A stretch of DNA of 27,156 bases from a virus. Shown here one piece after another: positions 1 to 27,156 of this stretch. The stretch's first letter is position 1. Each line of letters begins with the position of its first letter. A model generated the notes under the pieces. That model searched no databases and was not told the origin of the DNA. It saw nothing but the letters and a program-made list of their open reading frames with translations. Where the stretch lies: positions 1 through 27,156 of the IMG/VR virus record IMGVR_UViG_3300048042_000018; one strand, written 5' to 3'. A program made the position numbers and the translations under genes.

Positions 1-1767
1 AGAATAGAAGTTCCTGAGCATCTGCTGCTTCTCTTCTTCGAGCTTGGCTGCGGCGTACAGGTTGTAATATTGCACCACGGTGTCATTCGCGAGCTGAATG
101 TCCATGAAGGAGTCTGGAGGCGTGTAAATGCCATCTTCGATAATCATATCGAGGTATTGGAAGATACGTTCCTCACTGGCGTTGGCGAGTCGTTCGTTCT
201 GCTCAATGTCGGGGTAATCAAGCAGCCGACGACCTTCGCGGATCGTGATCATCCCAGATTGGATCATCTCGGTGATCTTCTGGAGGCGTCCTGCTGGATC
301 TCTTGGGAGGCTCGACATGTTGAAGCATTGGATAACAAAGGGATCTTGGAGCATGTCGGCTTTAGGGAGATCGATCTGCTTGGTGCCATTCTTGTTCGGA
401 TAAACGGTGCCGTATTTGCCGTCGCGTTCGGCTATTTCTTTAGCGAGTTCGATGACTTGATAGGCAACATCGACAAAAAGATTATCGTATTTACGACTAA
501 GGGCGGCAAAGCGATCAGTAGAAATATCATCATAGGAGCGGATAGCCTCGCCTGAATTTAGGCCCGCAGGCTTCTCAGAAGACGCCTGGAGGGCCGATAC
601 ACCGCACTGTTGGTACCCATAGTCAATGAGGCGCTGGAGCTGCGCATAAAGCTCTTGGGGAACGCAGGGAGCCACTTCATAGATTGGCTTCGTGCCCCTA
701 TAACCGATGATCACCCCCACTTCGTTGTTGTTGGTCGCTTTGGAGACTTTCGAGCCTTCTTCGATGAAGACGCGAGGTACGCCGACCAGTTTGATTGCCC
801 GGCTGATGGTGTAGAGCAGGGAGTTGATCTCCATCTGCGTTCCCATGAGTTGCTCGGGAACGCCTTGGCTCCAGAAGCCGAGCATCCGGTTCGAGTAGTG
901 GAGGAACACGAAAGGGAACTTGTCCTTCTCGTAGTCCTCATCGAACAGGATGCAAGACGTGCAGGCGATCATATGGCGACCGTCTGAGGCGTTAGGGCCG
1001 GAGGGAAGGTGCCATGCTTCAACGACCATCACCTGGTCTGAAACGGTCTTTGAGCTGTCGGCCGAGTTGTCTGGGAATGCTTTCTCGGCTGTCTCTATGT
1101 CGCCTTTCTTATTGGGGAACATCTCTTTCAGAACGGATTTATCGATGAGCTTGACTTGATACAGTTGGCGCGGTTCACCGTAGATAGATTCGTTGGGGTC
1201 GATCAGGAGTTCGGTGCAGAGGACGCGTTCCAAGGCGACCTTGTTCTCTTGGTTCTCGTAGATCTTGAGGCAGCCGGTGCCAGTCACCAGGGCATCTCGG
1301 AGGATGATGGCGCACTTCTCATAGGTCTTCGTTTGGTAGAACTCGCCGAGGATGAAGTTGTTCAGGCGTTTAGCGAGGTTACGCTCTTTGTAGTCGCCGT
1401 TGTCGGTGAGGAACACCGGGGCAGGCCTTGATTGTGAGATACGCGAAACGAGCGTATCCACGCAGGACTGCACCACGTTGAACGTAGGACGGTCTGTTGG
1501 GAGTCCATGCGTCTGATCCATCTTGCTGATGTTCGAGCCGATGAAGTTGAACAGGGACATGTTGCCATAGAGCCGAGCGTAGATGGCTGTTTGGCGTTGG
1601 CGATAGGCTTGAGTCTCTTTCAGGAACGCTGCGGTGCCGAGCATCTCACCTTTACGCTCGACCTTGTCAGTCGTCTTCCACCAATGGCTCATTTTGGACG
1701 CAAGCTTCTTGGCGCTTGTGTTCATCGTAATGGTGTTGGATGGCTTTGCTGCTGAACTTACTTGCAC
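1..1767 (-). CDS. Phage portal protein (3' end cut by window edge)
   Basis: The minus-strand frame stays open from 1767 to base 1, giving at least 589 codons with no stop. The reading has the general character of a large phage portal protein (the dodecameric vertex ring through which DNA is packaged): an N-terminal helical part, a central segment (FPFVFLHYSNRMLGFWSQGV, then an MGTQMEINSLLYTISRAI-like helix) typical of portal wing/stem regions, and a long helical C-terminal part. The start is chosen as GTG at 1767 because AGGA lies 5 bases upstream; the in-frame ATG at 1725 has no SD. The gene lies in the head/packaging block downstream of small acidic proteins, and two identical-arm palindromes precede it. 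The call rests on pattern and context, not on a catalytic motif; another large head-tail protein is the alternative. Confidence 0.75.
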   Translation of the reverse strand, partial: MQVSSAAKPSNTITMNTSAKKLASKMSHWWKTTDKVERKGEMLGTAAFLKETQAYRQRQTAIYARLYGNMSLFNFIGSNISKMDQTHGLPTDRPTFNVVQSCVDTLVSRISQSRPAPVFLTDNGDYKERNLAKRLNNFILGEFYQTKTYEKCAIILRDALVTGTGCLKIYENQENKVALERVLCTELLIDPNESIYGEPRQLYQVKLIDKSVLKEMFPNKKGDIETAEKAFPDNSADSSKTVSDQVMVVEAWHLPSGPNASDGRHMIACTSCILFDEDYEKDKFPFVFLHYSNRMLGFWSQGVPEQLMGTQMEINSLLYTISRAIKLVGVPRVFIEEGSKVSKATNNNEVGVIIGYRGTKPIYEVAPCVPQELYAQLQRLIDYGYQQCGVSALQASSEKPAGLNSGEAIRSYDDISTDRFAALSRKYDNLFVDVAYQVIELAKEIAERDGKYGTVYPNKNGTKQIDLPKADMLQDPFVIQCFNMSSLPRDPAGRLQKITEMIQSGMITIREGRRLLDYPDIEQNERLANASEERIFQYLDMIIEDGIYTPPDSFMDIQLANDTVVQYYNLYAAAKLEEEKQQMLRNFYS

Positions 1768-1776
1768 AAAATTCCT

Positions 1777-1820
1777 ATACGCGAATGCGTATTATTGTTA
1801 TGTTATACGCAGTTGCGTAT
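1777..1820. repeat. Two near-identical 16-bp palindromes in front of the portal gene
   Basis: ATACGC-GAAT-GCGTAT (1777-1792) and ATACGC-AGTT-GCGTAT (1805-1820) have identical 6-bp arms, different 4-base centres and a 28-bp start-to-start spacing. The shared unit is TATACGC-N3-TGCGTATTA. They fill the short gap between the stop of the 86-aa gene (1820-2080) and the portal start, and the right one overlaps that stop codon. As RNA, each could form a 6-bp hairpin, the nearer one touching the portal SD. As DNA, they look like a pair of operators. No U-tract follows, so they are not an ordinary terminator. Confidence 0.6.
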
Positions 1821-2080
1821 TACGATGGATCTGCAGGTTCCTCTGTACGGTCATTGCTTGCGCTCCAAAGCAACAGTGCATCTTGGCTTAGTCCTTCGGC
1901 TTCGAAACCTTCATCGATAACGGACTTCAGACCTCCGGTAGCCATTGGACGATTCTCTCCCGGCTTGAGCGGCTTGTCGGGAAGGCTAGTGAGAGTGAAC
2001 TCGATCTCTGCGTTCTTGAAATGGCTAATGCCTGCCGCTCTGCAAGCTTTTGCCAATTTCTTGAGTTCACCAGGGGACAT
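1820..2080 (-). CDS. Hypothetical 86-aa protein of the head gene block
   Basis: A complete frame of 86 residues with ATG at 2080. The A of the start is shared with the stop of the upstream gene (TAATG), and an AAGAAGG SD lies upstream, so it is probably translationally coupled. The product starts MSPGELKKLAKACRAAGI, a short helix that could bind nucleic acid or protein, followed by a proline- and glycine-rich middle (PDKPLKPGENRP) and an acidic tail. I do not recognise a domain. Position between a disordered acidic protein and portal suggests a minor head or assembly role, which is inference. Confidence 0.7.
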   Translation of the reverse strand: MSPGELKKLAKACRAAGISHFKNAEIEFTLTSLPDKPLKPGENRPMATGGLKSVIDEGFEAEGLSQDALLLWSASNDRTEEPADPS

Positions 2081-3078
2081 TACTCGGCCTTCTTCTTCAT
2101 TTTTCTACGGATTTGCTTGACATCCGATTCATCGTTCACGTTCTCGGAATCTTCTTCTCGGCTGTCGGCTTTCTCGTTGGAGTTTTTCGGCTGTTTTGAA
2201 AGCTGGCGCAGATTGTACTGCTCTTTGCCTGCGGCGCGATAGCTCATCTGATCTTCGTTATTGCGGTCTTCTTTGGAGTTGCCTTCAAGATCCACTTCGC
2301 CGTCATTCTGGGGAAAGTCGAACATGGAGTCACCTTCACCGATCCCTTGGTCCGAGCGCACTTTACCGCCGCCTGCCATCTTGTGCTTGCGGCTGTTCAT
2401 GATCTCTTGAACGAGGTTGTCACCTTCGTCCGGTTCGAGGTGTGATTGCTGGAGCTTGGGGTTCATTGGACCGCCATGGGCGAAGTGTTCCATCTCCATT
2501 GCGTGTCGGCGCATCATGTCTTCTTGGGTTTCACCGGTGTGGGGGTGGGTCTCGTCGGGATCTCCAGAGGTGATGGGAGGCTGAGATTCATCGTAGGTGC
2601 CTTTCGGCTGCTCCATACGGTTCCCATTCGGAGCCATACTGTCAAGGAGGTCATCCTCATCGTTATGCTCCATAAGGTCCATACCGGTGTCTTTAACTCG
2701 ACCGCCTTGAGCGTAAGGAGCGCGACCATTGTTGTGCTGCGGAGACATATCAGTGACGGCGCGGCCTGTTCGGGTAGCGCCTACTTCGTTCTCCGGGGTA
2801 TCTTGAGCTGAAGTCCAATCTTCTGGCTTCCTGTAGCCTGCGTTGCCAGAGTTTTGGCGGGCATCCATGGCATCTGCGAACTCTTGTTCTGGCGAAGGGC
2901 GTTTCTCGGTAGCGGCTGAAATGACTTCTCCACCGGCTGCCATCTTTTTGCGGGGAGTATTTTGACGATTGATATTATAAGCAATTGCCAAACTCTGCTT
3001 CTGGGGCTTCCCTGCGTCCATCTCTGTCTCCACGTTCTTACTGAAGGCTTTCTTTGACTTTCCTGACATGAGCGGCAT
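2080..3078 (-). CDS. Disordered acidic phage protein with repeated AxGGxV motifs
   Basis: The product is 332 aa. An N-terminal motif (residues 5-38, GKSKKAFSKNVETEMDAGKP and following) resembles a short module I know from many phage structural-region proteins, where it precedes low-complexity sequence. The remainder is rich in D, E, N, Q, G and M and is predicted to be largely unstructured. A motif of the form hydrophobic-A-x-G-G-x-V/M recurs four times: MAAGGEV (46-52), YAQGGRV (122-128), FAHGGPM (199-205) and MAGGGKV (234-240). The C-terminus is strongly charged and ends in a lysine cluster. An AGGA SD precedes ATG 3078. Acidic disorder next to portal could fit a scaffold, decoration or internal head protein; the true role is unknown. 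Confidence 0.75.
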   Translation of the reverse strand: MPLMSGKSKKAFSKNVETEMDAGKPQKQSLAIAYNINRQNTPRKKMAAGGEVISAATEKRPSPEQEFADAMDARQNSGNAGYRKPEDWTSAQDTPENEVGATRTGRAVTDMSPQHNNGRAPYAQGGRVKDTGMDLMEHNDEDDLLDSMAPNGNRMEQPKGTYDESQPPITSGDPDETHPHTGETQEDMMRRHAMEMEHFAHGGPMNPKLQQSHLEPDEGDNLVQEIMNSRKHKMAGGGKVRSDQGIGEGDSMFDFPQNDGEVDLEGNSKEDRNNEDQMSYRAAGKEQYNLRQLSKQPKNSNEKADSREEDSENVNDESDVKQIRRKMKKKAE

Positions 3079-3091
3079 CTATCTGTTTCCT

Positions 3092-3364
3092 TTACTCTTC
3101 TTCGTCTTCGTTAGTGTGTGGACCTTCTTCGTGCGGCTCTGAGTCGCAGATCTCGAACGCGGCGCGGAGGGCGGAGGCAACTCGGCCTTCGTCACCGGAG
3201 CTGATGGCGTCCATGAGGTCTTTGGCGCAGGCTCTTAGGCCTGCTTCTGGTTGATCTTCTTGGTCTTTATGGCCTTCTCCTTCTGCATCTGGCGATCTGT
3301 GTTGGACCATTACGCCTGCGATACCGGCGTCATTCTTTTTGCGAAGGAAGGGAAGGGATGACAT
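3092..3364 (-). CDS. Conserved-looking 90-aa phage protein of unknown function
   Basis: ATG 3364 has a clear AGGAG SD five bases upstream. The protein opens with a short basic, hydrophobic stretch (MSSLPFLRKK), then a segment with VQHRSPD, then a helical core (LRACAKDLMDAISSGDEGRV and ASALRAAFEICDSEP), and an acidic tail ending EDEEE. I recall this pattern of a helical middle plus a charged C-terminus ending in E/D as a recurrent small protein beside phage head genes, but no function is known to me. It is the first leftward gene after the plus-strand island, so the promoter for this part of the head block should lie in 3365-3658. Confidence 0.72.
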   Translation of the reverse strand: MSSLPFLRKKNDAGIAGVMVQHRSPDAEGEGHKDQEDQPEAGLRACAKDLMDAISSGDEGRVASALRAAFEICDSEPHEEGPHTNEDEEE

Positions 3365-3658
3365 TGACGCTCCTATAGTCGCTAGAACATCCTTTTTTTG
3401 TCAGTATTGGACCTAAAACTGTCACTTTGCTCACTTTTTAGTGATATTCGATTTTCGTACTACTAATACTATTGGTGTTTTAGTTGGCATTCGTATTGCT
3501 ATTACTTAGGTGCATGAGATACAAACTTTGGAGAGTGTACGGTGTTGATGGGATTGAGTTTTATGTTGTAAATACAACATCTCGAAGAGTGCAATCGTCC
3601 TGGAGATGTTACTTGACAGCTTCCGGTGTTTGTTCTAAGTTGAACAGAAGGAGATAAT
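3365..3658. promoter_or_regulatory. AT-rich divergent control region with an 18-bp perfect palindrome
   Basis: This 294-bp gap separates leftward head genes from a two-gene rightward island, and I find no gene in it. It contains a perfect palindrome with arms ATGTTGTA and TACAACAT around AA (3563-3580), which looks like a dimeric repressor or activator site, and a smaller hairpin TCACT-TTTT-AGTGA (3431-3444). A rightward -35 box TTGACA (3613-3618) has a poor -10 (TAAGTT, 3636-3641) at 17 bp. The leftward promoter is not obvious; several TAGTAT/TAGTAG stretches around 3455-3475 are candidates only. Confidence 0.55.
3613..3641 (+). promoter_or_regulatory. Possible rightward promoter of the plus-strand island
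   Basis: TTGACA at 3613-3618, then 17 bases, then TAAGTT at 3636-3641. The -35 box is a perfect consensus and the -10 matches at three of six positions. A start near 3648 would begin at the AAGGAG SD of the gene at 3659, leaving almost no leader. The 18-bp palindrome ends 32 bases upstream, a position suited to an activator or to cooperative repression. Confidence 0.4.
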
Positions 3659-3889
3659 ATGACAATTCATGTAATCGAAGATAAGACAATTTCTACAGTG
3701 GATGGCGTTGAGCTTCGTTTGGATACGAGCGGACGCAGTCTTGAGGAGATGCTCGACAACGCAGAGATCGTGGAAGTCGGAGAAGACGGCGACGAGATTG
3801 GAGCTTACGAGTTCGGTGCCGCAGCCAGTCATGTTCAAGGCAAGGTCATGAAAATCATTAACGAGGAGTTGGCAAATGAGCAAGAATAA
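3659..3889 (+). CDS. Hypothetical acidic 76-aa protein, first gene of the plus-strand island
   Basis: ATG 3659 follows an excellent SD (AAGGAG, 5-base spacer). The 76-residue product is acidic (pI probably about 4): a beta-rich start (IHVIEDKTISTVDGVELRLD), an acidic middle (EEMLDNAEIVEVGEDGDEIG) and a C-terminal helix. There is no recognisable domain. It overlaps the next gene by 14 bases. It lies on the opposite strand to all neighbours from 1 to 24471, so it is separately transcribed, from the 3365-3658 region. A role as a small regulator or host-interaction factor is possible but not shown. Confidence 0.72.
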   Translation: MTIHVIEDKTISTVDGVELRLDTSGRSLEEMLDNAEIVEVGEDGDEIGAYEFGAAASHVQGKVMKIINEELANEQE

Positions 3890-4073
3890 AGAAGCGAATA
3901 TGAGTATCTGTAAGGCCTGCGGGGAGCCGTACAACAAGTGTCTATGCGCGGAGCTTGACCAGTTCTTCCAAGAGAACGGTCATCTGATGAAAGCCGAAGA
4001 AGGAGGATTACGCCGTGAACAAGTCGAAAATAAGTTCTACTTTGTTAAGCCTTCTACTCACCGTACTCACTGA
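3876..4073 (+). CDS. Small putative zinc-binding protein with a Cys cluster
   Basis: The product is 65 aa from ATG 3876, which has GAGGAG seven bases upstream inside the preceding gene. It contains CKACGEPYNKCLC (residues 13-25), a C-x2-C-x6-C-x-C arrangement that could hold one zinc ion as a knuckle or small ribbon. A second possible start is ATG 3900, just before the Cys cluster. The last 20 bases overlap, tail to tail, with the stop region of the terminase gene on the other strand. Partner of the acidic protein at 3659; function unknown. Confidence 0.65.
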   Translation: MSKNKEANMSICKACGEPYNKCLCAELDQFFQENGHLMKAEEGGLRREQVENKFYFVKPSTHRTH

Positions 4074-5508
4074 TCTTTCGTTCAAGCTCTGCCTGCTCTT
4101 GAAAATGATCCAAGGCTGAAGACCACATACCTGCCTGTTGAGCGTCTGCCCATTCCTTCGTCCCTGGTTTGGGAAGCTCAACAGGCTTCTGGTAAGTAAA
4201 CGCTGGAGACTCCTTGAAGGCGTACAACACCGCGTCAATAATGTCTGAGTGGTACTTGTCGGAGAGTTTGATCTTCTCTGGCGTTGACTTGTTTCGGTCG
4301 ATCTCGACCAAGTAGGAGTCCTGCGCGAAGTGTGAAGCCGACTTCGCCTTAAACCTACCGGTGCGTAGGGAGTCATTCAGGAAGGCGACGTTCTCCATCT
4401 TACGTGCTTTGTCTGCAGGCTGCACCGGTACACCGTGGCGTCTGCGCATCTCTTCGGCGAGCTTCTTACCCAGCCCCCCTTCGTCGATGACCATCTTCCC
4501 TACGTCGTACTTCTTAGCGAGGTACTGGATCTGCTCTACAAGCTCTGTAATGCCTTGGCGCTTCATCACGATCTCTTCGACAAGGTAGGTGCAGGGATCT
4601 TGTTCGGACCAGCCGATGACCGCTATGGCGTCGGCGTCTTCGTATCCTAAGTCGATACCCATGATGTAGTTGTATTTGATACGCGGGATCTGCTCGATGA
4701 AATGATTCTTTGCTGGATCGTAGTGAATCCAGAGGGAGTCGCTGTCGAGTTCCCACCGTCCGAAATACTCGCGCTGGATGGAGGGATCTTCCATCTTGAC
4801 GCCTCGGCGCTTAAGTTCCCTGTCCAGAAGCTCCTGGTGCGTCTTACCTGACTTCACTTCGACGAACGGGTTATCGAAAAAGGTCCAGCCGTGGTGTGAC
4901 CAGGCGTCGGTATCTACCGCGCACTTGTGAAAGTACCCTGCTGGAACTGCACCGGGGGTGCCGATCAGACATAGGGTGCCTGCGTAGTCCATCAGGGCGG
5001 GGGAAAGAATGTCGTCCACTAGGTCTTCGATATACTCCTTGAAGGACTGACACTCGTCGATGTAGACGATCTTGAGGGCAAGGCCTCGGAACTTCTCGAT
5101 CTCGGATTGGTCTTTCGCACCGGAAAGGTAGATCACTGAACCAGTGGTCGGGAAGGTCATGGAGAGTTCGGTGTGATCTGGAGTGCCGCCGAGCTTGTAG
5201 AGGCGGTTGATCTTTTCGATCTCTTTCCAGATCAGCTTCTTAGCGTTGTTCCTGGACAGAGTGATGTAGAGGCATACTACCTCTTTGTTATTCATCGCAA
5301 TGTCAATGAGATGCGCCGCGCAAGCAACGGTCTTACCTGCGCGGCGGCTACATACGGCAACTTTGAATGGCCTTGGATCTTCGACAAACTTCAGTTGCTT
5401 ATCGAAGAGAAAGTCACTCAGTTTGAAAGGACCGAGATCTGGTGCTGGAGTTTCCTTGATGTACGCTCCTGATGAGTCCTTCTTGCCTGGTGGGAGAATC
5501 TTACGCAT
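4054..5508 (-). CDS. terL: Terminase large subunit (DNA packaging ATPase-nuclease)
   Basis: The protein (484 aa from ATG 5508) powers DNA packaging through the portal and cuts the concatemer. The ATPase half shows Walker A SRRAGKT (54-60), Walker B IVYIDE with D151/E152, and the coupling motif IGTPG near 182-186. The RNase H-like nuclease half shows the acidic residues D286 (MGIDLGYEDAD), D342 (MVIDEGG) and D422/D425 (SDIIDAVLYAF). The length is normal for the family. The start at 5508 overlaps the upstream stop by 8 bases; the frame stays open to ATG 5541, which would overlap 41 bases and has no SD. Neither start has a strong SD, so coupling to the upstream gene is likely. The 3' end overlaps the convergent gene at 3876-4073. 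Confidence 0.95.
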   Translation of the reverse strand: MRKILPPGKKDSSGAYIKETPAPDLGPFKLSDFLFDKQLKFVEDPRPFKVAVCSRRAGKTVACAAHLIDIAMNNKEVVCLYITLSRNNAKKLIWKEIEKINRLYKLGGTPDHTELSMTFPTTGSVIYLSGAKDQSEIEKFRGLALKIVYIDECQSFKEYIEDLVDDILSPALMDYAGTLCLIGTPGAVPAGYFHKCAVDTDAWSHHGWTFFDNPFVEVKSGKTHQELLDRELKRRGVKMEDPSIQREYFGRWELDSDSLWIHYDPAKNHFIEQIPRIKYNYIMGIDLGYEDADAIAVIGWSEQDPCTYLVEEIVMKRQGITELVEQIQYLAKKYDVGKMVIDEGGLGKKLAEEMRRRHGVPVQPADKARKMENVAFLNDSLRTGRFKAKSASHFAQDSYLVEIDRNKSTPEKIKLSDKYHSDIIDAVLYAFKESPAFTYQKPVELPKPGTKEWADAQQAGMWSSALDHFQEQAELERKISEYGE

Positions 5509-5752
5509 CTTGATTGGCGAGCTTCTCGGATTCAAATACAAGACAGATGATATTACTTGCGCCTACTTCGGCTGTCTCTCTGAGTGCTTTACCTTTGTTC
5601 GTCCAGCTCAAGCGGAGATTACCATCTCCCTGCTTGACCATGACGAAGCCTTCGAGCGTCTTTCCGTCTGGGGGGAGAGTGTCTTTGAGTGTGCCGACAC
5701 CAGGGATGAAAATTCCGGCGTGGAGCTTGGCGTAGGTTACTTTGTTAGTCAT
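5501..5752 (-). CDS. Small conserved-looking phage protein (83 aa)
   Basis: ATG 5752 shares its A with the stop of the upstream gene (TAATG) and has AAGGA eight bases upstream. The product looks like a compact beta protein (VTYAKLHAGIFIPGVGTLKD, then KTLEGFVMVKQGDGNLRLSW). I have seen similar short proteins beside terminase genes, but no function is established that I know of. It sits directly upstream of the terminase and could be an accessory packaging or head protein, which is only inference from position. Confidence 0.72.
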   Translation of the reverse strand: MTNKVTYAKLHAGIFIPGVGTLKDTLPPDGKTLEGFVMVKQGDGNLRLSWTNKGKALRETAEVGASNIICLVFESEKLANQDA

Positions 5753-6018
5753 TAGGCGTTTCCTTGTTCGGTTGAGGGTTGTTCTGGAGCAGGCGACGGA
5801 GTTCCTTGCGCGGCTACGAGCTTGGCGGCTTCGGCTGCGATGTTCTGGAGCTTGGCGGCTTCCAGGTTAATATCCTTGATGGCGGAGTTCAACATGTTCA
5901 AGTCTTCTTCGAGCATGGCTTTCTGATACTGCATCTGTCCGGCCTTCAGGCAGGCATTCTGATAATCAAGCTGAACATCGTGGAGGGTACGGGGTTTCTT
6001 TTCTGGTGCGCTACTCAT
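5752..6018 (-). CDS. Small coiled-coil protein
   Basis: The 88-aa product is almost entirely alpha-helical from about residue 12 to 70, with heptad-like hydrophobic spacing (LDYQNACLKAGQMQYQKAML and LNMLNSAIKDINLEAAKLQN), then a flexible proline/glutamine tail (TPSPAPEQPSTEQGNA). ATG 6018 follows AAAGGA at six bases. Helical, oligomeric small proteins beside terminases are sometimes small terminase subunits, but this one has no visible DNA-binding part. A scaffold-like or tail-length-independent structural role is equally possible. Confidence 0.7.
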   Translation of the reverse strand: MSSAPEKKPRTLHDVQLDYQNACLKAGQMQYQKAMLEEDLNMLNSAIKDINLEAAKLQNIAAEAAKLVAAQGTPSPAPEQPSTEQGNA

Positions 6019-6029
6019 TTGGGTTCCTT

Positions 6030-6437
6030 TTAGTTGAATGTGAAGGGATCGAAGACAATATTGCCACGCTTTTTGATTATATTACGTCCTATCTCGGTGA
6101 CATGAGAGACAGAAGTAATTTCTTTGGGTACGAGATCCTTGGCGAGTCCTATGTTTCTCCAGCTCTTTTTGACATGCACCCAATCTAAACGAGTGCCGTG
6201 GTAAACGGCGTAGCCTAAGATGACACCGGGATCTTCCTTCAGGCAGGCCACTTTGATCGTCGTCTTGCCTAAGAGCGCCTCGATGACCTTGTGGTACGTC
6301 GCGTAGTAGATCTTCGAGTCGATCAGGCCAAACCAGGGATTGCCGAAGCGGAGGCCTTTGAGCCAGGTGGAGAACACGAAGTTCGCATCTCCTGCTACCG
6401 CATCTCTGATCTGCACCAACTCAGCTTTGTCTAACAT
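6030..6437 (-). CDS. GNAT-like acetyltransferase-fold protein
   Basis: The 135-aa product has the layout of a short GNAT: an N-terminal helix start (VQIRDAVAGDANFVFSTWLK), the strand VILGYAVYH (72-80), and an acetyl-CoA-loop-like segment SWRNIGLAKDLV (92-103) matching the R/Q-x-x-G-x-G/A pattern of motif A as RNIGLA. Phages often carry such a protein next to the terminase genes. The substrate is unknown and a structural rather than enzymatic role is possible. It overlaps the upstream gene by 17 bases and has only a weak AAAAG SD. Confidence 0.68.
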   Translation of the reverse strand: MLDKAELVQIRDAVAGDANFVFSTWLKGLRFGNPWFGLIDSKIYYATYHKVIEALLGKTTIKVACLKEDPGVILGYAVYHGTRLDWVHVKKSWRNIGLAKDLVPKEITSVSHVTEIGRNIIKKRGNIVFDPFTFN

Positions 6438-6822
6438 AACTTTTCATCTCGTCGGCAAGCCGTTTGATTGTTCCATGCACCAAGTCTTTATAGGCCGTTA
6501 CGCCCTTCTTCTTGAGTGCTCTTATAATATCTCGAACACTAATGCCCTCCGAGTGCATTCTCCATATCGTTCTATCATTATCGCTCTTGAACTTGTAGTC
6601 ATGAAGGAATTGGCCTGCAAGACGATAATATTCTTCCTTGACCGCGAACTGCTCTGCGGTGTAGGACTGAGTGATATTCTTGAGGGCATCCGTCTTGAGT
6701 CGCCCGGATGCTTTACCCACTCGATCTGAACGCTCAATGTCTTGGAAACCACTTTTTTCTAGCTTTCTATTCCAGACTTTCTGGAGATCTTGAAATTCTT
6801 TGGTTTTAAACGGGCTGGACAT
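6421..6822 (-). CDS. Putative DNA-binding protein; candidate small terminase subunit
   Basis: The chosen start ATG 6822 gives 133 aa (MSSPFKTKEF...). The frame stays open to 6870, but that would add 16 residues read inside the upstream gene. An N-terminal helical part (FQDLQKVWNRKLEKSGFQDI) is followed by a basic helix-turn-helix-like segment near residues 84-110 (WRMHSEGISVRDIIRALKKK). Its place just upstream of an acetyltransferase-like gene, a helical protein and the large terminase fits a small terminase subunit that recognises packaging sites, but no family-specific motif proves it. A regulator of late genes is the alternative. Confidence 0.6.
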   Translation of the reverse strand: MSSPFKTKEFQDLQKVWNRKLEKSGFQDIERSDRVGKASGRLKTDALKNITQSYTAEQFAVKEEYYRLAGQFLHDYKFKSDNDRTIWRMHSEGISVRDIIRALKKKGVTAYKDLVHGTIKRLADEMKSYVRQS

Positions 6823-7189
6823 TCGGTGCCACTGGAGCTGCAGTGGCTGCTGCTTGTTGTTGGGCGGCAATTTGTCGCTGTTTAATATCGGTGAAGACCT
6901 GAGAGGCGACTTGCTTCGCAGCTCCGGCTTTCACCATCACTGCGAAGTAACGCTTCGAGGCGTAGGCGGCGGTCGGCCCTGAGTGGAGGATCATGGTAGC
7001 GAGGGCAAACCTTACGCTATCGTTGTCGGGGAAGCCGTAGGTCTGGATGATGCTCGAAGACCATACCTCGAACTCTGCCACTCCTTGCGGGACCGGGGAG
7101 GGGAAGAAGTTGCGGAGTCTGGTGCAGAAGCGACCGATAGCCGCAAACACGATTCCGATGTATCCAATGTCAAGATCTTTTTCAAGCAT
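6806..7189 (-). CDS. Hypothetical helical protein (127 aa) with Ala/Gln-rich tail
   Basis: The product starts MLEKDLDIGYIGIVFAAIGR, with a helical core of mixed hydrophobic segments (VRFALATMILHSGPTAAYAS) and a low-complexity tail (QIAAQQQAAATAAPVAP). No domain is recognised. The SD (AAAGGG) is part of the arm of a long inverted repeat in the 5' leader, so translation may be controlled by RNA folding (see 7193-7259). It is the first gene after the DNA polymerase and could be the start of the packaging and head unit. Confidence 0.7.
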   Translation of the reverse strand: MLEKDLDIGYIGIVFAAIGRFCTRLRNFFPSPVPQGVAEFEVWSSSIIQTYGFPDNDSVRFALATMILHSGPTAAYASKRYFAVMVKAGAAKQVASQVFTDIKQRQIAAQQQAAATAAPVAPNVQPV

Positions 7190-7192
7190 GGT

Positions 7193-7259
7193 GTATGCCC
7201 TTTCTTATTATTGACCTTAACAATAACAAGAAAAGAATACAAGGGAAAAATGGGCATAC
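7193..7259 (-). promoter_or_regulatory. RBS-sequestering stem-loop in the leader of the gene at 7189
   Basis: The arms GTATGCCC (7193-7200) and GGGCATAC (7252-7259) are perfectly complementary. Next to the first arm is a 13-bp hairpin, TTTCTTATTATTG (7201-7213) with CAATAACAAGAAA (7221-7233), one G:U pair in the leftward RNA, loop of 7. Together they form up to 21 pairs with an 18-base bulge. In the leftward transcript the SD AAAGGG of the 127-aa gene lies within these arms, so the fold would hide the ribosome site. A short palindrome GACTTA-TTT-TAAGTC (7277-7291) also covers the DNA polymerase stop. Confidence 0.55.
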
Positions 7260-7279
7260 TAGACTGGACTTGTCAAGAC

Positions 7280-9379
7280 TTATTTTAAGTCGGCGAGATT
7301 CAAGGCTATTTTTGGCTCTGCTACGAGATCGACACCGGGAAGCTTGGTTGTATTTTCCATCGCATCCTTCAAGATCTTGACCATTTGCTCCTTCAGGTGC
7401 TCCGGCCCTTCGAGGACCAATTCATCGTGGACTTGGAGGACGATCTTCACCAAACCATTGAATTGCTGAATACCTTTCCAGCAGGCAATGGCCGCGCGGT
7501 TCATGATCGAGGCTGCGGTGCTTTGGACGCGATGGTTCATGGCGAGGTTCAAGAGATTCCTTGCCGTATATGGCAGTTCTCCATGCGACGCGTTGCCGTA
7601 GATCTCCGGGATCTCCATCGCCTCTGGCATCCGGCGAGGACGACCGAAGAGATTGTACACGACACCATGCTTCTTCGCCTGCTCATGACTCTCCAACATC
7701 ATGAGTTCCACTTTAGGATATGCCTCGAAGTACTTGTTGATTAGGTCTTGCGCCTCATCCGTCGTGATACCCATTGTCGCAGCTTGCTGGAAGGCGGTAC
7801 GGCCATACGGAGTCGCGAGCGCAATGATTTTTGAATCATCTCGGAGCTTCGGATGCTTCTTAGCAAAGGAGTTTGCGTCGGACTTGAACATGCTGCAGTC
7901 AGTCTTTCCATATATTGGAGCGCCGACGACACTATAAAAATCCTCTCCGCGAGCGAAGCAGCCGCACAGAGTCTCATCTCGACTCGTACTCGCAAAGACT
8001 CTAGGTTCAAGCTGCGCATAGTCGGCTCCTACGAAGACGTTACCAGGGCGAGCGATGATGCACGCCTTCACGCGCTTATCGTCCCTTGGGAGGTTTTGGA
8101 AGTTGGGGTGCTTACAGGAGTACCGGCCTGAAGTCGTCCCATGCTGAAGGAAGTTCGGATGGATGACGTTGTATTTCATCTTGCCCTGTATGCCTAGGAC
8201 GTAGGTGTTCAGGAGCTTCATGTTCTTAGCGTACTCCATGAACTTCTCGACCCACTTGTATTTAGGTGCAAGGAGGGCGAGCGTCACTTTACCACACTGG
8301 AGGTAGTTCCAAGGATCTCCGACCTTCTTTGGCCGTCCTTGCTTCTTGGTCTTGGGATTGTATTTCCCATCGGCGTAGATCTCGCCTTTGTGCTCTGACA
8401 CCGTCTGGATGAACTCCTTCTTGGCAGAGAGGGTATAGGGGAGCTTCATGTTGAGTGCCTTGCAGAGTTCGCGTCCCCCCTTGGTGAGGGTGTTGAAAGG
8501 CCGGTTGAGGTGGATGAACAATAGCCATGCGAGCTGCTTTGAGGAGCCAATGTTGAAGGTCTTCGCCTTCGAGGTGCCGGGGTACTTATCTTTCACCAGG
8601 GGGGTAATCTCTTTGTAGATAAAGCCTTTGGCGTCTAGGCACTCGGCTTCCAGTGTCTCCTTGAGCTTCTGGAGCTTCTCTGGATCGACTCGGAGGCCGG
8701 TTGTGTTCATGTCGTAGGTGGGACCACGCAGGAGTGGCATCGTTTCGTCGTCGTAGAAAAACTTGTCGAGCTTCTGCTCGAACAGGAGCGGTACGTCGTT
8801 GTAGAAGATCTTGAGAGTCATGATGGCGTCTTTGGCACCGTACTCGGCGATGAGGTCGGCATCGGCTTTGTAGAGTTCGTAGTTCGCCTTGGTGAGCATT
8901 CCGCCGTTCTTCTCGACACTCGCCTTCATCGCTGCCTGCTCTTTGCGCTCGTCTGCACCGTAGAGTTCCACGGCACGCTCCTTAAGGCCGTTCAGGCGGT
9001 TCTCGTTCAGGAGATGGCCGCCAACGAGGGTATCGTGGACGACGTAAGGCATCAGCTCGACTCCAAAATTCTCCCTGGTGCGTGCGCAGTCGAACGGCGC
9101 ATTCTGCATTACTAGGGATTTTCCAACAAGTCGTTCAATAAACGCCTTAGCTCCTTTCTTTGTTTCGAGGTCACATATCTTATTACTGGCTCCGTCCCAA
9201 AAGGATAATATGACATAGTAACCAACATCAATATCCGCGCATATAGAAAAGCCGATAACCTGCGCTTCCTTATCCGTACCTGTTGTTTCCACGTCGTATG
9301 AGATGTAATCCTTGTCATTTAGATAATACTCCAATTCCTTCAGTTCTTTTAGGGTCTTTACGATAATCAACTTCTCCAT
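7280..9379 (-). CDS. polA: Family A DNA polymerase with 3'-5' exonuclease
   Basis: The 699-aa enzyme is the phage replicative polymerase, T7-like in size. The DEDDy exonuclease domain has D29-x-E31 (SYDVETTG), NAPFDCARTR, and YGAKDAIMTL. Polymerase motif A is GADYAQLEPR (D453), motif B is R-x3-K-x7-YG in RDDSKIIALATPYG, and motif C is QVHDELVLE (H651, D652). The residue matching E. coli Pol I Phe762 is Leu521, and the neighbouring Asn761 and Gly763 are both Ala. No 5' nuclease domain is present. GGGAG stands six bases before ATG 9379. It follows the primase-helicase, with one small gene overlapping both, so polymerase and helicase are made from one leftward transcript. Confidence 0.96.
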   Translation of the reverse strand: MEKLIIVKTLKELKELEYYLNDKDYISYDVETTGTDKEAQVIGFSICADIDVGYYVILSFWDGASNKICDLETKKGAKAFIERLVGKSLVMQNAPFDCARTRENFGVELMPYVVHDTLVGGHLLNENRLNGLKERAVELYGADERKEQAAMKASVEKNGGMLTKANYELYKADADLIAEYGAKDAIMTLKIFYNDVPLLFEQKLDKFFYDDETMPLLRGPTYDMNTTGLRVDPEKLQKLKETLEAECLDAKGFIYKEITPLVKDKYPGTSKAKTFNIGSSKQLAWLLFIHLNRPFNTLTKGGRELCKALNMKLPYTLSAKKEFIQTVSEHKGEIYADGKYNPKTKKQGRPKKVGDPWNYLQCGKVTLALLAPKYKWVEKFMEYAKNMKLLNTYVLGIQGKMKYNVIHPNFLQHGTTSGRYSCKHPNFQNLPRDDKRVKACIIARPGNVFVGADYAQLEPRVFASTSRDETLCGCFARGEDFYSVVGAPIYGKTDCSMFKSDANSFAKKHPKLRDDSKIIALATPYGRTAFQQAATMGITTDEAQDLINKYFEAYPKVELMMLESHEQAKKHGVVYNLFGRPRRMPEAMEIPEIYGNASHGELPYTARNLLNLAMNHRVQSTAASIMNRAAIACWKGIQQFNGLVKIVLQVHDELVLEGPEHLKEQMVKILKDAMENTTKLPGVDLVAEPKIALNLADLK

Positions 9380-9551
9380 AGCGCGCTCCCTTTTTAAAGT
9401 TCTCTGCAGACCTAGATTCTTTGGCTGCCTCTGGATGCGCCTTGCGCCATTTTTGGACTCGTTTCCTGCGTGACTCCCTACAATATTCGAGGTTATCCGA
9501 GTAATATTTTTTCAGCCTAATGCTTTGTTTCAAGAGCTGAGCTTGTGTCAT
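9315..9551 (-). CDS. Small very basic protein overlapping helicase and polymerase genes
   Basis: The 78-aa product starts at ATG 9551 with an almost perfect SD (GGGAGG, 5-base spacer). It overlaps the end of the primase-helicase gene by 35 bases and the start of the polymerase gene by 65 bases. The sequence is rich in K and R with YYSDNLEYCRESRRKRVQKW, a helical basic stretch of a type common in small phage proteins and at the start of some HNH proteins, but no HNH motif follows. It may be a nucleic-acid-binding accessory of the replisome or simply a coupling frame that keeps ribosomes moving into the polymerase gene. Confidence 0.62.
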   Translation of the reverse strand: MTQAQLLKQSIRLKKYYSDNLEYCRESRRKRVQKWRKAHPEAAKESRSAENFKKGARYGEVDYRKDPKRTEGIGVLSK

Positions 9552-11376
9552 CTTTGCCTCCCTTGGTCCACGTTATGCTCTTGTACGGTACGAGGTCTGT
9601 CTTCCTGTCCATTCTCCGCGTAGCCGTCGATTTTTTGTTGAAGAAGTCGAACGACTTCTCTTCCATCTGAGTGAGTTCTCTGAAAGTCTCATTCATCGGA
9701 TCGAAGAAGAGCTTGTAGGGTACGTCTTCCTGGATCTCATCGAGCTTCGTGTTTTTGTGGCGGATCTTGCAGAACTTGAATGATGTTACGGTCGGACACT
9801 TCGACTCCGAGTGGCACCGCTTCACCGGCTGCCAGATGGTAATCAGGAAGTCGCAGTAGGACTCGAAGAACACCGTCCCGTAGGCGGCGTCCTTGTTCAG
9901 TTCGAGATCTCCGATACCGGCCTTCTCCCTCGGTGCCTGCGATTGCATGATCATGAGGGTGTTGGTCTGGACGGCGAACGCCTTCATCTCATGGCAAATG
10001 TCCATGAGGTCTTGGTTCTCGCCGTTCTTCCCGGTCTTCTTCAAAGCTCCTATATGGTCTATGACGACGCAGCCGATCTTCCGTCCGGTGAGCTTCTGGA
10101 ACTTCAAGATGTACTGCTTGAGATCATCGAAGGAGAGGTGACGGAAGGAGCCGTCGTCATTGTAGTTGCTGATGACATGCACCTTCTCATGGAGCTTCGT
10201 GTCGGAGCCGCACATCGTCTTCCAGCGTTCGGCGATCTCGGCTGCAGGCTGCTCTAGGGGGACGAAGAAATGGTCATATTCCGGGTTGTTCTTGACGAAG
10301 CCCTGGAACATGTTGAGGGCCATAGCCGTTTTACCCACCCCAGAGCCTGCCACAAGCCCTACAACCTGCCCAAGACGGAAGCCGCGTAGGGTAGCATCAA
10401 TGTACTTGTGACAAGGGAACCTGGTGCCTTTTAGAGTGTCTCCTGACCTTTGTAAAATCTCCTTAACACTGTTAGATAGAGTTAGGCCTTCGGTATCCGG
10501 TGCCTCCTCGAAGGTCCAGATCTTGTCCACGATGCCCTGCGCGTAGCCGATACGGTGCGCTGGAGCGCGGGGGAGTGCCTTGGCGGAGTTCACCAGGACG
10601 GACATGGCCTCATCCTTGGTAAAGTCGTTGGCGAACATGATGTGGCCTAGGCGGTAGTCAGCCTTGGAGCGGTCGTCTGAGTTCCCGGACCAGATCTCCT
10701 TCACTTCAGGAGAGTTTCTAAGTAGCTGGTAGAACTTGAGCGGCATCCTTTCATTGACTGTAATTTCCTCACCGACATGGTACGTCTTGTCGAAGTGCGC
10801 TTGGCAGTACGCACTGTCCTCATGAGTGATCGGAGGAAGTATCTTATCAAGCTCTTCGCAAGTGTATGTGGTGTCAGTTTCATAAAGTTGTTTACACTCA
10901 ACTGGAGTAACCTCGTTTTTGGTGTTGATGGTAGCAGGAACGCGCATGAGCTGGTAGATCTTACAAACTGCGTCGTCTGTGTTATAATACCGGCAAAGGC
11001 GGCGTTGAATCTTGAGATAACTCATCGCATCGAGATCAGTCACCTGCCAGTAGGCGTGTACACCGTGGCCGGAGTCTACGACGTAAGTTGGAGTTGGACC
11101 ACAAGTCTGAAGGTATTCGATGAACTGATCTTTCGTTTTCCAATACCCGGCCTTACTGTCCATATCGATAAACACGAAGTTGAAGGAGTCGATGTGAGAT
11201 CCATCGACTGTAGCATTCTTATCATAGGCCGTGGGGTAATTAGGGAGGAAGTAACAGTTGTACCCCTGCTTGTTTAGAGCCTGAAGATATTCATCGTTGA
11301 AGTCTCCTTCAACGACTTTCTTCAGTCCTGGATACTTAGCTACCGCCCAATCTGGTAAGATGCAACGATAGACCAT
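9517..11376 (-). CDS. Primase-polymerase (AEP-like) fused to DnaB/RecA-type replicative helicase
   Basis: The 619-aa protein combines two replication enzymes. The N-terminal part has the archaeo-eukaryotic primase pattern: hydrophobic-D-x-D as FIDMD (D71, D73), SGHGVHAYW (102-110) supplying the conserved His, and a third motif around YQLMRVPATINTKN (141-154). The C-terminal half is a RecA-fold helicase: Walker A GSGVGKT (344-350), Walker B VVIDHIGAL (D440), then a QSQAPREK segment suited to motif H3. Classical T7 gp4 instead fuses a TOPRIM primase to its helicase. GGAGG is four bases before ATG 11376. The gene follows an SSB-like gene and a tRNA-like element. Primer synthesis plus fork unwinding is the inferred role. 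Confidence 0.88.
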   Translation of the reverse strand: MVYRCILPDWAVAKYPGLKKVVEGDFNDEYLQALNKQGYNCYFLPNYPTAYDKNATVDGSHIDSFNFVFIDMDSKAGYWKTKDQFIEYLQTCGPTPTYVVDSGHGVHAYWQVTDLDAMSYLKIQRRLCRYYNTDDAVCKIYQLMRVPATINTKNEVTPVECKQLYETDTTYTCEELDKILPPITHEDSAYCQAHFDKTYHVGEEITVNERMPLKFYQLLRNSPEVKEIWSGNSDDRSKADYRLGHIMFANDFTKDEAMSVLVNSAKALPRAPAHRIGYAQGIVDKIWTFEEAPDTEGLTLSNSVKEILQRSGDTLKGTRFPCHKYIDATLRGFRLGQVVGLVAGSGVGKTAMALNMFQGFVKNNPEYDHFFVPLEQPAAEIAERWKTMCGSDTKLHEKVHVISNYNDDGSFRHLSFDDLKQYILKFQKLTGRKIGCVVIDHIGALKKTGKNGENQDLMDICHEMKAFAVQTNTLMIMQSQAPREKAGIGDLELNKDAAYGTVFFESYCDFLITIWQPVKRCHSESKCPTVTSFKFCKIRHKNTKLDEIQEDVPYKLFFDPMNETFRELTQMEEKSFDFFNKKSTATRRMDRKTDLVPYKSITWTKGGKDDTSSALETKH

Positions 11377-11398
11377 TATCCCTCCGATTTAAAATCAC

Positions 11399-11467
11399 GG
11401 ACAGGAGCAGGAATCTAACCTGCAAACGAGACGGCTTTTCTTCCGGCGCGTCGAGTTACTCCCTGTC
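11399..11467 (-). other. tRNA-like element (acceptor and T-arm, no usable anticodon)
   Basis: On the minus strand GACAGGG (11467-11461) pairs with TCCTGTC (11406-11400) as a 7-bp acceptor stem with one G:U. It abuts a T-arm of GCAGG (11423-11419), loop TTAGATT, and CCTGC (11411-11407), in the exact tRNA order and spacing. The 37-base middle is too short and has no D-arm; it can form a central hairpin around CGACG/CGTC, but its loop has no U before an anticodon. CCA is not encoded. So it is not a normal decoding tRNA: it could be a degenerate tRNA, an RNase P/RNase Z processing signal in the polycistronic mRNA, or a protein-binding tRNA mimic. It fills most of the gap between SSB and primase-helicase. 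Confidence 0.45.
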
Positions 11468-11495
11468 CGTTTATTCGCAGTTAAGGGCCGCGAAC

Positions 11496-12035
11496 TTATA
11501 CTGACTTGCGATTACCGAGGAGGCCTTTCGTCTTGGCTTGAGAGGCTTTGGAAGCCGGTTGAGCGGCGTGGACTGGAGGCTTGGTGCGAGCTGGAGGAGG
11601 CTCATCCAGCGGCGCTTCTTCAGCGTCCAAGGACTCTTCCGCATCCAGGCCCTCGTCGTTCTCGTCCTGGAACTCTTCTTCAGAAGCATCGGCGACTTCA
11701 ATCGTCTGGTCTTCATCGACCATGACTTTGAACTTCTTCATTGGATTACCTTTACCGGTGTCGATCTCGCCATCAGTCTTGATAGTAACCAAGGTTCCAG
11801 GCTTCACTGTGCGGAGCTTACTGTCCATATCCACTTTACCCCACACACTTTGGTCGCCGTCGGCGGTCTGAAGGTCGTGAATGTAGTCCATCTTCTTCGG
11901 GTTGAATCGATTTGGACCGGCTTCGCGGGTACGAAGAAAATATCCTTCGATACTCGTAGGATTTTTTACTCCGGTTTTCTTATCTATGCCGCCCAGAGTA
12001 ATTGCGTTGTTCTTTACTACTTCTTTGTATCCCAT
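11496..12035 (-). CDS. Single-stranded DNA-binding protein (phage SSB-like)
   Basis: The 179-aa product has a compact beta-rich N-terminal part of about 110 residues (NPTSIEGYFLRTREAG, YIHDLQTADGDQSVWGKVDM, GTLVTIKTDGE) and a long acidic, proline-rich tail (residues 110-155, many D and E). That layout matches phage SSB proteins whose acidic tail contacts polymerase and helicase. Unusually, the tail is followed by a basic end (KTKGLLGNRKSV) rather than ending on acid and aromatic residues. ATG 12035 is preferred over ATG 12047 because AAAGG lies four bases upstream and spans the stop of the kinase gene. Its neighbours (dNMP kinase, primase-helicase, polymerase) support a replication role. Confidence 0.72.
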   Translation of the reverse strand: MGYKEVVKNNAITLGGIDKKTGVKNPTSIEGYFLRTREAGPNRFNPKKMDYIHDLQTADGDQSVWGKVDMDSKLRTVKPGTLVTIKTDGEIDTGKGNPMKKFKVMVDEDQTIEVADASEEEFQDENDEGLDAEESLDAEEAPLDEPPPARTKPPVHAAQPASKASQAKTKGLLGNRKSV

Positions 12036-12036
12036 A

Positions 12037-12597
12037 TTACCTTTCATTCGGCACTAAGCCGAGTTGTTTGTATAACGCCGTCAGTTGATCCAGGTACTGA
12101 AGACGAGTTCCGTTGTTTTCCACCGTGAAGTCGATAAACCTTGAGTCGATACCAGCCTCGGATGAGTGTTGCACGATTCCGGCCTTCGTGTCAATCCTAT
12201 TCTGCGAGTCGTTGGAAGTAATCTGGACGATCGTTCCGCCGAGTCGTGCCATGGTTTCTGCCTCGTTGTCGAAACGAACGTCGTCACAGACAACGATAGA
12301 CTTGGCGCTCGCAGACTCAACTTCCTTCTGCCAGATATCTACCCAAATATTTTCATTCACTGTTCCTCTGCCCCACTCGGTTCCGAGCCATTGGAGGAGC
12401 TTCCGATCCTTAGTGAAGGAGGCATCACGCTCATGCACCGAGGAGATGCGCCGGTAGATGAACTCCTGCATGTCGTAGAGCGGCTGCGCGAACTTGACGA
12501 GCTTGACTGGACTGTTCGCGGGGAGGAGGTCTTTCAAGCATTCAATGGCAGTGGACTTACCTACTCCCATTTTTCCGTTAAACCCGAGGAGGTGCAT
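12037..12597 (-). CDS. Deoxynucleoside monophosphate kinase
   Basis: The 186-aa protein would phosphorylate dNMPs to feed phage DNA synthesis. It begins with a P-loop GFNGKMGVGKST (residues 5-16), followed by a substrate-binding region (VKFAQPLYDMQEFIYRRIS) and a lid-like part with RKLLQWLGTEWGR and VNENIWVDIW, which is characteristic of T4 gp1-type dNMP kinases; VVCDDVRFDNEAE supplies a Walker B-like segment. ATG 12597 is chosen over 12621 because AAGGG lies six bases upstream. The gene sits behind its own promoter-like sequence (12645-12673). Confidence 0.87.
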   Translation of the reverse strand: MHLLGFNGKMGVGKSTAIECLKDLLPANSPVKLVKFAQPLYDMQEFIYRRISSVHERDASFTKDRKLLQWLGTEWGRGTVNENIWVDIWQKEVESASAKSIVVCDDVRFDNEAETMARLGGTIVQITSNDSQNRIDTKAGIVQHSSEAGIDSRFIDFTVENNGTRLQYLDQLTALYKQLGLVPNER

Positions 12598-12868
12598 ATT
12601 TTTCCCTTTCGCATGTATCACATTTGATTTTGTCTACTACTAAAGCTATACGCCCTTTAGGAAGTAATGTCAAGTGAAAATTGCAGAGGCGGAGCGTCTT
12701 TGGCTTGTACGGCATCAGCATGTGCGGTGCCATCAGGAGGAAGATCACCTGCGGCTTCCTGACTTGTTTCACCGGGGTAAGCATCCAGCGTATACAATAG
12801 ACGATGGAGATCGGGACGACTAGGAACATCATAATCTTGATGCCCATCATGGCTTGATTGTCCGTCAT
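12578..12868 (-). CDS. Small single-span membrane protein, function unknown
   Basis: The 96-aa frame begins at ATG 12868, overlapping the upstream stop (ATGA) with GGTGAG just before it. A hydrophobic segment (IKIMMFLVVPISIVYCIRWM, residues 10-29) predicts one membrane helix, followed by a second moderately hydrophobic stretch (VIFLLMAPHMLM) and a C-terminal CDTC pair. The end overlaps the start of the dNMP kinase by 20 bases, and a promoter-like sequence lies inside its 3' part, so the last third may be constrained mainly by regulation. Confidence is moderate because the composition could also arise by chance. Confidence 0.55.
   Translation of the reverse strand: MTDNQAMMGIKIMMFLVVPISIVYCIRWMLTPVKQVRKPQVIFLLMAPHMLMPYKPKTLRLCNFHLTLLPKGRIALVVDKIKCDTCEREKYAPPRV
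12645..12673 (-). promoter_or_regulatory. Leftward promoter before the dNMP kinase-SSB-primase unit
   Basis: On the minus strand TTGACA (12673-12668) is followed by exactly 17 bases and TATAGC (12650-12645), four of six matches to TATAAT. The predicted start near 12638 leaves a leader of about 40 bases before ATG 12597. It would drive the dNMP kinase, SSB, primase-helicase and polymerase genes independently of the upstream recombination block. Confidence 0.62.
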
Positions 12869-13110
12869 TTACTCACCCTATTCCACAACAAAAGTTTTTC
12901 GAGTTCCGACTCTTCGCCCGTCACTAATTTGAGTCTCTGCTGAGCAAAGGACTTGACCTCCTCTATATGATCGAATTTTACATACGGAGCACTACTGTCG
13001 TCGGTGACGTATCCCACGTCACCTATGGTTACTCCGGCATGTATCGTCCGAGAAATATCAATCACTAAGACTTTATCTCCTACCTTGAACTTAGCTTCGT
13101 TATAAATCAT
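12865..13110 (-). CDS. SH3/KOW-like small protein, sixth member of the window's paralogue family
   Basis: The 81-aa product has FKVGDKVLVI (residues 8-17), a beta-barrel-like middle (TIGDVGYVTDD, YVKFDHIEEV) and a C-terminal tail LVTGEESELEKLLLW. Both ends match two proteins encoded rightward at 25905-26138 and 26128-26379 (F-R/K-I/V-GD-R/K-V at the start; I/V-TG-K/E-E-T/S-ELEKLLLW at the end). So it is a dispersed copy of that family, on the other strand, 13 kb away, in the replication block. The SD GGAGGGG lies inside the end of the CYTH gene. The SH3/KOW reading of the GD-x-V pattern is inference; the function is unknown. Confidence 0.78.
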   Translation of the reverse strand: MIYNEAKFKVGDKVLVIDISRTIHAGVTIGDVGYVTDDSSAPYVKFDHIEEVKSFAQQRLKLVTGEESELEKLLLWNRVSK

Positions 13111-13685
13111 TTCCCCTCCTTGCGGTACAGCTCGAACAAACTCTTCTTGACGCGGCTCTGAGGACTAATGCCGAGGGGTTTCATGAGCTTCTCTAACACC
13201 GTGAGTTCCTCGTAGGCGTCAGACTCGCTCGCCCACGGGTAATCCTCGCTCATCTCCACTTCGATATACCGGCCTGTCTCCTTCATGTCGGTGTCGTAGC
13301 AGACGTAATACACGAAGATATGACGTTCGTACTCGTAGACGAAGCAGCTCTTGAAAAGAGACATATTGTAGACATACCCAAACTCTCCGTAAAACGCTTC
13401 TATCTGTTCGCGACTTGTCGTAGGAGCCAGATCAATGTTATGCTCAGTACGAACAAAGTTATTAGCGTTCTCAGTCTTCCTTTTAAAAGTGAGTTGGTTA
13501 GAATCCGGCCCTACGCGGAGGCGGCCAAACGCGCCAGAGTCTTTAACATTATCGTAAAAATGATCATAGCCAGAAGCTGAGAACTGCCCTTTGAGGCCGT
13601 TGAAGTCCTTACAGAACTTGACGAACGCCTCCAGGCCTACGTTATCTGCTCGATACTTGAACTCAATCTCTAAGTGTTTCTTCAT
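13107..13685 (-). CDS. CYTH-domain protein (triphosphate tunnel enzyme)
   Basis: The 192-aa product begins with the CYTH signature E-x-E-x-K as LEIEFKY (E6, E8, K10) and continues with the tunnel strands RLRVG, LTFKRK, FVRTEHNIDL, FVYEYERH, and YIEVEMSED. These acidic and basic residues normally bind a triphosphate with divalent metal. CYTH proteins include thiamine triphosphatases, inorganic tripolyphosphatases and class IV adenylyl cyclases; size and motifs fit the cyclase/CyaB-like branch as well as a hydrolase. In a phage it might alter nucleotide or signal pools, or modify RNA ends. It overlaps its neighbours by 4 bases on both sides, within the replication operon. Confidence 0.85.
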   Translation of the reverse strand: MKKHLEIEFKYRADNVGLEAFVKFCKDFNGLKGQFSASGYDHFYDNVKDSGAFGRLRVGPDSNQLTFKRKTENANNFVRTEHNIDLAPTTSREQIEAFYGEFGYVYNMSLFKSCFVYEYERHIFVYYVCYDTDMKETGRYIEVEMSEDYPWASESDAYEELTVLEKLMKPLGISPQSRVKKSLFELYRKEGK

Positions 13686-13912
13686 GTCGTCTTCCTCAAT
13701 AGCTCCTTCGGAATTGGAATCAGGCCGATCTTAGTATGGCAGAAAACTTCCTTGTCTGCAATCTTAATCAGCGAGCTTCTGTCCTGCAGCTCCTTTGGCA
13801 AATAGCGGAACTCGACCGGCCTTACGAATGTCCCTGCAGGCATGGTGATGCAGTCCTGCGTGTTTACCCAATACTTGAAGTCTGCAGTGAGCTTATAGTC
13901 TGGAGTGCTCAT
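13682..13912 (-). CDS. Conserved-looking small phage protein (76 aa)
   Basis: A 76-residue product with ATGA coupling at both ends. It shows YWVNTQDCITMPAGTFVRPV and a run KEVFCHTKIGLIPIPKELL. I recall short phage proteins of this pattern (aromatic strand, MPAGTFVRP, FCxTKxGIIPIP), but no function is known to me. The sequence looks like a small beta fold. It lies between the zinc-peptidase-like gene and the CYTH gene. Confidence 0.72.
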   Translation of the reverse strand: MSTPDYKLTADFKYWVNTQDCITMPAGTFVRPVEFRYLPKELQDRSSLIKIADKEVFCHTKIGLIPIPKELLRKTT

Positions 13913-14193
13913 ATAAAGTTATCCAGTAGAAGTTCCATGATCGCTTTTTCCAGCTTGTAGATCGTCTTGTGTTTGATCTTCACCGGCACCTCGAACTCCA
14001 CGATATGGAGGAGTTCATGGATCAGGGTGGACATGGTTTCCCGCCTGCTCATTCCCGCCTTGATCGTGATGGTCTTCTTGATCCAGTCTGTCTCGCCGTA
14101 CATCTCGAAGTTCTTCTTGAACTTGATCTTGTACCGCTCAGCGCCAAAGAAGATCTCTTTCGGATAGGACTTAGGCTTCGGTAAATGCTCCAT
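13909..14193 (-). CDS. Small putative zinc metallopeptidase (HEXXH)
   Basis: The 94-aa product contains LIHELLHIVEFE with the zinc motif H59-E60-x-x-H63 in a helix preceded by TMSTL. That is the gluzincin-like signature seen in ImmA/IrrE-like and SprT-like proteins. The third ligand could be E66 or E68. A beta-rich N-terminal part (AERYKIKFKKNFEMYGETDW, TITIKAG) fits the family. At 94 residues it is shorter than most ImmA peptidases, so only the catalytic core is present. In phages such enzymes may cleave a repressor or host protein; here the target is unknown. Confidence 0.78.
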   Translation of the reverse strand: MEHLPKPKSYPKEIFFGAERYKIKFKKNFEMYGETDWIKKTITIKAGMSRRETMSTLIHELLHIVEFEVPVKIKHKTIYKLEKAIMELLLDNFI

Positions 14194-14194
14194 A

Positions 14195-15025
14195 TCATAC
14201 CGGCCCTTTCTTGAGCATGGCGCGTTTCACCTTACCTTGTTGGCTGAGCTTACTTCGAGTCGGTCTGCCACACTTCAGGCAACGGAAACGCTGGAACTTA
14301 CCGCCAGAGGCACTATGGAAGAATCCTTGCTTCTTGAAGTCGTCGGCTCCGCATTGGATGCAGACGATCTTCTCTACTCCGGTGAAATAATTCGCGTTGA
14401 TGGAGTCATCCCATCCTTGGATCAGCGAGTAGTATTCCTCGGTCGCTAGAACGTCGTGCTTGTTGTAAACTTCCATCTCTCTCCAGGCGGCCTGGTCGCC
14501 GACTTCGATGGCGTTCCAAAGCTCTTGTCCGGGGTACTTACCGTGGTTGAGCTTCTTGTACTTCGTGCAGTACTTCTTCGTGATGAACTCAAGCTTGTTC
14601 GAGGAATGGGAGAAGTGCTTTTTATTCACCAGGTAAACGTCCGTCTTGTTAAAGTCGGACGGCTTAGGCAGGCCCGTGTCAAAGAAGCCGGTATTAATCT
14701 TCTTAATATCGAAGGCGTTCGAGTTCTGTCCGAGGATAATGTCGGCCTCATCGATCATGTCCCAAAGAGGCTTCATCAAGAACCGCTCGTTCTTGATGGG
14801 GATCTTGAGCTTGCGCTGATCCAGGTAGACGAGCTTATTGTGAGGGCCGTAGACACGACCGTACTTATCTTCGTACCACTTCGCCGCCCACGCTACGATA
14901 AAACCATCTCTGAGGACTTGATTCGGAGCGATGTTCTGATCTCGCAGTCCCCAAACTCTTGCTAGAATCGGTAGAGTCTCAATATCAAGAATTAGTACCT
15001 TCGGACCCTTGTGTTGCTTGTTCAT
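14195..15025 (-). CDS. DEDDy 3'-5' exonuclease with C-terminal zinc ribbon
   Basis: The 276-aa protein has an RNase H-like exonuclease domain: LILDIETLP (D14, E16), IILGQNSNAFDIKKI (second motif) and a third motif with YNKHDVLATEEYY, the Y-x3-D pattern of DEDDy nucleases. Its C-terminal part is a four-Cys zinc ribbon (CIQCGADDF...FRCLKCG, about residues 223-255) followed by a basic tail, suitable for DNA binding. This fusion is separate from the exonuclease in the DNA polymerase. The start at 15025 overlaps the upstream gene by 41 bases, and GGAG sits nine bases before it. DNA trimming or recombination is the likely role. Confidence 0.88.
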   Translation of the reverse strand: MNKQHKGPKVLILDIETLPILARVWGLRDQNIAPNQVLRDGFIVAWAAKWYEDKYGRVYGPHNKLVYLDQRKLKIPIKNERFLMKPLWDMIDEADIILGQNSNAFDIKKINTGFFDTGLPKPSDFNKTDVYLVNKKHFSHSSNKLEFITKKYCTKYKKLNHGKYPGQELWNAIEVGDQAAWREMEVYNKHDVLATEEYYSLIQGWDDSINANYFTGVEKIVCIQCGADDFKKQGFFHSASGGKFQRFRCLKCGRPTRSKLSQQGKVKRAMLKKGPV

Positions 15026-15293
15026 TCGTCTTCTCTCCAGTGGTTAGCGTCGTGGCCGGGGTTGAAACAGGAACTAAGGACTGGCGCACGATGTAGCCTT
15101 GAATGTCCTTGGAACGCTGATCAATTTGTTGAAGGGTTTCTTGAATGTTTGCAATGACTACGTTGAGGCGCGTCTGGATGACTTGGGAGAGGTCTTTATG
15201 GAGCGCCTGTCCGAGTTCGGACTTCAGAAGATCGGGGAGTAAATCTTGGCAGACATTGCGCAATTGTTTTCTCAGTTCCTTTGGGTTACTCAT
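14985..15293 (-). CDS. Helical 102-aa protein, function unknown
   Basis: The product is mostly alpha-helical (CQDLLPDLLKSELGQALHKD, VIQTRLNVVIANIQETLQQI) with a Ser/Thr-rich unstructured tail. Its start overlaps the stop of the HNH gene, and its end overlaps the exonuclease start by 41 bases. Nothing identifies a function. Place in the operon between two nucleases suggests an accessory of DNA processing, which is inference. Confidence 0.68.
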   Translation of the reverse strand: MSNPKELRKQLRNVCQDLLPDLLKSELGQALHKDLSQVIQTRLNVVIANIQETLQQIDQRSKDIQGYIVRQSLVPVSTPATTLTTGEKTNEQATQGSEGTNS

Positions 15294-15672
15294 TCGCTAG
15301 TTTATCCTTTATCTTTTTGCGAGCTTTCCGCTCTTCAGCCGTTTTGTCATCATGACAAGTTTCGCATAGAACTTGAAGGTTGTCAAGTAAACACCACAAT
15401 CTATTTACGACTTCATCAATACTCATCTCCTCGAAACTTCTGTCGAGGGGAATCACCGGGGAGATGTGGTCTACCGCAACGTAGCTCTTGGCCTCTGGTA
15501 GCTTGCAGATGGCGCATCTACACCATTTCTTAACTCTTGGACGGCTTGGGTCCGAGTGCTCCACCAAAGCCGCGTCTATTACGGCCCTGCGAAGCTCTGA
15601 GCGACTGAAGACGCGACGCAAGGCTCCCTTGAGTAGTCCCTGTTCTTTCTTGGTGATCCTAGGATTCTTCAT
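15286..15672 (-). CDS. HNH endonuclease
   Basis: The 128-aa product is a compact HNH nuclease with zinc Cys pairs: CAIC (C53, C56) and CETC (C103, C106). The motif residues are VDHISPV (H69), the central N in LLDNLQVLC (N98), and H107 in CHDDKTAEE. A basic N-terminal helix precedes the domain. The gene overlaps SbcC by 14 bases and sits in the recombination operon, so a role in processing DNA during recombination or packaging is as likely as a selfish homing role. Confidence 0.87.
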   Translation of the reverse strand: MKNPRITKKEQGLLKGALRRVFSRSELRRAVIDAALVEHSDPSRPRVKKWCRCAICKLPEAKSYVAVDHISPVIPLDRSFEEMSIDEVVNRLWCLLDNLQVLCETCHDDKTAEERKARKKIKDKLANE

Positions 15673-17395
15673 GAATCTCGCTCAAGTCACTGTCCATGGT
15701 GACGTGGAATTTCTTCGAGAATAGACTCTGGAAGGCTGGAGCATGGTCGATGAGGATGATCGAGCCGTGCTCCTTCTCCAGTTCCGAGAACAGGCCGAAC
15801 GCCTTGACTTTGAGTTTGTCATCAAGCCCATCAAGGGCCTCGTCGAAAAACAAGTTATCAAAGTGAACACCGGCTGTATTCGCCGAGGCCTTCATGATCG
15901 AGACTGAGAAGCAGAGCTTCAGGAGTTGGCGCTGTCCCTTGGAGAGCTGCTTGAACGAGCACTCGAAGCCTGACTTCTGGATCGTAACCTCCAGGTTGTC
16001 CGAATCCTCAAGGCAGAACGTCACGCGGATCTCCGCGTCAAAGTACTTCTCAAGGTAACCGTTCGTTGAAGTCTCGATCTGACTGACGGCTTTCTTCAAG
16101 AGTTCACCGCGCAGATCGAAGGACATATCGTAAAGGCGATTCAGGCGAGCGAGCTTCTGCTGGAGGTTCGATATCCCGTCCTCAGTAAATAAGATGCTGC
16201 AATTTAGTAACTTAATGTCCTGCGCAAGCTTCTGGAGCACCGCCGAGAATGGGTTCTCTTGGTCAAGGCTGTCGAGTTCTCGCTGCGCCTGCGCGAGCTT
16301 ATTCAGCCGGTCTTCTTTGTCTCTTTCGGCCTTGCGGAGGTCTGGAGCGAGGGTGATCTCCTTCTCCATGGCAGCCTGAAAACGCTCAAATTTCAATGCC
16401 GCCGCGCCTGTATCCGAACGGAGACTTTTTAGGTCTTTTTCTATATAGGCTATACGCGCTTCTCTATGTACGTTGTCTTTCTGAGGCGAAAGACAAGTAG
16501 GGCATGTTTCGATCACCGCATAAAGTCTGTCAAGCTCTAATTGTCTGCTTTTGAGATTTATTTTTACTACGTCAAGCTCTTTCTTAGCTGCCACAAGCTC
16601 CGGCTCCAGCGCCTTGATCTCCTTCAGCTCCTCTTGCATGAATTTGATCTTCGCGTCAATGATCGGGACAATAGCGGCTTCTTTCCTAGCGGCGTCACGG
16701 CTCTTGGTGAGATTAGCCTCTATGACTTCCCGCTTCCCCGCCCATTCTGAGTAGCTCGCCGTGGTGCCGTCCTGTGAGGCTTGGGACTGCTCCAGACGGC
16801 CTTTCAACTTGGCAAGGTCAAGCTCCAAGCCTTCGAGTTCTTTCTTGATACCTTTCCGCGCCTCAGAAGCCTTCTCGCCTAATCGGATTGGGAGACTGAG
16901 GGAGGCGATTTTCTCGAAGAGTTCGCGGCGAACCGGCGCTTTAGAAACAAAAAACTGTCCTGAAGGAGAAAAATCACAAAAATAACTGGCGCTAAGATAT
17001 AGTACAGAATCAACACCGAGGCGTATGCAAAGGAGTCTTTGTGTCTCAGATAAATCCTTTCCTCGTTCGAGTTTATCTGGTGCATGGGCCTCTGTCCAGT
17101 AGAGGTCGTTTTGACCACTTTTACCCCGGACTCTTGTAATCGTAATGCTTCCTTGTGCCAATTGTACATCGAGGACTCCTTTTGTGGGTTGATGAGGCGC
17201 GTTCCAAGATCGGACTTCGTCTGCGGCACCGTTCTTGGCGGTGACGCCGAACATGATCCAGCAGGGAAGATCGGCGAGCATGGACTTACCGGCACCGGTG
17301 TCGCCGTACACCAGGCCTAGGCCAATGCTGCCCATATCAAATTTGATATGTGCGTATGAGCCAAAGTTCCATGCTTCGCAAGTGGTGAGTTTCAT
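15659..17395 (-). CDS. SbcC/Rad50-like ATPase (T4 gp46 type)
   Basis: The 578-aa SMC-like protein has Walker A GDTGAGKS (31-38), two coiled-coil arms (about 160-295 and 310-440) separated by a zinc hook CPTC (C298-C301), the ABC signature LSKGQRQ (484-490), Walker B FFDEALDGLD (D518, E519) and the H-loop IDHAP (H551). With the SbcD-like protein at 17634 it should form a nuclease complex that resects DNA ends for recombination-dependent replication. It is much shorter than E. coli SbcC, as is usual in phages. It overlaps the next gene upstream by 4 bases (ATGA). Confidence 0.94.
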   Translation of the reverse strand: MKLTTCEAWNFGSYAHIKFDMGSIGLGLVYGDTGAGKSMLADLPCWIMFGVTAKNGAADEVRSWNAPHQPTKGVLDVQLAQGSITITRVRGKSGQNDLYWTEAHAPDKLERGKDLSETQRLLCIRLGVDSVLYLSASYFCDFSPSGQFFVSKAPVRRELFEKIASLSLPIRLGEKASEARKGIKKELEGLELDLAKLKGRLEQSQASQDGTTASYSEWAGKREVIEANLTKSRDAARKEAAIVPIIDAKIKFMQEELKEIKALEPELVAAKKELDVVKINLKSRQLELDRLYAVIETCPTCLSPQKDNVHREARIAYIEKDLKSLRSDTGAAALKFERFQAAMEKEITLAPDLRKAERDKEDRLNKLAQAQRELDSLDQENPFSAVLQKLAQDIKLLNCSILFTEDGISNLQQKLARLNRLYDMSFDLRGELLKKAVSQIETSTNGYLEKYFDAEIRVTFCLEDSDNLEVTIQKSGFECSFKQLSKGQRQLLKLCFSVSIMKASANTAGVHFDNLFFDEALDGLDDKLKVKAFGLFSELEKEHGSIILIDHAPAFQSLFSKKFHVTMDSDLSEIHEES

Positions 17396-17637
17396 TTGCT
17401 ATCTAAAATCTGCTCGACCGAGCCGGTATACGCAGTGATTTTTTCCTCTGGAGCAGTTAATTTCCTTAGTGTCTCTTGTACTTCTTTTAATTCTCTCCAA
17501 AGAAAACTATACTTTTTTTGGCTCAGGCTTCGCCAGTTAACATCAGGTAAATCTTGCATATCGAGGAGCTTTTTTGAAAACCAGCCTTCCTTCATTATTC
17601 CAAACTTACCTTTATATTTGACTATCGTTAGCTTCAT
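17392..17637 (-). CDS. Small basic protein between the SbcD and SbcC genes
   Basis: The 81-aa product from ATG 17637 has GAGAGG seven bases upstream and overlaps SbcD by ATGA. It starts with a beta stretch (MKLTIVKYKGKFGIMKEGWF), then a helical part (YSFLWRELKEVQETLRKLTA). The frame stays open six codons further, but only to a TTG, so the ATG is preferred. The fixed place between the two subunit genes suggests a factor of the same complex, but this is not established. No domain is recognised. Confidence 0.65.
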   Translation of the reverse strand: MKLTIVKYKGKFGIMKEGWFSKKLLDMQDLPDVNWRSLSQKKYSFLWRELKEVQETLRKLTAPEEKITAYTGSVEQILDSK

Positions 17638-18668
17638 GATAACACCTCTCTCCAAAGGCTCTTCAAAGCCTTCTTTTCAGGAGCCTTTTCGTCTGTTGCG
17701 TCAATCATCTTATCAAGAATTTGTTCCTCTGTCAAGGATTCTGTTTTGACTTCGAGCTTGGCAACGTCGGTGTAGATCTTGTCAAGCTTAAAGTTGGTGT
17801 GGCCGAGGAGATTCATGCCGATCTGCTTCTTATTCAGGCGTTCAAGGTCTGTGTACGGTCCAGAGATTTTGAGCCATACGAGGTCGTCATTCTCGATAGG
17901 CTGTCCCATGTAAGAGCCGTTGTGGAGGGCGTCTACGTCCATATTGAGAACGACATGCTTGCGGAGGTTCGTCGGCACCGGGGTGAGGAGGCCGTCGTCG
18001 TTCAGGATCTGGAAGCCTTTAGGACCGTCCTGAGCCTCGCCGAAGGATAGAGAATATGGATTGCCGATGTAAGAGAAAAGTCCTACAGCGCCTTTGCGTG
18101 GCCGTCCACACTTAATGTCCTGTGCTCGATGATAGTGGCCGCTGATCACGCGGAAGTCGGCAAACGCCTCTTTGGGGAGCGAAGTCTTGTCTTGGACGTA
18201 ATGGCCTAGATACGCGGTCTGAACGCCCTGGTGCATGATGATTCTAGTCCCTGAAGCTTGCCCATCTATAAATTTTTGCAGTTCTTGGGAATCATTCATA
18301 TATGGAACAAGCCAAGTGTTCAGATGATCTATGAATGCGGGCACCTCTATGACCCTCCAGTAAGGTTTTAAGAATCTCAAAGTATGTTCTTTGCCTTTTT
18401 CATTGAGGAGATCGTGGTTTCCGACGAGTATGTAAACTGTAACTTCCCTAAATTGCCTGTTTAATGCTATGTCCAGAAGGGCATTGACACATTTACCGCA
18501 CATGATGGCTTTACTATCGAGTGTATCGCCTGCGATCACTAATGGTATGCACAGTTCAAACGCCTTTTCAAAGGCCGCGCGTAGAGACTTGGAGGCAAGT
18601 TCCAATGTAGGTATGGTAAAATGAATGTCCGAGATTAAGACAGCAATAGGTTTACTCTGCTCCGACAC
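17634..18668 (-). CDS. SbcD/Mre11-like nuclease (T4 gp47 type)
   Basis: The 344-aa calcineurin-like phosphoesterase shows all five metal motifs: D-x-H as SDIHF (D14, H16), IAGDTLD (D48), GNHD (N84, H85), MHQGV (H146) and SGHYH (H178, H180). The order and spacing are those of Mre11/SbcD. The start is GTG 18668 (then S-E-Q-S-K-P), with GGAGG nine bases upstream inside the end of the RecA gene. It should work with the SbcC-like ATPase to open DNA ends for strand exchange by the RecA-like recombinase next door. Confidence 0.94.
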   Translation of the reverse strand: MSEQSKPIAVLISDIHFTIPTLELASKSLRAAFEKAFELCIPLVIAGDTLDSKAIMCGKCVNALLDIALNRQFREVTVYILVGNHDLLNEKGKEHTLRFLKPYWRVIEVPAFIDHLNTWLVPYMNDSQELQKFIDGQASGTRIIMHQGVQTAYLGHYVQDKTSLPKEAFADFRVISGHYHRAQDIKCGRPRKGAVGLFSYIGNPYSLSFGEAQDGPKGFQILNDDGLLTPVPTNLRKHVVLNMDVDALHNGSYMGQPIENDDLVWLKISGPYTDLERLNKKQIGMNLLGHTNFKLDKIYTDVAKLEVKTESLTEEQILDKMIDATDEKAPEKKALKSLWREVLS

Positions 18669-19512
18669 AAGAGATTCCCTCCGAAGTGATTCTGAGCGTG
18701 AACTCTTTCTTGTTCTGCGCTCCTTTGTTCAAGTGGTTCTTGAAGAGCTTCCAGGATACGTCGGCACCGCATCGTACCTTCTCGCCCTTAACGGTCTTCT
18801 CGTACCAGCCTTTGCGCGTCGTCTGGAAGGTGAGGGAGGAGAAGAAGTTGACGGCCTTACCGCCTGCGTTCGTCTTTCCTGGAGATCCCATGTTGTCGTA
18901 GGTGTAGTTGATGATGAGGATGGCGGAGTTGCCTTCACTCATCTTCGAGATCATCTTATTTATGGCGAGTCGATTGATCTTACCTTTTCCACCAGGTGCC
19001 GAGTTCTGTTCAGTGAGATTAATCTCAGAATCTCTCTGTGATACGACGTTCCCAATAGAATCGAACACCACAAGTAGACGCGCTGTAGGGTACTTAGCTC
19101 TAAATGAGTCCCAAGCTGCAAACAGAAGCTCGAACGCTGTCTCAGCGATTGAAGACTGCACCAGAAGTATTCCAGAAGGATCGACACCCCACGCTTGGAG
19201 ATCAGCCTCGGTAGTCTTGCCTTCAGTCTCAACATAGATGATCCCTACTTCCTGCGATTGAGCGGCCTTCATCGCCTCAATCGCCGCTGATGTTTTACCG
19301 GAGTCGGAGTCTCCGGCAATCATGACGAGTTTCCCGAACGGGAGGCCGGGGACGCCCGTACAGTCCTTCCACCATTGGGGGAGGATAATGTAGTCTGCAT
19401 CGGTGAGCTTGGACAAGTTCGAGCCGACGCCGATCTTCTTGGCGAGTTCCGGCGTATCCTTAAAATTCTTACGGATCGAGGTGGCGAGGCCGCTCATGTC
19501 GAATTTACTCAT
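18652..19512 (-). CDS. RecA/UvsX-like recombinase
   Basis: The 286-aa protein has Walker A GDSDSGKT (67-74), a RecA-like catalytic glutamate region VETEGK (E96), Walker B RLLVVFDSIG (D151), and a later segment AILIINYTYDNMGSP typical for loop 2. It lacks the large C-terminal domain of E. coli RecA (about 350 aa), as in several phage recombinases. The gene overlaps SbcD by 17 bases, so strand exchange and end resection are encoded as one unit. The AAGGA SD is about 10 bases from the ATG. Confidence 0.93.
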   Translation of the reverse strand: MSKFDMSGLATSIRKNFKDTPELAKKIGVGSNLSKLTDADYIILPQWWKDCTGVPGLPFGKLVMIAGDSDSGKTSAAIEAMKAAQSQEVGIIYVETEGKTTEADLQAWGVDPSGILLVQSSIAETAFELLFAAWDSFRAKYPTARLLVVFDSIGNVVSQRDSEINLTEQNSAPGGKGKINRLAINKMISKMSEGNSAILIINYTYDNMGSPGKTNAGGKAVNFFSSLTFQTTRKGWYEKTVKGEKVRCGADVSWKLFKNHLNKGAQNKKEFTLRITSEGISCVGAE

Positions 19513-19517
19513 CTTTT

Positions 19518-19805
19518 TTAGTTCCTTGCTTTCTTGGCGCGGATTCTGCCTCTATTAATACCTGATGCTATTTTGCTGTTCACTATGCCTCTTACAGAAA
19601 CAGCCAAAGCATTACCGTCGCCGTAGCTATAGTACGGTTTTCCGTCCTCACCGAGATGAAGAGTCGCATTGTGTAAAATGAGCTTCCGTTTTCCCAGCCC
19701 TCTGAAATTTCCAACACAGGCGTGGACGAGTCTTCCTGAGTTTTTCTTTTCAATAGAAAGATCTGAGTACTTTAGTGGTTTTCTGTCTTTATCCATCTTT
19801 TTCAT
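19518..19805 (-). CDS. Small basic protein upstream of the recombinase
   Basis: The 95-aa product from ATG 19805 has GAAGGAG upstream, spanning the preceding stop. The frame continues to a TTG at 19841, but the SD supports the ATG. It is strongly basic (MKKMDKDRKPLKYSDLSIEK at the start; RGRIRAKKARN at the end) with a possible beta segment (RKLILHNATLHLGEDGKPYY). A nucleic-acid-binding role is plausible. It lies just before the recombinase gene. Confidence 0.65.
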   Translation of the reverse strand: MKKMDKDRKPLKYSDLSIEKKNSGRLVHACVGNFRGLGKRKLILHNATLHLGEDGKPYYSYGDGNALAVSVRGIVNSKIASGINRGRIRAKKARN

Positions 19806-19806
19806 T

Positions 19807-20118
19807 TTACTCCTTCCGACTCTGTTCGGAACCGCTTGCATCTACAGCGTCGAGTGCTTCTTGTGCAATATTCATCACGCAACCAAGCTCGGTATATTTA
19901 TCCGGCTCGGAATGATCGCGCTTTCTTGGATCTGCAATCTTTTCCAGCGCCGCCTTCAGCTTGGTATTTTCATCCTCTGTGTTGCGCTGGTTTTCGTGAA
20001 TTATGACGACCTGTGCGCGAAGCGTGTCGATCTCATCTAGGAGTTCAAGGGGTGTTGAGCCTTTCTCGTTATCCCAAATTTTGTGAAGCTGTTCTAGTCT
20101 ACATTTCGTCAGTCTCAT
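19807..20118 (-). CDS. Coiled-coil protein with Ea22/Ead-like pattern
   Basis: The 103-aa product has an N-terminal helix, a coiled coil (LLDEIDTLRAQVVIIHENQR, then ENTKLKAALEKIADP) and a short tail. The phrase ENTKLKAALEKIADP followed by a small helical domain recalls a module common in phage early proteins of unknown function. GGAGG lies eight bases upstream, overlapping the end of a 33-aa gene. Its function is unknown. Confidence 0.68.
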   Translation of the reverse strand: MRLTKCRLEQLHKIWDNEKGSTPLELLDEIDTLRAQVVIIHENQRNTEDENTKLKAALEKIADPRKRDHSEPDKYTELGCVMNIAQEALDAVDASGSEQSRKE

Positions 20119-20216
20119 GGGTAAAACCTCCGAAGTAAATCCCTACCGAAGTTACTGACTTCTCGGTTCCAATGACTGAGCATTTCAAAACATTCTTCTC
20201 TCGTTGGTATTGTCAT
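20115..20216 (-). CDS. 33-aa micropeptide gene
   Basis: ATG 20216 is preceded by AAGGGAG with a 5-base spacer, one of the best SDs in the window. The frame runs 33 codons and ends in an ATGA overlap with the next gene. The product is amphipathic and basic, starting MTIPTREECFEMLSHW and ending LLRRFYP. It is too short for standard gene calls, but the SD and the coupled stop support real translation, either for the peptide or to deliver ribosomes to the downstream gene. Confidence 0.55.
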   Translation of the reverse strand: MTIPTREECFEMLSHWNREVSNFGRDLLRRFYP

Positions 20217-20249
20217 TCAGACTCCCTTGCTTTCTTGGCGTCAGGTCCA

Positions 20250-20576
20250 TTATTCATCATTGTCTGGTTTTGTGGTCGGTTCTTGGCCTTCAAGGACATG
20301 GAAATACTCAAAGTCTTCCCATGACCATGACGAATAATCACAGCCGCACTCTCTTTGGTTGAATGACATGGATTCCCCGTCGGCTGATACAGTTACGGTT
20401 TCAAAATCCCACTTATAGGGTCCACCTGTTTTGCCGGTTCGCAGAGCGACAAGGAAAACACTGCCATCGTAAAACCACTGGTGTTTCTTGGGATCGTTTT
20501 TGATCCATTTAATCTCCGGTAAGTCGTTTTGCTTCTCGGCATCGTTCGCGGCATCTATAGCGTAATGTGTTACCAT
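20250..20576 (-). CDS. Hypothetical 108-aa protein, beta-rich
   Basis: The product begins MVTHYAIDAANDAEKQNDLP, has a beta-rich, aromatic middle (HQWFYDGSVFLVALRTGKTG, YKWDFETVTVSADG) and an acidic end (TTKPDNDE). It starts at ATG 20576, sharing a base with the stop of the upstream gene (TAATG), so it should be coupled. No domain is recognised. It may be an early protein because it follows the promoter at 20977-21005. Confidence 0.68.
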   Translation of the reverse strand: MVTHYAIDAANDAEKQNDLPEIKWIKNDPKKHQWFYDGSVFLVALRTGKTGGPYKWDFETVTVSADGESMSFNQRECGCDYSSWSWEDFEYFHVLEGQEPTTKPDNDE

Positions 20577-20959
20577 TAGAATTGTTCGCCTTTGCTGAGC
20601 TGCCTGAAGAAGATGTGGGCATTGTTGAAAATGTCGTAGTATGCTCGGAGGTACGAAAGGTCGTTGTCGATCCGCTCCAAGTCTTCCCGCGCAGTCTCAT
20701 ACGCCTTGGAAGCCTCGGCTGTCACTTTGTTCTCGGTCATGGTCTTGGCGGTCCCTTTGGCGAGTTCCTCTGAGTAGACGGCTGTCTGGACGGAGAGGAA
20801 CTTGATCTTCTGTTCTGAAAACTCATGTCGCATAGTCGTAATCTGCGCCATGGCCTCTAAAAACACTCCTGCTCGCTTCTCTGCCTCGAAGGTGCTAATA
20901 GCTTTGGTAATGGGAAGCTGCGCTGCGTAAGGCTCGATGAATTTCTGAAAGTCTTTCAT
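20576..20959 (-). CDS. Conserved-looking helical early protein (127 aa)
   Basis: ATG 20959 is chosen because AGGAG is six bases upstream and because the promoter start near 20970 would lie inside a longer TTG-started reading (20974). The product is nearly all helix, with two heptad-rich parts (SEQKIKFLSVQTAVYSEELA; TAREDLERIDNDLSYLRAYY), and ends FFRQLSKGEQF. I recall similar 120-130-aa phage proteins with TMTENKVTAEAS and YYDIFNNAH phrases, conserved in virulent phages with no known role. It is the first gene behind its own promoter. Confidence 0.78.
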   Translation of the reverse strand: MKDFQKFIEPYAAQLPITKAISTFEAEKRAGVFLEAMAQITTMRHEFSEQKIKFLSVQTAVYSEELAKGTAKTMTENKVTAEASKAYETAREDLERIDNDLSYLRAYYDIFNNAHIFFRQLSKGEQF

Positions 20960-20976
20960 TTGTGTCTCCTGCAAGA

Positions 20977-21005
20977 AGAATACCAGGAGGGCGTTAGAAT
21001 GTCAA
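20977..21005 (-). promoter_or_regulatory. Leftward promoter before the gene at 20959
   Basis: On the minus strand TTGACA (21005-21000), 17 bases, then TATTCT (20982-20977). The same -10 hexamer and spacing occur in the rightward promoter at 24795-24823. The predicted start near 20970 leaves a short leader carrying the AGGAG SD. The -35 box overlaps the last bases of the HNH gene. Confidence 0.72.
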
Positions 21006-21551
21006 GCCAATAGTTGTATCGTTGATAATACGGATCTTTTTTATGAAAGACTCAAAGTCCCGGCTTCCTTTGAGGAAATTACAGTCGCCGCAACAAGAAC
21101 AGCTATTATCAGGCGTATATCCTAAATTATTATCTTTTCGATCCACGCCGTTATAAATGTACGGCTGTCTACCCCCAGTCTTTATTAATTCTTGAGCTGG
21201 CGCTGCCCCGCAATAAAAGCAATTATTTTTTGTGAGTGCCGCAAACATTTCTTTAGGCAAACAAAAACTAAGGTGCCTTTTTTCCGCTCCTTCTCTGTAC
21301 TTCTTGTATAGGCTATTAAAACTACTCTCAGTTGGATCTTCAAACGCAAACTTCGATGGCTTGCCGATCATTCTCTGCCTGGACAGCTCATCTCTAAGAC
21401 ACCCACAGGATCTAATTCTACCGCTATTGACGCACCACGGTCGTTGAAATGTCACTTTACCGCACTGACACTTATATTCGGACAAGAAAATCTTGCCAAT
21501 TTTTTTACGGCTCCGGCCTACTAAGGTAAGTCTTGACTTATTCTCTTCCAT
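20994..21551 (-). CDS. HNH endonuclease of homing type
   Basis: The 185-aa product has two parts. The N-terminal zinc-like domain has C28-x-C30 (KCQCGK) and C49-x-C51 (RSCGCL), a pattern often found at the start of phage homing nucleases. The C-terminal HNH domain has a Cys pair CFYC (C111, C114), the GVDRKDNNLGYTPDN core (D137 in the first position, N149 central) and CCGDCNFLKGS (second Cys pair C154, C157). It sits as a single gene between the membrane block and early genes, and base usage is richer in A/T than its neighbours, consistent with an inserted selfish element. The upstream spacing shows no strong SD. Confidence 0.87.
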   Translation of the reverse strand: MEENKSRLTLVGRSRKKIGKIFLSEYKCQCGKVTFQRPWCVNSGRIRSCGCLRDELSRQRMIGKPSKFAFEDPTESSFNSLYKKYREGAEKRHLSFCLPKEMFAALTKNNCFYCGAAPAQELIKTGGRQPYIYNGVDRKDNNLGYTPDNSCSCCGDCNFLKGSRDFESFIKKIRIINDTTIGLTF

Positions 21552-21552
21552 A

Positions 21553-22035
21553 TCAAAAACTCAATCCTATTGAAAATCCGCCTGTTTTATTAGTGAGGCC
21601 GAATACTCCGACTACGACTGGGCCAAGGATATTACGAGAGACACTGAGGCCATAAATAGGAACACCAGGAGCAGTGATTGCCATTCCCGCGAGGAACTGC
21701 ATGGTGAGCTTGCTGGAGCTTTTATCGACTTCTTTGCTCTTCGTTTGGGTAATGTCGGTGTTATCCGTACTCTTGTCAGTGCTGGTGATTCCTCGGTCAT
21801 CAGTAATTGTGGTAGTCCGTGTTTTCGTACCATCTGGTGATACGACTTCAACCGTCGTATATTTTTTGTGATCTTGTTCCTTTTTCGTTTGGTCATCGGT
21901 CTTCTTTTCTACGGTTACCGTCTGCACTACGGTCTTGATTTTCTCTGGTCCTGTCCACCGTCCAGCAGCAAACGCGAGCAGGAGTCCCAAGCAAACGAAT
22001 AGTACGAGGCGCTTGTCAGTGGTATCTGGTGTCAT
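21553..22035 (-). CDS. Membrane-anchored protein with hydrophilic domain; lysis or envelope candidate
   Basis: From ATG 22035 (AGAAGG four bases before) the product is 160 aa. A single N-terminal membrane helix (RLVLFVCLGLLLAFAAGRW, about 9-27) is followed by a long K/T/D-rich hydrophilic region (DQTKKEQDHKKYTTVEVVSP) and a C-terminal hydrophobic glycine-rich part (LSVSRNILGPVVVGVFGLTN). Anchor plus charged stalk suggests exposure on the periplasmic side; i-spanin-like roles are possible, but there is no proof. It overlaps the next gene's stop region by 4 bases. Confidence 0.6.
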   Translation of the reverse strand: MTPDTTDKRLVLFVCLGLLLAFAAGRWTGPEKIKTVVQTVTVEKKTDDQTKKEQDHKKYTTVEVVSPDGTKTRTTTITDDRGITSTDKSTDNTDITQTKSKEVDKSSSKLTMQFLAGMAITAPGVPIYGLSVSRNILGPVVVGVFGLTNKTGGFSIGLSF

Positions 22036-22229
22036 ACGTCCTTCTTTTGTGTTGAAATGTAAGCGTGCGGTCCCCAAAGTGGTGCAAGGAGCATGGCGTA
22101 GGCAGAAGCGTCTACATGCCCTAGTGACACCGGGGAGCCGTTGATGCTGAAGTTCACTCCTTCAACGAGGAACTTCAGGATGCAGGCGATGGACGCGACT
22201 ATGGCGAGTTTTTCTAGGTTTGTCGTCAT
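22032..22229 (-). CDS. Small membrane protein (65 aa)
   Basis: The product starts MTTNLEKLAIVASIACILKF and has one or two hydrophobic segments (residues 8-20 and 42-55), ending in a basic tail with KKD. Short phage proteins of this pattern (EKLA..ILKFLVEG, SLGHVDA, GPHAYI) are known to me but are uncharacterised. Holin or a lysis accessory is the obvious guess in a cluster of small membrane proteins. SD is weak, but a direct repeat lies at its start. Confidence 0.6.
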   Translation of the reverse strand: MTTNLEKLAIVASIACILKFLVEGVNFSINGSPVSLGHVDASAYAMLLAPLWGPHAYISTQKKDV

Positions 22230-22258
22230 ACTTTTTCACAGTCATCCTACTTTTTCAC
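22229..22258. repeat. Short direct repeat spanning a stop/start junction
   Basis: TACTTTTTCAC occurs at 22229-22239 and again at 22248-22258, 19 bp apart. On the leftward mRNA one copy ends the 58-aa gene (GTGAAAAAGTAG) and the other immediately precedes the ATG of the 65-aa gene. It may be chance or a trace of slippage or duplication. Confidence 0.45.
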
Positions 22259-22423
22259 GAAAGCAGCTATGGCCCTTTCTCTTGCGGATAGTTTAGGAGA
22301 AGGATTTATAGAGGCGTTGAGTTTTCTTAGCTCTACATTTACTTTTTCAATGCTTTCAGTTATAGCTAAGGAACATCCAAAAAGCATTAATACTACGGAA
22401 GCAGTCAAAAGTATATATTCCAT
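22247..22423 (-). CDS. Small membrane or lipoprotein-like protein (58 aa)
   Basis: ATG 22423 has GAGGG upstream with four bases between. The product is MEYILLTASVVLMLFGCSLA, then a helical charged part (ITESIEKVNVELRKLNASIN) and KLSARERAIAAFVKK. The hydrophobic start ends in LFGC, close to a lipobox, so an outer-membrane lipoprotein (o-spanin-like) is conceivable; the start has no positive charge, which argues for a plain membrane helix. The longer open frame to 22468 lacks an SD. Confidence 0.55.
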   Translation of the reverse strand: MEYILLTASVVLMLFGCSLAITESIEKVNVELRKLNASINPSPKLSARERAIAAFVKK

Positions 22424-22430
22424 AAATCCC

Positions 22431-22784
22431 TCAAAATGGTATCGACAAGGAAGCCTTGTCGAGTTCAAGTTTCAGTTTCACTCCAGCGCCTAATGACACC
22501 GGAATTTGTCTCCGCTTGTAGATGAAGTAGGGCATCACAAGCTTGTCGAGATCATACGGCTTCGCGTAGGTGCCGACCATGTAGCCCTGGAAACGATTCG
22601 CATAGCCTGATGCGCCGCTCTGGACATATCCCGCTTCAATCGCCTTGTCGAGCGGCGGAATGCCGAAGGAATAGGGGAAGGAATCTGCCTGTGAACGCCA
22701 TGCGCCGCATATAGCAGCGACTACCAGAACAACTATTCCTAGCACGATCACTCTATTTAAGATCTCATAGATCAAATGCTTCAT
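22431..22784 (-). CDS. Single-span membrane protein with an aromatic-rich exported domain
   Basis: The 117-aa product has one membrane helix (RVIVLGIVVLVVAAICGAW, about 11-29), with a positively charged end inside, then a Tyr/Pro/Gly-rich domain (FPYSFGIPPLDKAIEAGYVQ, SGYANRFQGYMVGTYAKPYD). A periplasmic location is likely. It is coupled to the protease gene by ATGA, so the two may act together. No domain is recognised. Confidence 0.62.
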   Translation of the reverse strand: MKHLIYEILNRVIVLGIVVLVVAAICGAWRSQADSFPYSFGIPPLDKAIEAGYVQSGASGYANRFQGYMVGTYAKPYDLDKLVMPYFIYKRRQIPVSLGAGVKLKLELDKASLSIPF

Positions 22785-23497
22785 AGCTTCTCCAAGAATG
22801 CTTTGACAAGTTCTGGGGGAACGATACCGCCTGAAAACTCACCCTGCTTGACACCGCCCTGCGAAGTCATCACAGACACCAGAAGTCCTGAATCATCCAC
22901 GATAGGAGAGCCGCTTGACCCGCCACGGCTATAAAGATTAGTAAGGACATTAACCCAATGAATAGTGCAACTCTTAACAGTACCATCATGATAATAATTG
23001 ATAGTGGTGTTTTCGGGACATTTGCGAACAAGCTCGATAGGGACTTCATAGGACCACTGAAACCTTTCTTTTGTGAAGCCATGACTCTCTGTCAAGATAC
23101 CTTCCGGGTATCCGAACGTCATCACATCCCGGACGGTCTGGTCTTTGGCGAGGGTGAGGGTGGGGGTATCGTCGTGGATGCGGACGGCGCAGAGGTCGGC
23201 TACGGCGTCCCGGAGGACGATCATCCCGGTCACTCGTTCACCGTTCGTGAGGGTGCCGGTGAGGGAGGAGTCATCATCACTCTCCATCCAACAGACATGC
23301 CAGTTGGTGAGGATATAGTGCCGCCCAGATTTGCCTGCGACGATGGAGCCTGTCGCACCCCCTTTGATGTTCACCAGGGCGTCAAGAACTGTCTCTACTG
23401 GTCCTGCATTGGCGATCTTGCCGATTGCGAGTGTTGCGATCACCAGGAAGAATCCGAGGGTGAAGGCGTAGGCTAGGGCGTTGATGAAGTTCTTCAT
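22781..23497 (-). CDS. Secreted trypsin-like serine protease
   Basis: The 238-aa product carries a complete chymotrypsin-fold triad: H67 in LTNWHVC, D101 in AVADLCAVRI and S195 in GGSSGSPIV (GxSGxP). A basic N-terminus and hydrophobic segment (residues 9-29), ending in a possible signal-peptidase site ANA-G, predict export. C69, C103, C160 and C177 could form disulfides. Such enzymes are common in cells (DegP-like, without PDZ here) but unusual in phages; roles could be envelope disruption, virion processing or attack on a host surface protein. It overlaps the Rrf2-like regulator gene by 4 bases (ATGA). Confidence 0.86.
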   Translation of the reverse strand: MKNFINALAYAFTLGFFLVIATLAIGKIANAGPVETVLDALVNIKGGATGSIVAGKSGRHYILTNWHVCWMESDDDSSLTGTLTNGERVTGMIVLRDAVADLCAVRIHDDTPTLTLAKDQTVRDVMTFGYPEGILTESHGFTKERFQWSYEVPIELVRKCPENTTINYYHDGTVKSCTIHWVNVLTNLYSRGGSSGSPIVDDSGLLVSVMTSQGGVKQGEFSGGIVPPELVKAFLEKL

Positions 23498-23928
23498 GCC
23501 ATACCTACCACGTTCATCGAGTTCATGATGTGAGTCTCGGCCGATACGAGTTCTCGTACAACGTCGACTATGCGACGAGTCAAGACTTGAGCTTGGGCGA
23601 AGTAGAGATCTTGCACCGCCATGGCGAGTGCTCGATGTTCAAGTTGGCCGCGCTTCAATACCGCCATGTCCCTTGGATCGAGGAGCTTGTCCTGCTTCAG
23701 TGCTGCGAATACGTCACCGATGGTGCAGTTCGTGTTGAGTTCGTAGCCGCCTGATGGACCGCGAATGCTCCTGATGACACCGGATAAACGGAGCTGACGC
23801 GCGATCTGCTCCAAGAAGTTCTTCGGTACGGAAATGTTCTTCGAGACAATGTCAACGGTCGATCTACCCGAACGACTCAGGTAGATCACGAAGAGCAGGC
23901 CGTATTGAAGTTTCTTGTTAATTCGCAA
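23494..23928 (-). CDS. Rrf2/IscR-type transcription regulator
   Basis: The 144-aa product has the Rrf2 pattern: KLQYGLLFVIYLS, then a winged helix-turn-helix (ISVPKNFLEQIARQLRLSGV) and the wing RSIRGPSGGYEL, then TIGDVFAAL. It lacks the three-Cys Fe-S cluster motif of IscR or NsrR (only one Cys near residue 68), so it should be redox-independent. The start is a TTG at 23928, the only initiator that leaves the family N-terminus (MRINKK) whole; a GAGGG lies 12 bases upstream. It may control the divergent region at 24472-24829 or the palindrome at 3563-3580, or interfere with a host Rrf2 regulon. Confidence 0.85.
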   Translation of the reverse strand: MRINKKLQYGLLFVIYLSRSGRSTVDIVSKNISVPKNFLEQIARQLRLSGVIRSIRGPSGGYELNTNCTIGDVFAALKQDKLLDPRDMAVLKRGQLEHRALAMAVQDLYFAQAQVLTRRIVDVVRELVSAETHIMNSMNVVGMA

Positions 23929-24100
23929 GCAGTTTACTTACCCTCATTACGTTCTGGCGTCTTCGCGCAGCACGGTTAAATTGTTGTCGTTCGACTTGCG
24001 TCTTTGGGTCGAGGCGGTAAAACATGGCAGGCTCTGTCTTGACGTACTTACGGACTCGGCCCTGCATACGTCTACGGCTTGACTTTTCAATCTTGTTCAT
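23918..24100 (-). CDS. Very basic small protein (60 aa)
   Basis: The product, from ATG 24100 with AAGGAG eight bases upstream and TAATG coupling, is highly rich in R and K (SSRRRMQGRVRKYVKTEPAM, RAARRRQNVMRVSKLL). It looks like a nucleic-acid-binding or host-targeting early protein. It overlaps the Rrf2-like gene by 11 bases. The function is unknown. Confidence 0.65.
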   Translation of the reverse strand: MNKIEKSSRRRMQGRVRKYVKTEPAMFYRLDPKTQVERQQFNRAARRRQNVMRVSKLLAN

Positions 24101-24471
24101 TAGCAAGGCTCCTTGTTGACTGCGGGACCGACAGGCTTGATCAGGCAGTAGTATTCCATCGGTTTACCGACGAAAGTGTGCATAGCACCGGAGAAGGCGG
24201 CGGCTATCGCCTCCTGCGTCGCCTGCTTGACTTTTGCAAAGTTTTGAGAGGTAAAATTGTACTTCTCTTCTTTTGTTTTACATGAGTCAGGAGCAGGCGC
24301 TGCAAGAGATCGATAAATGAGCATACCAGTGAACCGAGCGAGAAACATGACGGCGATCTTACCGGACAATGCATTCCCTTGAGCATCTATTAATTTATAT
24401 GTCTCAGTGACGAGCGTTGCGGCAAGTTGATCGGGCGTCTGCGTTTGGAGTTGATTCACCGGGCTACTCAT
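24100..24471 (-). CDS. First gene of the leftward operon, hypothetical (123 aa)
   Basis: The product is mostly helical (PDQLAATLVTETYKLIDAQG; IAVMFLARFTGMLIYRSLAA) with QNFAKVKQATQEAIAAAFSG and a C-terminal Cys. I do not recognise a domain. The start codon lies 7-10 bases after a -10 box of the promoter at 24479-24507, with no SD, so the mRNA may be leaderless. As the gene nearest the control region, it should be expressed very early. Confidence 0.7.
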   Translation of the reverse strand: MSSPVNQLQTQTPDQLAATLVTETYKLIDAQGNALSGKIAVMFLARFTGMLIYRSLAAPAPDSCKTKEEKYNFTSQNFAKVKQATQEAIAAAFSGAMHTFVGKPMEYYCLIKPVGPAVNKEPC

Positions 24472-24478
24472 TATGCAT

Positions 24479-24507
24479 AGGCTATACCAGATCGATCAAG
24501 TTGTCAA
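24479..24507 (-). promoter_or_regulatory. Leftward promoter P3 of the main leftward operon
   Basis: On the minus strand TTGACA (24507-24502), 17 bases, then TAGCCT (24484-24479); an overlapping alternative -10 is TATAGC (24486-24481, 15-base spacer), the same hexamer used at 12645-12650. The start would fall at about 24472-24474, within three bases of the ATG at 24471. It lies downstream of the leftward terminator, so it can drive the operon without interference from P1 and P2. Confidence 0.6.
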
Positions 24508-24510
24508 GAC

Positions 24511-24545
24511 AAAAAAAAGAGGCCGTGGGGGGTTCACGGCCTCTT
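24511..24545 (-). terminator. Strong leftward intrinsic terminator
   Basis: An 11-bp perfect stem AAGAGGCCGTG (24517-24527) pairs with CACGGCCTCTT (24535-24545), loop of 7, and is followed in the leftward direction by eight Ts (24518-24511). In the rightward direction there is no U-tract. It lies between promoters P2 and P3, so it should end transcripts from P1 and P2 rather than from P3. Confidence 0.85.
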
Positions 24546-24583
24546 CGTCGGAGGAGAGAAGGTGGACACCGGTGTGTCCTGAC
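24511..24583 (-). ncRNA. Putative small RNA of about 70 nt from P2
   Basis: A transcript from P2 (start near 24583) to the terminator would be roughly 70 nt. It would fold a 5' hairpin GGACAC-N4-GTGTCC (24579-24564), then a single-stranded stretch at 24563-24546 rich in CU, then the terminator stem. The open part, with its flank, reads CCACCUUCUCUCCUCC, complementary to purine-rich SDs such as GGAGAGAGG before the 81-aa gene at 17637. No ORF with an SD is present in it. Production and function are untested. Confidence 0.45.
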
Positions 24584-24589
24584 TTAACC

Positions 24590-24618
24590 AGGTTATCAGA
24601 CACCGTAGGGAATGTCAA
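24590..24618 (-). promoter_or_regulatory. Leftward promoter P2
   Basis: On the minus strand TTGACA (24618-24613), exactly 17 bases, then TAACCT (24595-24590), preceded by TG as in an extended -10. Its -35 box forms one arm of the inverted repeat at 24611-24640. Transcripts meet the terminator at 24545-24511 after about 40-70 bases. Confidence 0.55.
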
Positions 24619-24640
24619 GCGTTATTTTGTTCTTGACATT
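24611..24640. repeat. Inverted repeat of two TTGACA boxes facing outward
   Basis: AATGTCAAG (24611-24619) and CTTGACATT (24632-24640) are exact complements separated by 12 bases. Each arm contains a -35 hexamer, one reading left (P2) and one right. The rightward one lacks a suitable -10 at 16-18 bp. It looks like an operator covering a -35 box, or a hairpin in the P1 transcript. Confidence 0.6.
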
Positions 24641-24662
24641 TGGCCTCTAATTATGGCACTAT

Positions 24663-24706
24663 AAGGAGATGCAAGGCCTGCGTGTTAGCCCTCCTCTTTT
24701 TTTTTT
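24663..24706 (+). terminator. Possible rightward terminator with a 10-T tract
   Basis: A bulged stem AGGAG/CTCCT with an inner GGC/GCC pair precedes ten consecutive Ts (24697-24706). The stem is weak, but the T-run is the longest in the window. It would shield the rightward promoter at 24795 from transcription coming from the left. Confidence 0.35.
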
Positions 24707-24751
24707 ACTGCGCTCACCAACACGTTCTTTTTTGGGCAGGAGCGTACTCCT

Positions 24752-24780
24752 AGGGTATCACGGCTTTTGTGATCTGTCAA
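24752..24780 (-). promoter_or_regulatory. Leftward promoter P1
   Basis: On the minus strand TTGACA (24780-24775), 17 bases, then TACCCT (24757-24752), preceded by TGA. With P2 (TAACCT) and P3 (TAGCCT) it defines a shared -10 form TANCCT at a fixed spacing. It is back to back with the rightward promoter at 24795. Its transcript of roughly 230 nt would cross the inverted repeat and end at the terminator at 24545-24511. Confidence 0.55.
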
Positions 24781-24794
24781 GCATAAAATAAGGG

Positions 24795-24823
24795 TTGACA
24801 AAGAAGGTTTGAATTGATATTCT
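24795..24823 (+). promoter_or_regulatory. Main rightward promoter, apparently leaderless
   Basis: TTGACA (24795-24800), a 17-base spacer and TATTCT (24818-24823). The expected start (about 24830) coincides with the A of the ATG of the first rightward gene, and there is no SD in front of that ATG. The same -35, spacing and -10 occur leftward at 20977-21005. Confidence 0.75.
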
Positions 24824-24829
24824 CGCTTC

Positions 24830-24985
24830 ATGACAACGAAAGAAATGCTGGTAGAGATTGAGGCGATCAAGCGTAGGATCAGGATGCTTCCTGAAGGGTC
24901 CGCCCTCATTGGAGACTTAACAGTGGCTCTAGTCGCCTTGTACGACTCATACGCGGCTATTATCGAAGGGAGAAGAGTAGCATGA
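24830..24985 (+). CDS. Small helical protein, first rightward gene (51 aa)
   Basis: The frame from ATG 24830 encodes 51 residues (MTTKEMLVEIEAIKRRIRML, then GDLTVALVALYDSYAAIIEG) and ends in an ATGA overlap with the next gene. It is probably two helices. No SD is present, but the promoter start lies at the ATG itself, so leaderless translation is likely. It is too short for most gene finders. Function unknown. Confidence 0.62.
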   Translation: MTTKEMLVEIEAIKRRIRMLPEGSALIGDLTVALVALYDSYAAIIEGRRVA

Positions 24986-25218
24986 TCACAGCAATTAGAC
25001 TTGGGATTATCGTGTTCATTGGGTACTGCGTCATCCGTCTGGTGAGTAGCGGAGATGCCTCAGACTATGACAGGGAGTACCGCTGCTTCTATGGGAACGA
25101 CATGAGCGAGGTCTACCCCATCATGGCGAAGAGCCAAGCAGAGGCCGAGGATAAGCTCAGTCGCCAGTACCCGCAGTCCTATGAGTCTTTTTGCAGGTTG
25201 GGGAAAGAAGTGCGCTGA
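24982..25218 (+). CDS. Small membrane-anchored protein (78 aa)
   Basis: The product starts MITAIRLGIIVFIGYCVIRL, a membrane helix of about 17 residues, followed by a soluble part with two Cys (YRCFYGND; SFCRLGK) and an acidic helix (SQAEAEDKLSRQYP). The soluble part reads like a small alpha/beta domain, perhaps binding a host membrane partner. It is coupled to both neighbours (ATGA before, TGATG after) in the rightward operon. Function unknown. Confidence 0.68.
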   Translation: MITAIRLGIIVFIGYCVIRLVSSGDASDYDREYRCFYGNDMSEVYPIMAKSQAEAEDKLSRQYPQSYESFCRLGKEVR

Positions 25219-25451
25219 TGGGAGAATTTAAGCGATGGGATAGAGTCATTCGAGCATTGCCTCCTGATGATGTTAAAGACGATGGCACGTGGGGGGACGT
25301 AGGTAAGGAGTACACCGTCAATAGCTGTAGCGGAAGTTGCCTGAAGATTTTTGACATTAAGGCTTTCTGTTCTACAGAGAAGTTTAGGCTGTCTCCGAAT
25401 AAGACCAGCCTTTTGGAGAAGCTCTTGAGGGGGGATGATGATGACCTTTAA
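25218..25451 (+). CDS. SH3/KOW-like paralogue 1 (77 aa)
   Basis: From ATG 25218 (sharing a base with the previous stop, TGATG) the product begins MGEFKRWDRVIRA, has a central GKEYTVNSCSGSCLKIFDIK, and ends EKFRLSPNKTSLLEKLLRGD. It matches the next two genes: an F-K-x-W/F-D-R/K-V-I start, a Y-x-V strand, an F-R/K-L-S/A turn and an L/V-E-K/R-I/L-L tail. An extended frame upstream to 25191 is read inside the previous gene and is not used. The fold looks like a small beta-barrel with a C-terminal amphipathic helix. Confidence 0.75.
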   Translation: MGEFKRWDRVIRALPPDDVKDDGTWGDVGKEYTVNSCSGSCLKIFDIKAFCSTEKFRLSPNKTSLLEKLLRGDDDDL

Positions 25452-25668
25452 GAAATTTGATCGAGTAATCCGTGTGAACGACAGCGAATGGAGTCACGAG
25501 TACGGGGTAAAAGACGGCGTTTACGTCGTCAAAGATACTAACGAAAGTGGAAATTTAATCCTTTTTGAATGCCCAAAAGGAGGCGCCGCAGACTGCAATA
25601 GTTTTAAGCTTGCAGACAAGCAGTTGACCAGGCTGGAGAGGATACTGTATGGCGACACCGAAGACTGA
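25441..25668 (+). CDS. SH3/KOW-like paralogue 2 (75 aa)
   Basis: Three ATGs in a row occur (25435, 25438, 25441); the third best fits the spacing from AGGGGGG, so 25441 is used. The product begins MTFKKFDRVIRVNDSEW, has YGVKDGVYVVKDTNESGNLI and ends SFKLADKQLTRLERILYGD. It is clearly homologous to paralogues 1 and 3 at both ends. It overlaps the previous gene by 11 bases and the next by 20, as though each copy carries its neighbour's ribosome site. Confidence 0.75.
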   Translation: MTFKKFDRVIRVNDSEWSHEYGVKDGVYVVKDTNESGNLILFECPKGGAADCNSFKLADKQLTRLERILYGDTED

Positions 25669-25912
25669 GTTCAAGAAGTGGGACAAAGTGATCTGCATAG
25701 ACAATTGTGAAAATGACTTTTTAAAAGAGCACCTCACCCTTGGAGCTGAATATGTCATCAAAAAAGTTGAGATATACGACAAAAATTCGACTGAAAAAAA
25801 TGAAGGAGTGTATCTCATTTTTTTTGGCCTGGAGCATCTGTCATGCTATCTATGGCGATTCAGGCTGTCCGAGAATAAAACTACTGAAGTAGAGAAGATT
25901 TTGTATGAGTAG
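25649..25912 (+). CDS. SH3/KOW-like paralogue 3 (87 aa)
   Basis: The product begins MATPKTEFKKWDKVICI and has LGAEYVIKKVEIYDKN in the middle, with a longer loop than the others. It ends WRFRLSENKTTEVEKILYE, which matches paralogues 1 and 2. GAGG lies seven bases before the ATG. The insertion in the middle may be a variable surface loop. It overlaps the next gene by 8 bases. Confidence 0.75.
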   Translation: MATPKTEFKKWDKVICIDNCENDFLKEHLTLGAEYVIKKVEIYDKNSTEKNEGVYLIFFGLEHLSCYLWRFRLSENKTTEVEKILYE

Positions 25913-26138
25913 GTTCAGGATAGGAGATCGAGTGATGGCGGCGACGAACAACCAGCGATACTGCGACGTATACGAGGGTATGCTCGGTGTTTGCGACGAG
26001 AACAATGATCCTTGCCCTTTCATCAGGTTCGACGATGTGCCCGGAAGGGTGTCGGTTTGGGAGGAAGACTTATTGCGAATCACCGGCAAGGAAACTGAAC
26101 TCGAAAAACTTTTGTTGTGGACAAACTATGGAAAATGA
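25905..26138 (+). CDS. SH3/KOW-like paralogue 4 (77 aa)
   Basis: The product begins MSRFRIGDRVMAA, followed by YEGMLGVCDENNDPCPFIRF, and ends LLRITGKETELEKLLLW plus a short tail. The GD-R-V start and the TGKETELEKLLLW tail make it part of subfamily B, together with paralogue 5 and the minus-strand copy at 12865-13110. The overlap with the previous gene is 8 bases and with the next 11 bases. Confidence 0.78.
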   Translation: MSRFRIGDRVMAATNNQRYCDVYEGMLGVCDENNDPCPFIRFDDVPGRVSVWEEDLLRITGKETELEKLLLWTNYGK

Positions 26139-26379
26139 GTTAAAAGTAGGAGATAGAGTAATATTTACTGACTACAGCAAGCCCGATGATAAGTGGGAAA
26201 ATTATTATGGTGTTGAAGTAGGAGGTGTTTATTGTGTAGAGAGTATGAATCCCCGCATGTTGTTCATAAGCGGAGAAGTAGGACGCGGAGTCTGGGCTTA
26301 CTATGAAAATGTCCAGAAGATCACTGGTAAAGAAACCGAGCTTGAAAAGCTCTTACTTTGGAGGAATTATGTTAATTAG
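26128..26379 (+). CDS. SH3/KOW-like paralogue 5 (83 aa)
   Basis: The start ATG 26128 is read inside the end of paralogue 4; a longer open frame back to 25987 is only a shadow of that gene. The product begins MENELKVGDRVIFTDYSKPD, has VGGVYCVESMNPRMLFI and ends VQKITGKETELEKLLLW. Twelve consecutive C-terminal residues (TGKETELEKLLL plus W) are identical to paralogue 4, although the DNA has diverged at third positions, so the copies are old and selected at protein level. The gene overlaps the lipoprotein gene by 11 bases. Confidence 0.78.
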   Translation: MENELKVGDRVIFTDYSKPDDKWENYYGVEVGGVYCVESMNPRMLFISGEVGRGVWAYYENVQKITGKETELEKLLLWRNYVN

Positions 26380-26710
26380 AGGCTTATTGTTAGTTTTGTT
26401 GTTGGCGTTCAGTTCGTGTGGCGGTCAAGGGTTTATCGGGACGCAAGGGCCGGACGGTGCGGTTGGTCCTGCAGGGCCTGCTGGCGTACCGGGAACGACA
26501 GTCACCATGGTGCAGCTCTGCCAGTCCTGCGTTCCGGTCTATCCAAGCACGTTCGCTGAAGTGGCGTTCTGCATTGGCGGTAATCTGTACGGCACCTACT
26601 CCGCCAACGACGGGTTCAGTGCAGAACTTCCGCCAGGCGCGTACAGCTCGGACGGCATCAACTGCAGTTGCTCGTTCGTCATAGGGCCGAATTGCGCGGT
26701 GACGACATGA
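26369..26710 (+). CDS. Collagen-like lipoprotein (113 aa)
   Basis: From ATG 26369 (GGAGG four bases before) the product has a lipoprotein signal MLIRGLLLVLLLAFSSC with a lipobox-like FSSC (C17). Nine G-x-y triplets follow (residues 18-44, including GTQGPDGAVGPAGPAG), then a Cys-rich domain (LCQSCV, FCIGG, CSCSF, NCAV). G-x-y runs can form short trimeric collagen helices. A lipid anchor would put it on the periplasmic or outer surface of the infected cell, which may block superinfection or alter adsorption; this is inference. It is the sixth gene behind the rightward promoter that follows a paralogue-rich block. Confidence 0.75.
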   Translation: MLIRGLLLVLLLAFSSCGGQGFIGTQGPDGAVGPAGPAGVPGTTVTMVQLCQSCVPVYPSTFAEVAFCIGGNLYGTYSANDGFSAELPPGAYSSDGINCSCSFVIGPNCAVTT

Positions 26711-26931
26711 GCAGGCCAAACATGATAGACTCCTGCGACAGTTGTACTAATAAAGAAAAACTTATCTCATCTCTGCAGTATCAACTCCGCGAGAACAGCC
26801 TTCGTACTTACGATGGAATGTATCAGGAGAATCAAAGACTTAAAAAGGCGCTAGATCGCGCTCTGGCCTCGGTAGGGCCAAAAGCCCCGGTGCGACAAGA
26901 CGTGGAGAATATTCTTAATGATCAAGAATGA
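26707..26931 (+). CDS. Coiled-coil protein with N-terminal Cys pair (74 aa)
   Basis: ATG 26707 overlaps the lipoprotein stop (ATGA). The product begins MSRPNMIDSCDSCTNKEKLI, with CDSC as a possible half zinc site, followed by a coiled coil (LISSLQYQLRENSLRTYDGM, ENQRLKKALDRALASVG) and a short acidic tail. A Cys pair in front of a coiled coil suggests an oligomeric adaptor. The function is unknown. It overlaps the next gene by 14 bases. Confidence 0.68.
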   Translation: MSRPNMIDSCDSCTNKEKLISSLQYQLRENSLRTYDGMYQENQRLKKALDRALASVGPKAPVRQDVENILNDQE

Positions 26932-27156
26932 ATCCCTCGATTACATCCTACACCGCTACGACTTCTCCCATCGCTTCCTCGCTTATTGTGCAAGCCAGTT
27001 CGCACGATATGCCCTCTCGAAAGTCAAAGACCCTGACCCTCGTTCTGTTAACGCCGTAGACATAGCTGAACGCTTTGGCAACGGAGAGGACTTTACGCAG
27101 AAGTTCTTAGAAGATACCACCTCCGCCGCCTGCGCCGCCTCCCGCGCCGCCTACTC
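26918..27156 (+). CDS. Alanine-rich repeat-like protein, 3' end cut by window edge
   Basis: The frame from ATG 26918 is open to the window end (79 codons). It starts MIKNESLDYILHRYDFSHRF, has RYALSKVKDPDPRSVNAVDI, and then enters an Ala/Ser/aromatic pattern (SAACAASRAAYS) just before the edge. Phage proteins with such ARAA/WAA-type runs are common, and their function is unknown to me. The C-rich composition at the end (CCTCCGCCGCC) reflects the alanine codons. No SD is obvious; coupling to the previous gene is likely. Confidence 0.65.
   Translation, partial: MIKNESLDYILHRYDFSHRFLAYCASQFARYALSKVKDPDPRSVNAVDIAERFGNGEDFTQKFLEDTTSAACAASRAAY

Follow-up and report, generated by a model that had tools for sequence, protein, structure and literature searches.

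The window, that is, the whole stretch of DNA analysed here, is a complete IMG/VR virus record, 27,156 bases long, and represents, as its DNA polymerase, helicase, terminase, UvsX and SbcCD genes show, part of a tailed-phage genome. As several relatives span 56-59 kb compared with the 27 kb of the window, about half of the genome is probably missing, and no endolysin gene was found in this fragment. One operon on the minus strand contains, in the order of transcription:

24479-24618, minus strand: leader upstream of p123 (promoter and terminator scan)
24100-24471, minus strand: p123, first gene of the block and kept in relatives (comparison of relatives)
23918-24100, minus strand: 60-aa basic protein, encoded between p123 and Rrf2 by a gene that shares TAATG with p123 and runs into the start of Rrf2 (sequence)
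23494-23928, minus strand: Rrf2-family winged-helix protein, 144 aa, TTG start, one Cys (PF02082, 5.2e-14)
22781-23497, minus strand: HtrA/trypsin-like serine protease, predicted to be exported, 238 aa, without PDZ domain (Trypsin_2, profile, AlphaFold2/Foldseek)
22431-22784, minus strand: p117, predicted membrane-anchored protein, ATGA-coupled to the protease (sequence)
22247-22468, minus strand: p73, small predicted membrane protein with low GC3 (0.31) (sequence)
22032-22229, minus strand: p65, small hydrophobic protein, family of eight (relatives)
21553-22035, minus strand: p174, N-terminal transmembrane segment (TM), polar linker and C-terminal beta domain (alignment of 19, AlphaFold2)

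The protease and Rrf2 genes overlap in GGTATGGCATGAAGAAC, the ATGA at 23497-23494 that the sequence-only reading had taken as the junction of a translationally coupled pair, and the protease and p117 genes are likewise ATGA-coupled, sharing 22784-22781. The small predicted membrane or exported proteins which that reading had placed behind the protease are indeed there as p117, p73, p65 and p174, whereby the true start of p73 may be an ATG near 22423. An HNH nuclease gene and p132 follow, and the operon continues into the UvsX-SbcCD genes. The leader possesses a sigma70-like promoter (TTGACA at 24618, spacer 17), a strong terminator (24546-24516) and a second TTGACA at 24507 immediately before p123, with the count of sigma70-like promoters in the scan barely exceeding that of shuffled sequences. 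The promoters and the run into the UvsX-SbcCD genes suggest early or middle expression.

The succession of promoter, terminator and promoter in the leader (24480-24620) might represent an attenuator or a small RNA. A stem resembling that of the leader is located upstream of p123 also in G013, G017, G021, G023 and G027; the leader alignment has a mean column identity of 45% with no firm conserved RNA, and no Rfam match was found. The HNH-type endonuclease gene (20994-21551) between p174 and p132 has a GC content of 0.41 versus about 0.5 in its surroundings, is missing at that place in relatives and is likely a homing insertion. On the plus strand, four successive small ORFs (25191-26138) with similar FKKWDRVI-like starts are possibly a tandem family, and the ORF at 26303-26710 matches a family of putative lipoproteins that carry collagen-like repeats and are encoded in relatives such as G018. 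A long ORF antisense to the protease gene (22958-23476, plus strand) resembles an artefact and has no match in the related contigs.

Both the protease and the Rrf2 ORF are located where the sequence-only reading had placed them, and their matches to curated families are far too strong to be fortuitous. The claim of a complete protease is borne out by a Trypsin_2 match (E=1.1e-12) above the Pfam cut-off and by the catalytic triad H67/D101/S195, which resides within TNWHVC, VADLCA and GGSSGSP, respectively, and is invariant in all nine proteases of the lineage, the other eight of which are only 15-27% identical to the window protein. A profile of the nine proteases retrieves HtrA/DegQ structures at 8e-16, and the AlphaFold2 model (mean pLDDT 73, pTM 0.69) has as its best Foldseek match DegS without its PDZ domain (1.6e-8). 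No PDZ domain was matched in the protease, the chain of which ends directly after the catalytic domain; the protein is thus HtrA-like, but not HtrA proper, and is related to the HtrA/Deg proteases (MEROPS S1C).

A single hydrophobic stretch from residue 3 onwards, an AxA-type site (A29-N-A31, recognized by eye) and a helix predicted by AlphaFold2 for residues 2-30 lead to the prediction that the protease is exported. The signal peptide proposed previously is therefore likely as far as export is concerned, and the segment may be either a cleaved signal or a retained anchor. In several relatives (G013, G020-G023) the protease carries a lipobox in place of this signal, so that export to the periplasm or the membrane, by hydrophobic helix in the window and by lipobox in these relatives, would be a common theme.

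The 144-aa protein belongs to the Rrf2 family by its PF02082 match and by a family profile that retrieves IscR at 1e-10 and CymR at 5e-10. It had been described as cysteine-poor, and indeed residue 68 is its only Cys, with nothing comparable to the ligand set of the IscR cluster; none of the Fe-S ligand cysteines of the IscR/NsrR type is conserved in the family either. As the GPxGG wing motif is conserved throughout the family and these ligands are absent, DNA binding is plausible, but Fe-S sensing is not. No Rrf2 operator emerged, the palindromes of the p123 leader in the window not being common to the relatives.

Related contigs were gathered via DNA polymerase and UvsX and then read as contigs, and a scan with p132 added one further contig, the 5.6-kb fragment L147. 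DNA and protein searches of the phage records with the 4-kb region and the protease, and single-protein scans of IMG/VR with the protease or Rrf2 as query, gave no match. Both families had been considered unusual in phages, which holds on the sequence level, with no match for the protease in 50,697 phage records and eight weak matches for Rrf2, all in unannotated records, although HtrA/trypsin-like proteins do occur among predicted phage structures. In the UvsX tree the window groups weakly with G013, its closest phage relative (83% identity, support 80/67). Naming of a host from genome matches was abandoned as insufficient, the sole strong match being one Omnitrophota MAG contig (60%), besides a weak Patescibacteria one.

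Rrf2 is present in eight relatives (G013, G014, G017, G020-G023 and G041), and in all eight the gene order is p123, Rrf2, a small gene with in most cases a hydrophobic product, and then p174, with p65 directly after Rrf2 in G013. In none of them does Rrf2 adjoin a protease, the proteases being located elsewhere, and no homologue of p117 was found in any related contig. In the window, the protease, p117 and p73 interrupt the p123-Rrf2-p65-p174 block. The linkage of protease and Rrf2 is thus not conserved, Rrf2 being part of another, older block of genes, and the proposal of a protease with its own regulator fails on synteny, even though the triad is conserved in the homologues. It is more likely that Rrf2 regulates the older operon to which it belongs.

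Proteases of this type are not restricted to the window. Trypsin/HtrA-like proteases above the Pfam cut-off occur in 13 contigs including the window, and also in G018 as a whole protein. Relatives often encode serine proteases for export whose folds are unrelated to one another, namely HtrA/trypsin-like, signal-bearing ClpP-like and subtilisin. The HtrA/trypsin-like and ClpP-like genes mostly adjoin XhlA-like, holin-like, lysozyme, M15 endolysin or DUF5675 genes, as in the following contigs:

G013 and G018: protease gene overlaps an XhlA-like gene
G036: XhlA, hol71 (holin-like, small two-TM protein), protease, M15 endolysin
G032 and G034: protease abuts hol71
G020-G023: protease abuts a GH24 lysozyme
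G030: protease overlaps DUF5675
G028: helicase, exported ClpP-like protein, lipoprotein, M15
G015: ClpP-family protein with signal-like N-terminus overlaps DUF5675

A test of the distance between protease and lysis genes over 12 contigs, which kept the unfavourable contig G031 with the genes at opposite contig ends, gave a combined p of approximately 2.7e-5, a value to be read as an estimate only, since the contigs are related and the gene set was chosen after viewing them. Exceptions are the proteases of G027 and G008, which lie away from lysis genes, and that of G037 at 3 kb distance. No contig was found to encode both an HtrA-like and an exported ClpP-like protease (one further ClpP-like match in G014 was left out), as if the two filled one slot. 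Neither G006 nor the 5.6-kb L147 was found to contain such a protease, which is therefore dispensable; in L147, XhlA-lysozyme is located about 1.3 kb from p65-p174. In G020-G023, p174 is immediately followed by a gene for a subtilisin-like protein, the N-terminus of which resembles a signal (L049:16823-17518); in G013 and G018 one is encoded elsewhere. The DUF5675 genes that adjoin exported proteases (L043:3461-3862, L083:5513-5929, L134:8433-8861) are candidate lysis genes. Slightly upstream of p174, relatives without Rrf2 and p65 harbour a ClpP-family protein without a clear signal (L081:7264-7743, L084:3551-4033, L087:7441-7953 and others).

Although UvsX weakly groups the two phages, the protease of the window is not the sister of the XhlA-linked protease of G013 in the protease tree. 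This observation suggests that the window protease was acquired separately, and the link to lysis is consequently one by analogy rather than orthology.

With respect to the remainder of the block, p174 belongs to the core genes of the phage group and is found in most relatives. Its N-terminal TM and polar linker are followed by a four-stranded C-terminal beta domain, with a final Phe in all 19 aligned members, whereas Leu is the last residue of the copy in L147, which was found later; by its modelled architecture the protein could link inner and outer membranes. It does not qualify as a spanin, given its N-terminal TM, C-terminal beta domain and lack of both a lipobox and a spanin profile match; a YadA-type anchor, considered for the four C-terminal strands and the final Phe, found no support among Pfam or PDB profiles, and the good Foldseek matches were uncharacterized phage proteins only. 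p65 resembles holins by size and topology only, with neither a PHROG holin match nor a profile link to hol71. The two co-occur in no contig, as might be expected of alternative forms of a single function, but they show no profile kinship and the pattern may follow phylogeny.

The reading we favour, at slightly below an even chance, is that the protease cuts proteins of the host periplasm or outer membrane and thereby eases lysis. Made in the infected cell and exported through the Sec pathway, it would either be released into the periplasm or remain tethered to the inner membrane through the helix at its N-terminus, and with an HtrA/Deg-type catalytic domain without the PDZ regulator it would probably be constitutively active. 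Cleavage of periplasmic and outer-membrane proteins would weaken the envelope, facilitating final lysis, itself the task of distinct holin, endolysin and trans-envelope genes. The protease, p117 and p73 would have been inserted into the older block p123-Rrf2-p65-p174, the transcription of which Rrf2 most likely controls by DNA binding; Rrf2 would adjoin the protease without being its dedicated partner, and the inserted genes would fall under its control by position. The envelope-acting role suggested previously is supported, and its option of help in lysis receives indirect support by analogy with the relatives. While most likely, the lysis role is insecure, because the protease appears to have been acquired separately and sits in an operon that may be expressed early or in the middle phase. 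A wider version, so far a rather doubtful one, is that exported proteases are a recurrent and exchangeable lysis function, with HtrA-like, exported ClpP-like and subtilisin folds digesting envelope proteins and working together with p174, which would tie both membranes via its C-terminal beta domain with an outer-membrane-type Phe signal.

The next most likely reading, still an unlikely one, is superinfection exclusion or receptor shaving, where an early exported protease with the membrane proteins p117, p73 and p65 would cut a surface or periplasmic protein used by later phages, or a defence sensor. The early-type promoter and the place where the replication operon begins are consistent with it, as are sporadic presence and separate acquisition, typical of accessory genes, but the exported proteases of the relatives cluster at lysis genes, several of them downstream of tail genes. 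Manipulation of the host stress response, whereby a DegS-like anchored protease without PDZ domain cuts an anti-sigma factor or a quality-control protein and changes the envelope stress response, could explain that DegS without PDZ is the closest fold and that the N-terminal helix is as in DegS; this kinship is generic to HtrA proteases, though, with DegQ and HtrA1 scoring as well, and we regard the possibility as slim. Equally improbable is a true protease-regulator module with Rrf2 sensing the envelope or redox state and controlling the protease: the ATGA overlap within a single operon speaks for it, but the pair was found nowhere else, Rrf2 in the eight relatives adjoins p65/p174 or another small gene, it has no Fe-S ligands, and synteny largely refutes the module. 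A virion protease for assembly or entry seems the least probable, as the signal or lipobox N-termini of most members are unsuited to a virion protein made in the cytoplasm, even though the related protease of G008 comes after a likely capsid gene.

Cumulatively, the pairing of Rrf2 with the protease is to be corrected to membership of Rrf2 in an older block, and exported proteases as a recurrent lysis accessory are a wider pattern of more interest than the pair itself. Compared with known systems, the window protease shares with HtrA/Deg proteases (DegS, DegQ) the catalytic fold and profile, the triad, predicted export and a DegS-like N-terminal helix, while it is a phage gene product without PDZ domain and of only about 20% identity. 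Rrf2 has the winged helix with GPxGG wing motif of IscR and CymR, but is phage-borne and devoid of Fe-S ligand cysteines. Like the unimolecular spanin gp11 of phage T1, p174 is a single beta-rich protein by which the inner and the outer membrane might be connected, although its topology is reversed (N-terminal TM, C-terminal beta domain) and it lacks a lipobox (PMC6139136). In Listeria, a secreted metzincin and a TIMP-like lipoprotein of phage origin, under CI/Cro-type control, raise the sensitivity to phage lysis (PMC8235301). This pair is likewise an exported protease of phage origin beside regulators that promotes phage lysis, but involves a metalloprotease, a Gram-positive host and CI/Cro-type regulators; the likeness is one of role and does not speak for kinship with the window protease, but sets a precedent for an exported protease of a phage acting in lysis (PMC8235301). 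The known lysis genes of phages of Gram-negative bacteria target the inner membrane, peptidoglycan and outer membrane by holin, endolysin and spanin (PMC6139136). If exported proteases, interchangeable across folds, recur in the lysis regions of this phage group, envelope proteins would be a further lysis target.
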